From contig NZ_JAEHFY010000009.1 of the NCBI RefSeq assembly GCF_016623585.1, positions 1 to 64,000 of the forward strand: a stretch of 64,000 bases of DNA. Direction: 5' to 3'. How positions within the stretch are numbered: position 1 is the stretch's first letter; every line of letters starts with the position of its first letter. Source of the DNA: Pedobacter segetis. Lineage in GTDB: Bacteria > Bacteroidota > Bacteroidia > Sphingobacteriales > Sphingobacteriaceae. The translations under genes and the position numbers were made by a program. Below the pieces are notes generated by a model. The model made no database searches, was not told the origin of the DNA, and saw nothing but the letters and a program-made list of their open reading frames with translations. Positions 1 through 64,000 of the stretch are shown here, piece after piece.

Positions 1-68
1 TTAGTTGTAGTAAACCAAATTTCTCATTTTTGATGCTTACTTTTTTATTCTTTAACTAGCAACTTGAA

Positions 69-440
69 TTAATTATTGATTTTGTAAAACATCAGATCTG
101 CGATACTCACTGCCCTTTGCTTTGCATCATTGGCCGTTTTACCAACAAAATTTTCTTCAATGGTTTCAATAAATAAGGTTTTCCATTTATTAAACATCTC
201 TTGGGTTAGCTTAATTTTTTGGTTTAACTTAAAATGTGTATCCATAGGGTTGCCCTTATAAACTGCTTTACTTAAAAGAGTAGCTTCCCAAAATGAGTAC
301 ATAATGGGCAGGTGATGATCCCAATCTACTTTCGCAATATCGTTAAAAACGGGACCCAATAATTTATCGGCCGTGGCCTTATCATAAAAAGAATCTACCA
401 TTAACTTAATATCGAGATGCGTTTCAATATCTTTTTTCAT
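69..440 (-). CDS. Group III truncated haemoglobin
   Basis: A 123-residue globin of the short 2-over-2 class. The family binds haem b and is linked to oxygen or NO handling in the cytosol. The sequence shows an FW pair near residues 50-51, the YKGNP element near 61-65 and then His69, the expected proximal haem ligand. Length fits the group III family, which runs about 120-140 residues. It is the last gene of a minus-strand run that includes mdh and a retropepsin-like gene, with a 21-nt gap upstream. The haem-binding role is known for the family; the physiological ligand is not shown by the sequence. Confidence 0.85.
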   Translation of the reverse strand: MKKDIETHLDIKLMVDSFYDKATADKLLGPVFNDIAKVDWDHHLPIMYSFWEATLLSKAVYKGNPMDTHFKLNQKIKLTQEMFNKWKTLFIETIEENFVGKTANDAKQRAVSIADLMFYKINN

Positions 441-461
441 CAGATCAACTTTATGATAAAT

Positions 462-893
462 TTACATTTTTAATGTAAGCGTTAACTTATTGTAATCAAT
501 CAAGGCTTTATAATCCATCAAAATATCGCCGCCTAAAACTCCTAGAACAGGTGGAAGGTTCAACTTTTCATAAGCAAATTTAATGGCAGATAAATCAAAC
601 ACAGGTGCTTCATAATCACTAATTAATAAATCTCCCAAAGTCATCTGCTTACAAATAACATAATATCTTTCCATTGTTGTTGTACCCAAACCTATGGCAT
701 GGTGATCTGGGACATGGATAATTTGATCTTCTGGCGCAAAACCAGAAACTATCTCCATATCAAATGCAGATTTTGATGCACCTGTATCCAAAACGGCCTT
801 AAAAATTTGCCCAAAAACAACAACTTCCACCAAAAGGTGGAAGCCATCTCCTTGAAGATCAACAACTTCTAAGGGTAATATATATTTTGGCAT
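462..893 (-). CDS. Retropepsin-like aspartic protease domain protein
   Basis: A 143-residue single-domain protein with the aspartyl protease signature DTGAS at residues 36-40 inside a hydrophobic strand context (FKAVLDTGAS). Retropepsins work as homodimers, so one DTG per chain is enough for an active site. No signal peptide or membrane segment is visible, so a cytosolic location is inferred. The start codon overlaps the mdh stop by one base (TAATG arrangement), so the gene is translationally coupled to mdh. Substrate unknown. Activity is uncertain because many bacterial members of this clan have not been tested. Confidence 0.7.
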   Translation of the reverse strand: MPKYILPLEVVDLQGDGFHLLVEVVVFGQIFKAVLDTGASKSAFDMEIVSGFAPEDQIIHVPDHHAIGLGTTTMERYYVICKQMTLGDLLISDYEAPVFDLSAIKFAYEKLNLPPVLGVLGGDILMDYKALIDYNKLTLTLKM

Positions 894-1831
894 TAGATCA
901 AATTAGAATCTGCCAAAACTTGGTTCATTGCCCTCACGGCATCTGCGCTTTTGTTAAACTGCGCCTGCTCATCTGCAGATAATTTAAAGTCGATTATTTT
1001 TTCCCAACCTTTTTTACCCAAAACAACAGGTACAACCAAAGAAATATCCTTTTGTCCGTACTCGCCATCCAAAGCAACGCCACAAGAGATCAATTTTTTC
1101 TCGTCACGTACAATAGATTCTACCATTGCAGCGGTTCCCGCACCTGGCGCATACCAAGCAGATGTTCCTATTAATTTGGTTAAGGTTGCCCCACCAACCA
1201 TAGTTGCGGCAACAATTTTTTCTTGCTGTTCTTTGCTTAATAAAGAGGTTACCGGCTTACTGTTCCAAGTTGCATGGTGGATCAAAGGAATCATGGTGGT
1301 ATCCCCATGGCCGCCAATTACAACAGCATTAAGATCTAAAGGGGAGCAACCCAATTCTTGACTTAAATAATATTTAAACCGGGCAGAATCTAAAGCCCCG
1401 CCCATTCCTAAAATTCTTTCTTTTGGTAATCCTGATGTTTTAAGCGTCAAATAATTCATGGTATCCATTGGGTTAGAAACCACAATGATGATGGTATTTG
1501 GAGAATGCTTAAGGATGCTTTCTGTTACAGATTTAACAATACCAGCATTGGTTCCTATTAATTCTTCACGCGTCATCCCCGGTTTACGTGGCAAGCCAGA
1601 AGTGATCACAACAACCTCAGAATCTGCTGTTGCGGCATAATCGTTTGTTACGCCTTTTATTTTGGTATCAAAACCACAATAAGAAGCGGTTTGCATCATG
1701 TCAATAGCTTTACCTTCGGCAAAACCATCTTTAATATCTAATAAAATTAACTCTTCGGCTAATTCTCTTCTGGCAATGTTATCAGCACAAGTTGCACCAA
1801 CGGCACCCGCCCCAACTACTGTAATTTTCAT
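893..1831 (-). CDS. mdh: Malate dehydrogenase (NAD)
   Basis: Interconverts malate and oxaloacetate in the TCA cycle, cytosolic. At 312 residues it matches the LDH-like MDH family of Bacteroidota. The Rossmann glycine motif GAGAVG lies at residues 7-12, the mobile substrate loop with two arginines (RKPGMTR) at 82-88, SNPMD at 119-123, and the catalytic histidine in GGHGDTT near 175. Arg82 rather than Gln fits malate rather than lactate specificity. It leads a short minus-strand unit with the retropepsin-like and globin genes. No convincing -7 box was found upstream. Confidence 0.96.
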   Translation of the reverse strand: MKITVVGAGAVGATCADNIARRELAEELILLDIKDGFAEGKAIDMMQTASYCGFDTKIKGVTNDYAATADSEVVVITSGLPRKPGMTREELIGTNAGIVKSVTESILKHSPNTIIIVVSNPMDTMNYLTLKTSGLPKERILGMGGALDSARFKYYLSQELGCSPLDLNAVVIGGHGDTTMIPLIHHATWNSKPVTSLLSKEQQEKIVAATMVGGATLTKLIGTSAWYAPGAGTAAMVESIVRDEKKLISCGVALDGEYGQKDISLVVPVVLGKKGWEKIIDFKLSADEQAQFNKSADAVRAMNQVLADSNLI

Positions 1832-2019
1832 GATCTATCTTGATTTTATATGATAATTAATAAACTTCCCGAAGTTAAGTAAAGCAATTTTTAAATAAAA
1901 TTTTAAAATGGATTGATTGTCAATTTTTATTACATCTTGTATTTACAATAACAGGTAATAAAAAATTGTCATTAAAAGGCAATACAAATCTTTTTGATAC
2001 TATTTTTTATAAAATCTAT

Positions 2020-2027
2020 TAATTTTG
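2020..2027 (+). promoter_or_regulatory. -7 box for the cupin-like gene
   Basis: TAATTTTG matches the Bacteroidota -7 consensus TAnnTTTG, 60 bases upstream of the ATG at 2088. No well-spaced TTTG -33 element is seen. Confidence 0.45.
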
Positions 2028-2087
2028 CCTCGATAGAAATACGCAAAACCATAAACAATAGCGTATAAAAAGACCTATCCAGCCATT

Positions 2088-2966
2088 ATGGGTTTCATTT
2101 TAAACAAAGTTGATACGGTTGATACCATTTCTCCAGAAGATTTTAAAAAGAATTACTTAGATAAACGCAGGCCGTTGGTTATTAAAAATCTAACCAAAAA
2201 CTGGCCAGCCAATGAAAAATGGACTACAGAATACTTGAAATCCGTTGCAGGTGATGTTGAGGTTCCTCTTTACGACAATTCTAAAGCAGATCCATCCAAA
2301 CCCATTAACGCCACAGCCGCAAAAATGAAGTTTGGCGATTACCTTGATCTGATAAAGAGAGAGCCTACCGAGCTGCGTATTTTTCTTTTTAACCTTATGA
2401 AACATGTACCATCTATGAAGGATGATATCGAGATACCTAAAGATTTAATGGGAGGCTTTATAGAAAGTATGCCGGCCATGTTTTTTGGCGGCTCTAATTC
2501 GGTTACTTTTTTACATTACGATATAGATTTGCCCCATATTTTCCATACCCATTTTGGCGGGAGAAAACAGGTAATTTTATTCGAGAACAAATGGAAAAGA
2601 CGTTTGTATTGTCTTCCAAATGCAACTTATGCCCTAGAAGATTATGATGTTTTAAACCCCGATTTCGAAAAGTTCCCGGCCCTAAAAGGTGTAGAAGGCG
2701 AAGAGGTTTTTTTAGAACATGGAGATACCCTGTTTATGCCAACCGGTTATTGGCATTGGATGAAATACCTAGACGGATCATTTTCTTTAAGCCTTAGAGC
2801 TTGGGATAAATCAATTGTGAGAAAAGCACATAGCGTTTATAATTTGGCAACAAAAGGCGGTATAGATAGCTTGATCAAAATGGTTTTTAAAGAAAAATAC
2901 GCTAACTATCGCGAAAAATTGGCTATTAAAAGAGCAGAAAAAGCTTATAAAGAAAATAGACTATAA
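2088..2966 (+). CDS. Cupin-like (JmjC/cupin_8) Fe(II) oxygenase-type protein
   Basis: A 292-residue cytosolic protein of the cupin_8/JmjC-like class, which includes 2-oxoglutarate/Fe(II) hydroxylases. The N-terminus carries the RRPLVIKNL strand typical of the family (residues 27-35). The metal triad is visible: HYD at 143-145 (His143, Asp145) and a distal histidine in TGYWHWM near 223. Residues 202-226 (VEGEEVFLEHGDTLFMPTGYWHW, read here as separate motifs EEV, GDTLFMP and GYWHW) form the usual C-terminal cupin strands. The final 40 residues are basic and helical. It stands alone between divergent mdh and a lipoprotein gene. The hydroxylated substrate cannot be inferred. Confidence 0.8.
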   Translation: MGFILNKVDTVDTISPEDFKKNYLDKRRPLVIKNLTKNWPANEKWTTEYLKSVAGDVEVPLYDNSKADPSKPINATAAKMKFGDYLDLIKREPTELRIFLFNLMKHVPSMKDDIEIPKDLMGGFIESMPAMFFGGSNSVTFLHYDIDLPHIFHTHFGGRKQVILFENKWKRRLYCLPNATYALEDYDVLNPDFEKFPALKGVEGEEVFLEHGDTLFMPTGYWHWMKYLDGSFSLSLRAWDKSIVRKAHSVYNLATKGGIDSLIKMVFKEKYANYREKLAIKRAEKAYKENRL

Positions 2967-3165
2967 AATAATTAGAAAAGCAAAGCTGGTGCTATTAATT
3001 TACGGTAGCCCGGTGCTCTGCTATATTTTTTGCCCCAATCCACAAGCCTCATGCTGCAAAAAGATGCCGCTGCCGCCCCGGTTTATTTACCTAGGTTCTC
3101 TTAAATAAAAAAACAAGAAATCATTTTTTTTTTATCATATTAGTAAAAACTAAATCTTAAAAAAT
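2967..3165. repeat. Degenerate dispersed repeat between two plus-strand genes
   Basis: The intergenic stretch holds GC-rich fragments such as cggtagcccgg (about 3003) and gatgccgctgccgcc (about 3063). Similar pieces recur near 11450-11510, 14655-14740 and 40075-40105. This looks like a degenerate copy of a dispersed genomic repeat rather than a gene. No tRNA fold was recognised. Confidence 0.45.
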
Positions 3166-3600
3166 ATGAAATCAAAACTACTAATCATTTTTTTCTTAAC
3201 GGTAAGCGTTCTTTCTATACAAAGTTGTAAGAAAGATAACAGCAATGCACAAATTTCTTTAACTGGCCGTTGGGATGCAACCAATGCTACAATAGAGGTG
3301 TTTGAGAACAATGTCTCTAAACAAAAATTAAATCAGACTGCCTCAATCGGAGATTTTTACCTAATTTTTGAAGGCAATAATGTACAGCTTTACACCAATA
3401 GCCAACTAGAAGAAGAAGGATCTTACACTTATGATCAAACATCAAAAGTATTAACCATAAAATACGGCGTTAATGATTCTGAAACATTGCAATTATCAAA
3501 AGTTACAACAACCTCTTTTTCATTGATACAAGAAGATTCAGTAACTAACGGTACAGTAACTACCAAAACAGTAAGCGAAGTTGCTTTCAAAAAACAATAG
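3166..3600 (+). CDS. Small lipocalin-like lipoprotein
   Basis: A 144-residue secreted lipoprotein. The N-terminal hydrophobic segment ends in the lipobox-like SIQSC, so Cys21 would be lipidated, and it is followed by KKDNS. The body contains LTGRWDA and repeated short beta strands ending in a threonine-rich C-terminus, which resembles the lipocalin-like domain families abundant in Bacteroidota. No catalytic residues are expected. It is followed by a strong intrinsic terminator, so it forms a single-gene unit. Function unknown. Confidence 0.7.
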   Translation: MKSKLLIIFFLTVSVLSIQSCKKDNSNAQISLTGRWDATNATIEVFENNVSKQKLNQTASIGDFYLIFEGNNVQLYTNSQLEEEGSYTYDQTSKVLTIKYGVNDSETLQLSKVTTTSFSLIQEDSVTNGTVTTKTVSEVAFKKQ

Positions 3601-3620
3601 CAAAGCAATAAAAAATTCAA

Positions 3621-3650
3621 AAATCTGCTTTAGGGCAGATTTTTTTTTGC
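3621..3650 (+). terminator. Intrinsic terminator after the lipoprotein gene
   Basis: Hairpin aaatctgc / gcagattt with a 6-nt loop, followed by a run of T residues, 20 bases after the stop codon. Confidence 0.85.
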
Positions 3651-3705
3651 CGCTTTTCCCTAAAACATTTACAAGCCACAAACATGATATTTAATTAGCA
3701 TTATG

Positions 3706-3713
3706 TATTTTTG
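3706..3713 (+). promoter_or_regulatory. -7 box close to the lipA start
   Basis: TATTTTTG followed by C fits TAnnTTTG and ends only 5 bases before the ATG at 3719. Transcription would start at or beside that ATG, giving a leaderless mRNA, or translation could begin at the in-frame ATG at 3752. Confidence 0.45.
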
Positions 3714-3718
3714 CTTTT

Positions 3719-4597
3719 ATGATAGAACTCCCCGTTATCCCAGCAAACCAAATGCAGCGCAAGCCAGATTGGTTAAGGGTTAAGTTGCCCGTTGGTAAAG
3801 AGTATGCCCATGTGCGTGGCTTGGTTGATGAACATAAGCTACATACTATTTGTGAGAGCGGAAACTGCCCTAATATGGGCGAATGTTGGGGCGCAGGAAC
3901 AGCAACATTCATGATCTTGGGAAATATCTGCACCCGCTCTTGTTCATTTTGTGCGGTTGCAACGGGTAGGCCTTTGGCGGTAGATTTAGATGAACCCAAC
4001 CGTGTGGCAAACTCTATCAAATTGATGAATGTTAAACACGCCGTAATTACATCTGTAGATAGAGACGATATCAAAGACGGTGGATCTATTATATGGGCAG
4101 AAACCATCAGAGCAATAAGAAGGGAAAGCCCACAAACCACTATGGAAACATTGATCCCGGATTTTAGAGGGGTTTGGGACAATCTTTATCGTGTTTGCGA
4201 AGAAAAACCAGAAGTGGTATCCCACAACATAGAAACCGTGAGAAGGCTCACAAAAGAAGTAAGGATACAAGCCAAGTACGATAGAAGTATGGAATGTTTA
4301 AAACGTATTTCAGAATTTGGGCTAAGAACAAAATCGGGCATTATGTTAGGTTTGGGAGAAACAGAAGCCGATGTTTTAGAGACCATGGCAGATTTAAAAG
4401 AAGCGGGCGTTCATGTACTAACCATAGGGCAATACTTGCAGCCCACCAAAAACCACCATCCCGTGGTAGATTGGATCCATCCAGATCAATTTGCATTTTA
4501 TAAAGAAAAAGGCAGAAATATGGGTTTTAAATATGTAGAAAGCGGGCCCTTGGTAAGATCTTCGTATCATGCTGAAAAACACCTATTTGATTTTTAA
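3719..4597 (+). CDS. lipA: Lipoyl synthase
   Basis: Radical-SAM enzyme that inserts two sulfurs into octanoyl groups on lipoyl domains of 2-oxoacid dehydrogenases. Both iron-sulfur clusters are visible. The auxiliary cluster cysteines are 45, 50 and 56 ([12 protein letters not shown]). The radical-SAM cysteines are 71, 75 and 78 (CTRSCSFC). The terminal RSSYHAE motif supplies the conserved serine that ligates the auxiliary cluster. Length (292) is normal. An in-frame ATG at 3752, giving MQRKPDWLR, is a possible alternative start because the -7 box sits so close to 3719. The sigma factor gene overlaps or directly follows its 3' end. Confidence 0.96.
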
Positions 4598-5174
4598 AAA
4601 TTCTGATTACCTTAGACCAATTGTGATAAATACAAAACGAAAATTTTTAGAAGAACCCGATTTGATCCTTGCCTTGCAGCAACGCAAAAAATTGGGTGCA
4701 GATGCCCTATATGAAATGTACTCTGGTTCATTATTGGGAATTGTACAAAGGGTAATTGCAGATAAAGAAATTGCAGAAGACGTTTTACAAGAAGGATTGG
4801 TAAAAATCTGGAATTCTATCCAACAATACGATCCCACAAAAGGCCGATTGTTTACTTGGATGGTAAACGTAATGCGCAACCTTGCAATAGATAAGGTAAG
4901 ATCCAAAGATTATCGTAATCATTCTAAAAACCAAGACTTAGAAAATCACGTTAATTCAATCGACGAGCGTAGAAACTCCGAGTACAAACCTGAGCATCTT
5001 GGTGTGAAAGATCTTCTCCAAAAGTTAAGACCTGAGCAAAAAGTGATTGTAGATATGATCTATTTTCAAGGTTTTACGCATGTAGAAGTTTCTGATGAAT
5101 TAGCCATTCCCTTAGGTACGGTAAAAACTCGTTTAAGGATGGGGATTATTGAGTTACGTAAATATTTTAAATAA
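4569..5174 (+). CDS. ECF-type RNA polymerase sigma-70 factor
   Basis: A 201-residue extracytoplasmic-function sigma factor with region 2 ([12 protein letters not shown] and [10 protein letters not shown], roughly residues 75-105) and region 4 (a helix-turn-helix ending in [12 protein letters not shown] near 180-195). It should direct RNA polymerase to a stress or envelope regulon and be held inactive by the anti-sigma protein encoded next. The first ATG overlaps lipA by 29 bases. A GTG at 4623 in the same frame would remove the overlap and gives a more usual N-terminus, so the start is uncertain. The downstream gene begins directly after its stop. Confidence 0.92.
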
Positions 5175-5175
5175 A

Positions 5176-6012
5176 TTGGAAAACATTAAATCATACATCG
5201 AATCGGGCATTTTAGAACTTTACGTTCTCGGAGACCTCGCCGCTGATGAAAGATCAGAGGTAGAGGCGATGTCTAAGCTGCACCCTGAGGTAAAAGCCGA
5301 ATTGGGGCAGATCGAAAGTGTTATGCAGAGTTTAGCTGATAGCTTGCAGGTATTACCATCTGAAAAAGTTAGAACCGGGTTCTTAAATTCGATTTCATTT
5401 TCTGATGAAGAAGAAATAATTGCCCCTGTTGCAAAACAACAAGAAGCTAAGGTTGTAGCTTTAACTAAAAATTATACCAACTTTTATAAATATGCTTTTG
5501 CGGCAAGTGTAGCTTTACTTTTAGTAAGTTTGGTAGCGATCATCAGTCTTAACAATAGCTTAAAAAACTCTAAACAACAAATTGCGGCTTTGCAATCTAG
5601 TAACCAAAGTTTTGCCAATAAGGTTAATTATTTAGACCAACAAGTAACCAAAACCACTAGTGCATTGGATATTTACAGTAACCCCGATGTAAAAATGGTG
5701 AAATTAGAAGGTACGGCAAATGCAAAAGGCGCTAAAATAATGGTTGCTTTTAACCCTAAAACAAATAAGGTTGGTTTAGATATGAAATCTATGGATATGC
5801 CCAAAAACGATGCTGATCACCAGTATCAATTATGGGCCTTGGTAGATGGTAAACCAGTTGATTTAGGTGTTTTTGATATAGAAGGCAACCAGATTGGTTT
5901 CAAGAACATGAAAGAAATTAGTAAAGCACAAACTTTTGCGGTAACATTAGAGCCGAGGGGTGGGAGCATAAACCCTACAATGGATAAACTGATGGTTATG
6001 GGTAATATTTAA
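5176..6012 (+). CDS. Anti-sigma factor, RskA-like, single membrane span
   Basis: About 278 residues. The cytoplasmic N-terminus (SYIESGILELYVLG, then a helical acidic domain) should bind the sigma factor. One membrane helix follows near residues 96-121 (YAFAASVALLLVSLV). A short coiled coil (QQIAALQSSNQS) leads into a periplasmic RskA C-terminal domain with WALVDGKPVDLG and a final TLEPRGGS-type strand. I chose the TTG at 5176 as start. It lies one base after the sigma stop and yields the family-typical MENIKSYIESG; the longer frame from TTG 5149 lies inside the sigma gene. The pair forms a two-gene regulatory operon. Confidence 0.88.
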   Translation: MENIKSYIESGILELYVLGDLAADERSEVEAMSKLHPEVKAELGQIESVMQSLADSLQVLPSEKVRTGFLNSISFSDEEEIIAPVAKQQEAKVVALTKNYTNFYKYAFAASVALLLVSLVAIISLNNSLKNSKQQIAALQSSNQSFANKVNYLDQQVTKTTSALDIYSNPDVKMVKLEGTANAKGAKIMVAFNPKTNKVGLDMKSMDMPKNDADHQYQLWALVDGKPVDLGVFDIEGNQIGFKNMKEISKAQTFAVTLEPRGGSINPTMDKLMVMGNI

Positions 6013-6581
6013 GGAATTAACCATTCACTCTTAAAGCCAGATTCTTTTCTCCAGAATCTGGCTCTTTTGTTAATATCCTTTTCTAAAACTAGCCAATCAA
6101 TCTCCATAATTTTATTGATTATTACTGCAAAGTTTTGATAAAAATCTTCAGTATGTTGGCCCCAATTTTTTTCTAAATAATTACTGGGTTCTAAGCTTAA
6201 AGAAGATGGTGCTTTTTTAGAGGCGTAATCTTTTCTGTTCTGTACTCTAATTTTATCCCAATAATTTTTTGATAGATCGGTTTGATGATGAATAACGGCT
6301 TTGGCTTTAATTCTGATCTGCTCTGCCTTCTCTGCATCGTAAAACAAAAAAGAAACTTGATCATTGTTTTGGATTTGCTCTATTTTTGGGGAACGATAAT
6401 CGGTATAAAAAACCAGTGAATTGTTTTTTTGATCAAAATCCCTAAGCACAATGGTCCTCAACTCTACCTCGTTGATGTTAACGGTTCCTAAAACCGGGAA
6501 ATGAAACTGACTTTTAGAACTTGTGCCTTCTTTTAAATATCGTAAGCAGTTATTCAAAATATCATCCAAATTTAGTTCCAT
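6009..6581 (-). CDS. Pyridoxamine 5'-phosphate oxidase-like flavoprotein
   Basis: A 190-residue FMN-binding split-barrel protein. The first strands (LGTVNINEVELRTIVLRDFD), the FYTDYRSPK motif around residues 75-83 and the SFLFYD strand match the Alr4036/PdxH-like family. The C-terminal WRKESGFKSEWLIP resembles the substrate/FMN region with an arginine. It is smaller and more divergent than true PdxH, so a heme-degradation-like or general flavin reductase role is also possible. Its 3' end overlaps the convergent anti-sigma gene by 4 bases. It lies 23 bases downstream of nnr, so the two are probably co-transcribed. Confidence 0.72.
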   Translation of the reverse strand: MELNLDDILNNCLRYLKEGTSSKSQFHFPVLGTVNINEVELRTIVLRDFDQKNNSLVFYTDYRSPKIEQIQNNDQVSFLFYDAEKAEQIRIKAKAVIHHQTDLSKNYWDKIRVQNRKDYASKKAPSSLSLEPSNYLEKNWGQHTEDFYQNFAVIINKIMEIDWLVLEKDINKRARFWRKESGFKSEWLIP

Positions 6582-6604
6582 AGTAGTTTAATAGATTTTA
6601 AGAT

Positions 6605-8098
6605 TTACTTTACCAATAATTCCCTCAAAATGTAAGGCATATTCTTTATCAAACTAGTTGCGGGCACTACGTACATTTTTTGTGCTAACTGCTCTCCTGC
6701 AAAACCATGGCTAAAAACGGCCAATTGTACCGCTTTCTCTATAGAATAGCCTTGAGAGATCATCCCAGTGATTATCCCTGTTAAGGCATCCCCCATTCCA
6801 CCACTCGCCATTGCCGGCGAACCTGATGAATTGAAATAACAAATACCTTGCGGGGTAAATATCATGGTATATCTGTTTTTTAAAACGATATAAATCTGAT
6901 GATCAACAGATTTTTTAAGGGCGGTCTCAATCCTTTTCCACCAACTATCATGTGTGCCAAATAACCTATCAAACTCTTTCATGTGAGGCGTAAAAACAGA
7001 GTTTTTTGGAACAGATTTTAATAAATCTTGATTTTCGCCAATCATATTTATCGCATCCGCATCAATAACCATGGGGTTTTTAAAATTCTTTAAAACAGTT
7101 TTTAAAAGGCTCAAACTATCATCATTGCTACCCAAGCCAGGGCCAATCCCTATCACTTTAAATTTATCCCAATCTAAATTGCCCAACTTTTCTTTATTGG
7201 TAAACATCGCCTCGGGCACTCTTGCATTTAAGGCTCTTAACCCCGTTTTGGGAATCATTGCAGAGGTTAAGCCTGCCCCACACTTTACGCAAGCTTCACT
7301 AGAAATTAGGGCCGCCCCCATTGTTTCGTCGTTACCTGCAATGATAAGGGCATGGCCCAACATTCCCTTATGCTCAAAAGGTTGCCTTGCTTTGATATAA
7401 TTTTGAACATCGCCTTTCCAAAACCAATAGTATGGCGATGAGGTGCTTTGGATATAATTTTCGTCTAAACCGATGTTAACCACCTTCCATTCTTTTATGT
7501 AAGGACTAGAAATAGGCAATAAAAAATTGAGCTTAGGCCTTTGGAAAGTGATTGTTAAATCAGATTTTATGATTATATCATTAAATAATTCTCCCTCACA
7601 GGGCATCCCGGTTGGCACATCTACCGCAATCTTATAACCCGAAAACTTGTTGATTTTCTTGACCAGCTTTTCCCATTCTTTTTCTAACGGTTTGTTTAGG
7701 CCAGAACCCAATAAAGCGTCTATCAGAATATCACACTCTTGATATTCTATATCTTCTGCGGTTTTGAAATAAAATATTGAAGTATCCTTTAATTGCAAAC
7801 GTTCTAGGTTAAGCTCAAAATCTTCTGTAGATTTTTCAGAAATTTCTGCTATAAAGATCTTAACGAACGTATAACCTTCATCAATCAACAACCTTGCAAT
7901 TGCTAAACCATCTCCCCCGTTATTCCCTTTCCCACAAAAAATCAAGATCTTTTTTTTACGATCACTTAATTTTTCTATAAATAGCTTTACAAATGCTTTT
8001 GAAGCTCGTTCCATCAATTCTGAAGAGCGGATTGGCTCATTGATAACGGTGTAATGATCGGCCTCTTTTGTTTGTGCCGCAGTGAGTAGCTTGAGCAT
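6605..8098 (-). CDS. nnr: Bifunctional NAD(P)H-hydrate epimerase / ADP-dependent dehydratase
   Basis: Repairs hydrated NAD(P)H. The N-terminal YjeF-like epimerase domain spans roughly residues 1-215 (FCGKGNNGGDGLAIAR near 54-69 is its nucleotide-binding loop, VDVPTGMP near 159-166). The C-terminal ribokinase-fold dehydratase spans about 230-497 (IGPGLGSNDDS near 317 and GSPAMASGGMGDALTG near 426-441, which carries the catalytic aspartate). The fused two-domain order and a length near 500 are standard. It starts divergently from the padR-type gene, with 84 bases between the starts. Confidence 0.95.
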   Translation of the reverse strand: MLKLLTAAQTKEADHYTVINEPIRSSELMERASKAFVKLFIEKLSDRKKKILIFCGKGNNGGDGLAIARLLIDEGYTFVKIFIAEISEKSTEDFELNLERLQLKDTSIFYFKTAEDIEYQECDILIDALLGSGLNKPLEKEWEKLVKKINKFSGYKIAVDVPTGMPCEGELFNDIIIKSDLTITFQRPKLNFLLPISSPYIKEWKVVNIGLDENYIQSTSSPYYWFWKGDVQNYIKARQPFEHKGMLGHALIIAGNDETMGAALISSEACVKCGAGLTSAMIPKTGLRALNARVPEAMFTNKEKLGNLDWDKFKVIGIGPGLGSNDDSLSLLKTVLKNFKNPMVIDADAINMIGENQDLLKSVPKNSVFTPHMKEFDRLFGTHDSWWKRIETALKKSVDHQIYIVLKNRYTMIFTPQGICYFNSSGSPAMASGGMGDALTGIITGMISQGYSIEKAVQLAVFSHGFAGEQLAQKMYVVPATSLIKNMPYILRELLVK

Positions 8099-8149
8099 AT
8101 AAAAACGTTAGTTATCTGTAAAACAACAAATTCTGTGCTAATGTTTTTA

Positions 8150-8170
8150 ATACCTAAGCGTTTTAGGTAT
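8150..8170. promoter_or_regulatory. Palindromic operator overlapping the padR promoter
   Basis: A perfect 8-bp inverted repeat, atacctaa and ttaggtat separated by gcgtt. Its right arm overlaps the -7 box TATATTTG at 8168-8175, 8 bases before the ATG at 8183. A bound regulator would block RNA polymerase, which suits PadR autorepression. It could also affect the divergent nnr gene. The palindrome and box are seen; the binding protein is inferred. Confidence 0.6.
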
Positions 8171-8182
8171 ATTTGATTTAAA

Positions 8183-8518
8183 ATGCGATCGAACTCATTA
8201 TTTAAAGGAAGTTTAACCACTATCATTTTAACCTTGTTAGAACAAAATGAGATGATGTATGGATATGAAATTACCCAAAAAGTAAAGGAAATAGCTAACG
8301 ATTTAAAAATCACGGAAGGTGCGTTATATCCTGCACTTCATAAATTAGAGGGCGATAGCCTATTAACTGCCAGTTTTAAGAAAGTTGGTAACAGAACAAG
8401 AAAATATTATAAACTTACAGAAAATGGCAAAACAGAATCTGTAAATAGATTAAATGATCTTAAAGATTTTGTGGAACAAATGCAATTGATTTTGAACACT
8501 AAATTAACTACTCAATGA
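8183..8518 (+). CDS. PadR-family transcriptional regulator
   Basis: A 111-residue winged-helix regulator. The core MYGYEITQKVKE and EGALYPALHKLEGD motifs (residues 24-58) and the wing RTRKYYKLTENGK (74-86) are diagnostic for PadR. A short C-terminal dimer helix follows. The stop overlaps the start of the next gene as ATGA, so the two are translationally coupled. In Bacteroidota, PadR genes coupled to a small membrane protein are common and usually sense membrane or drug stress; the signal here is unknown. A palindrome overlaps its own promoter. Confidence 0.93.
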   Translation: MRSNSLFKGSLTTIILTLLEQNEMMYGYEITQKVKEIANDLKITEGALYPALHKLEGDSLLTASFKKVGNRTRKYYKLTENGKTESVNRLNDLKDFVEQMQLILNTKLTTQ

Positions 8519-9195
8519 AAAAAGATTTAACAGAAAAACAAGTTGCCCAACTTTTTGAATTTACCCGCAAGCATTATGTAGAATATTATGATGTTCAGGT
8601 AGAACTGGTAGATCATTTAGCAAGTTCAGTAGAATACCAATGGGAGCAAAACCCAGAATTAAGTTTTGATGCTGCTTTGCATAATGTTTTTAGCGGTTTC
8701 GGTATTTTTGGGTTTGGAGATATTGTTGAAGAGAAAGGCAAAACTGTTTGGAAAAATCAATGGAAATTATGGTACATAGAATTTAAAAGTCAGTTTAAAT
8801 TACCAGCATTGCTAAAATCTATTTGTATTTGGCTAGTTTTATTCATGTTGTTAACTTTTTTTGATGCGTTTGCCAGTTGTGTTACTATTTCAGTTTTCTT
8901 GTTAATATTGAGTTTGTATTTTTTGATTTCTGAAAATAGAACCATCAAAAAAAGCATGGATAAAAAATTGATATTGATTACCCATAGACATACCTATATT
9001 TCATTCAGTTATATTCCTTTATATCTGATGCAGTTTTTTGGAGATTGGATTACTTCACAAAATCATTTTTTAATTACCACCTTGTTTACGATTTTGACCT
9101 TACTCATCTTATCCTATAAAAGCACTTCTGAAAAAATATTCTTAAAAGCAAAACAAGAATATCCGGAAGCATTTAAAAAATTGGCGTTAAATTAA
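8515..9195 (+). CDS. PadR-coupled integral membrane protein
   Basis: A 226-residue protein with a soluble acidic N-terminus (about residues 1-80, including EYYDVQVELVDHLASSVE) and four or so hydrophobic segments, near 98-115, 120-140, 155-175 and 180-200. Such proteins recur directly after padR genes in Bacteroidota, and the N-terminal motif is typical of that group. No catalytic motif is seen. The 4-base overlap with padR implies joint translation, and the regulator may modulate it through the N-terminal domain. The function is not known. Confidence 0.7.
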   Translation: MKKDLTEKQVAQLFEFTRKHYVEYYDVQVELVDHLASSVEYQWEQNPELSFDAALHNVFSGFGIFGFGDIVEEKGKTVWKNQWKLWYIEFKSQFKLPALLKSICIWLVLFMLLTFFDAFASCVTISVFLLILSLYFLISENRTIKKSMDKKLILITHRHTYISFSYIPLYLMQFFGDWITSQNHFLITTLFTILTLLILSYKSTSEKIFLKAKQEYPEAFKKLALN

Positions 9196-9250
9196 TTTTT
9201 AAAAGAACTTTACATTGCAAAGCATTAAAACAAAAAATAATCCCCGAGAA

Positions 9251-9832
9251 ATGAAAAAGATAATCCCTCTCCTAATAATTAGCTTATTAATTTTAAACGG
9301 CTGTAAAGTACATAATGAAAGTAATAATTGGTTAAAGAAACAAGCTATTTCCACAGGTTTAAAACCTCAAGTTTCTCACCTTACAGATCAAGAAGAATTT
9401 GCTAAACAATACAGGGCAAATAAAATGGTTTGGGATAAAGCCTTTGAATGGATGAAATCTCAGGATTTAGAAAATTTGGCTGTTGGGAAATATCCCATTG
9501 ACGGAGAAAACGCATTTGCTAGCATCACAGAAATGGTTGATAAACCCTTTGAAAAAACAGGATGGGAATCGCATAAAAAATATATTGATCTACAATATAT
9601 TATTTCTGGCAAAGAAAAGATTGGTGTGGCACCTGCTGCAACTGCTGAAATTATCCATCCGTACAATGCCGAAAAAGATGCTGCAAACTATAAGATCGAT
9701 GATGCCATTTATGATATTGCTACCCCGAAAGAATTTTATTTGTTTTTCCCAGAAAATGCGCATCGCCCTAGTATTAAGGTAAACGATGAAAAGGTTAAAA
9801 AATTAGTGATAAAAATAAGGGTCGCAGAATAA
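9251..9832 (+). CDS. YhcH/YjgK/YiaL-family lipoprotein
   Basis: A 193-residue exported protein. I prefer ATG 9251 because it gives a classic signal peptide ending in LILNGC (lipidated cysteine near residue 17). An upstream TTG would bury that signal. The YhcH/DUF386 domain shows ESHKKYIDLQYIISGKEKIG in pieces (HKKYIDLQY, GKEKIG), FYLFFPENAHRP with the conserved metal-site histidine, and KLVIKIRV at the end. Family members are cupin-fold proteins linked to sialic acid and other sugar catabolism. Membrane-anchored versions are mostly seen in Bacteroidota. Substrate unknown. Confidence 0.82.
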   Translation: MKKIIPLLIISLLILNGCKVHNESNNWLKKQAISTGLKPQVSHLTDQEEFAKQYRANKMVWDKAFEWMKSQDLENLAVGKYPIDGENAFASITEMVDKPFEKTGWESHKKYIDLQYIISGKEKIGVAPAATAEIIHPYNAEKDAANYKIDDAIYDIATPKEFYLFFPENAHRPSIKVNDEKVKKLVIKIRVAE

Positions 9833-9868
9833 TCTGCGCCATTATTTAATATCCAAATAGTTTTAAAA

Positions 9869-10222
9869 TCATTTTGGCCTTTTGTAGGTTATTTTAACAT
9901 TTCCTACCCCTTCCTTATCTATACCAATTTTACGGGCCGCCTTTTTAGAAAGGTCTATAATTCTACCGGCAACAAAAGGCCCTCTATCATTAATTTTTAC
10001 CTTTACAGATCTGTGGTTTCTTAAGTTAGTTACCTTAACCTTAGTGCCAAAAGGTAAAGTTTTATGAGCAGCAGTTAGTTTAGAACTTCTAAATTTCTCT
10101 CCAGAGGCTGTTCTCCTGCCATTAAATTTATCGGCATAATAAGAAGCTTTACCTGTCTGCGAAATTTTTGGGGCGCATGAAATTAAAGCGAGAGATAAAA
10201 AGAGTATCAGGTATTTGATCAT
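9869..10222 (-). CDS. RlpA-like lipoprotein, double-psi beta-barrel
   Basis: A 117-residue lipoprotein. The signal peptide ends in LALISC (Cys16). The remainder is a single double-psi beta-barrel domain with GKASYYADKFNGRRTASGE (19 residues at the domain start), LPFGTKVKVTN and the key NDRGPF motif near residues 79-84. RlpA proteins act at the septum on denuded peptidoglycan. This copy lacks the SPOR domain of larger RlpA proteins, so septal targeting is less certain. Converges with the YhcH-type gene. Confidence 0.88.
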   Translation of the reverse strand: MIKYLILFLSLALISCAPKISQTGKASYYADKFNGRRTASGEKFRSSKLTAAHKTLPFGTKVKVTNLRNHRSVKVKINDRGPFVAGRIIDLSKKAARKIGIDKEGVGNVKITYKRPK

Positions 10223-10267
10223 AACCGAATTTTTTAAGAAGGATTTTTATTAAAATAAATTTTAAAA

Positions 10268-11305
10268 TCAAAAACTGGTTAAATTTTGTAAAGCTTCTTC
10301 TTTAAGATTAAAAGCTTCGGCCAGTAGTTTGTAAGAATTAAAGCGGTCTGATTTATTTTCAGTAAACGTAGAAATAATCACTTCATCCGTATCAAAATCT
10401 TCACAAATTTTAGAGATTTTTACTTTCATTTCTTGCGGAGAACCCACCGCCATTCTTTTTCTATTATGCAAAACCCTTTGCCATTCTTGTGCGTCATATT
10501 CTTCATCTTCAATATCATCGTAAGAGTATATGGTATTGAATTGGCCTCTCTCAAAGCTCAACAAGCGGTAATCCATTAAAGCTTGTGTCCTTTTTACCTT
10601 TTCTTCATCATCAGAACAGAAAGCAAAAATACCTACGCTTGTTTGTGGTTGTTTTAATTCTGCCGATGGAATAAATTTCTCTTTATAATTTTTAATGGCT
10701 TCTGCTGCACCAACAGGATTAATGAATTGTGCAAAAGAAAGTGCCATACCAAAATGTGCGGCTAATAATGCGCTTTCTCCGCTAGAAGTTAAAATCCACA
10801 GATTTGGGGCGGTGTTAATTATCGGAATTGCTTTCACACTATTTTGGCTGATGCCTTCCAATGGCTCATCATTCAATAGATTTTTTAAATCCTTAAGCTG
10901 TTGAATATAATTTTGGGGATTAAAATCATTTGACGGATTAAGCAAATGAGCGGTTAATCTATCTCCGCCTGGTGCCCTTCCCATTCCCAGATCAATTCTC
11001 CCCGGATAAAGAGCTTCTAAAACCCTAAAGTTTTCTGCGACCCTCAAAGTACTATGGTTTGGCATCATCATCCCACCCGAGCCTAATTTTATATTTTTTG
11101 TTTCTGCACCTAAACGGGCAATCATAATTTCTGGCGAACCTGTTGCCAAAGTTTTTGAGTTATGATGTTCGCTCAGCCAATATCTGGTGTAACCTAGATC
11201 ATCTGCAAGTTTTGCAAGTTCAATGCTTTCTTGTAAAGATTCTTGCGCATTGCTGTCTTTACGGATCGGCGTTTGATCAAGAACACTAAGCTTTATATTT
11301 TTCAT
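10268..11305 (-). CDS. Luciferase-like (LLM) flavin-dependent oxidoreductase
   Basis: A 345-residue TIM-barrel flavoprotein of the YhbW/MsnO8 type. Recognisable parts are LSVLDQTPI at the N-terminus, YWLSEHHN near residues 42-49, GSGGMMMPNHSTLRVAE near 77-93, and YPGRIDLGMGRAPGGD near 101-116. These belong to the flavin phosphate and barrel strands of the family. Related proteins are monooxygenases using reduced FMN. The real substrate is unknown. Single gene, no operon partner. Confidence 0.85.
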   Translation of the reverse strand: MKNIKLSVLDQTPIRKDSNAQESLQESIELAKLADDLGYTRYWLSEHHNSKTLATGSPEIMIARLGAETKNIKLGSGGMMMPNHSTLRVAENFRVLEALYPGRIDLGMGRAPGGDRLTAHLLNPSNDFNPQNYIQQLKDLKNLLNDEPLEGISQNSVKAIPIINTAPNLWILTSSGESALLAAHFGMALSFAQFINPVGAAEAIKNYKEKFIPSAELKQPQTSVGIFAFCSDDEEKVKRTQALMDYRLLSFERGQFNTIYSYDDIEDEEYDAQEWQRVLHNRKRMAVGSPQEMKVKISKICEDFDTDEVIISTFTENKSDRFNSYKLLAEAFNLKEEALQNLTSF

Positions 11306-11545
11306 GGTAAAACAAAGATAGCGAACATATAACGAGCCTAAAATTTAAAATGGGCTTTGTGGCTTTTTTTTGACTGATGAATATGTGTTACCGATTATGG
11401 ATTTTCCCAAGATAACGGAAGAAAGGTTTTAACTAGGATAACCTGAGTTTCTTATGCCGGATTGCAGCGGCATCCCCGATTGAAATGAGGGATATAGCGG
11501 AAAGGTACTGTCTTAAAAAGCAAATCATTTTTTTATATATTTTCT
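11306..11545. other. Intergenic DNA left of the IS110 gene with a dispersed repeat
   Basis: No gene is seen. A GC-rich fragment near 11450-11510 (cggattgcagcggcatcccc) matches the dispersed repeat type found near 3063 and 40087. The left boundary of the IS110 element probably lies in the last few tens of bases before the transposase stop, but IS110 elements lack clear terminal inverted repeats and I cannot fix it. Confidence 0.4.
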
Positions 11546-12709
11546 TTAATTTTGCAACAATGGAAAGAGGACTTTAAGCGATTCGTTGTACTGAAGTTCA
11601 TCTTGTGTAGTGCTGCTTAATTGCGGCACTATTTTTTTACTTTCTCTTTCAGAGAAAAACGGAAAGAGGTCCTTTTGCTCATCATTACCCGAAATCATCT
11701 TTTCCTCATGTTCTCCGCTATAAGGTAAATCATTCTTCCATAGAGTATACATCACTATCAAAAGCTTTTTCTGAACCGCCACATATCCCTTCATCTTTAT
11801 TTTACTCCTATCATAAACTCTTTGGTATAGTCTCTTAAAAGGGGTTTCATCAAATCTTACAACGTTTAAAGCCGGCATGTGCAGTATTCTTCGAATTCGT
11901 CCATTCCCCTTCTTTGAAATCTTCGTTCTGCCCACTCTTTTCCCTGATTGGTTCTCTACCACATCATAGCCAGCATAACTCACCAGTTGCGACTGATTGG
12001 TGAACAACTCAAAACCGTTCGTCTCTGCTATGATGGTGGCTACACTCAATACATCAACTCCTTTGATCAAACAGATATGCTCTACCTTTCGCTTAACCTC
12101 TTTATTGCTATCTATATGCCTAACAACCTCTTTCTTTAGACTCTTTACTTGTTTATCAAACAGGTCAATACTTTTCTTCAGTTGTTTACCCACTTCTTTA
12201 GAGGTATAGCCGCTGTGGCTCAATGCGTGTAACTGGTTCTGAAATACCGTCTTGATTTCCTGGGTACTTTGGTAATGCCTGGTCAATAACCTCAGCTCAT
12301 AGTTATACCTACCGATAGGTTTCCATTGTTCAAAACGATGTCCGATACACATCATCGCCAGTCCCCTGGCATCTACACCATCATTCTTTGTCTTTAACCC
12401 CAGGGCCTGCATGTACTTGCTGGACTTATTGGGCAGTACCACAAATACCTGCTGTCCTTGTTCCGTTAGCCATATGGCCAATCTTTCGTGGTAAACGCCC
12501 GTGGCTTCCATCAGTATCTCTACTGCCGTGTCTGTTTTGCTGTGCTTTGTTAACCACAGTAAAAACTCTTTGAAGCCGGACAGCGTGTTGCCAAACTTTC
12601 TTGTTCCCTTGATCTTTGATCGTAGCTTCACATCTATGCTCAGCATACATACATCAAACTTGTCCTTGGAAATGTCTACACCGATGGTGTATTTGATTAA
12701 ATGGTCCAT
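11546..12709 (-). CDS. IS110-family transposase (DEDD recombinase)
   Basis: A 387-residue recombinase. The N-terminal RuvC-like domain carries the DEDD tetrad: Asp12 (GVDISKDKFD), Glu68 (MEATGVY), Asp110 and Asp113 (KNDGVDARGLA). The C-terminal transposase_20 domain carries the helix-hairpin-helix region and a likely catalytic Ser255 in NQSGK, followed by KISKKGNGRIRR. The frame is intact, so the element may be active. IS110 recombinases are guided by a structured bridge RNA. Here the roughly 215 bases upstream of the ATG are non-coding and carry a promoter, the expected place for that RNA. No nearby duplicate copy is present. Confidence 0.94.
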   Translation of the reverse strand: MDHLIKYTIGVDISKDKFDVCMLSIDVKLRSKIKGTRKFGNTLSGFKEFLLWLTKHSKTDTAVEILMEATGVYHERLAIWLTEQGQQVFVVLPNKSSKYMQALGLKTKNDGVDARGLAMMCIGHRFEQWKPIGRYNYELRLLTRHYQSTQEIKTVFQNQLHALSHSGYTSKEVGKQLKKSIDLFDKQVKSLKKEVVRHIDSNKEVKRKVEHICLIKGVDVLSVATIIAETNGFELFTNQSQLVSYAGYDVVENQSGKRVGRTKISKKGNGRIRRILHMPALNVVRFDETPFKRLYQRVYDRSKIKMKGYVAVQKKLLIVMYTLWKNDLPYSGEHEEKMISGNDEQKDLFPFFSERESKKIVPQLSSTTQDELQYNESLKVLFPLLQN

Positions 12710-12960
12710 AGTCTTTATCGATTAAAATCAAAAAAACCAAGCTTCTCTTCTACAGTCTTTGCTCATCTTCATTCAAGATAGTTTTTATGAAAACCTCTTT
12801 GGGTACTGTTCAGACTCTCAAAGAAAAAACCGTAAGGGGCGTGCCTTTCACGTCAACATCGATAATAAAATCGTGTCTTGCCGGACTAATGAATTCCCTA
12901 TCGGTTTTTAGTCTCTTTTATTCAAATGTAAAGATATGAGCAGGACTAACGATATAAATC
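12710..12960 (-). ncRNA. Candidate IS110 bridge RNA / transposase leader
   Basis: The non-coding sequence directly upstream of the intact IS110 transposase. A TAnnTTTG box (TACATTTG, minus strand, plus positions 12923-12930) would start a transcript near 12916, leaving a 5' leader of about 205 nt. GC-rich segments such as ggcacgccccttac could fold. IS110-group elements are known to encode a bridge RNA of about 180 nt in this position. The promoter and gap are seen; the RNA identity is inference. Confidence 0.5.
12923..12930 (-). promoter_or_regulatory. -7 box in the IS110 leader
   Basis: TACATTTG on the minus strand fits TAnnTTTG, 214 bases upstream of the transposase ATG. A TTAG near 12945-12950 is a weak -33 candidate. 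Confidence 0.5.
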
Positions 12961-13021
12961 GCGAATATGGGAGTTCATCCAAAAAATTGAGGCAAACTTG
13001 ATCGCTCGTTACCATAAATCA

Positions 13022-13056
13022 AAAAAACCGCTCTCCAAATAAGGAAAGCGGTTTTG
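13022..13056 (-). terminator. Intrinsic terminator after enolase
   Basis: On the minus strand an aaaaccgct arm pairs with agcggtttt, extended inward by partially paired ttcc/ggag, followed by a T run. It lies 39 bases past the eno stop codon. Confidence 0.85.
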
Positions 13057-13094
13057 TCTTATGTCTTGATTCTAAAATCTTGAATCTAAGAAAA

Positions 13095-14408
<1,314 letters not shown>

Positions 14409-14467
14409 TTATCTGGTTTACACTTAGTGTTAAAATTACACTAAATTACAAAATTTTGTTTGTTGCG

Positions 14468-14475
14468 CAAATATA
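14468..14475 (-). promoter_or_regulatory. Enolase promoter -7 box
   Basis: TATATTTG followed by C on the minus strand matches TAnnTTTG, 72-79 bases upstream of the eno ATG. The position expected for the -33 element is occupied by the start of the tandem repeat at 14487. Confidence 0.6.
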
Positions 14476-14486
14476 ATATATTAAGG

Positions 14487-14596
14487 TGGAAGGTTTGGGG
14501 GTAAAAGGTTTGGGGTGGAGGGTTTGGGGTGGAAGGTCTGGGGTGGAAGGTCTGGGGTGGAAGGTTTGGGGTAAAAGGTTTGGGGTGGAAGGTGGA
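14487..14596. repeat. 14-bp G-rich tandem repeat, about 7.8 copies
   Basis: Unit tggaaggtttgggg with variants (taaaagg..., tggaggg..., ...ggtctgggg) repeats head to tail, with one extra g after the first copy. The plus strand is rich in runs of two to four G and could form quadruplexes. The repeat begins 12 bases upstream of the eno -7 box. The proline-rich frame that crosses it on the minus strand is a by-product of the repeat, not a gene. Confidence 0.9.
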
Positions 14597-14775
14597 CGGG
14601 AACTAAAAGCCGGATTTAATGATTTGAAAAGGTGCTGTTTTCGCATTTAACAAACGGTAGTCCCGCTATCCGTTCATACTGCACAAGGCATTAGCCACAA
14701 GGCCGGTATCCACTGCTATCGGGTTTAGAAATTTTGGTATGTCGATATTAAAAAAGGTAACGCTTTTTTTGGTGC
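14597..14775. repeat. Intergenic DNA with a degenerate dispersed repeat
   Basis: Fragments such as acggtagtcccgctatccg and ggtatccactgctatcggg near 14655-14730 resemble the dispersed repeat pieces at 3003 and 40087. No gene seen. Confidence 0.4.
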
Positions 14776-14783
14776 TATTTTTG
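14776..14783 (+). promoter_or_regulatory. -7 box for ferritin
   Basis: TATTTTTG fits TAnnTTTG, 62 bases upstream of the ferritin ATG at 14845. No iron-box motif was recognised. Confidence 0.4.
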
Positions 14784-14844
14784 ATTTCCATCTATCCAAG
14801 AACTCAGAATTTTTTATGTAAACCAATCAACTAAAAAAATAATA

Positions 14845-15387
14845 ATGAAAAGAAAAAGAATATCAGATAAAATGGAGAAAGCCTTAAATGATCAAATGAC
14901 AAGAGAGGCTTATCAAGCGCAAATATATCTTTCTTACGCATCTTGGGCAGAGGTTAACAGTTTTACAGGTATCGCAACATTCTTATATAAACATGCCCAC
15001 GAAGAACGCGAGCACATGTTCAAATTCTTAAAATACATTAACGATCGTGGCGGAGAAACAAAAATCGAGGCTATAAAAGCCCCACCGGCAAACCCCGCAA
15101 ATATCGGCGATTGCTTAAATAAAGTTTTAGATCATGAAATCGGTAATTCTACACATATTGATAATATCGTAAACCTAGCTCACCAAGAAAAAGATTGGGC
15201 ATCATTTAATTTTGGGCAGTATTTTGTAAAAGAACAAATTGAAGAGGAAGCATTGATCAACGGTTTGTTAGACAAATATGATCTGGCATCTTCAGATAAA
15301 TCCAAGAACGTTAATTTTTACCAACTGGATAAAGATTTAAGCGCAGCCTCGCAAGAAGGGACCTTGCCGAGGGAAGAAAACTTCTAA
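14845..15387 (+). CDS. ftnA: Ferritin (non-haem iron storage)
   Basis: A 180-residue four-helix ferritin that oxidises Fe(II) and stores it as mineral in a 24-mer. Ferroxidase-type residues are visible: Glu in MTREAYQAQ, the HEEREHM motif near residues 52-58 and QYFVKEQIEEEA near 127-138. The family usually has 160-180 residues. The N-terminus is slightly extended with basic residues (MKRKRISDKMEKAL). It sits next to ohr, so the two may serve iron and peroxide stress together, though a 54-base gap separates them. Confidence 0.94.
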   Translation: MKRKRISDKMEKALNDQMTREAYQAQIYLSYASWAEVNSFTGIATFLYKHAHEEREHMFKFLKYINDRGGETKIEAIKAPPANPANIGDCLNKVLDHEIGNSTHIDNIVNLAHQEKDWASFNFGQYFVKEQIEEEALINGLLDKYDLASSDKSKNVNFYQLDKDLSAASQEGTLPREENF

Positions 15388-15441
15388 GGTTTTAATGATC
15401 TTAGATTTAATCTTGGTACTCTATTTGGTGTTAAGATAAGT

Positions 15442-15855
15442 ATGGAAAAATTATATACAGCGGTTGTTACCGCAAAAGGCGGCAGAGATGGCCATATAAA
15501 ATCTGATGATGGGATTATTGATATGGACCTGAAAGCCCCAAAAGCAATGGGTGGGGAAGATGGATTTCCGAACCCAGAGTTGTTATTTGCTGGTGCTTGG
15601 GGAAGTTGCTATTTAGGCGCTTTAGGTTCTATCGGCAAGCGTGATTCTGTTGATGTTAGCAAAGCAACGGCAGAAGTTCATGTAAGCTTTAACCAAGAAG
15701 GAGAAACTTCTTACCAGCTATCGGCACAATTAAATGTTCACATTCCCGGAGTTGATTTAGATAAAGCCCAAAAAATGGCAGATGCGGCACACAGGGGTTG
15801 TCCGTATTCTAAAGCAACCAAAGGAAATATAGATGTTGTTGTAAAAGCCGTTTAA
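15442..15855 (+). CDS. ohr: Organic hydroperoxide resistance protein (Ohr/OsmC)
   Basis: A 137-residue peroxidase that reduces organic and fatty-acid hydroperoxides, usually with lipoyl-protein electron donors. Both active-site cysteines are present: peroxidatic Cys56 in GSCYLGAL and resolving Cys120 in RGCPYSKAT. The N-terminal TAKGGRDGHIKSDDG and the PEQL-like PELLFAGAW block are typical. No OhrR regulator lies alongside. It is followed by a bidirectional terminator shared with the convergent lipoprotein gene. Confidence 0.94.
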   Translation: MEKLYTAVVTAKGGRDGHIKSDDGIIDMDLKAPKAMGGEDGFPNPELLFAGAWGSCYLGALGSIGKRDSVDVSKATAEVHVSFNQEGETSYQLSAQLNVHIPGVDLDKAQKMADAAHRGCPYSKATKGNIDVVVKAV

Positions 15856-15912
15856 AAGCTTAAAGTGAAGGGCAGAAAGCCGCTTACAATTATCATAATT
15901 TTGCGATAAATA

Positions 15913-15947
15913 AAATCCCAACTTAAAAAAGAGATGGGATTTTTTTA
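15913..15947. terminator. Bidirectional terminator between ohr and a convergent gene
   Basis: Stem aaatccca / tgggattt with a 14-nt loop and T runs on the plus side. It ends at the stop codon of the convergent lipoprotein gene. Confidence 0.75.
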
Positions 15948-16409
15948 TTTACAATTTATGGGTTCAAAAACAAATCCATTCTCGAAATTAATGGGCGCTC
16001 CCTTCTTAAAATAAGTTCTTCCTAAATACATTTCCAATTCTCCAGAACCTTGAACTAACTCATCGCCTCTTTTCAAAAAAACCTGAGGGTTTTTATAATC
16101 CGCTCCCTTTAACTTAAAGGTATAATCAACAAATAAAGTATCGCCCTTAAATTCTCCGCTGATGGTGCCTTTAGAATCGTCTTTATCTTTAAAATTGAAA
16201 GCTAGTTCACCTACAACTTTAGCATCCTTTTGATCAAAACTTAAAGTAGCGGTATCTGTGTTGCTTATTGCTCTATAACAAGAGGCCGTTTGCTTGTTAA
16301 AGGTGGCCAAAGAATCTTTTGCCCCAGATCTTTTATTGTTAGAATTGCAGCTCGCCAAAATAAGCAAACTTAGGGGAATGGCTAAAATTGGAGTTTTTTT
16401 AATGATCAT
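15945..16409 (-). CDS. Small lipoprotein of unknown function
   Basis: A 154-residue lipoprotein. The hydrophobic signal ends in LLILASC (Cys21) and is followed by an asparagine/serine linker. The mature part contains alternating strands (DTATLSFDQKDAKVVGEL, GTISGEFKGDTLFVDYTF) like the small beta-barrel lipoproteins common in Bacteroidota, and ends in two-cysteine-like FEPINCK. No enzymatic motif was found. Single-gene unit; about 230 bases of AT-rich DNA separate it from divergent galM. Confidence 0.65.
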   Translation of the reverse strand: MIIKKTPILAIPLSLLILASCNSNNKRSGAKDSLATFNKQTASCYRAISNTDTATLSFDQKDAKVVGELAFNFKDKDDSKGTISGEFKGDTLFVDYTFKLKGADYKNPQVFLKRGDELVQGSGELEMYLGRTYFKKGAPINFENGFVFEPINCK

Positions 16410-16571
16410 ATACTTTGGTTTTTAATGATGCCCTAAATAACTTAACTTATTACGTTGAAATATATTTTATCAAAATATATTTTAAGCCCTGATTTTTAGG
16501 GGCAAACTTTCAATATTGGCTTTTTTACTAGCATTGATGTTTTTTAATTTTCTAAAACTACTTTTTAAAAT

Positions 16572-16579
16572 TATGTTTG
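16572..16579 (+). promoter_or_regulatory. -7 box for galM
   Basis: TATGTTTG fits TAnnTTTG, 59 bases before the galM ATG at 16638. Confidence 0.5.
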
Positions 16580-16637
16580 TTTAAGAATTATGTCTTCTAT
16601 AATTTAAACCAATTTATTAATCCCAATAAAATAAGAT

Positions 16638-17801
16638 ATGAAAATTATTAAGCATTTAGTCTTGAGCGGCATCTTAATATCGTCAATTTTTTACACCGCT
16701 TGTAACCAAACTTCAAAGAAAAAAGAAAATGATGGCGGTTTAGCTAGCATGAAATTAGATAGTGCAAATTTTGATACTACCATAAACAACAAAAAAGTTA
16801 AACTTTATTATTTAAAAAACAATAATGGGATGCAGGCGGCAATAACCAACTTAGGTGGGCGCATAGTTAGCCTCTTGGTACCAGATAGCAGCGGCAAATT
16901 AATAGATGTTGTTGATGGTTTTGCGAGTGCAGCAAATTATCAATCATCTACAGAGCCTTATTTTGGTGCAACAATAGGGAGATATGGAAACAGGATTGCA
17001 AAAGGCAAATTTACCATAGATGGCAAAAATTATCAATCATCTTTAAACAATGGCGTAAATATGCTTCACGGGGGTAAAAATGGTTTTCAGTACCAAGTTT
17101 GGGATGCACAGCAACCAAATGATCAAACCATTGTTCTAAAGTATCTTTCTAAAGATATGGAAGAAGGGTTTCCGGGCAACTTAAATGTTAAAGTTACCTA
17201 CCAACTAACTGATAATAATGAGGTTAAAATGGATTATGAGGCCACAACAGATAAAAACACCATCGTAAATCTTACCAATCATGCTTTTTTTAATTTAAAC
17301 GGAGAAGGCAGTGGTACCATCTTAAACCATCAGTTGCAAATTTTCGCAAATGAATATACCCCGGTTGATTCTACATTGATACCCACTGGTATAGCACCTG
17401 TTAAAGGAACTCCTTTTGATTTTACCACCCTTACCAAAATTGGGGACAGGATCAACACAGATAATCAACAATTAAAAAACGGACATGGTTACGATCATAA
17501 CTATATCTTAAACGGGACTAAAGGTTTAGGGATGACACATGCCGCCACCGTAATTGGAGATAAAACAGGCATAGTGATGGATGTTTTTACGCAAGAACCA
17601 GGTATGCAATTTTATAGCGGCAATTTTATGCAAAGTAAAAACAAGCTTAAAGGAGGTGCAACAGATGATTTTAGAACTGCTTTTGCACTAGAAACACAAC
17701 ATTACCCAGACTCGCCAAATCATCCCGATTTTCCATCGACCCAGCTTAATGTTGGCGATGTTTATAAAACAGAATCTATCTACAAATTTTCTACAAAGTA
17801 G
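16638..17801 (+). CDS. galM: Aldose 1-epimerase (galactose mutarotase), lipoprotein
   Basis: Interconverts alpha and beta anomers of aldohexoses. The 387-residue protein has a lipoprotein signal (IFYTACNQ, Cys near 22), so it probably acts in the periplasm or at the outer membrane rather than in the cytosol. GalM motifs are clear: GGRIVSLLVPD, FGATIGRYGNRIAKG, LHGGKNGFQ, the catalytic histidine in TNHAFFNLNG, DHNYIL and the final catalytic glutamate region FALETQHYPDSPN. The gene stands alone with a palindromic terminator, not in a galactose operon. Confidence 0.93.
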   Translation: MKIIKHLVLSGILISSIFYTACNQTSKKKENDGGLASMKLDSANFDTTINNKKVKLYYLKNNNGMQAAITNLGGRIVSLLVPDSSGKLIDVVDGFASAANYQSSTEPYFGATIGRYGNRIAKGKFTIDGKNYQSSLNNGVNMLHGGKNGFQYQVWDAQQPNDQTIVLKYLSKDMEEGFPGNLNVKVTYQLTDNNEVKMDYEATTDKNTIVNLTNHAFFNLNGEGSGTILNHQLQIFANEYTPVDSTLIPTGIAPVKGTPFDFTTLTKIGDRINTDNQQLKNGHGYDHNYILNGTKGLGMTHAATVIGDKTGIVMDVFTQEPGMQFYSGNFMQSKNKLKGGATDDFRTAFALETQHYPDSPNHPDFPSTQLNVGDVYKTESIYKFSTK

Positions 17802-17827
17802 CAATTCTAGCTATTTCAAATCTTAAT

Positions 17828-17862
17828 ACACTTGCCAAATTGATTTGGCAAGTGTTATTAAA
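17828..17862 (+). terminator. Strong hairpin after galM
   Basis: A perfect 12-bp stem, acacttgccaaa / tttggcaagtgt, with a 4-nt loop, 26 bases past the stop. The following T run is weak (tatta), so termination is likely but not certain. Confidence 0.65.
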
Positions 17863-18039
17863 ACATTGTTTACAACCCTCCATAAAAATGTTTCAAACCG
17901 TTATTATCCGATAGTTATATCAATAAAAAACTGGTTAAATTACCCTCAAAATCCCAAAAACGGCTTTAATAAAATCTGAAGGATTGATAAATAATGATGA
18001 TCGTAACCATTTCGATAGAAAATGAATAACCCTGCTAAC

Positions 18040-19500
18040 CTAAAAAGAAAGTATCGATGGGAATAATCCTAAAACTATAATCACAAAAGAAATTAACCCT
18101 ACAAAAACAACTAATAAATTTGAAGTTTTATTTGACTGCGTTTCATTTTCTGCCTTCTTCATGAATAAATTAAGCGGGATCTTCAAATAAAAGAAAAGAG
18201 AAATAACAGTTGTTAAAGCAGCTGTTGCCAACAAAGAAGCAACCCAAACATCGGCGTAAGCCAAATTGATCAATGAAGAAAAAACAATAAATTTTGCGAT
18301 AAAACCAGCCGTTGGGGGCAAACCTGTTAAAGAGACCATCAAAACAACGATCATTATAGCCAGAATTGGCACCAACTTCCCCAAACCTTTATAACCTGAA
18401 ATAAGCGTGGCCCCAAATTTATTTTCTAGATGGGCAAAAGACATTAAAGTACCAACGTTCATCAACATATAAATACTCAGATAAAACAACAAAGCTTTTA
18501 AGATGGTTGCTTGCGGCAATAGAAATAGCATCAGAATAAAACCGGTATGCCCAATGGAAGAATAGGCCATCATCCTTTTAGGGTTATCTTGAAATATCGC
18601 AACGGTGTTTCCCAATATCATAGAAGCCGCAGCGACTATCAAGATGATTTGAGGAAAAACAGAGTTTTGAACTCCTTGCAAAACAGGTATCATCAAATAT
18701 AAAAGACCAAAAACGGCAATTTTTGGGGCTGTTGTCAAAAACGAGGTAACGGAAGTTGGTGCTTCTTGGTAGGCATCTGGTGTCCAAAAATGGAATGGCA
18801 CAAAAGATAGTTTAAAACCAATGCCAACCATAAATAACACAATTGCCAGGGTTGTGCCACCTGTTCCAATTTGGTTTAATCCGTTAACCAAATCGTTTCC
18901 GTAAAGATCCATTGTGCCGGTAAAACCATAGATCAAGCTAATACCGTAAAGCATAATTGCCGATGCAACCGCACCAAACAGAACGTATTTTATCCCAGCT
19001 TCTGCCTGTTTATTTTGATAAGCATTATAGCCCACCATTAAGTAAGAGGCCAAAGAAATCATCTCGATAGAAAGATAGAACATCAATAAATTAGCCGAGG
19101 AAATCAAAAAAAACATTCCTAAAACGCTACCCATAAAAATGGTAATGAAATCGTTAATGCCTTTTGGGTTGTTTTTTAAACGCTCATCTTGGTAAAAGAA
19201 GATCAGGCTTAAAGCCGATGCAAAAAGCACAACAAACTTAAATAGGATACCTGCCTTTGTTAAGCTAAACATGCCATTAAACAATAGCTTACTCCCATCA
19301 AAATGGGTAATTTGAATAATAAGGAAAGCAGCACTGATCAACAATGTCAGCATCGCAGTTATAAAAACAATCACTTTTGATTTTTTGACAAACAAATCCA
19401 AAAGTATCACCATCAAAAATCCAATGATAATCGTCCATTCTGATTTTAACTGCGGGATGGAGTTTAAAATATCATTGGTAGATTGGGTAATGTTTTGCAT
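18040..19500 (-). CDS. nuoN: NADH-quinone oxidoreductase subunit N
   Basis: Proton-pumping antiporter-like subunit of complex I, inner membrane. At 486 residues it has about 14 hydrophobic helices. The family core is visible: YLSIEMISLASYLMVGYNA (the conserved glutamate of TM5), GAVASAIMLYG, the broken-helix region FKLSFVPFHFWTPDAYQ with its lysine, and SLTGLPPTAGFIAKF. It should follow nuoM in the operon. A RelE/ParE toxin-antitoxin pair on the opposite strand separates them, so a 634-base gap lies between the nuoM stop and nuoN start. Confidence 0.96.
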   Translation of the reverse strand: MQNITQSTNDILNSIPQLKSEWTIIIGFLMVILLDLFVKKSKVIVFITAMLTLLISAAFLIIQITHFDGSKLLFNGMFSLTKAGILFKFVVLFASALSLIFFYQDERLKNNPKGINDFITIFMGSVLGMFFLISSANLLMFYLSIEMISLASYLMVGYNAYQNKQAEAGIKYVLFGAVASAIMLYGISLIYGFTGTMDLYGNDLVNGLNQIGTGGTTLAIVLFMVGIGFKLSFVPFHFWTPDAYQEAPTSVTSFLTTAPKIAVFGLLYLMIPVLQGVQNSVFPQIILIVAAASMILGNTVAIFQDNPKRMMAYSSIGHTGFILMLFLLPQATILKALLFYLSIYMLMNVGTLMSFAHLENKFGATLISGYKGLGKLVPILAIMIVVLMVSLTGLPPTAGFIAKFIVFSSLINLAYADVWVASLLATAALTTVISLFFYLKIPLNLFMKKAENETQSNKTSNLLVVFVGLISFVIIVLGLFPSILSF

Positions 19501-19602
19501 TTATGATTTTAAAGATTTACAATGGGCAAAGATAATATTTACTTTAAGCCAAACTATTTGCATATCTTTTTTTTCTTATCTTTAAACAACATAATAATTA
19601 AA

Positions 19603-19836
19603 ATGAACACAACCTATCATTTAACATCTGCTCAAGAATTGAATTCAGATATTTTAGAAGCCATAAAACTGACTTATAAATCTAAAGCAATAACTATTAC
19701 TGTTGAAGAAGAAGAAGATTTTAAATTAACTTCAGAGATGAAAGAAGTTTTGGATAATAGATTATTGGAGCCCGATGAAGAATATTTAAGTTCAGAAAAT
19801 TCTATTAAAAAATTGAATTTAAAATATGGATTATAA
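19603..19836 (+). CDS. Putative antitoxin of a RelE/ParE pair
   Basis: A 77-residue acidic protein directly upstream of a RelE/ParE-type toxin and overlapping its start by 11 bases, the usual type II arrangement. The N-terminal part may form a strand-helix DNA-binding fold, and the acidic C-terminus (EEEEDFK, EPDEEYLSSEN) would wrap the toxin. I chose ATG 19603; longer frames add a hydrophobic leader read from the intergenic region. It lies antisense within the nuo cluster, between nuoM and nuoN. Confidence 0.72.
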   Translation: MNTTYHLTSAQELNSDILEAIKLTYKSKAITITVEEEEDFKLTSEMKEVLDNRLLEPDEEYLSSENSIKKLNLKYGL

Positions 19837-20119
19837 GGTCTCTATTTCTCCAAGAACTCAAATGGAGATTGAAGACGCAATCGATTTTTATTCTATCAAT
19901 AGCGATTTAACACCAAAACAATTCATAAAATCATTAAATGATGCTTACAATGCTTTATCTATAAACCCATTTTATAGAATTTGTTATAAAAATATAAGAA
20001 GTTTAAAATTAAAGAGGTTTCCTTATTCGTTATTTTTCATCTTATCTGAGGAAAAACATTCAGTTAAAATTATAGCTTGTTTTCACAACAAATTAAACCC
20101 TAATAAAAGACCAAAATGA
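19826..20119 (+). CDS. Type II toxin of the RelE/ParE family
   Basis: A 97-residue basic protein with the RelE/ParE fold: YKVSISPRTQMEIEDAIDFY at the start, then SLNDAYNALSINPFYR, and the terminal strands RFPYSLFFILSE and SVKIIACFHNK. RelE-type toxins cut mRNA on ribosomes and ParE-type toxins poison gyrase; the sequence does not decide between them. The gene ends 15 bases before the convergent nuoM stop. Confidence 0.85.
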   Translation: MDYKVSISPRTQMEIEDAIDFYSINSDLTPKQFIKSLNDAYNALSINPFYRICYKNIRSLKLKRFPYSLFFILSEEKHSVKIIACFHNKLNPNKRPK

Positions 20120-20134
20120 TTTTTTATTAAAACA

Positions 20135-21730
20135 TCATTTAAACAACATTAAAAACTGATTTACAGAACTGCTCATCACATTAAAGGCTAATGATGGCAT
20201 AACCCCTAGAATTAAAGCCAATGCCGCAAGCGGTGTAAGTGTGATGATTTCTCTCCAATTCAAATCTTTCAATTGTGCTTTCCATTCTTCCTTTTTTAAT
20301 CGCAATGTTCCAAAGAACATTCTTTGCAATGTCCATAATAAGTAAGCTGAACCTAATAAAATCCCAAAAGCGGCTACCATGGCCATCCATCTTGGTAATA
20401 AACCATTTATTGCTTGCGAACTAAATGCACCTATTAAAGTAAAAGCTTCGGCAATGAAGGCAGAGAACCCTGGCAAACCTAAGGAAGCAAAAAAAGCAAT
20501 CATCACAAAACCTGTGAATTTGGGCATTTGATTTGCCAATCCTCTAAAATTATAAATATCTCTATCATGCACTCGGTTATAAATCACACCGACAATAAAG
20601 AATAGCATTACTGATAAAAATCCGTGGGAAATCATTTGCATCATGGCTCCGTTTAACCCTTCGGCAGTTAAAGAAGCAATTCCTAAAAGCACAAAACCCA
20701 TGTGAGAAACGGAAGAATAAGCTATCAATCTTTTTAAATCTCTTTGTGCTAAAGCATTCATTGCACCATAAATTATAGAAATAACGCCCAATAATCCAAC
20801 CCACCATGATAATGAAGCTGCAACATCGGGGAAAATCCCAAAAGCGATTCTAATTATCCCATAACCACCAACTTTTAACAATATCCCCGCAAGGATTATA
20901 GAAATTGGAGTTGGGGCTTCTACGTGTGCATCGGGCAGCCAAGTATGAAAAGGAAAAACCGGAACTTTTATCGCAAAAGCAATAAAAACGATGATAAAGC
21001 CGACATACCTTGCAGAAAAACCCAATATCTGTGCATTTGCTAATCGAGAAAAAATTGAACCTGCAGAATAATTTGCTGGATCCATGGCATAAACCATATT
21101 GAAAGTATGGTTTCCTGTTGTTGGATCGGTAACCGAAAGGTATAAACCCGCGATTACCAATAACATAAATATAGACCCAAATAATGTGTAGAGAAAGAAT
21201 TTTATGGCTGCATATTCTCTACGAACGCCACCCCACATCCCAATCAAGAAATATAAAGGCAACAGCATCAACTCGTAAAAAATGTAGAAAAGAAATAGAT
21301 CTAAAGAACAGAAAACACCAATTATTGCAGTATCTAACAATAGAAAAAGGGCAAAATATCCTTTGAGATTTGTTTTTATTTCCCATGATGATAATACGGC
21401 AATGAGCATCACTAAAGCCGAGAGCCAAATTAACCCGATAGAAAAACCATCCACACCTAGTAAATAATCGATCTGCAAAACACCAAAAGAACCTACATCT
21501 AAACGGATCCAATCTAGTTTTTCTACCCATTGGTATTGTGCCAAGTTATTTACCCCGGCAAAAGAAACGCCTGTTTTAAATTGATAATAAAGCCAAGAAG
21601 CAATGATCAATTGCGCTAAAGAAACCACCACCGCCAAATATTTAAAATAGGCGGAAGTAGATTTTGGCATCAGTAAAATGATAATACCAAAAACCAAAGG
21701 AAGAAATATGAGTATGGATAATACGCCCAT
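20135..21730 (-). CDS. nuoM: NADH-quinone oxidoreductase subunit M
   Basis: Second antiporter-like pumping subunit of complex I. It has 531 residues and about 14 helices. Signature parts are FYIFYELMLLPLYFLIG with the TM5 glutamate, FAIKVPVFPFHTWLPDAHVE with the TM7 lysine and WLPDAH motif, PTPISIILAGILLKVGGYG, and YSSVSHMGFVLLG. It overlaps the nuoL stop/start by one base at 21730, which implies translational coupling. It lies between nuoL and the inserted toxin-antitoxin pair. Confidence 0.97.
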   Translation of the reverse strand: MGVLSILIFLPLVFGIIILLMPKSTSAYFKYLAVVVSLAQLIIASWLYYQFKTGVSFAGVNNLAQYQWVEKLDWIRLDVGSFGVLQIDYLLGVDGFSIGLIWLSALVMLIAVLSSWEIKTNLKGYFALFLLLDTAIIGVFCSLDLFLFYIFYELMLLPLYFLIGMWGGVRREYAAIKFFLYTLFGSIFMLLVIAGLYLSVTDPTTGNHTFNMVYAMDPANYSAGSIFSRLANAQILGFSARYVGFIIVFIAFAIKVPVFPFHTWLPDAHVEAPTPISIILAGILLKVGGYGIIRIAFGIFPDVAASLSWWVGLLGVISIIYGAMNALAQRDLKRLIAYSSVSHMGFVLLGIASLTAEGLNGAMMQMISHGFLSVMLFFIVGVIYNRVHDRDIYNFRGLANQMPKFTGFVMIAFFASLGLPGFSAFIAEAFTLIGAFSSQAINGLLPRWMAMVAAFGILLGSAYLLWTLQRMFFGTLRLKKEEWKAQLKDLNWREIITLTPLAALALILGVMPSLAFNVMSSSVNQFLMLFK

Positions 21731-23775
21731 TAAATCACTATTTTAAAAATCATGAAAGTTAAAAACAAGAGCAACATCCAAATAAAATAATGTTGCAATT
21801 TACCGCTTTGCATTCCTCGCAACCAAATCCCTAATCTGCCCACTAAAAAAGCCACGCCATTTACCAGCCCATCAATGATATTTCTGTCCAGCCAATTGGC
21901 AATTTTAGAGAATTTAAGGATGATATCGCTTGATAAATGTACCGTTCCATCAATAATTTTTCTATCAAACCAATAGAAATATTTTGCTTTCCATAATACA
22001 ATTCTCATCAAAAAAACATCGTAAAAAGAATTAAAATACCATTGATTATAAGATAGTTTATAAAACCAAGTAGCTTGAAAATTGATAGCGATTTTTTGTT
22101 TTGCATAGATCAAATGTGCCAAAAAAATCAGGGCCAAACTCATCACATTAATATAAAGTGGCACCATTAAATGGAACAAACCTTCATTATGTTGCTGCAA
22201 ATTAAAACCATGATATACCCAAGAACTATCTAAATTTAACGGATTGTAAGCAAAAAATACCCCGAAACAGAAAACAGCTAAAACAATCACCGGAATCGTC
22301 ATCCATAGATTTGGATCGTGGATATGCAATTCTTCCTTGGCTTTATTAAAAATTTTAGGCAACCTAAAATCCCCAAAAAACACCTTGTAAACCACTCTAA
22401 AAATATAGAAAGTGGTTAGCCAAGAAGTGATGGAAATCATCAATGGAAATAACCAATAAATGCCGCCCCGCAAATCTGCCCACTCAAACACGCTCACTAA
22501 AATTGCATCTTTAGATAAGTAGCCAGAAGTAAAAGGCAAACCAGAAAGTGCCATGGCCGCGATAAAAAATACCATTCCTGTAACAGGCATCAACTTTCTT
22601 AAACCGCCCATATTATCCATATTCTGTTCATCAAAATCAAGCGAATGTTTTTCTTTAATGTGATGTAATTGATGGATAACGATCCCGGCCCCCAAAAACA
22701 ACAAACACTTAAAAAAAGCATGGGTAATGAGATGAAAAATTGCCGCCGCATTATCTTGCACACCAACCGCTAAAACCATAAACCCCAATTGGGAAATGGT
22801 AGAAAAAGCCAATACCTTTTTAATATCGTTTTGTGTGAGCGCAATAGTTGCGGCCATAAATGCGGTAAACAAACCTATTGTTGCTATGCTTACTAATACC
22901 ACATCGTTAAACAAAGGAGAAATCCTTAATAAAAGAAAAACCCCTGCAGCTACCATTGTTGCAGCATGGATCAATGAAGAAACAGCGGTTGGGCCTTCCA
23001 TGGCATCGGGCAACCAAGTATGTAATGGAAATTGTGCCGATTTTGCGATTGCACCCGAAAAGAAACAGAACCCTGCAATACTTAACCAATATTCTGGCAT
23101 GGTAGCGAAAGGCGAAACCCACAACCCATTTTTCACAAAAGAAGAATCTATTAAACTGCCCGAACCAAAAAGCGTATCAATATCTAAAGTGTGGAATTGT
23201 GAAACCATGATCATAATCCCGATAAGGAAACCTATATCTCCTATCCTGTTCATGATCATGGCTTTTTTATTGGCCTGCACAGCTTTTTCTTTAGTAAACC
23301 AAAAACCGATCAGCAAATAAGAAGAGAAACCAACCAGCTCCCAAAAAGCATATAAAATAAAAAGATTATCAGCCATTACCACACACACCATGGCAAAGCA
23401 GAATAAACTTAGATAAGCAAAATAGCGATACTTGAGCTTGTCGTTTCTGATATATTCTACAGAATAAATATGGACCAAAAGTGCGATTAGCGTAATTAGT
23501 AAAAGCATGATCACGCTTAAATCGTTCAATAAAATACCGACATCAATTTTTACGTTTCCGATGTTTATCCATTGAAATGAATAGTGTAAAGTATGCTTTT
23601 TCCAAAGATGGAGGAACAGGATAATGGATGAGATAAGGGAAATGCCAATAGAGATGATCCCAAATGCAGCCGCCAGTTTTTTAAATATCAATGAAAAAAT
23701 AAATGCCAAAAATGGGGCTGTGATTGCCAAAATTGCAATATTAAAAAGCTGGTTTGAGGTAAATATTTGTTCCAT
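21730..23775 (-). CDS. nuoL: NADH-quinone oxidoreductase subunit L
   Basis: The distal proton-pumping subunit of complex I. Length is 681 residues, somewhat longer than the roughly 610 of enterobacterial NuoL. Core motifs are AFWELVGFSSYLLIGFWF, SAQFPLHTWLPDAMEGPT and AATMVAAGVFLL, followed by many helices. The C-terminal part, beyond about residue 540, includes the long amphipathic lateral helix and a final hydrophobic anchor (YFIWMLLLFLTFMIF). It is contiguous with nuoK (no gap) and overlaps nuoM by one base. Confidence 0.97.
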   Translation of the reverse strand: MEQIFTSNQLFNIAILAITAPFLAFIFSLIFKKLAAAFGIISIGISLISSIILFLHLWKKHTLHYSFQWINIGNVKIDVGILLNDLSVIMLLLITLIALLVHIYSVEYIRNDKLKYRYFAYLSLFCFAMVCVVMADNLFILYAFWELVGFSSYLLIGFWFTKEKAVQANKKAMIMNRIGDIGFLIGIMIMVSQFHTLDIDTLFGSGSLIDSSFVKNGLWVSPFATMPEYWLSIAGFCFFSGAIAKSAQFPLHTWLPDAMEGPTAVSSLIHAATMVAAGVFLLLRISPLFNDVVLVSIATIGLFTAFMAATIALTQNDIKKVLAFSTISQLGFMVLAVGVQDNAAAIFHLITHAFFKCLLFLGAGIVIHQLHHIKEKHSLDFDEQNMDNMGGLRKLMPVTGMVFFIAAMALSGLPFTSGYLSKDAILVSVFEWADLRGGIYWLFPLMISITSWLTTFYIFRVVYKVFFGDFRLPKIFNKAKEELHIHDPNLWMTIPVIVLAVFCFGVFFAYNPLNLDSSWVYHGFNLQQHNEGLFHLMVPLYINVMSLALIFLAHLIYAKQKIAINFQATWFYKLSYNQWYFNSFYDVFLMRIVLWKAKYFYWFDRKIIDGTVHLSSDIILKFSKIANWLDRNIIDGLVNGVAFLVGRLGIWLRGMQSGKLQHYFIWMLLLFLTFMIFKIVI

Positions 23776-24081
23776 TTAGCCTCTTAAAGTGTTTGCTTTA
23801 TCAGGGTTTATGGTTTTTACCCTTTTATATAAATTCATGATGATGACCAAAGCAACCGCAACCGCAGCGGCGGCCAAAACAATAATGAACAAGCCAAAAA
23901 CCTGGCCTGTGTTATCAATTTTATCATACTTGCCAAAAGCCACCATATTCAAAATTGAAGCATTGATCATCAATTCTATACCCATTAAAATTTGGATTGC
24001 ATTTTTACGGGTAATCACCGCAAATAATCCCAAAGAAAATAAGGCTGCACTTATGAAAAGGAAATGTTGGAGTGGAATCAT
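23776..24081 (-). CDS. nuoK: NADH-quinone oxidoreductase subunit K
   Basis: A 101-residue, three-helix subunit of complex I homologous to MnhC. The conserved glutamates in TM2 and TM3 are seen in MGIELMINASILNMV. Length is standard. Its ATG overlaps the TGA of the upstream PIN toxin gene (ATGA), so its translation is coupled to a toxin-antitoxin gene rather than to nuoJ. nuoL begins on the base after its stop codon. Confidence 0.96.
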   Translation of the reverse strand: MIPLQHFLFISAALFSLGLFAVITRKNAIQILMGIELMINASILNMVAFGKYDKIDNTGQVFGLFIIVLAAAAVAVALVIIMNLYKRVKTINPDKANTLRG

Positions 24082-24494
24082 GGTTGATAGTTATCCCAAT
24101 ATTGCTTAGGTGTAACAATCAAGGTTTTTTTGTAATGAGAAAAGGTAAAATCGTTACTATTCCCCGTGATAATATAATCTGCCTCGCAAGCATCTGCTAG
24201 TTCTAAAATCATATTGTCTTTTTCATCTTTAATCAAATTCAATTTTATATTAGGAGTGTAGAATTTAGCTTGTGATAGAATTTCTGTAAGAATAATGTCT
24301 GCTCTATTATAGAATTCAATAAACTTAGAGAATTTTGGTCTGGCTAATACTTCATAATATTCTTCTACCAATTCATCTGAAACACAAAGATTAAACTTGT
24401 TCTCAATGAATAAATTATTCATAATTAAATTAGGATAACTTTTTTGAATCAAAGCAGAAACTAACACATTAGTATCAATTATTACTTTTTGCAT
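24078..24494 (-). CDS. PIN-domain toxin (putative toxin component)
   Basis: A 138-residue PIN endonuclease of the PIN_3 toxin-component type. Acidic site residues are Asp7 (VIIDTNVLVSAL), Glu44 (SDELVEEYYE), an acidic cluster at 90-93 (KDEKDN) and Asp115 (TGNSNDF). PIN toxins cleave tRNA or mRNA. The upstream antitoxin overlaps it by 20 bases. Its own stop overlaps the nuoK start by four bases, so the toxin-antitoxin unit has become part of the nuo operon. Confidence 0.85.
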   Translation of the reverse strand: MQKVIIDTNVLVSALIQKSYPNLIMNNLFIENKFNLCVSDELVEEYYEVLARPKFSKFIEFYNRADIILTEILSQAKFYTPNIKLNLIKDEKDNMILELADACEADYIITGNSNDFTFSHYKKTLIVTPKQYWDNYQP

Positions 24495-24705
24495 TATATC
24501 TTACTGCTCTAACTTCACTACTAATTTCTTCCATACTCATATTTGACAAACCGTACTTTTCAGCTAATTCAACACTTTTGCTTAAATTTTGCTTATTAAG
24601 TTCCCTACTTATTATTTCTAATAAATCAGAAAAAGATATTTTTTCGTCTTTTAATCCAAATTTATTGTACTCAATATCTGAAATGGCTATGTTTAACGTT
24701 TTCAT
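24475..24705 (-). CDS. Antitoxin partner of the PIN protein
   Basis: A 76-residue protein encoded just before and overlapping the PIN gene by 20 bases. The N-terminus (MKTLNIAISDIEYNKFGL) resembles small Bacteroidota antitoxins, and the basic/asparagine-rich end (EVRAVRYNAKSNN) may contact toxin or DNA. No clear ribbon-helix-helix motif can be called by eye. It begins 50 bases after the nuoJ stop. Confidence 0.7.
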   Translation of the reverse strand: MKTLNIAISDIEYNKFGLKDEKISFSDLLEIISRELNKQNLSKSVELAEKYGLSNMSMEEISSEVRAVRYNAKSNN

Positions 24706-24755
24706 AATTATCTTTTCTTAATCAAATTTACTAAAAATGTTTAACGTATAATCTA

Positions 24756-25304
24756 TCACACCTTTGGCTGCCTCCTTGCAATGTTTGCCGCCCCAACCAA
24801 AACCATCATTAATAAAATAGAAATCATTTCTAAAGGCAACAAATATTTGCTCATTAAATTGATACCTATATTTCTTATCGTATTGTCCGAAACTAAAATC
24901 ATGTTTCCATTTGCTTTCGCCGATGTTATCCAATCTAAATTTTCAAAATCGATTTGAAATAAAACATATCCCAACAAAAACATAAAAGCTATAGCAATTA
25001 AAGCTGCGGGTAATCTATTTGCAGATAATAAACCAGATGGTATTTTTTCCATTCCTTCTAAAGATTCTTTAGATGAAAGTAAAAATGCAAATAGTAACAA
25101 CACCAAAACGCCACCAACGTAAATTACCACTTGTGTTAAAGCTACAAAATCTGCCAAGGCAAAAACATACAATCCTGCAACAGAAAATAAGGTCACAAAA
25201 AACATAAAAACAGAGCGCACCAAATGCCTGCTCAATACCACATAAGCACCGCTTGCCAATGCAATAAAAGCTAAAACATAAAATATGACTTGCTCAATTC
25301 CCAT
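24756..25304 (-). CDS. nuoJ: NADH-quinone oxidoreductase subunit J
   Basis: A 182-residue membrane subunit of complex I with five helices. ASGAYVVLSRHLVRSVFMF near the N-terminus and the pi-bulge TM3 region (FVALTQVVIYVGGVLVLLLF) are typical. It overlaps nuoI by one base at 25304. In most genomes nuoK follows directly; here the antitoxin and PIN genes intervene. Confidence 0.95.
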   Translation of the reverse strand: MGIEQVIFYVLAFIALASGAYVVLSRHLVRSVFMFFVTLFSVAGLYVFALADFVALTQVVIYVGGVLVLLLFAFLLSSKESLEGMEKIPSGLLSANRLPAALIAIAFMFLLGYVLFQIDFENLDWITSAKANGNMILVSDNTIRNIGINLMSKYLLPLEMISILLMMVLVGAANIARRQPKV

Positions 25305-25891
25305 TATTTATCCTCTTCCATTTTCTTTAAGGCAGCTGCCTTAGCGGCTTGTCTCTCTGCCAATTGTTGCTCTAGTTCCAAACGTTTTTGGGCAGCTTCG
25401 GCATCCGTCATGCTGGCAAATTTATAGTTCAGATCAGAGATGTGAGTAACGCTTTTATCGTATTCTGCCGTCATGATGATACATTCTGTTGGGCAAACCG
25501 TGGTGCATAAACCGCAATACATACATTTCGCCATATCAATATCAAACTTTGGTGCATACAAACGTTTTACCGATCCATCTGAAGTTTTCCCGATCACATC
25601 AGTAGCCTTAATACTCTCAATATCAATACAATCAACCGGGCAAATCTTCGCACAAAGATCACAAACAATACAATCATCGATCACCACATCTAATTGGTAA
25701 CGCCCAACCTCTGGTACCGGTAATTTCTGATGCGGATATTGGACCGTGGCAATTCCTGCTTGTTGCCCAAAATAATTAGCCTCGTTTATTCCCTTCACTT
25801 TTTTAGATTCTGAGGCAGCACCAAAATGTTTCAGCGTAAGCGCCAAACCCTTCCATGCAGTACGTAATCCGTTAAAAGCTTCTTTGATCAT
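25304..25891 (-). CDS. nuoI: NADH-quinone oxidoreductase subunit I
   Basis: Ferredoxin-like subunit that carries two 4Fe-4S clusters linking the peripheral arm to quinone. Both CxxCxxCxxxCP motifs are present: CIVCDLCAKICPVDCI and CMYCGLCTTVCPTECI, roughly residues 74-89 and 123-138. The 195 residues include a C-terminal alanine/glutamate/lysine-rich extension, probably helical. A 254-base gap with dispersed repeats separates it from nuoH. Confidence 0.96.
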   Translation of the reverse strand: MIKEAFNGLRTAWKGLALTLKHFGAASESKKVKGINEANYFGQQAGIATVQYPHQKLPVPEVGRYQLDVVIDDCIVCDLCAKICPVDCIDIESIKATDVIGKTSDGSVKRLYAPKFDIDMAKCMYCGLCTTVCPTECIIMTAEYDKSVTHISDLNYKFASMTDAEAAQKRLELEQQLAERQAAKAAALKKMEEDK

Positions 25892-25904
25892 GTATTTTGT
25901 TTAA

Positions 25905-26156
25905 TTATTTGGGGTTTTAACACTCCGCCAACTGGCGCATATATCTTTTTGCCCTATTCTTCGACTCCCTCTTCGACTCCGCTCAGAGTGACAATACTCT
26001 GAGTGACAATGCTCAGAATGACGAAAAAAAGTAGCCACTTCAATCGTTAACCCACCTTTCAAACGTTTTAAAAATTTAGTCATTAACCAACTTGCCTTCC
26101 AACTCTGTGAGCTCTGCGTCCTCAGCGGATAGCCTTCGACTCCGCTCAGGCTGACA
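25905..26156. repeat. Composite palindromic repeat between nuoI and nuoH
   Basis: Near 25913-25945 the module taacactccgccaactggcg appears, then copies of cgactccgctcagagtgaca and shortened tails up to about 26020. A last copy, ccttcgactccgctcaggc, sits at 26133-26151. The same module order recurs at 39922-40065, so both are copies of one composite element. The last copy supplies the nuoH stop codon. Open frames across this region are artefacts of the repeat. Confidence 0.8.
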
Positions 26157-27222
26157 ATAAAATCAATCTCCACAAACCAGAAACAACCAAGCAGGCAAAA
26201 GCCAATGGTGTTAAAACCTTCCAGCAAAGCGTCATCAATTGATCTACACGTAAACGTGGCAAAGTCCACCTGATCCACATTTGTGCCGCAACCACCAATA
26301 AACATTTTGCCATTACCCAAAAAATACCCCAAAAAGTTCCTGTGGTATAATCGGCCAAATGCAAACTCCCAATATTTGGTAAAGGTGTGTTCCATCCTCC
26401 CAAAAATAAAGTAACGCCCAACATGGCCACTAAAAACATCATCGCATATTCTGCCAAAAATATAAATGCGAAACGTAAACCTGTATATTCTGTGTGGAAA
26501 CCACCGATCAACTCACTTTCTGCTTCTGGTAAATCAAAAGGTGCTCGGTTACATTCTGCCAAGGAAGCTATAAAATAAATAACATAGGCCACCAATAAAT
26601 GCGGGGCTTTAAAAACATTCCAAGCCAAAACACCACCAATATGGTTAACGTTTAAAAAGCCTAAAAATTTAATCTCTTGAGTTGCTAAAATACCTTGGTT
26701 ATAATTGATGACTTGTAAATCTAACGATTGGGAAATCATCACTGCAGAAATAATGACAAAACCAATCGGGATTTCATAAGAAACCATTTGCGCCACCGAT
26801 CTTACCGCACCCAACAAACTATACTTGTTATTAGAACCCCAACCTGCCATTAAAATTCCCACTGCTTCTACAGAAATAATGGCAAAAACATAGAAAACCC
26901 CAATATTCATACTGGCAGGCACCAAACTTGGCGCCCAAGGCAAGGCTACAAAACCCAAATAAACAGCCACAAAAATAATGACAGGCGCAATGGTAAACAG
27001 CACTTTATCCGCCAAAGCCGGAACAATGTATTCTTTTTGGATAAGTTTCAAAATATCAGCAGCGGTTTGTAGCCAACCGTATTTTCCAACTTCCATTGGC
27101 CCTAAACGATCTTGGATAAATGCAGAAATCTTCCGCTCGGCATAAACGCTCACCAAAGAAAAGGTGGCAATAAAGCCAAAAATAGCAATAGCAACCAGAA
27201 AATAGATGAGGTAAAAATTCAA
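26146..27222 (-). CDS. nuoH: NADH-quinone oxidoreductase subunit H
   Basis: The quinone-site membrane subunit of complex I. It has 358 residues and about eight helices. RKISAFIQDRLGPMEVGKYG and the cytosolic loop with FDLPEAESELIGGFHTEYTG (20 residues, conserved acidic quinone channel) are diagnostic. The start is a TTG at 27222; no in-frame ATG gives the full first helix. The last residues (LLSA) and the stop lie inside a dispersed repeat, so the native C-terminus may have been altered. A -7 box lies just upstream. This opens the H-to-N unit; nuoA-G are absent from the window. Confidence 0.96.
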   Translation of the reverse strand: MNFYLIYFLVAIAIFGFIATFSLVSVYAERKISAFIQDRLGPMEVGKYGWLQTAADILKLIQKEYIVPALADKVLFTIAPVIIFVAVYLGFVALPWAPSLVPASMNIGVFYVFAIISVEAVGILMAGWGSNNKYSLLGAVRSVAQMVSYEIPIGFVIISAVMISQSLDLQVINYNQGILATQEIKFLGFLNVNHIGGVLAWNVFKAPHLLVAYVIYFIASLAECNRAPFDLPEAESELIGGFHTEYTGLRFAFIFLAEYAMMFLVAMLGVTLFLGGWNTPLPNIGSLHLADYTTGTFWGIFWVMAKCLLVVAAQMWIRWTLPRLRVDQLMTLCWKVLTPLAFACLVVSGLWRLILLSA

Positions 27223-27248
27223 TCCTTAAACCGTTTTTTTTTGAATAG

Positions 27249-27256
27249 CAAATCTA
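27249..27256 (-). promoter_or_regulatory. Promoter -7 box for nuoHIJKLMN
   Basis: TAGATTTG followed by C on the minus strand matches TAnnTTTG and gives a 5' leader of about 20 nt before the TTG start at 27222. It suggests the nuoH-N unit is transcribed independently of leuB. Confidence 0.55.
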
Positions 27257-27305
27257 AGGAATTTGAATGGGGTTTTGAGAATGTATAGTAAATTAGTAGA
27301 GATTC

Positions 27306-27490
27306 TTTAGCGCAGAGCCCCTAAAGTCATAGCGAGGTCTCTCGAAGAGAACCTTGCGTTGCCCAAACGCAGAGTCCCTAAAAAGGAGACTTAAAGTCAT
27401 AGCTGGGTCTTGCCCAAGCAGAGTCCCTAAAAAGGAGACTCTGCTTGGGCGAAACGCAGCAAGTCCCTAAAAAGGAGACTCTGCTCGGAC
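27306..27490. repeat. Repeated agtccctaaaaaggagact palindromes
   Basis: Three good copies of cagagtccctaaaaaggag or a close form (27370-27391, about 27419-27440, 27461-27482), with a partial copy near 27312. The middle copy is embedded in a perfect 14-bp inverted repeat (27412-27425 with 27437-27450, 11-nt loop). The spacing is irregular and there are no unique spacers of constant length, so it is not a CRISPR array. Confidence 0.8.
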
Positions 27491-27495
27491 GCATT

Positions 27496-27525
27496 TTAAA
27501 AAAACCGACGATTATTCATCGCCGG
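27496..27525 (-). terminator. Terminator of the ilv-leu operon after leuB
   Basis: On the minus strand ccggcgat and atcgtcgg form an 8-bp stem (one G-U pair) with a 5-nt loop and a run of seven T, 35 bases past the leuB stop. It separates the amino-acid operon from nuoH. Confidence 0.85.
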
Positions 27526-27559
27526 CCTTTCTTGATTTAGGTTGGTTGGTATTAGTTTC

Positions 27560-28618
27560 TTAAATATTCTTGGCCAACCAATCGCCAACTGCGTTGGTTC
27601 CGTAAGCTTTGTTTTTTCCTGATAAATCTTCAGTTACAATTCCATCAGCCAAAGATTTGTTGACCACTTCGCGAATTGCATCCGCTTCTGCTTGTAGGCC
27701 AAAAGCATCTTCTAACATCATTGCCGCTGATAAAACTGTTGCCAATGGATTCGCAATATCTTTTCCTGCTGCTTGCGGGTAAGAACCATGGATTGGTTCA
27801 TATAAAGAGGTATGTAAACCTTTAGAAGCAGAGGGCATCAAGCCCATAGAACCTGAAATTACGGAAGCCTCATCAGTTAAAATATCTCCAAATAGGTTTT
27901 CGGTAATCAATACATCATAAGAATTTGGCCATTGCACCAAACGCATGGCTACGGCATCAACAAATTCATAAGCAACGGTTACTTCTGGATAATCCTTTTC
28001 CATATCTTGTACGGTTTCACGCCATAAACGGGAACTTTCCAACACATTGGCTTTATCCACACAGCATAATCTCTTGCTACGTGTCATGGCCAATTCAAAA
28101 CCTAATTTAGCCAAACGCTGAATTTCTGCCCGGGTATAAGTACAGGTATCAAAAGCGGTATTTCCATCGTCTTTTCTACCTCTTTCACCAAAATAGATGC
28201 CTCCTGTTAATTCACGTAAAATGATTAAATCTGTACCTTCTATCCTTTCTCTTTTTAATGGAGAGTTATCGATTAAAGAGGGGAAAGTAAAAGTAGGCCG
28301 AACGTTGGCAAATAAGCCCAGCTTCTGGCGCATCTTCAATAATCCTTGTTCAGGTCTTACTTTTGCCTTTGGGTCGTTATCATATTTTGGGTGACCGATG
28401 GCTCCAAAAAGTACCGCATCTGCAGCTAAGCAAACTTCATGGGTACTATCCGGATAAGGTTCGCCGCAATCATCAATGGCGCAAGCACCAGTTAATGCCG
28501 AAGTCCAGTTGATTTCATGTTTATATTTTACCGCAATGGCATCACAAACTTTAACCGCTTGTGCAATTACTTCTGGTCCAATTCCGTCTCCTGCAAGCAG
28601 GGCAATGTTTAGTTTCAT
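27560..28618 (-). CDS. leuB: 3-Isopropylmalate dehydrogenase
   Basis: Oxidatively decarboxylates 3-isopropylmalate for leucine; the same enzyme can act on 3-methylmalate in the citramalate route to isoleucine. At 352 residues it shows LLAGDGIGPEV near 7-17, the substrate helix RPEQGLLKMRQKLGLFANVRP in parts (RPEQGLLKMR, GLFANVRP), LRELTGGIYFG near 134-144, and the metal site VTENLFGDILTDE-like ITENLFGDILTDEAS. It is the last gene of the minus-strand ilv/leu run and is followed by a terminator. Confidence 0.96.
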   Translation of the reverse strand: MKLNIALLAGDGIGPEVIAQAVKVCDAIAVKYKHEINWTSALTGACAIDDCGEPYPDSTHEVCLAADAVLFGAIGHPKYDNDPKAKVRPEQGLLKMRQKLGLFANVRPTFTFPSLIDNSPLKRERIEGTDLIILRELTGGIYFGERGRKDDGNTAFDTCTYTRAEIQRLAKLGFELAMTRSKRLCCVDKANVLESSRLWRETVQDMEKDYPEVTVAYEFVDAVAMRLVQWPNSYDVLITENLFGDILTDEASVISGSMGLMPSASKGLHTSLYEPIHGSYPQAAGKDIANPLATVLSAAMMLEDAFGLQAEADAIREVVNKSLADGIVTEDLSGKNKAYGTNAVGDWLAKNI

Positions 28619-28675
28619 TCTTTTTAGTATTGAGTATCGAGTATAAAGAACTTTGCAGGTTTGTTACTTTTTCTC

Positions 28676-30280
28676 TTAAATTTTTATTTTATCGTTATAT
28701 AATTGTCTTACTTCTTGATTCTGCGAGGCATCTTGCTTCTCTACTCTTAATTCTTGGCTCTTACTCTCCATAATATTCAGCATCTTCTCAGTAGCTTTAA
28801 TGGCGCAAACGGTTTGGTCAGAATCTAAACCACGGGTGGTAAAAGTTTTTTCCTCTGTTTTCCATGTAATTATTGTTTCGCACAAAGCATCAGAACTACT
28901 TCCTGGCGCAATGTGAACCACATAATCAATTAAAGCGGGAAGTGTTTTACCTTGCGATTTGTATAAGGAGCTTAATGCCAGCATAAAAGCATCAAACTGT
29001 CCATCGCCTTGGGCGTGTTCCTCAAATATTTCTCCATTGATTTTGATGGCGATGGTGGCAGAAGGGCGTAAACCTTTTGAATGGGACAGCACATAAGATT
29101 CTACCTTTATTTTGTCTTGATAGGCATGGCTGGCCAAAACATCAGAAATGATATACGGTAAATCGTCCTGCGTTACCGTTTCTTTCAAATCGCCCAATTC
29201 GATCACCCGTTGGGTAACTTTCTTGAGGTCTGCATCATTCAGCTTTAAGCCCAATTCCTGTAAATTCTTTTCGATGTTAGCTTTGCCAGATGTTTTCCCC
29301 AAGGCATAAGTACGCTTTCTTCCGAAACGCTCGGGCAATAAATCGTTAAAATAAAGATTCTTCTTATTGTCGCCATCTGCATGTATGCCGGCAGTTTGCG
29401 TAAACACGTTTTCTCCAACAATAGGTTTATTTGCAGGGATGCGAACGCCAGAAAAAGTCTCTACCAATTTGCTCACCTTATAAATAGAAGATTCTTTTAA
29501 TCCAATTTCTACATCAGGCAAAAAATCATTGATAACGGCAATTACGCTAGCCATCGGGGCATTTCCCGCTCTTTCTCCCATGCCGTTCACGGTTAAATGC
29601 AGGCCATCAACGCCTGCTTTTACGGCCTCTAAAGCATTTGCGGTTCCTAAATCATAATCGTTATGGGCATGAAAATCGAAATGCGTATTTGGATATTTAG
29701 CCTTGATGTCTTTTAAGAAAATGTATGTTTCATCAGGGGTTAAAACACCCAAGGTATCTGGCAACAAAATCCTTTCTATGGGCTGGGTAACTAAAAAATC
29801 GAGGTATTGAAAAACATAGGATGGCGAGTTGCGCATCCCGTTGCTCCAATCTTCTAAATAAACATTGGTTTTGATACCCTTTTTAACCGCCAATTCAATA
29901 ACATTACTGATTTCATCAAAATGCTGCTCTGGGGATTTCTTTAATTGATGTTTTAAATGATTGAGCGAGCCTTTTGTCAGTAAATTTTGAACCTTCACGC
30001 CAGCCCGTAGCATCCAATCAATAGAAACTCCATGGTCCACAAAAGTCAAAACTTCAACTTTTTCTAGATAGCCGCTTTTTGCTGCCCATTTACTTACGGC
30101 CTTCACGGCTTCTAGCTCGCCTTCAGATACTCTTGCCGAAGCAATCTCTATCCGATCAACTTTTAACTCTTCAAGCAACAACTGAGAAATGGTTTTTTTC
30201 TCAGAAACAGAAAATGAAACACCCGAGGTTTGTTCGCCATCCCTTAGCGTTGTATCCATAATTTCTATTTTCCTTTTCAT
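28676..30280 (-). CDS. cimA: (R)-Citramalate synthase, LeuA-like
   Basis: Condenses pyruvate with acetyl-CoA to citramalate, the first step of threonine-independent isoleucine synthesis. The 534-residue protein has an HMGL-like TIM barrel ([17 protein letters not shown], metal site FHAHNDYDLG) and a C-terminal LeuA regulatory dimer domain. Segments such as RIEIASARVSEGELE, NLLTKGSLNHL, VYLEDWSNGMRNSP and LPERFGRKRTYALGK recall the Leptospira CimA type rather than LeuA. A separate, typical leuA lies 2.6 kb upstream. No ilvA is in the cluster. The C-terminus has a glutamine/serine-rich extension. The assignment rests on remembered similarity. Confidence 0.8.
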   Translation of the reverse strand: MKRKIEIMDTTLRDGEQTSGVSFSVSEKKTISQLLLEELKVDRIEIASARVSEGELEAVKAVSKWAAKSGYLEKVEVLTFVDHGVSIDWMLRAGVKVQNLLTKGSLNHLKHQLKKSPEQHFDEISNVIELAVKKGIKTNVYLEDWSNGMRNSPSYVFQYLDFLVTQPIERILLPDTLGVLTPDETYIFLKDIKAKYPNTHFDFHAHNDYDLGTANALEAVKAGVDGLHLTVNGMGERAGNAPMASVIAVINDFLPDVEIGLKESSIYKVSKLVETFSGVRIPANKPIVGENVFTQTAGIHADGDNKKNLYFNDLLPERFGRKRTYALGKTSGKANIEKNLQELGLKLNDADLKKVTQRVIELGDLKETVTQDDLPYIISDVLASHAYQDKIKVESYVLSHSKGLRPSATIAIKINGEIFEEHAQGDGQFDAFMLALSSLYKSQGKTLPALIDYVVHIAPGSSSDALCETIITWKTEEKTFTTRGLDSDQTVCAIKATEKMLNIMESKSQELRVEKQDASQNQEVRQLYNDKIKI

Positions 30281-30303
30281 CCAATGAGCGCTTTAAATGA
30301 ATA

Positions 30304-30900
30304 TTAAATCGGAAGTTGCGCCGCAAATTCCTGTATTTCTGATTTCATGTTCTGCAGATAATCAATATCGTCAAAACCGTTCATCATATTGTCTTTTTTA
30401 TACGAGCTAATGTCAAAACTTTCTTTTTCACCAGTGGCCAAAAGGGTAATGGTTTGTGCCTTTAAATCTATTTCAATTTCCGTTTCAGGGTTTTTATGAA
30501 CCTCGGTAAAGATATTCTCTAAAAAAGCAGGACTGATCTGTACCGGCAAAACCCCGATATTTAAGCAATTCCCTCTAAATATATCAGCAAAGAAACTAGA
30601 AACCACGGCTCTAAAACCGTAATCATAAATTGCCCAGGCAGCATGTTCCCTTGATGAACCTGAACCAAAGTTTTTACCTCCCAAAAGGATTTTACCTTTA
30701 TAGGTTGGGTTGTTCAATACAAAATCGGTTTTAGGAGTACCGTCCGTATTGTATCTCCAATCTCTAAATAAATTATCTCCAAAACCTACACGTTCCGTTG
30801 CTTTTAAGAAACGGGCTGGGATGATCTGGTCGGTATCCACATTCTCGATAGGAAGTGGAACCGCTGTACTTTTTAATATTGTAAATTTATCGTATGCCAT
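30304..30900 (-). CDS. leuD: 3-Isopropylmalate dehydratase small subunit
   Basis: Swivel-domain partner of LeuC for isomerising 2- to 3-isopropylmalate, and citramalate to methylmalate. At 198 residues it contains NVDTDQIIPARFLK near residues 20-33, LLGGKNFGSGSSREHAAWA in the substrate-recognition loop, and the FADIFRGNCLNIGVLP segment. Standard length. It lies between leuC and the citramalate synthase-like gene on the same strand. Confidence 0.96.
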   Translation of the reverse strand: MAYDKFTILKSTAVPLPIENVDTDQIIPARFLKATERVGFGDNLFRDWRYNTDGTPKTDFVLNNPTYKGKILLGGKNFGSGSSREHAAWAIYDYGFRAVVSSFFADIFRGNCLNIGVLPVQISPAFLENIFTEVHKNPETEIEIDLKAQTITLLATGEKESFDISSYKKDNMMNGFDDIDYLQNMKSEIQEFAAQLPI

Positions 30901-30924
30901 TATTATCTTGTTAAATGTGTTAAT

Positions 30925-30992
30925 CGCTAAAAGCCTAAAGCTAAAGGCTAAAAGCTTTGCAAGGTGCTTTAAGCTTTTTGCTTTCCGCCTTC
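30925..30992. repeat. Short aagcctaaagctaaaggctaaaagc repeat
   Basis: Between leuC and leuD the DNA is built from permutations of aaagcctaaagc / ggctaaaagc / aagctttttgc. A related stretch is at 53548-53582. It can fold weakly. No gene. Confidence 0.5.
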
Positions 30993-30995
30993 GGC

Positions 30996-32396
30996 TTAAA
31001 GTAATTCCCTCGGATCGGTTACTTTTCCGGTAACTGCTGCAGCTGCTGCCACAAGCGGGCTTGCCAATAAAGTTCTTGAACCTGGACCTTGTCTTCCTTC
31101 AAAGTTTCTGTTAGAGGTGCTCACCGCATATTTACCAGCAGGGATTTTATCATCATTCATGGCCAAACAAGCAGAACAGCCCGGCTGGCGCAACACAAAA
31201 CCTGCCTCCGTAAAAATATCCAATAAACCTTCTTCCTTAATTTTTGCTTCAACAATGTGTGAACCCGGTACCAACCATGCAGTTACATTATCCGCTTTTT
31301 TACGACCTTTTACAATAGATGCAAAAGCCCTAAAATCTTCAATCCTTCCGTTGGTACAACTGCCTATGAACACATAGTCAATCGGTTTGCCAATCATATG
31401 GTCACCCTCATGGAAACCCATGTAGTTTAAGGATTTTTCATAAGTGCTTACGCCACCCTCTACAGAACCTGCATCAGGGATATCTTTAGAAATTCCTATT
31501 CCCATTCCCGGGTTGGTACCATAGGTAATCATTGGCTCAATCAGCGAACCATCAAAAGTATATTCCTTATCAAAAACTGCATCATCATCGGTTTTTAAAG
31601 TTTTATAATAAGCTAAAGCTTTATCCCAAGCCTCCCCGTCAGCTGACGGGGAAAATTCCCTTCCTTTTACATAATTGATGGTGGTCTCATCCGGGGCAAT
31701 CATCCCGCCACGGGCACCCATCTCGATAGACAAATTACAAACCGTCATACGGCCTTCCATCGTCATCTCTTCAAAAACTTTTCCTGCATATTCAACAAAA
31801 TAACCCGTGGCACCAGAAGTTGTCAGTTGGGAAATAATGAACAAAGCCACATCTTTCGGCGTAACACCATAACCCAAAGAACCAGTAATATTGATCCTCA
31901 TTTTTTGTGGTTTAGGTTGCATGATACATTGGGTAGCCAAAACCATCTCCACTTCAGATGTCCCTATACCAAAAGCAATTGCCCCGAAAGCTCCGTGGGT
32001 AGAAGTGTGCGAATCGCCACAAACAATGGTTGCGCCCGGTTGTGTAATTCCGTACTCTGGCCCTACTACATGCACAATTCCGTTTTTTTGATGCCCCAAT
32101 CCCCAGTGCGAAATGCCGTATTCGTTACTGTTGCTCTCCAAAGCTTTCAACTGGTTTGCAGAAAGCGGGTCTTCAACCGGTAAGTGCTGGTTGATTGTTG
32201 GGGTATTATGATCTGCCGTTGCGAAGGTACGCTCTGGATATAAAACCTTGATTCCACGACTTTTCAATCCCAAAAATGCCACCGGACTGGTTACTTCGTG
32301 TATCAAATGACGATCGATAAAAAGCACATCTGGCCCTCCTTCAATCTTGCGGACTACATGGCCGTCCCACACCTTGTCAAATAATGTTTTGCTCAT
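30996..32396 (-). CDS. leuC: 3-Isopropylmalate dehydratase large subunit
   Basis: Aconitase-family subunit with the 4Fe-4S cluster. In 466 residues it shows [26 protein letters not shown] near 27-41, [19 protein letters not shown] near 129-147, and the cluster cysteines in FIGSCTNGR and [12 protein letters not shown]. Length and motif order are those of bacterial LeuC. It acts with LeuD, probably on both isopropylmalate and citramalate here. Upstream lies a block of tandem repeats. Confidence 0.97.
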
Positions 32397-32435
32397 CTTA
32401 TTTTGTTTTTATTCTTTTCTGTCATTAACGGATAA

Positions 32436-32517
32436 TCCGAGGATTATCCCTACATGATAACATAATTGTTTAATTTTTTTTGGCGTTTTAACACTCCGCC
32501 AGCTAGCGGGGAACGCC
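32436..32517. repeat. Palindromic repeats upstream of leuC
   Basis: An 8-bp hairpin, ggataatc / gattatcc, lies near 32430-32450. Near 32479-32510 lies ggcgttttaacactccgcc, the same module as in the composite repeats at 25.9 and 39.9 kb. Confidence 0.6.
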
Positions 32518-32539
32518 CTAATCATTATATTTCTTTCAA

Positions 32540-32890
32540 TCCTTTCGGTCATGCCGAACTCGTTTTGGCATCTTATTATATTATTAAGCTTTATTTATGA
32601 GATGCTGAAATAAATTCAGCATGACAAAACCTTATATAAACTTGTTCTCCTTACCCACATCCTTTCAATCATGCCGAACTCGTTTCGGCATCTTATTATA
32701 TTATTGAGCCTTATTTATGAGATGCTGAAATAAATTCAGCATGACAAAACCTTATATAAACTTGTTCTCCTTAACCACATCCTTTCGGTCATTTCGAACT
32801 CGTTTCAGCATCTTATTATATTATTGAGCCTTATTTATGAGGTGCTGAAATAAATTCATCATGACAAAAACTTATATAAACTTGTTTACC
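32540..32890. repeat. Three tandem copies of a 120-bp unit overlapping the leuA 3' end
   Basis: Units start at 32540, 32660 and 32780 (period exactly 120). Each holds two palindromes, atgccgaactcgttttggcat-type and gatgctgaaataaattcagc, followed by cttatataaacttgtt. The last element of unit 3 is the real 3' end of leuA (codons for Asn-Lys-Phe-Ile and stop). Thus the other two units carry copied leuA ends. Units 1 and 2 are nearly identical; unit 3 is more divergent. Confidence 0.9.
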
Positions 32891-34380
32891 GCATCCAGAT
32901 AAGCATTGGCCGATGCCTGCACAATATCCGTACTGAAACCGTACCCGTTATAATTCTTATCTAGATATTTGATCCTCATGTTCACTTTGCTCACATCGTC
33001 GCTTCCGCCTTCAATGGCATCAATATGGAATGCTTTGATACAAATTTCTTTTTCTAAAATAGAGTTGATGGCTTTAATGGTGGCATCAACCGGGCCATTA
33101 CCTGATGATGTTGCCTCGAACATTTTGCCGTTAATATCCAATTTGATAATTGATGTTGGGATCAATGGATCGCCGCACATTACCTGCAATAACTTAACGG
33201 TTACGCCTGCTTTGTAATTGCGCTCTGTGCCATCGCTCATCAAAGATAATAAGTCATCGTCTTTTATTTCTTTTTTAGAATCGGCAATAGCTAAAAAGCG
33301 TTCGTAAACATCGTCTAAATTGATTTTTTCTGACACGTAACCCAATCTTTCTAAATGGTGTTTTAAGGCATGCCGCCCGCTTCTGGCCGTTAAAATAATC
33401 TCAGATTGGTCTATTCCTACATCTTCTGGATTGATGATTTCATAGTTTTCACGATGCTTTAAAACCCCATCTTGGTGGATGCCCGAACTGTGCGCAAATG
33501 CGTTTTTACCCACAATGGCTTTGTTTGGCTGCACTGGCATACGCATCATGCGGCTTACCATTCCGCTCAATTCATAAAAATGTTTGGAGTTGATCTGGGT
33601 GTGCTTATTTAAGGCTTGATGGGTTTTTAAGATCATTGCCACTTCCTCCAAAGATGTATTTCCTGCTCTTTCCCCAATTCCGTTAATGGTACATTCTGCC
33701 TGCCTTGCACCGTTTTGGATACCTGCTATGGTATTTGCTGTTGCCAAACCTAAATCGTTATGGCAATGAACAGAGATAATGGCTTTATCGATATTGGGAA
33801 CGTGATCCATTAAATATTTGATTTTTGCCCCATATTGATCTGGCAAGCAGTAACCGTTTGTATCTGGGATATTTACCACGGTTGCACCCGCAGCGATAAC
33901 GGCCTCAACCATTTGCGCTAAAAAAGCATTATCTGCCCGTCCGGCATCTTCTGCGTAAAACTCTATATCCTCAACAAATTTCTTCGCATATTTTACGGCA
34001 TCAACGCCACGTTGTAAAATATCCTCACGGGTACTGTTAAATTTGTATTTGATGTGCATATCTGATGAGCCGATACCAGTATGGATACGCGGTCTTTTGG
34101 CGTATTTTAAAGAATCAACAGCAACATCGATATCCTTTTTATTGGCCCTGGTTAAAGCGCAAATGATAGGTTGTTTTATTGCTTTTGAAAGTTCTACCAC
34201 GCTGTTAAAATCTCCGGGGCTTGATACCGGAAAACCCGCCTCAAGGACATCAACACCCAAAGTTTCCAGTCGCAAAGCGATTTCTATCTTTTCAGAAGTG
34301 GTCAATTGGCAACCTGGCACTTGTTCGCCATCACGTAAGGTAGTGTCGAAAATGTAAATTCTATTTGGGTCGTGTAACAT
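32872..34380 (-). CDS. leuA: 2-Isopropylmalate synthase
   Basis: First committed enzyme of leucine synthesis, joining acetyl-CoA and 2-ketoisovalerate. It has 502 residues: an HMGL-like barrel ([16 protein letters not shown] near 10-25, [11 protein letters not shown], metal motif [14 protein letters not shown]), a linker with [10 protein letters not shown], and a C-terminal allosteric dimer domain (residues about 385-502) expected to bind leucine. The codons for its last four residues lie in the neighbouring 120-bp repeat. It starts the leu half of the operon. Confidence 0.96.
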
Positions 34381-34384
34381 ATCA

Positions 34385-34436
34385 GCCTTACCCCACAGCC
34401 CCCTCTCCTTTTGGTAAGGGAGAGACTGGGAGGATT
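34385..34436. repeat. Small dispersed hairpin between leuA and the ATPase gene
   Basis: ccctctccttttggtaaggg followed by agagactggg forms an imperfect stem (ctctcctt with aagggagag). It resembles a common short dispersed hairpin rather than a coding sequence. Confidence 0.5.
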
Positions 34437-34446
34437 TTGTTTGTTT

Positions 34447-35937
34447 TTATAATACCAATTCAAAGTGCTCTTGCACTTTTTCTTTTTTAATCTCTTCTAT
34501 CAATTTAACTTTGCCTTCTTCCAAAAAGATCCTTTTTTCTAAGCAAGAAGGAAGCTGCGATTCATAATGGCCAACATAAATCACTGTTATTCCGTTGGTG
34601 CACAGCTCATCAATTAATTGATTAAAATATTGTGTTTGTTGATGATCTAAACCTTGGCAAGGTTCGTCTAAAATCAATAATTCTGGATTTTTGATGATAG
34701 TCCTGGCCAATAAAACCAAGCGCTGTTTCCCCAAAGGCAGCGTGTTAAATAGATCGTTCTTGTTTTCGGTTAAGCCAAAAAATTTGATCAATTCATCAAC
34801 TTCAATGGTTTTAGAATAGGGTAAGGTTTTAAATAAACCCAAAGAATCATATAAGCCCGAAGCGATACTTCCCCAAACGGTAGAGTTATTATCAAAATAC
34901 CAATGAAATTCTGGCGATATCAAACCTATATGCTGTTTAATGTCCCAAATGCTTTCGCCGCTTCCCCGTCTGTTGCCAAATAGATAGATTTTATTGGCAT
35001 AAGATTGTGGATGATCGCCGTTAATCAAACTCAATAATGTTGATTTACCAGAACCGTTTGGGCCTTGCAATAACCATTTTTCGCCTGCTTTTACTTCCCA
35101 ATCGATATTCTTCAATACTTGCTTTTCGCCATAGCTGATATTTACATCAACCATTTTGGCGATCAACTCTGACGAATATTTTGGTGCTTCTCTTAAAAAC
35201 CTTGGAATTTCGCCCAAGCTTCCATTTGGCAAAGCCGATATTTTAAAAGCTTCATTTGCGATAGCCAATCTCCCATCTTTTATTTCTGCAAAGCGGTTGA
35301 TGCAAGAAGGCAATGCTTGGTCATTTGATATTAAAACCAACTGAACGCCACCAGTTGCTGCATCATCCAATAGAATGTTTAGGTTTTCACGAGAGGCCGA
35401 ATCCAAACCTGTATAGGGCTGGTCGATGATCAAGAATTGAGGTTTTAGCCATAAAGCCTTTACCAATTGCAATTTCTTGTGTTCCCCGCTTGATAATTGG
35501 ATCAACTGTGAATTTTTTAACCGCTCAAAACCTAAAGCGATCAAAATGGGTTCAGCATCGGCGAAAGCCAAATGATTTTCTTTGCCAAAATACATTAATT
35601 CAGCATTTACGGTTAAAGTCTCCTTAGCCTGCTGACTGGTGTATCTTTGTTGGTAATAGAAGTTGGCAACACCTTCCAGATTTTTGAATTGATACCAACT
35701 ATCCACTAATAATACCTTTGCGGGTAGTTTACTTTTATCATCAAAATTGATTAAAATTTCTCCCGAATATTCTAACAAACCAGCAATTGCTTTGGCTAAA
35801 GAAGTTTTTCCGCTTCCGCTTGCACCATATAAAACCCATTGCTCTCCGTTTTGGATAGCCCAGCTCAAATCATCAAACACCAAATTGCTTTGGTATTTGA
35901 GATTTAAATTTTGGATATGAACAATAGATTTTTTCAT
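34447..35937 (-). CDS. ModF-like tandem ABC ATPase without a permease
   Basis: A 496-residue protein with two ABC ATPase domains and no membrane segment. Domain 1 (about 1-230) has Walker A GASGSGKTSLAKA, signature LSSGEHKKL and Walker B FLIIDQPYTG. Domain 2 (about 255-490) has GPNGSGKSTLLS, a degenerate signature LPLGKQRLVLL and Walker B LLILDEPCQG. The layout matches ModF/PhrA of molybdate loci, but no molybdate transporter is near. It sits between ilvC and leuA in the branched-chain amino-acid run, so a soluble regulatory or translation-linked ATPase role is as likely as transport. Confidence 0.82.
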   Translation of the reverse strand: MKKSIVHIQNLNLKYQSNLVFDDLSWAIQNGEQWVLYGASGSGKTSLAKAIAGLLEYSGEILINFDDKSKLPAKVLLVDSWYQFKNLEGVANFYYQQRYTSQQAKETLTVNAELMYFGKENHLAFADAEPILIALGFERLKNSQLIQLSSGEHKKLQLVKALWLKPQFLIIDQPYTGLDSASRENLNILLDDAATGGVQLVLISNDQALPSCINRFAEIKDGRLAIANEAFKISALPNGSLGEIPRFLREAPKYSSELIAKMVDVNISYGEKQVLKNIDWEVKAGEKWLLQGPNGSGKSTLLSLINGDHPQSYANKIYLFGNRRGSGESIWDIKQHIGLISPEFHWYFDNNSTVWGSIASGLYDSLGLFKTLPYSKTIEVDELIKFFGLTENKNDLFNTLPLGKQRLVLLARTIIKNPELLILDEPCQGLDHQQTQYFNQLIDELCTNGITVIYVGHYESQLPSCLEKRIFLEEGKVKLIEEIKKEKVQEHFELVL

Positions 35938-35949
35938 TTTATTATTTAT

Positions 35950-36003
35950 TTGTCAGGCTGAGCGGAGTCGAAGCCTACATTTCGACTCCGCTCAATGTGA
36001 CAA
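35950..36003. repeat. Palindromic dispersed repeat after ilvC
   Basis: Two inverted 23-nt arms (35950-35972 and 35981-36003) pair over 20 of 23 positions, with core tgagcggagtcgaa and an 8-nt loop. The stop of ilvC is 5 bases away. It could act as a stabilising 3' hairpin for the upstream mRNA segment. Confidence 0.85.
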
Positions 36004-36007
36004 TCTC

Positions 36008-37489
36008 CTAAGCCGTTTTAATCGCTTTCATGGCCGTCATCGCCCTACGCAAAACTGCCCCTACTTTTTCTACCTGGTGCGTACGGATTGTCTCGTTCAC
36101 TTCAATCAGTTTTTTATTGTCCACGCCGCCATCTTTGCCTTCATTAAAGTTTTTGCCTACTAAATCGGTGCCTACTTTCTTCATGAAATCTTTTAACAGA
36201 GGTTTACAAGCCTGGTCAAATAAATAGCAACCATATTCTGCCGTATCAGAAATCACACGGTTCATTTCGAATAATTTTTTACGGGCAATGGTGTTGGCAA
36301 TCAATGGGGTTTCATGTAAAGACTCATAATAAGCAGATTCTGGTTTGATGCCTGCCTGTACCATAGTTTCAAAAGCCAGCTCCACACCTGCTCTTACAAA
36401 AGCTACCATCAAAGTATAATTGTCGAAATACTCCTGCTCGTTGATTTTTACATCGCCGGCCGGGGTTTTTTCAAAAGCGGTTTCTCCGGTTTCCGCTCTC
36501 CATTTTAATAGGTTTTTATCTCCGTTTGCCCAGTCTTCCATCATGGTCTTGCTAAATTCTCCGCTCATGATATCATCTTGATGCTTTTGGAAAAGCGGAC
36601 GCATGATGTTTTTTAATTCTTCTGAAATTTCAAAAGCTTTGATCTTTGCAGGATTGCTCAATCTATCCATCATGGCAGTAATACCACCTTGTTTTAAGGC
36701 TTCGGTAATTACTTCCACACCATATTGAACCAGTTTTGAAGCATAACCGGCATCAATCCCTTTCTCCATCATTTTATCGAAAGATAGGATAGAGCCCGTT
36801 TGCAATAAACCGCAAAGAATGGTTTGCTCGCCCATTAAGTCTGATTTTACTTCTGCTACAAAAGAAGACAATAAAACACCCGCTTTATGCCCACCTGTAC
36901 CCACGGCATAAGCTTTTGCTTGCGCTAATCCTTTTCCTTGTGGGTCGTTCTCTGGGTGAACGGCAATTAATGTTGGTACTCCAAAACCTCTTACATATTC
37001 TGCCCTTACTTCACTTCCCGGGCATTTTGGGGCTACCATAATCACGGTAATATCCTTACGGATTTGCATCCCTTCTTCTACGATATTGAAACCATGAGAG
37101 TAAGAAAGTGTAGCTCCTTGTTTCATCAAAGGCATTACCGCTTTTACAACAGCGGTATGTTGTTTATCTGGGGTTAAGTTGATCAAAATATCTGCAGAAG
37201 GGATCAATTCTTCATAGGTACCTACCTTAAAATTGTTTTCTGTGGCGTTTTTCCAAGAATCTCTTTTCCCATCGATTGCCTCTTTACGTAAAGTGTAGCT
37301 CACGTCCAATCCGCTATCACGTAAGTTTAAACCTTGGTTTAAGCCTTGCGCACCGCAACCTATAATGACCAATTTTTTGCCTTTTAAAGCATCTACGCCA
37401 TCGGCAAATTCGCTGCTATCCATAAATTCGCAAACACCCAATTGGTTTAATTTTTCTCTTAATGGTAATGTGTTGAAATAATTTGACAT
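36008..37489 (-). CDS. ilvC: Ketol-acid reductoisomerase (class II)
   Basis: Mg- and NADPH-dependent isomeroreductase for valine and isoleucine. At 493 residues it is the long class II form, with a duplicated knotted domain as in Escherichia coli, not the roughly 330-residue class I. The Rossmann motif [17 protein letters not shown] lies near residues 44-60, with [16 protein letters not shown] in the cofactor loop, [15 protein letters not shown] near 152-166, and later active-site acidic residues in [13 protein letters not shown]. It lies between ilvN and the ATPase gene. Confidence 0.97.
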
Positions 37490-37535
37490 TTTCTTTTTGT
37501 TAAATAGTTTATTGTCCTTGGTGTATGGACTAAAA

Positions 37536-38138
37536 TTACATGGTAAAAACTTTTTGCCCTTTGTTCAAATACTCGTTCTCCACTACATCTTCTCCTGGTT
37601 CCAATCTTTCAAATTCACGAAGCTTTGCGTGGAAACCATCGCTATCTTTAATAATGGCTACTCTGGCACTCCTTACAAATTCAATAAGGCCGTATTGCTG
37701 CAATACATTTACCAAGGCATCTGTTTCTTCACGGTGGCCAGTTGTTTCAAAAACAGTATAATCTTTACGGATCACAACCGCTCTTGCGCCATATTCGCGA
37801 AGCAAACGTTCTACGCTCACATGTTCTGCAATCACATCTGTTGGTACTTTATAAAGTGCCAATTCTTGCCAAATCACATCATCATTGGTATTAAAATAAA
37901 CTTTTAAAACCTCCACTTGCTTCTCTAGCTGGCGGGCAACTTTTTTTACTACCTCCTCGGTTTCTGTTATCACGATATTGAAGCGGTGGATACTTTCTAC
38001 CTCAGAAGGGGAAGTATTTAAACTCTCCACATTCAGCTTTCTCCTGCTAAAGATAATGGCGATTCTATTTAATAAACCAATCTGGTTTTCGGTATAAACC
38101 GTGATGTTAAATTCCTTCTTTTCTATTGTTGATTCCAT
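37536..38138 (-). CDS. ilvN: Acetolactate synthase regulatory subunit
   Basis: Small ACT-domain subunit that confers valine feedback control on the catalytic subunit. Its 200 residues contain an N-terminal ACT domain ([20 protein letters not shown] near residues 10-29 and [19 protein letters not shown]) and the C-terminal ALS_ss domain with [14 protein letters not shown]. It follows ilvB by 19 bases on the same strand and precedes ilvC by 46. Confidence 0.94.
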
Positions 38139-38157
38139 TTTTATGTGATTTGAAGGT

Positions 38158-39900
38158 TTATTTTAATCTGATTTCACTTACGCTACAACCTTGCGGCACC
38201 ATCGGGAAAACATTATTTTCTTTGGTTACCATCACTTCTAAAAGATAGGATCCTTTATGGTTGAGCATTGTTTTTAATGCTTCTACCAAGTTTTCCCTTT
38301 CAGAAACTTTTTGCCCTTCAATGTAATATCCCTTGGCAACGGCAACAAAATCTGGGCTGGTAATGTCCACAAAAGAATACCTTCTTTCGTTAAATAATTC
38401 TTGCCACTGGCGCACCATGCCCAAAAACTGGTTGTTCAAGATCATGATTTTCACATCGATACCGCTTTGCATAATGGTGCCCAATTCTTGGATGGTCATT
38501 TGGAAACCACCATCGCCAATTACAGCAACAACGGTTTTATTTGGCGCACCAAATTTGGCACCAATTGCTGCCGGAAGGGCAAAGCCCATGGTACCTAAAC
38601 CGCCACTGGTAATGTTACTTCTGGTATGGTTAAATTTCGCATATCGGCAAGCCACCATCTGGTGCTGCCCAACATCTGTAACGATAATCGCATCGCCATT
38701 GGTTAGGGTGTTTAATTGGTTGATGACCTCGCCCATGGTTAATTCTCCACTTGTTGGGTTACATTCTGCATTAATTACTTGGTCAATTTCTTTTTGGGTG
38801 TATTCTCTAAATCTCGCCAACCATTCGTTATGTGATTTTTCATCTATCAATGCCGTCAAAAGTGGTAAGGTCTCCTTGCAATCTCCCCAAACAGGAACGG
38901 TAGCTTTTACGTTTTTATCAATTTCGGCAGGATCGATATCCAAATGGATCACCTTTGCCTGTTTAGCATATTTGTCTAATCTGCCGGTTACGCGGTCGTC
39001 AAAACGCATTCCAATGGCAATCAGCACATCACAATCGTTGGTTAAAACATTTGGGCCATAATTGCCATGCATACCCAACATCCCAACATTTAGAGGATGA
39101 TCGGTTGGGATTGCGCCAACCCCTAAAATAGTCCATGCAGCTGGGATACCCGATTTTTCTACAAATGCCTTAAACTCTTGCTCTGCATTTCCCAAAAGCA
39201 CCCCTTGCCCAAAAAGTATAAAAGGTTTTTTGGCACTGTTGATCAAGGCTGCAGCTTGCTCCACATAAGATTGGCGAACAATTGGGTAAGGGCGGTAGCT
39301 TCTAATGTGTCCACATTTCTGATAAGCTTCCGTCTCTATTTTTTGTATCTGCGCATTTTTGGTAATATCAATCAAAACAGGGCCCGGCCTGCCAGATTTA
39401 GCGATATAGAATGCCTTTGCCAAAACTTCTGGTATTTCAGAAGCATCCGTTACCTGGTAATTCCATTTGGTTACAGGCGTAGTGATATTGATCACATCTG
39501 TTTCTTGGAAAGCATCGGTGCCTAAAAGTGAGGCGAAAACTTGCCCAGTAATGCACACCAATGGTGTACTATCAATCTGTGCATCGGCAATTCCGGTAAT
39601 TAAATTGGTTGCCCCTGGGCCACTGGTTGCAAAAACAACCCCAACTTTACCTGATGTACGGGCATAACCTTGGGCAGCATGGGTTGCACCTTGCTCATGG
39701 CGTACCAAAATATGGTTCAGCTCTTTTTTGAAATCATAAAGCGCATCATAAATTGGCATAATGGCACCTCCGGGATAACCGAAAATGGTGTCCACACCTT
39801 CTTCAATCAGTCCTTTTAATAAGATTTGAGAACCTGATAGTTCCTCGGTTTTAACTGATCCTTGTGCTTGTTTATCTTTTAATTCAAGTGTATCCATCAC
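38158..39900 (-). CDS. ilvB: Acetolactate synthase catalytic subunit
   Basis: ThDP enzyme that forms acetolactate or acetohydroxybutyrate. It has 580 residues in three domains: PYR domain (GYPGGAIMPIYDAL, catalytic glutamate in HEQGATHAAQGYA), a central FAD domain (MGMRFDDRVTGRL), and the PP domain (GDGGFQMTIQELGT, then NNQFLGMVRQWQELF). The N-terminus is extended with charged residues, common in Bacteroidota. A 288-base gap with dispersed repeats separates it from ilvD. Confidence 0.97.
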   Translation of the reverse strand: MMDTLELKDKQAQGSVKTEELSGSQILLKGLIEEGVDTIFGYPGGAIMPIYDALYDFKKELNHILVRHEQGATHAAQGYARTSGKVGVVFATSGPGATNLITGIADAQIDSTPLVCITGQVFASLLGTDAFQETDVINITTPVTKWNYQVTDASEIPEVLAKAFYIAKSGRPGPVLIDITKNAQIQKIETEAYQKCGHIRSYRPYPIVRQSYVEQAAALINSAKKPFILFGQGVLLGNAEQEFKAFVEKSGIPAAWTILGVGAIPTDHPLNVGMLGMHGNYGPNVLTNDCDVLIAIGMRFDDRVTGRLDKYAKQAKVIHLDIDPAEIDKNVKATVPVWGDCKETLPLLTALIDEKSHNEWLARFREYTQKEIDQVINAECNPTSGELTMGEVINQLNTLTNGDAIIVTDVGQHQMVACRYAKFNHTRSNITSGGLGTMGFALPAAIGAKFGAPNKTVVAVIGDGGFQMTIQELGTIMQSGIDVKIMILNNQFLGMVRQWQELFNERRYSFVDITSPDFVAVAKGYYIEGQKVSERENLVEALKTMLNHKGSYLLEVMVTKENNVFPMVPQGCSVSEIRLK

Positions 39901-39921
39901 TTTTTTGTTTGTTTCTTTTTA

Positions 39922-40110
39922 TTTTGGCGTTTAACACTCCGCCAACTGGCGGATATACCTTTTTTGTCTTATCCCTCAACTCCCTTTTCGACTCCCTCTT
40001 CGACTCCGCTCAGAGTGACAAGGCTCAGAGTGACAAGGCTCAGAGCGACAATTATTAGGATGACAAAAAAGCCTGCCCGAATTACGGGCGGGGATGCCGC
40101 TGCTATCGTT
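39922..40110. repeat. Composite palindromic repeat between ilvD and ilvB
   Basis: Begins with taacactccgccaactggcg near 39930, continues with three cgactcc modules, cgctcagagtgacaaggctc and two more short copies, and ends in cctgcccgaattacgggcgg (40073-40092) and gatgccgctgctatcg. It shares its module order with 25905-26020. No gene. Confidence 0.8.
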
Positions 40111-40188
40111 AACGCTGCCTATCGCAATTATATTGATAGCCCAAGTGGCTCTCCCTACATATTTGCGAAATGTCTATGGTTAAACAAT

Positions 40189-41868
40189 TTAATCTTCATC
40201 CGTAACACAACCCTCAGTTGCGTTTTTAACCAATTTATAATATTTATAAAGCACCCCATTTTTTACCGGTGGTTCTGGTTTTACCCAAGCTGCTCTCCTT
40301 TTTGCTATCTCATCATCGCTTACCATTAAGTTAATGGTATTGGTTATTGCGCTAATCTCAATCAAATCATTGTCTTGGATAATACCGATGTTTCCACCTT
40401 CTACGGCTTCTGGTGTAATATGCCCTACTACAAACCCATGCGTTCCGCCAGAAAAGCGTCCATCTGTGATTAATGCTACCGAAGCACCTAAACCTGCACC
40501 ATAAATAGCGGAAGTTGGTTTAAGCATTTCTGGCATTCCCGGTGCGCCCTTGGGGCCTGCATTTTTAATTACCACCACATCTCCAGCTTTAACTTTCCCT
40601 GATGATATGCCCGCGATCAGTTCAAATTCGCCATCAAAAACACGGGCCGGCCCTTTGAATGATTCTCCTTCTTTACCGCTTATTTTAGCTACCGCACCTA
40701 AGGTGGCAATATTGCCATACAACATTTGTAAATGCCCGGTTGCTTTGATCGGTTTTTCTAATGGGCGAATAATATCTTGAGCTTCAAAATCCAAGTCTTT
40801 TGCATCAGCAACGTTTTCTGCCATTGTTTTCCCGGTAACGGTGATACAATCGCCATGTAACAAACCTTTTTTCAATAAATATTTCATGATGGCAGGCATG
40901 CCCCCCATGTTGTGCACATCTTCCATCAAATATTTGCCGCTCGGTTTTAGATCTGCAATTACTGGTGTTTTATCGCTGATGTCTTGAAAATCTTTTAAAG
41001 TTAATTTCAATCCAACAGATTTTGCCATGGCAATTAAATGCAGAACAGCATTGGTAGAACCTCCCAAAACCATCACTATGATCAAAGCATTATGAAATGC
41101 TTTTTTGGTCATGATGTCTTTGGGCTTGATGTCTTTTTCCAGTAATATCTTGATGTATTTACCTGCTTCCAAGCACTCGTTTTTCTTTTCCTCGCTCAAG
41201 GCGGGATATGAAGAACTATAAGGCAAACTCATTCCCATAGCCTCGATGGCTGATGCCATCGTGTTTGCAGTGTACATCCCTCCGCATGCACCTGCACCCG
41301 GGCAAGCGTTTTCTATCACACCTTGGTAGTCTTCATCAGAAATATTGCCTGCCAGTTTTTTTCCTAAAGCTTCAAAAGCAGAAACGATATTCAGTTCTTC
41401 CCCTTTGTAATGACCGGGATGGATACTTCCGCCGTAGATCATGATGCTTGGGCGATTTAAACGACCCATTGCCATGATAGCACCCGGCATATTTTTATCG
41501 CAACCCGGCAAAGCGATAACGCCATCATAAAAATGGGCTGCACAAACCGATTCTATGGAATCTGCGATTATATCTCGAGAGACCAGAGAGTAACGCATCC
41601 CCGTGGTACCGTTGGTAAGCCCATCACTAATCCCGATGGTATTAAATGTTAAACCGACTAAATTTTGGCCCCAAACACCTTTTTTGGCGATTGCCGCCAA
41701 ATCATTAAGGTGCATATTGCAGGTATTGCCATCGTAACCCATGCTTGCAATGCCAATTTGTGCCTTTGATAGATCTTCTGTGGTTAAACCCAAGCCATAC
41801 AACATGGCCTGTGTTGCCGGTTGGGTTTTATCTTGTGTAAATGTTTTACTGTATTTATTTAATTCCAT
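40189..41868 (-). CDS. ilvD: Dihydroxy-acid dehydratase
   Basis: Iron-sulfur dehydratase forming 2-keto acids for valine and isoleucine. It has 559 residues. Cluster ligands and motifs are visible in [14 protein letters not shown] near 45-58, [18 protein letters not shown] near 117-134 and [19 protein letters not shown] near 186-204. The [11 protein letters not shown] and [15 protein letters not shown] blocks lie in the C-terminal part. The start codon abuts the ilvE stop with no gap, so the two are co-translated. Confidence 0.97.
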
Positions 41869-42756
41869 TTATATAATGACTTCAAAACTTAATTTATCTA
41901 ACACTAAACTTTTATATACCCTTTGTATGCTAGAGCCAATACTATCGGCGAAAGCCAAAGGGTATCCATGATCATCAATTGATTTTAAACCTATAATTTC
42001 TACCGCTGTTCCACAAAGAAAGGCCGCATCTGCATTTTTAAATTCATCCGTAGTAATATTTTTTTCTATCACTTCAATATCTAATTGTTCTGCAATTTGA
42101 ATTACCGTTTTACGGGTAATACCAGCCATTATATTTCCTTTTTGTGGTGTATAAAGCACTCCATCTTTCTCTATAAAAACATTTGCAGAGGTTGATTCTG
42201 CGATAAAACCGTTCATATCCAACAAGATTGCTTCATCAAAACCTCTACTTTTTGCTTCTGTGATCGCTAAAACAGAATTCAGATAGTTCCCAGTTATCTT
42301 AACATCAACCGGTGCGGCTTTTGGGTTTGTTTTTTCATAAGTAGAGATACAGGTTTTTAAAAGATCGCCACCGTAAAAACTATCCCATTCCCATGCCATC
42401 ATCAAAATATGAGATTTGGTATCGCTTACCATATCCATGCCCTCATCTGTAAATACAAAAGGCCTGATGTAGGCGTTTTGTAAATTATTTTCCTCTAATA
42501 ATTTATAGGCATCTTTAATTAAGCTTTGAGTATCCCAATTAAAAGAGATGCTGATTTTTTCACAAGATTTTTTTAGCCTTTCAAAATGCTCTTTTGCCTT
42601 AAATATCTTTGTTCCGTTACCGGTGGTGTAAGATCTTAATCCTTCAAAAGCACCATAACCATACTGCGTAGTTTGGCTTTTATAGTCCATACTGTTTTCA
42701 GCGTCGTTTTTAAACGAACCGTCAATATAAATTATGTTACTTTTTGATAATTTCAT
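41869..42756 (-). CDS. ilvE: Branched-chain amino-acid aminotransferase
   Basis: PLP enzyme that makes Ile, Leu and Val from their keto acids. Its 295 residues belong to fold type IV: YGYGAFEGLRSYTT near residues 31-44, the PLP lysine region KITGNYLNSVLAITEAKSRGFDEAILLD in pieces (KITGNYLN, EAILLD), and GFIAESTSANVFIEKDG near the cofactor. It is the first structural gene after the leader peptide and attenuator, and the first gene of the roughly 15-kb amino-acid run. Confidence 0.95.
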   Translation of the reverse strand: MKLSKSNIIYIDGSFKNDAENSMDYKSQTTQYGYGAFEGLRSYTTGNGTKIFKAKEHFERLKKSCEKISISFNWDTQSLIKDAYKLLEENNLQNAYIRPFVFTDEGMDMVSDTKSHILMMAWEWDSFYGGDLLKTCISTYEKTNPKAAPVDVKITGNYLNSVLAITEAKSRGFDEAILLDMNGFIAESTSANVFIEKDGVLYTPQKGNIMAGITRKTVIQIAEQLDIEVIEKNITTDEFKNADAAFLCGTAVEIIGLKSIDDHGYPLAFADSIGSSIQRVYKSLVLDKLSFEVII

Positions 42757-42778
42757 CTAAAACGAATACCTTTTATAT

Positions 42779-42808
42779 AAAAAACGCCTTCTTGTTGGGA
42801 AGGCGTTT
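42779..42808 (-). terminator. Attenuator terminator upstream of ilvE
   Basis: On the minus strand aaacgccttc and gaaggcgttt form a perfect 10-bp stem around a 7-nt loop and run into six T. It lies 18 bases after the leader-peptide stop and 23 bases before the ilvE ATG, so it can only stop transcripts entering the operon. A GGCGT in the leader's last codons could pair with ACGCC of the terminator arm as a weak antiterminator. Confidence 0.9.
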
Positions 42809-42825
42809 AGAAATTTCTTTTTATT

Positions 42826-42900
42826 TTAATTTACACACGCCACTTTCTTATTGCCAATCAGCAGTAAGCTATTAATTATGATAATTATGACGTTTTGCAT
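42826..42900 (-). CDS. Branched-chain amino-acid leader peptide
   Basis: A 24-codon open frame too short for standard gene calling. Ile occupies residues 5-9 (five in a row) and 15, Leu occupies 12-14, and Val is at 4, 20 and 23, so half of all codons are for the three end products. It ends 18 bases before a strong intrinsic terminator that precedes ilvE. Ribosome stalling at Ile, Leu or Val codons would favour readthrough, as in enterobacterial ilv leaders. A candidate promoter (TATATTTT at 42985-42992, minus strand, with TTTG at 43014-43017) is weak. The frame and hairpin are seen; regulation is inferred. Confidence 0.85.
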   Translation of the reverse strand: MQNVIIIIINSLLLIGNKKVACVN

Positions 42901-43181
42901 TTTTGATTTAATCTTAATTTTTGATATTCTCAAGATAGGGTATCGATTTGACGCATACAATACTTTCTAAAATAAATCTCAAAAAAAATATAATTTCATT
43001 TTTTTGTTAACCGCAAAATATAATTCTAAGTAATTTTCTTTGTTTAAGCTTATATTTCCAATTATTTAGACTAAACAACGATTTGGTTTTCGGTATATTC
43101 TGTTATGCTTACATAATAAACCTCGAAATTCTTCTTAAAATTCTTTGCGCAGCGAAAAAACTAAAAAAACGGTTCATAAAA
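42901..43181. other. AT-rich promoter region of the ilv operon
   Basis: No open frame of note. It holds the presumed start of the ilv transcript, but no box fits TAnnTTTG perfectly; the best candidate is TATATTTT on the minus strand near 42985-42992. The right end adjoins the atpC terminator. Confidence 0.4.
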
Positions 43182-43204
43182 AAACCAGCTTTTTGGGCTG
43201 GTTT
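43176..43204 (-). terminator. Intrinsic terminator after atpC
   Basis: On the minus strand aaaccagc and gctggttt pair around a 7-nt loop and run into T residues, 23 bases beyond the atpC stop. Confidence 0.88.
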
Positions 43205-43226
43205 AAAATATTTTAAAAGGATAAGG

Positions 43227-43475
43227 TTATTTTTCTTTTACACCCTCTGCTAAAACAATAACTTTATTATCGATCACTTCTACAACCCCACCTTTTGTAT
43301 AGAATTTTTGTTCTTTACCGGCACTTCTAACGATAACCTTACCGTTATCTAAGATAGATATAATGGGAGCGTGATTATTTAAAATCTCAAAAGATCCTTG
43401 CGTACCCGGGACGGTAACAGAGGTTACCTCTCCTTCAAAAACTTTCTTATCTGGTGTTAAAATTTCTAAATTCAT
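43227..43475 (-). CDS. atpC: ATP synthase F1 epsilon subunit
   Basis: Central-stalk subunit of F1. It is short (82 residues) and includes only the beta-sandwich domain (MNLEILTPDKKVFEGEV, GSFEILNNHAPIISIL, TKGGVVEVIDNKVIVLAE). The C-terminal helical hairpin of the 130-residue type is missing, as in many Bacteroidota. Without that hairpin, epsilon-type ATPase inhibition is unlikely. It follows atpD by 80 bases that contain a 13-bp palindrome. Confidence 0.92.
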   Translation of the reverse strand: MNLEILTPDKKVFEGEVTSVTVPGTQGSFEILNNHAPIISILDNGKVIVRSAGKEQKFYTKGGVVEVIDNKVIVLAEGVKEK

Positions 43476-43505
43476 GTTCGAGTTATAAGTTATAATTGAT
43501 AAGTA

Positions 43506-43542
43506 ATAGGTTTAAAGTTCTGTCTTATCACTTTAAACCTAT
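43506..43542. repeat. 13-bp inverted repeat between atpD and atpC
   Basis: ataggtttaaagt and actttaaacctat are perfect inverted arms separated by 11 bases. A single arm-like copy, ataggtttaaagtgg, appears near 48978. It may tune the relative levels of the two messages or be a dispersed repeat. Confidence 0.8.
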
Positions 43543-43555
43543 AACTTTCAACTTT

Positions 43556-45067
<1,512 letters not shown>

Positions 45068-45130
45068 TTAATGGTATTTTATTTAAAATCTCTTGTTTAT
45101 TAGGCTTTTAAGACCTTTCAAATGAGTGTG

Positions 45131-45160
45131 CAAAATTACGTTTTATTCGCTAAAAACAAA
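45131..45160 (-). promoter_or_regulatory. Promoter of atpDC with both boxes
   Basis: Minus strand: TTTG at 45160-45157, an 18-base spacer, then TAATTTTG followed by C at 45138-45131. This fits the Bacteroidota TTTG / TAnnTTTG consensus best of all sites in the window. Transcription would start near 45124, about 60 nt before the ATG. Confidence 0.75.
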
Positions 45161-45355
45161 CATAATTTTTAAAATGTTTTGATGTTTTTTGAAGCACCTT
45201 GTTTCAAAAGGCTTTAGAACACAATCACACAAAAAAATGATGCGTTTTATAGAGTGTTCTTTTAAAAGTATCGTTAAGCTTTTTCATCAAAAGAATATTG
45301 ATCAAAATTTTTCGCTAATAATAAAATAGAATTATTATGTTAGCGGCAGATTTAT
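45161..45355. other. AT-rich divergent spacer between atpD and the FadL-like gene
   Basis: No gene or repeat is evident. It holds only the flanks of the two divergent promoters. Confidence 0.5.
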
Positions 45356-45363
45356 TATGTTTG
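45356..45363 (+). promoter_or_regulatory. -7 box for the FadL-like gene
   Basis: TATGTTTG followed by C fits TAnnTTTG, 48 bases upstream of the ATG at 45412. Confidence 0.6.
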
Positions 45364-45411
45364 CATAGCAAATCCCAATTAACCAATTATTTTTAAATAA
45401 ATAACAGATTT

Positions 45412-46629
45412 ATGATAAAGAAACTACTGCTTGCAGCTTGCATTGCGATGCCGGCTACCATTTTTGCACAAGGTTTTCAAGTTAACCTACAAGGGCAAAA
45501 ACAAATAGGAATGGCTGGCGCAGGGGCCGGAACAGCCATGGATGGCGCTACCCTATTTTTTAATCCTGGCGCAATGGTTATGCTTAAAGAAAATCAGATC
45601 AATTTAGGAGTTAGCCCTTTATTGTTTAAATCTGCTTTTTTGAAAGCTGGATCTAACCAGGTAGAGCATAACAAAAACGAGGTTGCACCTCCCTTTGAGG
45701 CTTATGCGGTTTTTGGTCCAAAATCTGGAAAAATTAAATTTGGGATTGGTGCTTACACGCCATTTGGCGGCCTGGTTAATTGGGGAAACCAATGGTCTGG
45801 AAAATATTCTTTGATTTCTTTAAACCTAAAGGCAATTTATATACAGCCAACCATAAGCGTTAAGCTTACAGACAATATTGGATTGGGCGCAGGCTTTGTT
45901 TACAACCATGGTAGCGTAAATTTACAAAGAGCGATCCCAATTACCAAACCAGATGGAAGCGACAGTAAAGCCACTTTAGATGGTTCTGGCGAGGGTTACG
46001 GCTGGAATGCAGGTATTTATTTTAAAACTTTATCTGGCGTAACCATAGGTATTGTTCACCGATCTAAAGTTGATACTAAATTAAATAATGGAGATGCTAC
46101 GTTTGACGTACCAACGGCTTTGCAAGCCGGTTTCCCAACTAAGTTTAATTCTTCGCTGCCATTACCAGCAACTACATCCTTAGGTTTTGGATTTTATCCA
46201 TCACAAAAAACCACCATCGCTTTTGATGCAAATTGGGTACATTGGAGTGTTTACAAAAACCTAGAGTTTGATTATGATAATAATGCGAGGGTGGCTGATA
46301 CAAAATCACCAAGAAATTATAGTGATGGAGCATCATTGAAACTAGGTATCAACCAACAACAAACAGATAAATTGGCGTTGAGAGCTGGGGTTGGTTATGC
46401 TTTTACCCCCGTGAAAGACGGTTATGTAACTCCCGAGGCTCCTGATGCAAATAGACTTATTTTATCTGCCGGTTTGGGATATAATTTTACTTCAAAATTC
46501 AATTTAGATCTATCTTTTTTATACGAAGGGATTGAAAGCAGAAAGCAAACCAATTTAGAGTCTAACCTTTCGGGTACTTTTAAAACCAATGTTTACATTC
46601 CTGGGATTGGATTATCTTATAAGTTTTAA
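45412..46629 (+). CDS. FadL/OmpP1-family outer-membrane transporter
   Basis: A 405-residue beta-barrel with a cleavable signal (AACIAMPATIFAQG, cut near residue 20). GFQVNLQGQKQIGMAGAG at the mature N-terminus matches the FadL hatch and the plug motif found in the family. It ends in a barrel strand with terminal phenylalanine (GIGLSYKF). FadL proteins import long-chain fatty acids or other hydrophobic compounds across the outer membrane. The next gene encodes a GDSL-like lipoprotein 20 bases away, so the pair may release and import lipid acyl chains. Confidence 0.88.
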   Translation: MIKKLLLAACIAMPATIFAQGFQVNLQGQKQIGMAGAGAGTAMDGATLFFNPGAMVMLKENQINLGVSPLLFKSAFLKAGSNQVEHNKNEVAPPFEAYAVFGPKSGKIKFGIGAYTPFGGLVNWGNQWSGKYSLISLNLKAIYIQPTISVKLTDNIGLGAGFVYNHGSVNLQRAIPITKPDGSDSKATLDGSGEGYGWNAGIYFKTLSGVTIGIVHRSKVDTKLNNGDATFDVPTALQAGFPTKFNSSLPLPATTSLGFGFYPSQKTTIAFDANWVHWSVYKNLEFDYDNNARVADTKSPRNYSDGASLKLGINQQQTDKLALRAGVGYAFTPVKDGYVTPEAPDANRLILSAGLGYNFTSKFNLDLSFLYEGIESRKQTNLESNLSGTFKTNVYIPGIGLSYKF

Positions 46630-46649
46630 TTACTATTTAGCTAAAAAAA

Positions 46650-47945
46650 ATGAAAAAATATAACTCTTTAAAATTGTTGCTTGCTGGGCTAATACTGATT
46701 ACAGCTGCATGCGATACAAAAATAGATGCCCCAACCCTTTCTAAGGGCAGCGCAGACTTCACTAAATATATTGCCGTTGGAAACTCTTTAACTTCTGGTT
46801 ATGCAGATGGTGGTCTTTATTTAGATGGTCAATTAAACTCATTCCCTAGTATTATTGCCAAGCAAATGAAACTTGTTGGTGGCGGTGCGTTTAATCAGTC
46901 ACTTTTTGATGATGCCCATTCTAACGGCTCGGGTTATTTAAGTTTGGGAGGTTTTAACCCAAACGGCACACCTATATTAAATCAAGTTACTGATAAGTTA
47001 GCTTACAGAGATGCCATGGGTCATTTTATAAAATTTACTGGGGACATAGAAAATTTAGGAATCCCGGGTATGCGTTTAGACCTTGGGGCCGCAGCACCTA
47101 CATTTAGTGCCCTAAACCCCTATTTTGAAAGATTATTACCAGATGCACAAGTAGGAAACACAACTTATTTGAATTTTATAGCAGGAAGAAGCCATACTTT
47201 CTTCTCTTTTTGGTTAGGGAATAACGATGTTTTGGGTTGGGCAACCAATGGAGGGGTAGTAAATAACGACCCAACAAAAGCTTTAACGTCTAAAGCAAAC
47301 TTCACAAATTTATATTCGGCGTTTATAGGCACTTTAACAGCCCAAGGGCAAAAAGGTGTGGTAGCAACCATTCCGGATGTAACGGCTATTCCTTATTTTA
47401 ATACGGTAACTGTTTCTGCTATAAATGCTGGTTTAAAAGCAAATCCACAAACAGCAAATTACAGTTTGGTAATCAATGCCTTAAACCCGGCAACAGGCTT
47501 ACACTCGCCAAGATTGGCAACCTCTGCTGATCTGATAATTTTGACTTTTAACACCGCCTCAATTGGCGTAAATGGTTACGGGTTAAGCCCGCTAAACCCG
47601 ATAAAGGATGAACAAGTATTGGATAAAGACGAGGTTGCCATTGCTAAAGATTATGTAAATAGTTACAATACCTCTATTAAAACCATTGCAGCTGCCAAAG
47701 GCTTGGCGGTTTTTGATGCTTATGCTTTCTTAAATCAGTTTAAAGGGGCAGGTATTTCGGTTGATGGGGTAGCAGCAAGTTCATCTTATATTTCTGGTAA
47801 TGTATTTTCTTTAGACGGTGTTCATTTAACGCCATTTGGATATGCAATTGCCGCTAATGGTTTTATCAATAGCATTAACAGCACTTATGGGTCAACGATC
47901 CCAACCGTAAATACCGCAGATTATAGGTTTGTAAAATTCCCATAA
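46650..47945 (+). CDS. SGNH/GDSL-like hydrolase lipoprotein
   Basis: A 431-residue lipoprotein (signal ending LITAAC, Cys21) with an SGNH hydrolase fold. Block I is GNSLTSGY near residues 44-51, with asparagine replacing the usual aspartate of GDSL. Block III GNNDVLGW contains the expected Gly-Asn and block V DGVHLTPFGYAIA supplies the Asp-His pair. The catalytic serine, asparagine and histidine are therefore present. It is probably an esterase or lipase anchored at the outer membrane. It forms an operon with the FadL-like porin and ends in a strong terminator. Confidence 0.86.
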   Translation: MKKYNSLKLLLAGLILITAACDTKIDAPTLSKGSADFTKYIAVGNSLTSGYADGGLYLDGQLNSFPSIIAKQMKLVGGGAFNQSLFDDAHSNGSGYLSLGGFNPNGTPILNQVTDKLAYRDAMGHFIKFTGDIENLGIPGMRLDLGAAAPTFSALNPYFERLLPDAQVGNTTYLNFIAGRSHTFFSFWLGNNDVLGWATNGGVVNNDPTKALTSKANFTNLYSAFIGTLTAQGQKGVVATIPDVTAIPYFNTVTVSAINAGLKANPQTANYSLVINALNPATGLHSPRLATSADLIILTFNTASIGVNGYGLSPLNPIKDEQVLDKDEVAIAKDYVNSYNTSIKTIAAAKGLAVFDAYAFLNQFKGAGISVDGVAASSSYISGNVFSLDGVHLTPFGYAIAANGFINSINSTYGSTIPTVNTADYRFVKFP

Positions 47946-47966
47946 TTTTTTGGTTAATATTTTACT

Positions 47967-47998
47967 AAAGGATTTGATTGGCTTCAAATCCTTTTTTT
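47967..47998 (+). terminator. Intrinsic terminator after the GDSL-like gene
   Basis: aaaggatttga and tcaaatccttt form a perfect 11-bp stem with a 6-nt loop and a T run, 21 bases after the stop. Confidence 0.9.
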
Positions 47999-48061
47999 GT
48001 TTTTAAGCGATAGAGAACTTTTTAAATACTACCTCTAAATTTTTTGATTAATTTGGCACCG

Positions 48062-48973
48062 ATGAAAAAAGTTTTGGTAACAGGTAGTAACGGTTTATTG
48101 GGCCAAAAATTAACCCAAAGGATTTTATCTAAAAATGATTTTGAGCTAATTGCTACCGCAAAAGGAGAAAACAGGTTTACCATTAAAGAAGGCTATACCT
48201 ATGAAGAGATGGATATTTTGGATTACGAAAGCCTAGATAACGTAATTGGAAAATATTTGCCCAATGCGGTTATCAATACCGCAGCCATGACAAACGTTGA
48301 TACTTGTGAAACAGAAAGAGAGGCTTGTTGGGCTTTAAATGTTACCGCAGTACAAAATTTAATAAAAGCTTGTAAAAAGCATGATGTACAATTGATACAT
48401 CTTTCTACGGATTTTATTTTTGATGGTGCAAATGGCCCTTATCTAGAAGATGCAGAGCCAAACCCTGTTTCTTTTTACGGAGAATCTAAACTGGCCGCAG
48501 AAACTCTATTAAAAAATTCTGATATTAAATGGACGGTTTTGAGAACCATTATTGTTTATGGGATCGTTAACGATATGAGCCGTAGCAACATTGTACTTTG
48601 GGCAAAAGGAGCGTTGGAAAAAGGCAACCCAATCAATGTGGTAAATGATCAATGGCGTATGCCTACTTTAGCCGAGGATCTAGCCGAAATTTGTTTACTA
48701 GCCGCCCAAAAAGAAGCACAGGGCGTTTACAATGCTTCTGGAAAAGATATGATGAGCATTATGGAATTGGTAGAGCAAGTTGCAGAATTTTATCAACTAG
48801 ATAAAACATTAATTAACCCAATTAGTTCTTCTTCATTAAACCAGGCTGCTAAACGGCCGGTAAAAACAGGGTTTATCTTAGACAAATCAATCAAAGAATT
48901 GGGTTATGAACCACATTCTTTTAGAGAAGGAATGGCAATTATGCAAAAGCAGGTGGAGTTGTTAGGATCTTAA
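48062..48973 (+). CDS. RmlD-like NAD(P)-dependent sugar-nucleotide reductase
   Basis: A 303-residue extended SDR of the dTDP-4-dehydrorhamnose reductase type. VLVTGSNGLLGQKL is the cofactor loop near residues 4-17. NTAAMTNVDTCE, STDFIFDGANGPY and the catalytic YGESKLAAE (Tyr and Lys) follow. I chose ATG 48062; an upstream TTG would add six residues before the Rossmann strand. No other rhamnose genes are nearby, so it may serve another dTDP- or UDP-sugar pathway, or be a general reductase. Confidence 0.8.
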   Translation: MKKVLVTGSNGLLGQKLTQRILSKNDFELIATAKGENRFTIKEGYTYEEMDILDYESLDNVIGKYLPNAVINTAAMTNVDTCETEREACWALNVTAVQNLIKACKKHDVQLIHLSTDFIFDGANGPYLEDAEPNPVSFYGESKLAAETLLKNSDIKWTVLRTIIVYGIVNDMSRSNIVLWAKGALEKGNPINVVNDQWRMPTLAEDLAEICLLAAQKEAQGVYNASGKDMMSIMELVEQVAEFYQLDKTLINPISSSSLNQAAKRPVKTGFILDKSIKELGYEPHSFREGMAIMQKQVELLGS

Positions 48974-49078
48974 GTTCTATAGGTTTAAAGTGGAAAGTTC
49001 AAAGTATTAAGTGTTACCAATAGTTCAATATTTGATCTATTAATCAAAAATCGTTTATTCATTCAAAATCAAAATTAT

Positions 49079-49543
49079 ATGTTATTAAAAGTTGGCGATA
49101 AAGCCCCAGATTTCAAATTGTTTAGTTCAGAACTCAAAGAAGTTAGTTTAAAAGACTTTGCGGGGAAAAAAGTTATATTACATTTTTTTCCGATGGCATT
49201 TACAGGTGTTTGTACCACGCAATTATGCACCATGAGGGATAACTTTGGTTTTTACGAAGGCTTAGGTGCGCAGGTTTTGGGCATTTCTGTAGATTCTCCT
49301 TTTACGTTGGCTAAGTTTAAAGAAGACAATAACTATCAATTCCCGCTCCTTTCTGATTTTAACAAGGAAACTTCACAAGCTTATGGTGCTTTTTACGATG
49401 AATTTGTTTTCAATTTAAAAGGTGTTTCTAAAAGAGCTGCATTTGTAATCGATGAAAATCAAAAGATAATTTATGCAGAAGTATTGGAATCTGCCGGAGA
49501 TCTTCCTAATTTCAAAACAATTGACGATATTGTAAATTCATAA
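49079..49543 (+). CDS. Peroxiredoxin (AhpE/AhpC-TSA type)
   Basis: A 154-residue thiol peroxidase. The peroxidatic cysteine lies in [14 protein letters not shown] near residue 45, preceded by FFPMAF. Threonine and arginine of the active site (TTQ, RD; later SKRAAFVID) are present. A second cysteine five residues later (CTTQLC) could act in an atypical way. It reduces hydrogen or organic peroxides. It stands upstream of floA with a 14-base gap, so the two may be co-transcribed. Confidence 0.9.
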
Positions 49544-49557
49544 ATAAAAACCTAAAA

Positions 49558-50541
49558 ATGGATGGCTCTTACGGCGTAATTTTTATTATCATTGGTAGCG
49601 TTGTAGCACTTTTCTTTGTGCTATATATTTTACCTGTTAACTTATGGTTTACCGCACAATTATCAGGTGTAAAAATAAACTTACTTAATTTAGTATTAAT
49701 GAGGTTAAGGCGTGTACCCCCTTCATTGGTTGTTAACGCGTTGATCACATCAACAAAGGCAGGCCTCAACCTTACCTCTAACGAGATTGAGACGCATTAT
49801 TTGGCAGGCGGCCACGTTAACAATGTAATAAAATCGCTCATATCTGCCGATAAGGCAAACATACCCTTAGATTTTAAATTGGCAACCGCCATAGATCTGG
49901 CAGGTAGGGATGTTTTTGAAGCGGTACAACTATCGGTTAACCCTAGGGTTATAAATACGCCACCTGTTGCGGCCGTGGCAAAAGACGGGATCCAACTAAT
50001 AGCGAAAGCAAGGGTTACCGTTAGGGCAAATATCAACCAATTGGTTGGTGGTGCGGGTGAGGAAACCATTTTAGCAAGAGTTGGCGAAGGTATTGTTACC
50101 ACCATAGGCTCGGCAGTAAGCCATAAAGAGGTACTAGAAAACCCAGATAAAATATCTAAAGTGGTATTATCTAAAGGATTAGACTCTGGGACCGCTTTTG
50201 AGATTTTATCCATTGATATTGCGGACATTGATATTGGCGATAATATTGGCGCAAAATTACAAACCGATCAGGCCGAAGCAGATCTAAAAGTAGCTAATGC
50301 CAAAGCGGAAGAACGTAGGGCTTTTGCTGTTGCTTATGAGCAAGAGATGCGAGCAAAGGCACAAGATGCAAGAGCAAAAGTTATTGAGGCCGAGTCGCAG
50401 ATACCTTTAGCGATCTCTGAAGCATTTAGAAACGGGAACCTTGGAATTATGGATTATTATAAGATGCAAAATATCCAAGCGGATACGGATATGAGAGAAT
50501 CTATCTCTAAACCAACCAACGGAAATAAAGACAAGAAGTAG
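49558..50541 (+). CDS. floA: Flotillin-like protein FloA
   Basis: A 327-residue membrane scaffolding protein of the UPF0365/YqfA family. An N-terminal hydrophobic hairpin ([18 protein letters not shown] near residues 10-27) anchors it, a short SPFH-like domain follows with [20 protein letters not shown] and [12 protein letters not shown], and the C-terminal half is an alanine/glutamate-rich coiled coil ([17 protein letters not shown]). It organises functional membrane microdomains. No NfeD-type partner adjoins it; a peroxiredoxin lies upstream. Confidence 0.93.
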
Positions 50542-50563
50542 ATTTTTTTTCTTAAACTTTAAC

Positions 50564-50600
50564 AAGAGCGGCAAATAAAATTGCTGCTCTTTCTGTTTGT
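50564..50600 (+). terminator. Intrinsic terminator after floA
   Basis: aagagcggcaa and ttgctgctctt pair (one G-U) around a 6-nt loop, followed by a short T-rich run, 22 bases past the stop. Confidence 0.75.
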
Positions 50601-50640
50601 ACAGAATATCTTCAGAATTGTTTTTCAATTTCAAAGCATA

Positions 50641-51360
50641 ATGAGAAAACTAATCTTTTTATTCGCCATTTTAATTTGTACAATAAATTTCACTATTGCG
50701 CAAAGCTTAGATTCTACCAAAATCAGTACGGATAGGCCATTAACCATAAAAAAAACAGGTTTTCAATGGAAAAACCAAGAATATCTAATTGCGCCAGTAG
50801 CATTTATCACTTATGGTTTTTCTTCTTTGGCCAGTACAGAGGTTCGCGAATGGAACGTGGATATTAGAAATGAAATTGTAGAAGACCACCCCACTTTTCA
50901 TACTTCGGCAGATAATTACCTTCAGTTTTCTCCTGCGGTTGCAACCTTTGCCCTAAAGGCCGCTGGTGTAAAAAGCCAGAACGATTTTTTTGGCTCTATA
51001 AGGGTTTACAGCATATCAACGGTTTTAATGGCCGGGACGGTTCTTGCCGTAAAAAAACTTACCGGTGAATTAAGGCCAGATGGCAGTGCCAATAATTCTT
51101 TCCCCTCTGGGCATACCGCAACAGCTTTTGCCGCTGCAGAGTTTATGCACCAAGAGTTTAAAAAATCATCTCCTATTTTGAGCTATAGCGGTTATTTGGC
51201 CGCCGCCGCAACGGGCACCTTGCGCATGTACAATAACAGGCATTATTTGGGAGATGTTATTGCCGGGGCAGGTGTAGGCATTTTAACCACTAAAGCAGCC
51301 TATTGGATAAATAACAAGGTTTTTAAATCCCACAAAAGAAGTCATCATCAATCTTTTTAA
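50641..51360 (+). CDS. PAP2-family membrane phosphatase
   Basis: A 239-residue phosphatase with a signal (ICTINFTIAQS) when started at ATG 50641, the start I prefer. All three PAP2 motifs are present: KLTGELRP (KX6RP type), FPSGHTATAFA (PSGH), and RMYNNRHYLGDVIAGAGVG (SRX5HX3D-like). It probably dephosphorylates lipid phosphates such as phosphatidate or undecaprenyl pyrophosphate at the envelope. It lies just upstream of the kinase-like gene. Confidence 0.9.
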   Translation: MRKLIFLFAILICTINFTIAQSLDSTKISTDRPLTIKKTGFQWKNQEYLIAPVAFITYGFSSLASTEVREWNVDIRNEIVEDHPTFHTSADNYLQFSPAVATFALKAAGVKSQNDFFGSIRVYSISTVLMAGTVLAVKKLTGELRPDGSANNSFPSGHTATAFAAAEFMHQEFKKSSPILSYSGYLAAAATGTLRMYNNRHYLGDVIAGAGVGILTTKAAYWINNKVFKSHKRSHHQSF

Positions 51361-51390
51361 AAGCAATCAAAATAAATATTAGCTTTGGGT

Positions 51391-52440
51391 ATGAGCATTT
51401 TGGAAGATAGAAATGACGTACCCTCTAAAAAGAAGATTTTTTATAACGTAAAAAAACCGCTTAAAGAGTACCTTCTCAAATACGATCGTGAGATCGATAT
51501 CCCGGTAAAGTACTCGGATATGTTGCGGTTTAACCTCTCTACACCCTTATTAGATAAAAACGACAAAGACACCTTATGGCAAACCGTTTATTATGACGAG
51601 GCCGAAATGGCAGAGCTTTATCCGGGATTAAAATATATCTATGCTTTGATGAACGCTTCGGGAAGGCTGGAGGTAATGGACCATCTTTCTGTATCGAGGA
51701 TAGATTATTGTTCTTTTGGCAATTCTAAACCTTTTAGGGTACGTATCATCAATCGTTTAAACGATAATTACGATCATTTTTATGTGAAAAGAGCAGATGC
51801 CTCACGTGTTTACGGTTTGGAGCTAGAACATATTTTATCGCCCAACAGGATAAATTACATCACAGACTCTGAAACTTTGATAGAAGAGCATATCCCGGGT
51901 TTGCCGGGCGATGTTTTTGTGGATGATTACATCAATGATATTAAGTTTAACCAAACCCGTATCAGTAAAGAATTTGTGAAATTTAACGAGCGCTGCTTTG
52001 TGCGCCTTTTGGGCGATATGCGTTCTTATAACTTTGTGGTAGATATTACGCCAGATATCGAAGGGAACCAATACCGCATAAGGGCGATAGATTTTGACCA
52101 ACAATCTTACGAAGGCAAGTTGAAGTTGTATATGCCCCAGTATTTTAAAGAGAACAACAATCTGGTTTTTTTGGGGATGGAATCTATCAACGAAAAATCT
52201 ATGAAACAATATCAACAAGAAGAAAGAAGTATCATCAGCCACAGGGTTAAGTTGGCCCGCTACCGTTTAAAAGAGCTTTTTGAAGCTTCTTTAACCGATG
52301 AGATTGCACCTTTAGAAAAAACTTTAGCTCTCGGAAAAGAACTGGCCGTTTATCATAAAAACAAAAAATTTACTAAAATTAGGCACATGGGGCGGATGGT
52401 TAAAGCCCATATTTATGCTTGTTTAGAGAACAAGAAATGA
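51391..52440 (+). CDS. Uncharacterised protein with kinase-fold-like motifs
   Basis: About 349 residues, no signal or membrane span. The family is widespread in Bacteroidota but I know of no defined function. By eye it has a protein-kinase/aminoglycoside-kinase layout: a possible ATP lysine in DHFYVKRADASR near 136, a hinge-like EEHIPGLPGD near 172, catalytic-loop-like GDMRSYNFVVD (Asp and Asn spaced as in DxxxxN) near 215, and IDFD in place of DFG near 240. The ATGA overlap with the methyltransferase gene shows the two are translated together. The kinase idea is inference from motif order only. Confidence 0.55.
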   Translation: MSILEDRNDVPSKKKIFYNVKKPLKEYLLKYDREIDIPVKYSDMLRFNLSTPLLDKNDKDTLWQTVYYDEAEMAELYPGLKYIYALMNASGRLEVMDHLSVSRIDYCSFGNSKPFRVRIINRLNDNYDHFYVKRADASRVYGLELEHILSPNRINYITDSETLIEEHIPGLPGDVFVDDYINDIKFNQTRISKEFVKFNERCFVRLLGDMRSYNFVVDITPDIEGNQYRIRAIDFDQQSYEGKLKLYMPQYFKENNNLVFLGMESINEKSMKQYQQEERSIISHRVKLARYRLKELFEASLTDEIAPLEKTLALGKELAVYHKNKKFTKIRHMGRMVKAHIYACLENKK

Positions 52441-53198
52441 TCAAAAGGTTTTTGAAAGGCATTTTATCCCCAAAATTAATCCGTTATTTTTCTGAGTTAA
52501 AGAACAAGGGGAAATCTGCCGAAGCACTATTTACAGAAATATACCAAAAAAATTATTGGGGCAAACCGCAAGGAAAGAACAGGTTTTTTTCTGGCACAGG
52601 AACAAGCAATGCTAACACCAACTTATATATCGCTTTTCTAATCGGTTTTATCAAAAAACATCAGATAAAAAATGTATTTGAAATAGGTTGTGGGGATTTT
52701 ACCATAATGGAAAAAGTTTTAGGCCAAGTGGCCGTGAATTATGTTGGATCAGATGTGGTAAAGCCTTTGATAAACGATTTGAATACGAGAAACCTTAACA
52801 AAGATCAAAATTTTATTTTTATCGATGCGATTGAGGATGAATATCCCGATGCAGAACTTTGCATTATAAGACAGGTTTTGCAGCACTTAAATAATCAACA
52901 AATAAAATCGATTTTAGAGAAAACCAAAAAATTCAATTACGTTTTGGTTACAGAACATTTGCCTTTAAATCCTGAAGTTAAAAATGGCGATAAAAATATT
53001 GGTGGATATATTAGGTTGCAAAACAAAAAAGCTTCTGGGGTTTATTTGGAAGAAAACCCTTTCAATTTAGAAATCGAAAATGTAATTTCTTATAGAAATG
53101 ATGATTTAGGCTTCGATAAAAAGAATATCCCTGCCATTATGCGAACAAGCTTGATCAAAAACGATTCGCTACGCAGGAATAAACAAAAACAGGTATAA
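52437..53198 (+). CDS. Class I SAM-dependent methyltransferase
   Basis: A 253-residue protein with the Rossmann motif I NVFEIGCGDFTIMEK near residues 79-93, YVGSDVVKPLI (motif II) near 107-117 and LCIIRQVLQHLNN near 139-151. The substrate is unknown. The ATG at 52437 overlaps the TGA of the upstream kinase-like gene. The N-terminus is basic and hydrophobic. Its last 30 bases overlap the convergent hypothetical gene at 53169-53543. Confidence 0.82.
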   Translation: MIKRFLKGILSPKLIRYFSELKNKGKSAEALFTEIYQKNYWGKPQGKNRFFSGTGTSNANTNLYIAFLIGFIKKHQIKNVFEIGCGDFTIMEKVLGQVAVNYVGSDVVKPLINDLNTRNLNKDQNFIFIDAIEDEYPDAELCIIRQVLQHLNNQQIKSILEKTKKFNYVLVTEHLPLNPEVKNGDKNIGGYIRLQNKKASGVYLEENPFNLEIENVISYRNDDLGFDKKNIPAIMRTSLIKNDSLRRNKQKQV

Positions 53199-53543
53199 AA
53201 GTCGTTTTTCATGGTTAATCTCAAAGTCAAAAGTTTCATGTTTTAAAAGCTCTTTTTTGATGGCAGAACAACCCCATTCTAATTTCAATTCATAGGCGAA
53301 ATTCACTTTACCGTATCTATCATCCTTAATTAAATGTGGCTCTAAACTTTTTAATATCGCCATTGGGCCGCCGCCGTCTGTATTGTTCAGATCAACCAGA
53401 ACTTGTGAAACAGCATTATTAACCTCTGGGTTATCTATGGTATATTTGAACAAGAATTTGCCGAGATCGAGACTTCCGCATTTTAACCTCTCGTTGTCTT
53501 TTTCTGAAAATGATATTCCGTTTTTTATGATAGATGTTTTCAT
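53169..53543 (-). CDS. Hypothetical protein, 124 residues
   Basis: No family recognised. It has a mixed strand-helix pattern with KCGSLDLGKFLFKYTID, NAVSQVLVDLNNTDGGGP and a terminal LYLFLFIPA. No signal, membrane span or catalytic motif is visible. It overlaps the convergent methyltransferase gene by 30 bases. It may be a small fold such as an SRPBCC-like or stress protein, but nothing confirms this. Confidence 0.5.
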   Translation of the reverse strand: MKTSIIKNGISFSEKDNERLKCGSLDLGKFLFKYTIDNPEVNNAVSQVLVDLNNTDGGGPMAILKSLEPHLIKDDRYGKVNFAYELKLEWGCSAIKKELLKHETFDFEINHEKRLLYLFLFIPA

Positions 53544-53605
53544 TTTTAAAGGCTAAAAGCAGGGTGCAAAAGGCTTAAAGCTTATTTGCGAAACTGCATT
53601 AATGA

Positions 53606-55279
53606 TTATGTTAATTTATAAATACAAGCTTGGTAAGGCTTCAAAACATTTCTTTTTATTATATTTCCATAGTTTGAAAGAATCAGTTCGGCTTTAGCTA
53701 ATTCAAAATCTATATTAAAATTAGCTTCCAGAGCGGTAAAATTCAAAAGGATGATAAAAGTTTCATCTTTATATTTTCTGCTGTAAGCATATACCGATTT
53801 GTTTATAGCATCTAAAAGCTGATACTCTCCATAAATTAAAGTTTTGTGCTTTTTACGCAATTGAATTAATGCTCTAAAATAGTTCAATATACTTTTTGGA
53901 TCATTTTGTTGGTTTTCTGCATTTACTATTTTATAATTTGGGTTTACTTTAAGCCATGGTTTCCCATCTGTAAACCCACCGTTCTCGCTATCATCCCATT
54001 GGAAAGGCGTACGCCCGTTATCTCTTGCAGTAATTTTCTGTGCCTTTATAAATCGCGGCAGATCGCCTCCGTTATCCAATAAATATTGGTACATATTGAT
54101 GCTCTCAATATCCCTGTAATCGTTGATATCATCAAACTTGATGTTAGACATCCCAATTTCATCGCCATGATAAATGAATGGGGTTGCCCGCATGGTCAAT
54201 AAAAAAGTATGCAACATTTTAGCAGCATAATCCCTATATTCTGGTGCATCGTTTCCCCAACGGGTTAACATTCTTGGTTGATCGTGGTTTCCCAGGTAAA
54301 TAGTACCCCAACCCTTTTCAAAAGCCTGGTCCCATTTGGTATAAACCTGTTTAAATTCTAAAAGGCTATAACCATCCGGATTGGCTTCTTTGAAACCATC
54401 TGGTGTAAAACCAATTCCCATCCCCTCGAAATGATAGAGCATATCCAATTCTTTTCTTTCAGGATCAATAAAAAAATGTACATCCTCGGTATTTACACCA
54501 ATACCTTCAGCAATACTTACCATGTTATATTTGCTCAAAACCTGTTGGTTCATCTCTTTTAAATACTTGTGTAAAAACGGCCCGTTAGCATAATAATAGG
54601 CAAAATTACCATTGTATTTTGGAGGAATGGGCGGAAAAGAAGTGTCTTTTGATATAAAGGGCACTACATCCATCCTAAAACCATCAACACCTTTGTTTAA
54701 CCAAAAATGCAAGATATTGTATATTTCTTGGCGCAGCTTTGGGTTTTCCCAATTTAGATCTGGCTGTTTGCGAGAGAAATAATGAAGGTAATAAGCATCT
54801 GTATTTTGATCGTAGGCCCAAGCATCTCTGTTTATATCAAAAAAGCTGAACCTCTTGCTTGGTTTACCCTTTTCTGCCGGCCACCAATGGTAATAATCGC
54901 GATAAGGGTTTTCCCTTGATTTTTTAGATTCTTGAAACCAAAAATGCTCATCGCTACTGTGGTTTGGCACCAAATCTAAAATAAGCTTTAAATCTTTCTG
55001 GTGCATCTGGCTCAAAAGCTCATCAAAATCGGCCATGTTACCAAAATCAGGCATAATGTTACGGTAATCAGAAATATCATAACCATTATCATCATTTGGG
55101 GAAGCAAAAATTGGGTTAAGCCAAACTGCATCAACACCCAAACGTTTAATATAATCTAGTTTAGAAATGATCCCCTTTAAATCACCTATACCATCTCTGT
55201 TACTATCTTTAAAACTTCTGGGGTATATCTGATAAATAACCGCTTCTTTCCACCAAGCACTATTTTTTTGATCGCTCAT
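53606..55279 (-). CDS. GH13 alpha-glucosidase (oligo-1,6-glucosidase type)
   Basis: A 557-residue cytosolic GH13 enzyme, probably acting on isomaltose-like or trehalose/maltose-derived oligosaccharides. Conserved regions are AVIYQIYPRSFKDSNRDG at the start, LVPNHSSDEH (region I), GFRMDVVPFI with the nucleophile Asp (II), VSIAEGIGV with the probable acid/base Glu (III), and YLGNHDQPRM (IV). I start at ATG 55279, because the longer frame begins inside the terminator of the upstream lipoprotein gene. No signal peptide is seen with this start. No maltose operon adjoins it. Confidence 0.88.
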   Translation of the reverse strand: MSDQKNSAWWKEAVIYQIYPRSFKDSNRDGIGDLKGIISKLDYIKRLGVDAVWLNPIFASPNDDNGYDISDYRNIMPDFGNMADFDELLSQMHQKDLKLILDLVPNHSSDEHFWFQESKKSRENPYRDYYHWWPAEKGKPSKRFSFFDINRDAWAYDQNTDAYYLHYFSRKQPDLNWENPKLRQEIYNILHFWLNKGVDGFRMDVVPFISKDTSFPPIPPKYNGNFAYYYANGPFLHKYLKEMNQQVLSKYNMVSIAEGIGVNTEDVHFFIDPERKELDMLYHFEGMGIGFTPDGFKEANPDGYSLLEFKQVYTKWDQAFEKGWGTIYLGNHDQPRMLTRWGNDAPEYRDYAAKMLHTFLLTMRATPFIYHGDEIGMSNIKFDDINDYRDIESINMYQYLLDNGGDLPRFIKAQKITARDNGRTPFQWDDSENGGFTDGKPWLKVNPNYKIVNAENQQNDPKSILNYFRALIQLRKKHKTLIYGEYQLLDAINKSVYAYSRKYKDETFIILLNFTALEANFNIDFELAKAELILSNYGNIIKRNVLKPYQACIYKLT

Positions 55280-55338
55280 GATATTGGTATATAAAATATA
55301 CTCATCAAAATTCTTACCCAAATTTTGGTCAACAAAAA

Positions 55339-55367
55339 AAGCCATCTTTTATGAGGATGGCTTTAGT
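55339..55367 (-). terminator. Terminator of the small lipoprotein gene
   Basis: On the minus strand aaagccatc and gatggcttt pair around a 9-nt loop and run into T residues, 18 bases after the 55385 stop. A glucosidase start inside it would be implausible, which supports ATG 55279. Confidence 0.85.
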
Positions 55368-55384
55368 GAAATAAAATTTTGCTT

Positions 55385-55843
55385 TTAGTAAGAGTATTGG
55401 TGCGTATAATCCTTATTTACATCAACTGTGATGTTTTCATCATCGTTTTCTACCTTACCGTTTACCTCGGCTTTGTAACTAATCTTGTATGGCGCATCAA
55501 AGTTGATACATTGCAAACTAATTTGGGCAGATGTAAGCGGTTTGATAGACTCTACAACGTAAGTTTTAGTGCTGCCGGTAAAATCATCTTCTCCTAAACT
55601 TATATCCTGTTCATTATTTTTGGTAACCCCATTAACTTTCCAGATTGTTTTATCATTCGTTGAGTTTCCGCCAACGGCAATAAATGATACATTATCAATC
55701 TCTGCTGGGTTTACACCGGTTACAGTAAAGGTAAATTTCACGTTTTTACCATCTCCATTACTGGGCGCATCATTATTTTTAGAACATGAAGAAAAGGTAA
55801 TCGCTCCCAAAGCTAGAATTGCAATAAATTTTAAATGTTTCAT
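55385..55843 (-). CDS. Small lipoprotein of unknown function
   Basis: A 152-residue lipoprotein with signal AILALGAITFSSC (Cys20) followed by SKNNDAPSNGDG. The mature domain contains strands like VKFTFTVTGVNPAEID and ESIKPLTSAQISLQC and an acidic C-terminus ending HQYSY. The overall look is of a small immunoglobulin-like or beta-sandwich exported protein. Monocistronic with its own terminator. Function unknown. Confidence 0.65.
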   Translation of the reverse strand: MKHLKFIAILALGAITFSSCSKNNDAPSNGDGKNVKFTFTVTGVNPAEIDNVSFIAVGGNSTNDKTIWKVNGVTKNNEQDISLGEDDFTGSTKTYVVESIKPLTSAQISLQCINFDAPYKISYKAEVNGKVENDDENITVDVNKDYTHQYSY

Positions 55844-55944
55844 AATGTTTCAATTTTAATTTTCCTTGTTTCACAAGTACAATGCCAAAGCCTTTTAAAT
55901 ATTTTAATTAAAAGTTTCTTATGTGGTTAAGATTTTAAAAGAAT

Positions 55945-56907
55945 TTATGAAAAGATTGATTTCAATTTAAGTAATCTCCTTTTTGAAGATGGAAAAGTAG
56001 CGGTTGGTAAATTAATGATATCTGCTGCTTTATTACCCAAAAGAAAGCGCATATAAGCGGCAATTTCTTCATTATTAAAAACTTTATGATCGTTTAGTTG
56101 ATAGAAACAGTTTAATAATGAAACTGTCAATTGTTTGCCTTCCGGCGATGCTTTGAATTGTCGCTCACTAATAATTTTATCTATCTCTCTTGCTTCTTTG
56201 CCGTTTTTGGGCAGCAATTCTGGTTTAACACCAAGCATCTGCCCTATCCAGCTCCAATATTTTATATAATCCATTTGATCTTGATAGCTGATGTTAAACC
56301 CCATTTTCCTTAATCCCCTGATAACGATCAAAGAAAAAGAAAGGTTGGTGCCCGCCATATCTTCTTGGTTTACGGGCAAGCCTAAAGAGTTGTCCCAATT
56401 CTGTTTTTTTAAATAAAAACGAGCGGCGGCATGCATTACCCTCACTTTAAAAATTTGTACTTTCCCACAACCATCATCTTCAAAAGCATTTTTTTTCATA
56501 ATAGAACCAACAAATTGTGCGGTTTCTTCTAGGCGTTTATGCACATCTTTGTACATCCTTTCTGTTTGGTAAAGCACTTTTGCACCATCGGCGGCAGCAT
56601 AACAATAAGGCAAAGAAAGCAGGCCCAATAGCTGTAAAATGTATTCTTCTTTAGATAGAAAAAATTTGCGGGCGCTATTGATCTCTTTTTTTAATGGGGA
56701 TATGATGTTCCCTAATTCTAGATCAAAAAAAGAAGCTTCTGGGATTTGGGAGATAAAGAAAGCCCAATCTTTATTTGAACACAGTTGCCTTAAGGCAAGA
56801 CCCAATCGTGATTTTTTATCGGGATCAGAAAAATAAAGATTCACAAAATCATCGGCAGGTTGGTCGCCTGTAATACGTAATAAGTTTAAATCTTTATCAT
56901 TTAGCAT
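55945..56907 (-). CDS. MpaB-type oxygenase (DUF2236)
   Basis: A 320-residue all-helical protein of the oxygenase MpaB / latex-clearing-protein clan, which uses a haem or metal with histidines to cleave carbon chains. The candidate core KVRVMHAAARFYLKK near residues 153-167 (conserved R, H, R) and LPVNQEDMAGTNLSFSL near 182-198 are family features. The protein appears cytosolic. Natural substrate unknown. Closest relatives are mostly uncharacterised. Confidence 0.72.
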   Translation of the reverse strand: MLNDKDLNLLRITGDQPADDFVNLYFSDPDKKSRLGLALRQLCSNKDWAFFISQIPEASFFDLELGNIISPLKKEINSARKFFLSKEEYILQLLGLLSLPYCYAAADGAKVLYQTERMYKDVHKRLEETAQFVGSIMKKNAFEDDGCGKVQIFKVRVMHAAARFYLKKQNWDNSLGLPVNQEDMAGTNLSFSLIVIRGLRKMGFNISYQDQMDYIKYWSWIGQMLGVKPELLPKNGKEAREIDKIISERQFKASPEGKQLTVSLLNCFYQLNDHKVFNNEEIAAYMRFLLGNKAADIINLPTATFPSSKRRLLKLKSIFS

Positions 56908-56967
56908 CTTTCTTTAAAAGGATAAAACTGATAAAAATGTTTTAAAGAGATTAAAATAAATCAAAAA

Positions 56968-57002
56968 TAAAAAAGGGGATTTCCGAATAGAAATCTCCCC
57001 TC
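56968..57002 (-). terminator. Terminator after the MFS transporter gene
   Basis: On the minus strand aggggagatttc and gaaatcccct pair with one extra base, 6-nt loop, followed by a T run, 22 bases past the stop. Confidence 0.8.
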
Positions 57003-57023
57003 TAAAAAAATGTTAAATATTAA

Positions 57024-58466
57024 TTATAAAGTAGTAATGGGTTTATAAACAGGTACTAATGCCTTCATTACCAACCAGCCAATCAAATAGCAAACAGAGC
57101 AAACAGAAAACACGATAAAGTACCCGGCTTCTATCCCATGAAAACCTAAGAAATTCATTTGAGTTGTTTTACTATAATCAAATAATAAACCAGAGCCTTT
57201 ATTTATAAAAGTAGATCCAACGCCACCAGCTAATCCGCCAATCCCTGTAATGGTAGCTATCGCTTTTTTAGGGAACATATCGCTTACGGTTGTAAATATA
57301 TTTGCAGACCAAGCCTGATGTGCCGCACCCGCAACCCCAATAATGATTACCGGCAGCCAATAAGTTAAATGCCCTAAAGGTTGGGCAACCATTGCCAATA
57401 AGGGGAAGAAAGCAAAAATCAACATGGATCGCATTCTTCCATCGTAAGGATTCATCCCTTTTTTATCTACAAAGTAAGTTGGCAACCAACCGCCAATAAT
57501 TGATAATAGAGTGATTGCATATAAAATGAACAAAGGGAATGCTGCATCGGCAGAATCCATGCCGTAAACAGAACTTAAATAGGCAGGTGTCCAGAATAAG
57601 AAGAACCACCAAACTCCATCGGTCATAAACTTGCCAAAGGCAAAAGCCCAGGTTTGTTTATATTTAAAACAATCTATAAATGATACTTTATCAGCTGTTT
57701 CTGGCACATATCCTACTATTTTGCTATCAGCGGTAATGTCTTGTTGTATGTAAGCTAATTCTGCCTCGGTAACTCTTTTATGTTTTTCTGGTTTTTCGTA
57801 CATAAATACCCAAAATCCCATCCATATAAAACCCAAAGCACCAATTACTATAAAAGCCATCTCCCAGCCATAAGCTTCGGCAATAAACGGTACGGTTATA
57901 GGTGCTACCAAAGCTCCAACGGTTGCGCCGGCATTAAATATACTGGTAGAAAAAGCCCGGTCTTTTTTGGGGAAATATTCTGCCGTTGTTTTAATAGCAG
58001 CTGGAAAGTTGCCCGCCTCGCCCAATGCCAATACAAAACGGGCGAAGATGAAGAAAGTTACGCTTGTAGAGGCAACCAAGGCTGTATTGTTTGCCGCATG
58101 GATGGCATCTTTAGCACCTGCAAAACCTACAAACCATGTCCCGGTTAAAATCCCAGAGGTTGCTATACCACAAAAGGCATGCAAACAAGCGCCTAAAGAC
58201 CAAATACCAATAGCCCACATAAAGCCTTTTTTAGTATCCAACCAATCCACAAATCTTCCGGCAAACAACAAAGAAACTGCATAAAATATAGAGAACAATG
58301 CGGTAATATTACCGTAATCGTTATTTGTCCATCCAAATTCTGGTGCTATAAAATCTTTCCAGGTTAGGGAAAGCACTTGCCTATCTAAATAATTGATGGT
58401 GGTGGCAAAAAATAGCAGACTGCAAATTGTCCATCTATATTTACCGATCTTTTCGTTTAATGTCAT
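57024..58466 (-). CDS. MFS transporter, hexuronate/ExuT type
   Basis: A 480-residue inner-membrane transporter with 12 predicted helices. The start (GKYRWTICSLLFFATTINYLDRQVL in pieces: GKYRW, INYLDRQVLSL) and the FVLALGEAGNFPAAIKTTAEYFPKK region are hallmarks of the ACS family of hexuronate and galactonate symporters. Its length includes an extra loop near residues 90-140. It lies 6 bases after the aldolase gene, forming an operon that imports and splits a ketodeoxy-sugar acid. Confidence 0.9.
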   Translation of the reverse strand: MTLNEKIGKYRWTICSLLFFATTINYLDRQVLSLTWKDFIAPEFGWTNNDYGNITALFSIFYAVSLLFAGRFVDWLDTKKGFMWAIGIWSLGACLHAFCGIATSGILTGTWFVGFAGAKDAIHAANNTALVASTSVTFFIFARFVLALGEAGNFPAAIKTTAEYFPKKDRAFSTSIFNAGATVGALVAPITVPFIAEAYGWEMAFIVIGALGFIWMGFWVFMYEKPEKHKRVTEAELAYIQQDITADSKIVGYVPETADKVSFIDCFKYKQTWAFAFGKFMTDGVWWFFLFWTPAYLSSVYGMDSADAAFPLFILYAITLLSIIGGWLPTYFVDKKGMNPYDGRMRSMLIFAFFPLLAMVAQPLGHLTYWLPVIIIGVAGAAHQAWSANIFTTVSDMFPKKAIATITGIGGLAGGVGSTFINKGSGLLFDYSKTTQMNFLGFHGIEAGYFIVFSVCSVCYLIGWLVMKALVPVYKPITTL

Positions 58467-58472
58467 TATTGG

Positions 58473-59132
58473 TTATTTAATTGATTGTATTACAGCCAAT
58501 ACCTCTTTGGTATTTTTAGCCAATTGCTCGTATTTTCCGCTCTCCATCACATCTTTGCTGATGAGTTTACTCCCCATGCCCACGGCACAAACGCCAGCCT
58601 TAAACCAGCTACTGATATTTTCTTTGCTTAAATCTACACCCCCGGTTGGCATAAACAATTGCCCCCTAAATAAATCTTTGATAGAAGAGATAAATTCTTG
58701 GCCTAAAATATTAGCGGGGAAAATCTTGATCAAACCTGCGCCGTGTTTTTGGGCGATAGAGATTTCGGTAGGTGTCATGCAGCCTGGGATCCATAGCAAA
58801 TCAGCTCTGTTACAAACCTCGGCCACTTCTGGTGTAACTATCGGGCAAACAATAAAATCTGCTCCGGCATCAATAAAATCTTGTGCTTCTTGTGGTGTTT
58901 TAATGGTTCCGATACCTAATTTCAGTTCGGGCATTGATCTTTGCGCAACCTCTTTTAATTTCTTAAAGTTTGATAATGCTTCTTTCCCACGGTTGGTGTA
59001 TTCTATAACCCTTACCCCTACATCGTAAACAGCCTGGGATATATCAATTGTTTTTTGTTCATCGGCATGAAAAAATAAAGGAAGCATACCTTGATCGGTA
59101 ATTGCTTTTAAAAGCAGTGATTTTTTGTCCAT
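58473..59132 (-). CDS. eda: 2-Dehydro-3-deoxy-phosphogluconate aldolase
   Basis: Splits KDPG to pyruvate and glyceraldehyde-3-phosphate (Entner-Doudoroff end of hexuronate catabolism). The 219-residue class I aldolase has LPLFFHADEQ near the start, a Glu in RVIEYTNRG, the Schiff-base lysine in LIKIFPANILG and the phosphate loop MPTGGVDLSKEN. The ATG at 59132 gives a normal length; longer frames add a hydrophobic leader not expected here. It pairs with the transporter and faces the KDG kinase gene. Confidence 0.92.
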   Translation of the reverse strand: MDKKSLLLKAITDQGMLPLFFHADEQKTIDISQAVYDVGVRVIEYTNRGKEALSNFKKLKEVAQRSMPELKLGIGTIKTPQEAQDFIDAGADFIVCPIVTPEVAEVCNRADLLWIPGCMTPTEISIAQKHGAGLIKIFPANILGQEFISSIKDLFRGQLFMPTGGVDLSKENISSWFKAGVCAVGMGSKLISKDVMESGKYEQLAKNTKEVLAVIQSIK

Positions 59133-59269
59133 TTTATAATTGGGTTTTATTAAGAGGTAACTAAAATAGGCATTATATAAAGGTAAAGCTACAATAATAC
59201 CCCAACAATCTACGCAATCGTTACCGATGATTTTTTTGTGCAAACCTCTAAATTGTATTCTTTTAAGTT

Positions 59270-59277
59270 TAATTTTG
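59270..59277 (+). promoter_or_regulatory. -7 box for the KDG kinase gene
   Basis: TAATTTTG fits TAnnTTTG, 64 bases before the ATG at 59342, in the divergent spacer with the aldolase gene. Confidence 0.5.
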
Positions 59278-59341
59278 AGTAATTTACGTAAACCATTATC
59301 TCAATATAAAGCCAATTTTTATAATCAAATAACCAAATAAG

Positions 59342-60367
59342 ATGTCTAAAAAAGTAGTAACCCTAGGGGAAATCATGATGAGATTATCAACCCCAGATTT
59401 TAAAAGATTTGTACAAAGCGATAGTTTTGATGTAACCTACGGAGGTGGCGAGGCAAACGTTGCCGCTGCTCTTTGTAATTACGGTTTAAACGGAACTTTT
59501 GTTTCTAAAGTGCCAGATACAGCCATTGGCCAGGCGGCAATTAACCATTTACGCAGGTACGGCGTTGACACCAAATTTGTTGCCAGAGGTGGTAAAAGGT
59601 TAGGGATCTATTTCTTGGAAACCGGGGCTTCTATGAGGGCTTCTCAAGTAGTTTATGACAGGGCAGACGCTTCGATTTCTGAGACCGATGCTTCTGAATT
59701 TGATTGGGATGAGATTTTTGAAGGTGCAGATTGGTTTCACACAACCGGTATTACGCCAGCATTAAGCGATAGATCTGCCGCTTTAACCTTAGCCGCTTTA
59801 AAAGCCGCAAAAGATAGGGGAATTACTACAAGTATAGATTTGAATTACCGTAAAAAGCTTTGGAGTAAAGAAAAAGCTAGAAAAGTAATGACAGATCTTT
59901 GCCAATACGTAGATGTTTGTATCGGTAACGAAGAAGATGCTGACACCAGTTTAGGTTTTAAAGCAGGAGATACTGATGTAACTAAAGGCGAATTAAATTT
60001 AGACGGATTTAAAGATGTTTGCAAGCAAATGAAAGCGAAATTCAATTTCAAATACATTGCCTCTACACTAAGGGAAAGCCATAGCGCATCTGATAACGGA
60101 TGGAGCGCCTTGGTTTACGATGGTAACGAGTTTCACCACACCAAAGAATATAACGTACGTATTATAGATCGCGTTGGTAGCGGAGATTCATTTGCGAGTG
60201 GTTTCATTTACGGCTTGGTAACCGGCAAATCTATGAAAGACGCAGCAGAATTTGGCGTTGCAGCATCGGCATTAAAGCATACCATACCTGGCGATTTAAA
60301 CCATGCTACGCTTTCAGACGTTGAAGGTTTGGTTGGTGGTGATGGTTCTGGAAGAGTGCAGAGATAA
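59342..60367 (+). CDS. kdgK: 2-Keto-3-deoxygluconate kinase (PfkB family)
   Basis: A 341-residue sugar kinase that would phosphorylate KDG to KDPG. VVTLGEIMMRLS at the start, YGGGEANVAAALCNYG (PfkB signature 1) near residues 33-48, and DRVGSGDSFASGFIYGL (signature 2 with the catalytic Asp) near 276-292 support it. The divergent aldolase and transporter make KDG the best substrate; fructokinase or another PfkB role is not excluded by sequence. The C-terminus ends in a glycine-rich tail. Confidence 0.88.
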   Translation: MSKKVVTLGEIMMRLSTPDFKRFVQSDSFDVTYGGGEANVAAALCNYGLNGTFVSKVPDTAIGQAAINHLRRYGVDTKFVARGGKRLGIYFLETGASMRASQVVYDRADASISETDASEFDWDEIFEGADWFHTTGITPALSDRSAALTLAALKAAKDRGITTSIDLNYRKKLWSKEKARKVMTDLCQYVDVCIGNEEDADTSLGFKAGDTDVTKGELNLDGFKDVCKQMKAKFNFKYIASTLRESHSASDNGWSALVYDGNEFHHTKEYNVRIIDRVGSGDSFASGFIYGLVTGKSMKDAAEFGVAASALKHTIPGDLNHATLSDVEGLVGGDGSGRVQR

Positions 60368-60420
60368 TTTAGTTCATGAGTTTTGAATTAGTTTTTATTG
60401 AGTGCTTAGCGGTAAACAGA

Positions 60421-60487
60421 AATAGTTGAAGGTGTAAAATAAACTGTGTCAAGAGTTGAAATTACTAACTTTAGATACAGTTTATTA
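60421..60487 (+). mobile_element. IS256-family left end remnant
   Basis: The stretch agttgaaggtgtaaaataaa through gatacagtttattatg leads into the degenerate transposase. A similar but shorter end, agttgaggatgtaaattcga, occurs at 61294-61313, suggesting a second fragment. Confidence 0.6.
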
Positions 60488-61205
60488 TGAACAGAGAATA
60501 ACAGATAACAGCTTGATTATGAGCAAATGAAAAGAGAAGCCTTAGAACAACTTCGTTCTGGCAAGCAAATCCTTGTATGGCAAATACGGTGCATTAGCAC
60601 CCCTTTTAAAAAGTTTTCTTAACTCCGCTCTTGAAGCGGAACTGACCAGTTACCTAGATTAGGGTGAGCGGCTTTCGGGAAACCGGAGGAACGGTAAAAC
60701 AAACAAGGACATCAAAACATCTTCGGGCATTATTTCAGTACAGACCCCACGCGACCAGAGTGCTACTTTTGAGCCCGAGATCATCTGCAAGCGGTAAACC
60801 ATATTGGCCGAAAGCCTGGAGAGCAAGATAATCGGGATGTACGGTCTCGGCATGAGCTTACGGGACATTTCAAAACATACAAAAGACATGTACGATACGG
60901 AGTCATACGACTCTTTCCGCTATTACTGACAAGATTCTTCCCGAGGTCAAAGAATGGCAGTTCAGGCCACTAGAGCCCCTTTACACCATTGTCTGGCTTG
61001 ATGCGATGCATTACAATGTAAAATAAGACCACCGGATGTTCTCCCATGCTGTTTACAATATCCTGGGCATTAACTGCGATGGCCGTAAAGAGCTTCTGGA
61101 GATGTAGGTCTCACAGAGCGAGGGCGCAAACTTTTGGCTGGGCATACTGACAGACCTGCAGAACCGGGGCGTGAAGGACCCCTTGATTGCCTGTATCGAT
61201 AACTA
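60488..61205 (+). pseudogene. IS256-family transposase, truncated and interrupted
   Basis: Translation across frames recovers IS256 transposase segments in order: KREALEQLRSGK, ALEAELTSYLD, GERLSGNRRNGKT, TPRDQSATFEPE, LAESLESKIIGMYGLGMS, WLDAMHYNVK, FSHAVYNILGINCDGRKELL and SEGANFWLGILTDLQNRG (each up to 18-20 residues). Stop codons interrupt after the start, after YLD, after CKR and after VK, and frame shifts are needed. Only about the first 230 of roughly 400 residues remain, so the catalytic 3' part is lost. The element is dead. Confidence 0.85.
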
Positions 61206-62201
61206 ATAAAACAATTCCTGATTTTTGGTTGGATTGGTGTAAACACAATGGATGATGAGCAACCGCTGGATAAAACCTTAATGATTATAGATAGTTGAGG
61301 ATGTAAATTCGATGTCATGAGATACCTATCCATAATCAAGATGAAAATAGCTACCTATAATCTTAGCCCAGAATAAGGATAGCCCATGCTAAAATATGAA
61401 TAGGATTCATTGTTCAAATACCATTCTAGGCTGATAATGACTTCTTTATTTTCCTTTGAGACGATTTTACATCAATTTGAGATGAATACAAATCCTTTAA
61501 TTCTGAAATTGGTAGTATCCAATTAAAAACTTAGAACTATATAATTATTGAATTTGATGGAACAGTTGTTAACCAAACAAAAAGGACTGAATTATGGTAC
61601 ACTTTCAGACCCATTCTTACTCATTAATGTACTAATATTATTATGTAGTTCTGTGTTGAATGCGAAAAATCGTTTAAACAATTCCAATGAAACAAATAAT
61701 AAAACGACTATCGTAGATATTTTAATAAAAGATATTAGCATCACCATTAATCAATTATCTTGTTTGGATAATTCTAGTGTTACTCTGCTTCAAATCCTTC
61801 GAACGAATTATTAGAAAATCTAAAACATCCTAAGGCAATCTTTATGAATTAATTCTTTTTTGGATATAATACCTAATTGTCCTCAAAAGATTTTCTTAAA
61901 TATTTTAATAAAAACTGTAAACCGAACCTAAAAGAAGTTTAATTCTTATGTACAGCTAAGGTCATATAAAAGTTGTCTATTTAAAAGAAAGGCATATATC
62001 ACAGCCATTGGTAAAATCAAAGGAGCTAGAAGTTTTTAACTGCTAGCATTTAAAAAGTGTTAAAGTTAATATGGAATTAAATCAGCGATAAAAGAGTCCA
62101 TTTAAATTATCAGATAAGATTACTTAATAAATACCACTTAAAATCATCAAATAATAATCATAAATGAAGTGCTACAATATTTTAGTATTAATAAATTAAA
62201 A
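61206..62201. other. AT-rich gene-poor stretch after the IS remnant
   Basis: About 1 kb with no convincing gene. It begins with debris related to the IS256 end (61294-61345) and contains only a small, unsupported frame at 61557-61814. It is probably decayed or transferred DNA. No tRNA fold or repeat array was recognised. Confidence 0.5.
61557..61814 (+). CDS. Doubtful small ORF, 85 residues
   Basis: Begins MEQLLTKQKGLNYG and has one hydrophobic segment (PFLLINVLILLCSSVL). No homology recognised, no promoter seen, and asparagine-rich composition as expected of random AT-rich frames. It may encode a small membrane protein, but could equally be chance. Confidence 0.2.
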   Translation: MEQLLTKQKGLNYGTLSDPFLLINVLILLCSSVLNAKNRLNNSNETNNKTTIVDILIKDISITINQLSCLDNSSVTLLQILRTNY

Positions 62202-64000
62202 ATGAGAAAATCAACTACAATTTTTTATTTTATCTTCCTTTTACTCGGAGTTACCCAAAACCTAAAATCTATTGCCCAAGAAATTCAGAAACAAAGGCCC
62301 AATATCATTTTTATTTTAACAGATGATTTAGGAGTTGGAGATGTTGGAGTATTTTTTCAAGACCAACGTAGGTTAACAAATGATAGAAATAAACCATTTA
62401 CAGTTACACCTTATTTAGATAAAATGGCTCAAGAAGGAGCCGTTTTGGATCAATATTGCGCAGCTCCAGTTTGTGCTCCTTCAAGAGCCTCCATTATTTT
62501 AGGGCAAAGCCAAGGTCATGCCAATGTAAGAGATAATCAATTTGATAAGGCGATTAATAACAACTATACCATTGGTAATGTCATGCAAATGATAGGCTAT
62601 AGAACCATAGCTATTGGAAAATGGGGATTACAGGGCGATCCTAAATGGTCTAAAAATGGGACTTTATGGCCTGCAGTACCTATGAAAAGAGGTTTTGATG
62701 AATTCTTTGGCTACATGAGGCATGAAGATGGTCATGAACATTATCCTCATGAGGGTATTTACGCCAATAAAAAGCAAGTTTATGATGGATATAAGGAAGT
62801 AAGTAAAGATTTGGCTAAATGTTATACTGGAGATTTATGGACAGCAAAAGCCAAACAATACATTATTAATCACCAAAAAGGACCGGATAAGAATAAGCCT
62901 TTTATGATGTATTTAGCCTATGATACACCGCATGCAGTTTTAGAGTTACCAACCCAGGCTTATCCATCTGGTTTTGGTTTAGATGGCGGAGTTCAATGGA
63001 TCGGAAAGCCAGGTCATATGATCAATACTGCTGATGGTAGTCCAGACTCATGGATCGATCCTGAATATATTAATGCGACCTATGATGATGACAATAATCC
63101 AGCAACTCCAGAGGTGGCTTGGCCTGACATCTATAAACGTTACGCTACTATAACAAAAAGAATTGATAATCAAGTACATGATGTTCTGAAGTTACTGAAG
63201 GATTTGAATATTGATCAAAATACTTTAGTTGTTTTTACTTCTGATAACGGCCCCTCTATTGAATCCTACATTAGAAATGAACCTTACAAGGCGAACTTTT
63301 TTGAAAGTTTTGGACCTTACGATGGGATTAAAAGAGATGTTTGGGAAGGAGGGGTGAGAGAACCAACTATCGCCTATTGGCCAGGACATATTCAATCTGG
63401 ATTAAAAATATCAAACCCCAGTATGTCTTATGATTGGATGCCAACCTTTACAGATGTAGCTGGCTACAAAGGTCCGGTAAGATCTGATGGCGTGTCCCTA
63501 TTGCCAGAACTAACAGGTAAAGGAGTTCAAGCTAAAAGCAATATTTATGTGGAATATTTTAACAAAGGAAAAACACCCGAATATGCTGAATTTACCCCTG
63601 CCCATAGAGATAGAGAAAGAGGACAAATGCAAATGATTAGATTGGGGGATACCGTAGCGATTAGATACAATATTAAATCGCCAAATGATGATTTTGAATT
63701 GTATAAAATCAACGAAGATCCTAAGCAAGCGCATGATTTGAATAAATCTGAAAATCTAAAGCAGTTGCAGACATATCTTAAAGGCAGAGTTTTGCAAATG
63801 CGACTACCTGATAGTTCTGCGCCTAGGCCTTATGATGATTCCTTAATTCCTGCAAATAAAATCATTGCAAATACAAATGGATGGTCTAGAACAGAGTATA
63901 ACAATAAAACCCCTTGGATAAGTGCCCCAAAAGGAGGAGTTAAAAGCGCTGATGTTAAAGATATAAAGTTGGATAGATTAGCGTCCTCTTCGGTCTATTT
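62202..64000 (+). CDS. S1-type sulfatase (arylsulfatase family), partial at window end
   Basis: Begins at ATG 62202 and runs open to the window end (599 codons seen). Signal peptide in the first 27 residues (FYFIFLLLGVTQ). The sulfatase core follows: RPNIIFILTDDLGVGDVGV with the metal-binding Asp pair, and CAPSRASIILG near 85-95, the CxPSR motif whose cysteine matures to formylglycine. AIGKWGLQGD, YDTPHAVLELP, and TSDNGPSIE with the late metal Asp-Asn follow. It acts on sulfated glycans outside the cytosol and needs an anaerobic or aerobic maturase. It follows an IS remnant and may begin a polysaccharide-utilisation region beyond the window. Confidence 0.92.
   Translation, partial: MRKSTTIFYFIFLLLGVTQNLKSIAQEIQKQRPNIIFILTDDLGVGDVGVFFQDQRRLTNDRNKPFTVTPYLDKMAQEGAVLDQYCAAPVCAPSRASIILGQSQGHANVRDNQFDKAINNNYTIGNVMQMIGYRTIAIGKWGLQGDPKWSKNGTLWPAVPMKRGFDEFFGYMRHEDGHEHYPHEGIYANKKQVYDGYKEVSKDLAKCYTGDLWTAKAKQYIINHQKGPDKNKPFMMYLAYDTPHAVLELPTQAYPSGFGLDGGVQWIGKPGHMINTADGSPDSWIDPEYINATYDDDNNPATPEVAWPDIYKRYATITKRIDNQVHDVLKLLKDLNIDQNTLVVFTSDNGPSIESYIRNEPYKANFFESFGPYDGIKRDVWEGGVREPTIAYWPGHIQSGLKISNPSMSYDWMPTFTDVAGYKGPVRSDGVSLLPELTGKGVQAKSNIYVEYFNKGKTPEYAEFTPAHRDRERGQMQMIRLGDTVAIRYNIKSPNDDFELYKINEDPKQAHDLNKSENLKQLQTYLKGRVLQMRLPDSSAPRPYDDSLIPANKIIANTNGWSRTEYNNKTPWISAPKGGVKSADVKDIKLDRLASSSVY

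Follow-up and report, generated by a model that had tools for sequence, protein, structure and literature searches.

The 64,000-nt stretch of Pedobacter segetis DNA analysed here (the window) raises the question of whether the genes for branched-chain amino acid synthesis are preceded by a ribosome-mediated transcription attenuator. The original prediction pointed to a 24-codon frame with a run of five Ile codons, a run of three Leu codons and three Val codons, followed by a perfect 10-bp hairpin with a T run ahead of ilvE. Both were present as read, on the minus strand between ilvE and the atpD side, and direct reading placed the Val residues of the leader at codons 4, 20, and 23. The hairpin occupies 42808-42779 including the T run, with 10 perfect base pairs and the loop CCAACAA. 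Its distances needed correction: the leader stop lies 17 nt (not 18) from the hairpin, and the T run lies 22 nt (not 23) from the ilvE ATG (42756). The elements of the leader region are as follows:

42826..42900, (-), leader ORF of 24 codons, peptide MQNVIIIIINSLLLIGNKKVACVN, read from the sequence
42900-42898 and 42828-42826, (-), leader start codon (ATG) and stop codon (TAA)
42874..42888, (-), consecutive control codons Ile5-Ile9, from the sequence and a ribosome-position model
42856..42867, (-), control codons Leu12-Leu14 (42867-42859) and then Ile15, from the sequence and the ribosome-position model
42837..42841, (-), segment 2, the antiterminator strand, GGCGT inside codons Val20-Ala21-Cys22, from pairing with segment 3 and covariation in the genus
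42799..42808, (-), segment 3, the terminator 5' arm, AAACGCCTTC, from sequence, folding, and alignment
42782..42791, (-), segment 4, the terminator 3' arm, GAAGGCGTTT, from sequence, folding, and alignment
42779..42784, (-), T6 run of the intrinsic terminator, read from the sequence
42958..42960, (-), candidate -33 element (TTG) of the leader promoter, a motif common to genus members
42931..42937, (-), candidate -7 element (TATCTTG), a motif common to genus members

The leader RNA folded better than 200 of 200 dinucleotide shuffles (z -3.1), and a genome search with a 301-base query around the leader matched only itself. The motif TTG-N20-TANNTTG, which we take to be the Bacteroidota promoter consensus, was present in 11 of 14 genus members, always with a spacing of 20 nt and 56-69 nt upstream of the leader ATG; among these 14, it was not found in L085, L086, and L098. 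From the candidate promoter in the window, transcription would start at ~42925.

Behind the leader, family models identified a cluster in the order ilvE, ilvD, ilvB, ilvN, ilvC, an ABC ATPase gene, leuA, leuC, leuD, a probable cimA, and leuB:

41869..42756, (-), ilvE, branched-chain aminotransferase, the first gene (NCBIfam PRK06606, E 1.9e-76, 257 bits, below the curated cut-off of 279)
40189..41868, (-), ilvD, dihydroxy-acid dehydratase (NCBIfam TIGR00110, above cut-off)
38158..39900, (-), ilvB, acetolactate synthase large subunit (TIGR00118, above cut-off)
37536..38138, (-), ilvN, acetolactate synthase small subunit (TIGR00119, above cut-off)
36008..37489, (-), ilvC, ketol-acid reductoisomerase (PRK05225, above cut-off)
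34447-35937, ABC ATPase gene inside the ilv-leu cluster (ModF-like, below cut-off)
32872..34380, (-), leuA, 2-isopropylmalate synthase (TIGR00973, above cut-off)
30996..32396, (-), leuC (TIGR00170, above cut-off)
30304..30900, (-), leuD (TIGR00171, above cut-off)
28676..30280, (-), probable cimA, citramalate synthase of the isoleucine branch (NF042433, E 1e-201, 671 bits, below the curated cut-off of 950)
27560..28618, (-), leuB (TIGR00169, above cut-off)

The ilvE and citramalate synthase models gave strong matches, yet these fell below the curated cut-offs. The closest named ilvD was that of Pedobacter psychrophilus (94% identity). The whole ilv-leu-cimA cluster is presumably a single transcript. 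By eye, we also saw approximately three similar head-to-tail repeat copies around TCATGCTGAATTTATTTCAGCATCTCATAAATAA in the leuA-leuC gap (32397-32871), and, between the ABC ATPase gene and ilvC (35938-36010), a palindrome resembling a REP element, GAGCGGAGTCGAA...TTCGACTCCGCTC.

The leader is not confined to the window. Among 18 genomes of the genus searched, 14 carried a leader of 24-26 codons followed by a hairpin with a T run, and these 14 were aligned. Gaps inside the ORF came in threes, whereas some of those downstream of it did not. Six of the genus terminators were weak (hairpin -7.1 kcal/mol), and in four small-genome MAGs of the genus (L089-L092) no hairpin was found in the 450 nt upstream of ilvE. 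In a second genus of the family (g65), where a leader was defined by an ATG or GTG start and 6 or more Ile/Leu/Val among 12 codons, an upstream leader and terminator were found in 83 of 84 genomes. These counts bore out the expectation that relatives would keep both frame and terminator. A table of 80 named ilvD loci, read by eye with L029 and atp-side hairpins excluded, yielded 38 loci with leader and hairpin (a count of loci, distinct from the count of hairpins given below), one of which (L002) is a genus member. These 38 represented Pedobacter, Chitinophaga, Niastella, other Chitinophagaceae, Chryseobacterium, a record titled Flavobacterium, and a Cyclobacteriaceae MAG. Among the named loci scanned, no leader-terminator element was found at ilvD of Mucilaginibacter, Sphingobacterium, and Olivibacter; a search for phage relatives gave no match. 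From a class-level sample of 60 genomes, loci L103-L121 were scanned and only L106 was used.

An attenuator also needs an alternative to its terminator. The end of the leader (GTGGCGTGT in the window, AAGGCGTGT or AAGGCATGT in most genus members) resembles the terminator 3' arm and is able to pair with the terminator 5' arm, forming an antiterminator. Across the 14 genus members, 95.9% of the segment 2:3 cells were paired, as good a result being obtained with 1 of 500 shuffles. Six cells were altered on both sides, which was matched by 1 of 500 shuffles; such cells count sequences rather than events, and the independent changes are fewer. Shifting the partner by 1-3 columns reduced pairing to 28-52%. 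In 13 of the 14 members the decisive base of segment 3 has a pairing partner in segment 2 (AU in 7, GC in 6), compared with 6 of 14 for segment 4. Of the five covariation measures, two did not rise above shuffles: the number of pairs changed on both sides was equalled by 344 of 500 shuffles, and that of further pair types by all 500.

In 41 of 62 leaders, the 2:3 duplex energy was better than that of dinucleotide shuffles (p<0.05). This count keeps three leaders judged spurious (L029, L049, and L057) and one genome present twice (L002, L085), all four of which were removed from the codon totals below. The corresponding counts in g65 were 42 of 83 first leaders and 15 of 17 second leaders, and in 97 of these 100 leaders segment 2 began between -30 and +5 nt from the leader stop. 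Since the sequences are related, neither a Fisher combination of the duplex tests nor a Mann-Whitney p for the first-leader codon comparison was used. The competing antiterminator that RNA folding was expected to reveal is present and covaries in the genus, and it is weak in the window itself, where 2:3 pairing was the weakest of the genus (-9.0 kcal/mol, p 0.065, compared with -14 kcal/mol, p 0.005, in the closest relatives).

At equilibrium, the full-length window RNA was predicted to be nearly all terminator at any ribosome position (P(3:4) 0.98-0.997); therefore, read-through would need kinetic capture. A 1:2 protector hairpin was predicted in the window, with a P(2:3) of 0.32 when no ribosome was present. 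This protector was not general in the genus: many members had segment 3 sequestered when no ribosome was present (genus mean 0.68), and therefore a third state like that of E. coli trp would not be general either. An untranslated leader may thus be read through, unlike that of E. coli trp.

Which amino acids are sensed would depend on where a stalled ribosome leaves segment 2, a segment that we set by pairing alone, ignoring codons. In g65, the last codon of the Ile/Leu/Val run was 12-17 nt upstream of segment 2 in 70 of the 80 first leaders considered (three of the 83 had their best duplex at another place and were set aside); in 17 of 17 second leaders the distance was 10-13 nt. A distance of 12-17 nt is approximately that from the ribosomal A site to the leading edge. 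In the window model, a ribosome stalled at codons 4-16 gave a nascent antiterminator P(2:3) of 0.62-0.99. A stall at Ile5-Ile9 left segment 2 free (0.985-0.988), a stall at Leu12-Leu14 or Ile15 gave 0.62-0.81, and a ribosome at codons 18-25 covered segment 2, with a P(2:3) of 0. Val20 and Val23 lie within the masked zone, and Val4 alone is well placed. The well-placed codons of the 14 genus leaders totalled 72 Ile, 69 Leu, and 18 Val. The idea that this single leader senses all three end products was dropped for Val on the grounds of these totals and of the masking of segment 2 by a stall at Val20 or Val23; the leader would respond to Ile and Leu, and hardly to Val, for which sensing is predicted to be weak at most. 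The window holds an end-product codon run, an intrinsic terminator, a competing antiterminator, and Ile and Leu codons placed as attenuation would require, with Val20 and Val23 as the exceptions.

Other lineages differed in codon content. Well-placed codons totalled 165 Ile, 133 Val, and 49 Leu in 23 Chitinophagaceae-like leaders and 56 Ile, 26 Val, and 8 Leu in ten leaders from records titled Chryseobacterium or Flavobacterium, counts that are inflated in some leaders by a GTG or early ATG start. Since the totals vary among lineages, the sensed pair of amino acids would vary as well. A second, whole-arm model, which counts any pairing of the entire terminator 5' arm, gave stalled and finished ribosomes values that differed by over 0.3 in 12 of the 14 genus members and in 66 of the 83 first leaders of g65. 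The two genus members that fell short were the window itself, where the separation was poor (0.47 vs. 0.36), and L088, where it was reversed (0.42 vs. 0.67). Rare-codon bias in the control run of the genus showed no clear pattern: relative to the first gene, ATT was commoner and ATA rarer, and CTA plus CTG made up 33% of Leu codons compared with 15%.

Sequence and comparison establish the ORF, the terminator, the antiterminator pairing in the genus, and the spacing from codon run to segment 2; for leader translation, stalling, and read-through, we infer the following course of events. RNA polymerase would start near 42925 with a ribosome trailing on the leader ORF. If the tRNAs for both Ile and Leu are charged, this ribosome would reach the stop codon and cover segment 2, whose GGCGT lies in the last codons, and segment 3 would then pair with segment 4, forming the terminator and ending transcription before ilvE. 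When Ile or Leu is scarce, the ribosome would stall on Ile5-9, Leu12-14 or Ile15, leaving segment 2 free to capture segment 3 ahead of the synthesis of segment 4, which would allow read-through into the ilv-leu-cimA genes. Since one leader holds both codon sets, either shortage should release it (OR logic). The leader and terminator thus very probably turn on the branched-chain genes when Ile or Leu is scarce, and the locus is in all likelihood a ribosome-mediated transcription attenuator answering a shortage of charged tRNA-Ile and tRNA-Leu. For leader, terminator, and antiterminator alike, comparison supported the attenuator of the original prediction.

In the same genome, trpE is preceded by the leader MKIKINTKRWWWHNKNVASVALFVS and a hairpin with a T run, and hisG by the leader MKIKLATSHHLHHHHYGVAI:

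L102 1290-1423 and loci L234-L249 and L251, Trp-rich leader and hairpin before trpE
L101 1221-1400 and loci L258-L271, L273, and L274, His-rich leader before hisG

Within the genus, 18 of 18 strong trpE loci (17 genomes) had a hairpin and a leader in which two or more Trp codons are adjacent, the scan being confined to these strong loci and leaving out weaker PF04715 matches (L250, L252-L257, and six more). The whole-region fold of the trp leader was unremarkable (z -1.36; 19 of 200 shuffles as good). A His-containing leader preceded hisG at 17 of 18 loci, three of them in small-genome MAGs with 2-3 His only; the hisG match in L272 was unrelated. A His attenuator with an intrinsic terminator was rejected: 0 of 18 hisG loci had a terminator-like hairpin within 130 nt, and the his leader of the window genome folded no better than shuffles (z -0.53). 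By eye, many hisG loci were seen to keep GTTTTGTACGTCAAAAC, loop included, between the His-rich leader and hisG.

Short frames are plentiful in AT-rich DNA and a hairpin with a T run could by itself be any terminator, which raises the alternative of an ordinary terminator, serving the upstream atp genes or a small RNA, next to a chance ORF. As a chance control, we collected the terminator-like hairpins of the 80 named ilvD loci, both strands included, and scored each for a preceding ATG ORF with at least 9 Ile/Leu/Val per 12 codons. Such an ORF preceded 38 of the 55 hairpins lying within 380 nt upstream of ilvE or ilvD, whichever gene came first, compared with 1 of 221 terminator-like hairpins elsewhere in these loci, where several control ORFs scoring 7 or 8 were the end of a neighbouring gene, presumed to be atpC. 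Within the 64-kb window, 12 ATG ORFs precede a terminator-like hairpin; the leader scored 10 Ile/Leu/Val of 12 and the runners-up 6. Since Ile/Leu/Val-rich ORFs are so specific to the ilv position, the pairing of leader and hairpin is not due to chance. The ORF-internal gaps in threes also argue against a chance ORF, and a separate hairpin with a T run lies closer to the atpD side (43204-43178, -9.6 kcal/mol), so that an ordinary terminator beside a chance frame is very unlikely. We consider it just as improbable that the ORF encodes a functional small hydrophobic membrane protein instead of a regulatory leader. Its 12-residue Ile/Leu-rich stretch and basic tail do look like a tiny membrane segment, but the stretch is almost purely Ile/Leu/Val, its end is held at the 12-17 nt from segment 2 described above (70 of 80), its composition varies by lineage (Ile and Leu here, Ile and Val in Chitinophagaceae-like loci), and the same genome has Trp- and His-rich leaders before trpE and hisG.

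Codon-dependent stalling could instead act via Rho, ilvE translation or RNA decay rather than through the intrinsic terminator. That another mode may exist is suggested by the genus hisG leaders, all 18 of which lack a terminator-like hairpin, by the weakness of some genus terminators, and by Streptomyces, in which mutations of such codons before ilvB are reported to have had no effect (PMC1262725). Against this, a hairpin and T run follow the leader in 14 of 14 leader-bearing genus members and segments 2 and 3 covary, and we regard such a mode as unlikely here. In other phyla, ilv genes are controlled by T-box, riboswitch or protein-binding leaders. Control of that kind is extremely unlikely in the window, where an Rfam scan found no T-box, riboswitch or leader-peptide family reaching its gathering cut-off and where the best weak match was to a peptide-leader family, Phe_leader (27.1 bits vs. 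55). The seven weak Rfam matches (Phe_leader RF01859, icaR 3'UTR, GibS, and others), all below cut-off, were set aside as chance or likeness of architecture only.

With the window leader read as an Ile and Leu attenuator, a newer lead appears to lie outside the window, in the serial leaders of differing codon content found in relatives:

L140, L142-L144, L146, L147, L162-L177, L185-L187, L194, L195, L201, L203, and L233, Ile-rich second leader between ilvE and ilvD
L162-L165, L167-L170, L172-L175, L178, L183, and L186, ~190-codon gene between ilvE and ilvD

The ~190-codon gene (beginning MTEEINQ, MNQEINQ or MTNEINQ) occurs in part of g65. In that genus, a second leader and terminator lay shortly before ilvD in 30 of 84 genomes (17 from the first scan and 13 among the 26 rescanned further downstream), a count to be read with the fact that L188-L233 reach ~400 nt past ilvE and that a distant second leader could be missed there. 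The first leader is the richer of the two in Leu/Val; one locus (L140) has the second leader without a first. The 17 measured second leaders average 5.6 Ile, 1.3 Leu, and 1.1 Val. Among these related genomes, first leaders had fewer Ile codons when accompanied by a second leader (3.3, n=29) than when alone (5.0, n=54), and more Leu codons (8.7 as against 6.2), and by eye the run of the first leader contained no Ile in L142, L144, L194, L195, L201, and L203. Tandem leaders and two terminators preceded ilvE at 4 of 4 Chryseobacterium loci (L061, L075, L076, and L081), and tandem leader-terminator units were also present in L034, titled Flavobacterium sp. In family f20, tandem units preceded ilvE at 4 of 6 ilvD loci (L106, L123, L124, and L126), with a single leader each at L122 and L125; L122, L125, and L126 were judged by reading the sequence.

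One tentative reading, to which we give somewhat less than an even chance, is that modular leader attenuators run the branched-chain pathway across Bacteroidota, their codon specificity having been re-dealt between lineages. At that same strength, and taken jointly, the set would comprise a fused Ile and Leu leader (the window), an Ile and Val leader (Chitinophagaceae-like), a pair of leaders in tandem ahead of ilvE (Chryseobacterium and the like) and, for some members of the genus containing Pedobacter, one leader rich in Leu/Val ahead of ilvE and a separate Ile-rich one ahead of ilvD. If this is true, a fused leader would act as OR, serial leaders would act in an AND-like manner on ilvD and the genes downstream of it because both terminators must be passed, and the regulatory logic gate would have been rewired by relocating codon runs.

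The E. coli ilvGMEDA, ilvBN, and leu leaders are rich in branched-chain codons and combine a terminator with an alternative antiterminator ahead of an operon of the same pathway. The window leader resembles them in its codon run, terminator, antiterminator, and same-pathway operon; it differs in that one leader serves a joint ilv-leu-cimA cluster with codons for Ile and Leu, not all three, in that no Rfam leader family reaches its cut-off, and in that many of its relatives are predicted to favour the antiterminator without a ribosome. A comparative study by Vitreschak and colleagues in 2004 reportedly predicted some cases of attenuation in Bacteroidetes/Chlorobi. Among the matches listed, the one paper on this phylum to name leader-peptide attenuation upstream of amino acid operons was a transcriptome of Flavobacterium psychrophilum, which gave 'strong clues' for it (PMC9723704); this is the same idea in the same phylum, based there on transcriptome data; the passage concerned names no operon or codon, and 'ilv' is absent from the main text. 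Leader-like sORFs have also been noted in Bacteroides (PMC7366714). The original prediction knew of no published example in this group and was too generous on this point, attenuation in the phylum being not entirely absent from print (PMC9723704). Since such clues to flavobacterial attenuation are in print, the window attenuator would be a new case of a known switch. Corynebacterium and Streptomyces likewise have an Ile/Val/Leu-rich leader and terminator before ilv according to the reports concerned (PMC1262725; PMC10272879; PMC11857589), unlike the window in belonging to another phylum and having ilvB first. For the serial leaders of relatives, though not for the single leader of the window, a parallel is the tandem attenuators of Salmonella mgtCBR, in which two leader ORFs respond to separate signals; as described there, these are ATP and proline, acting additively, and not two end products of one pathway (PMC3641672). 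Among the matches listed (titles and abstract openings, with few subscription journals), none appeared to describe serial leaders that divide the branched-chain amino acids between them.

Relatives with serial leaders offer a natural setting in which to test the combined action of two consecutive attenuators, and the codon runs show how a leader can be re-tuned among Ile, Leu, and Val. In Bacteroidota, translation starts independently of the usual Shine-Dalgarno pairing. Attenuation requires a ribosome close behind RNA polymerase, and the presence in one genome of conserved ilv and trp leaders together with a His-rich his leader implies that such coupling works in Bacteroidota.
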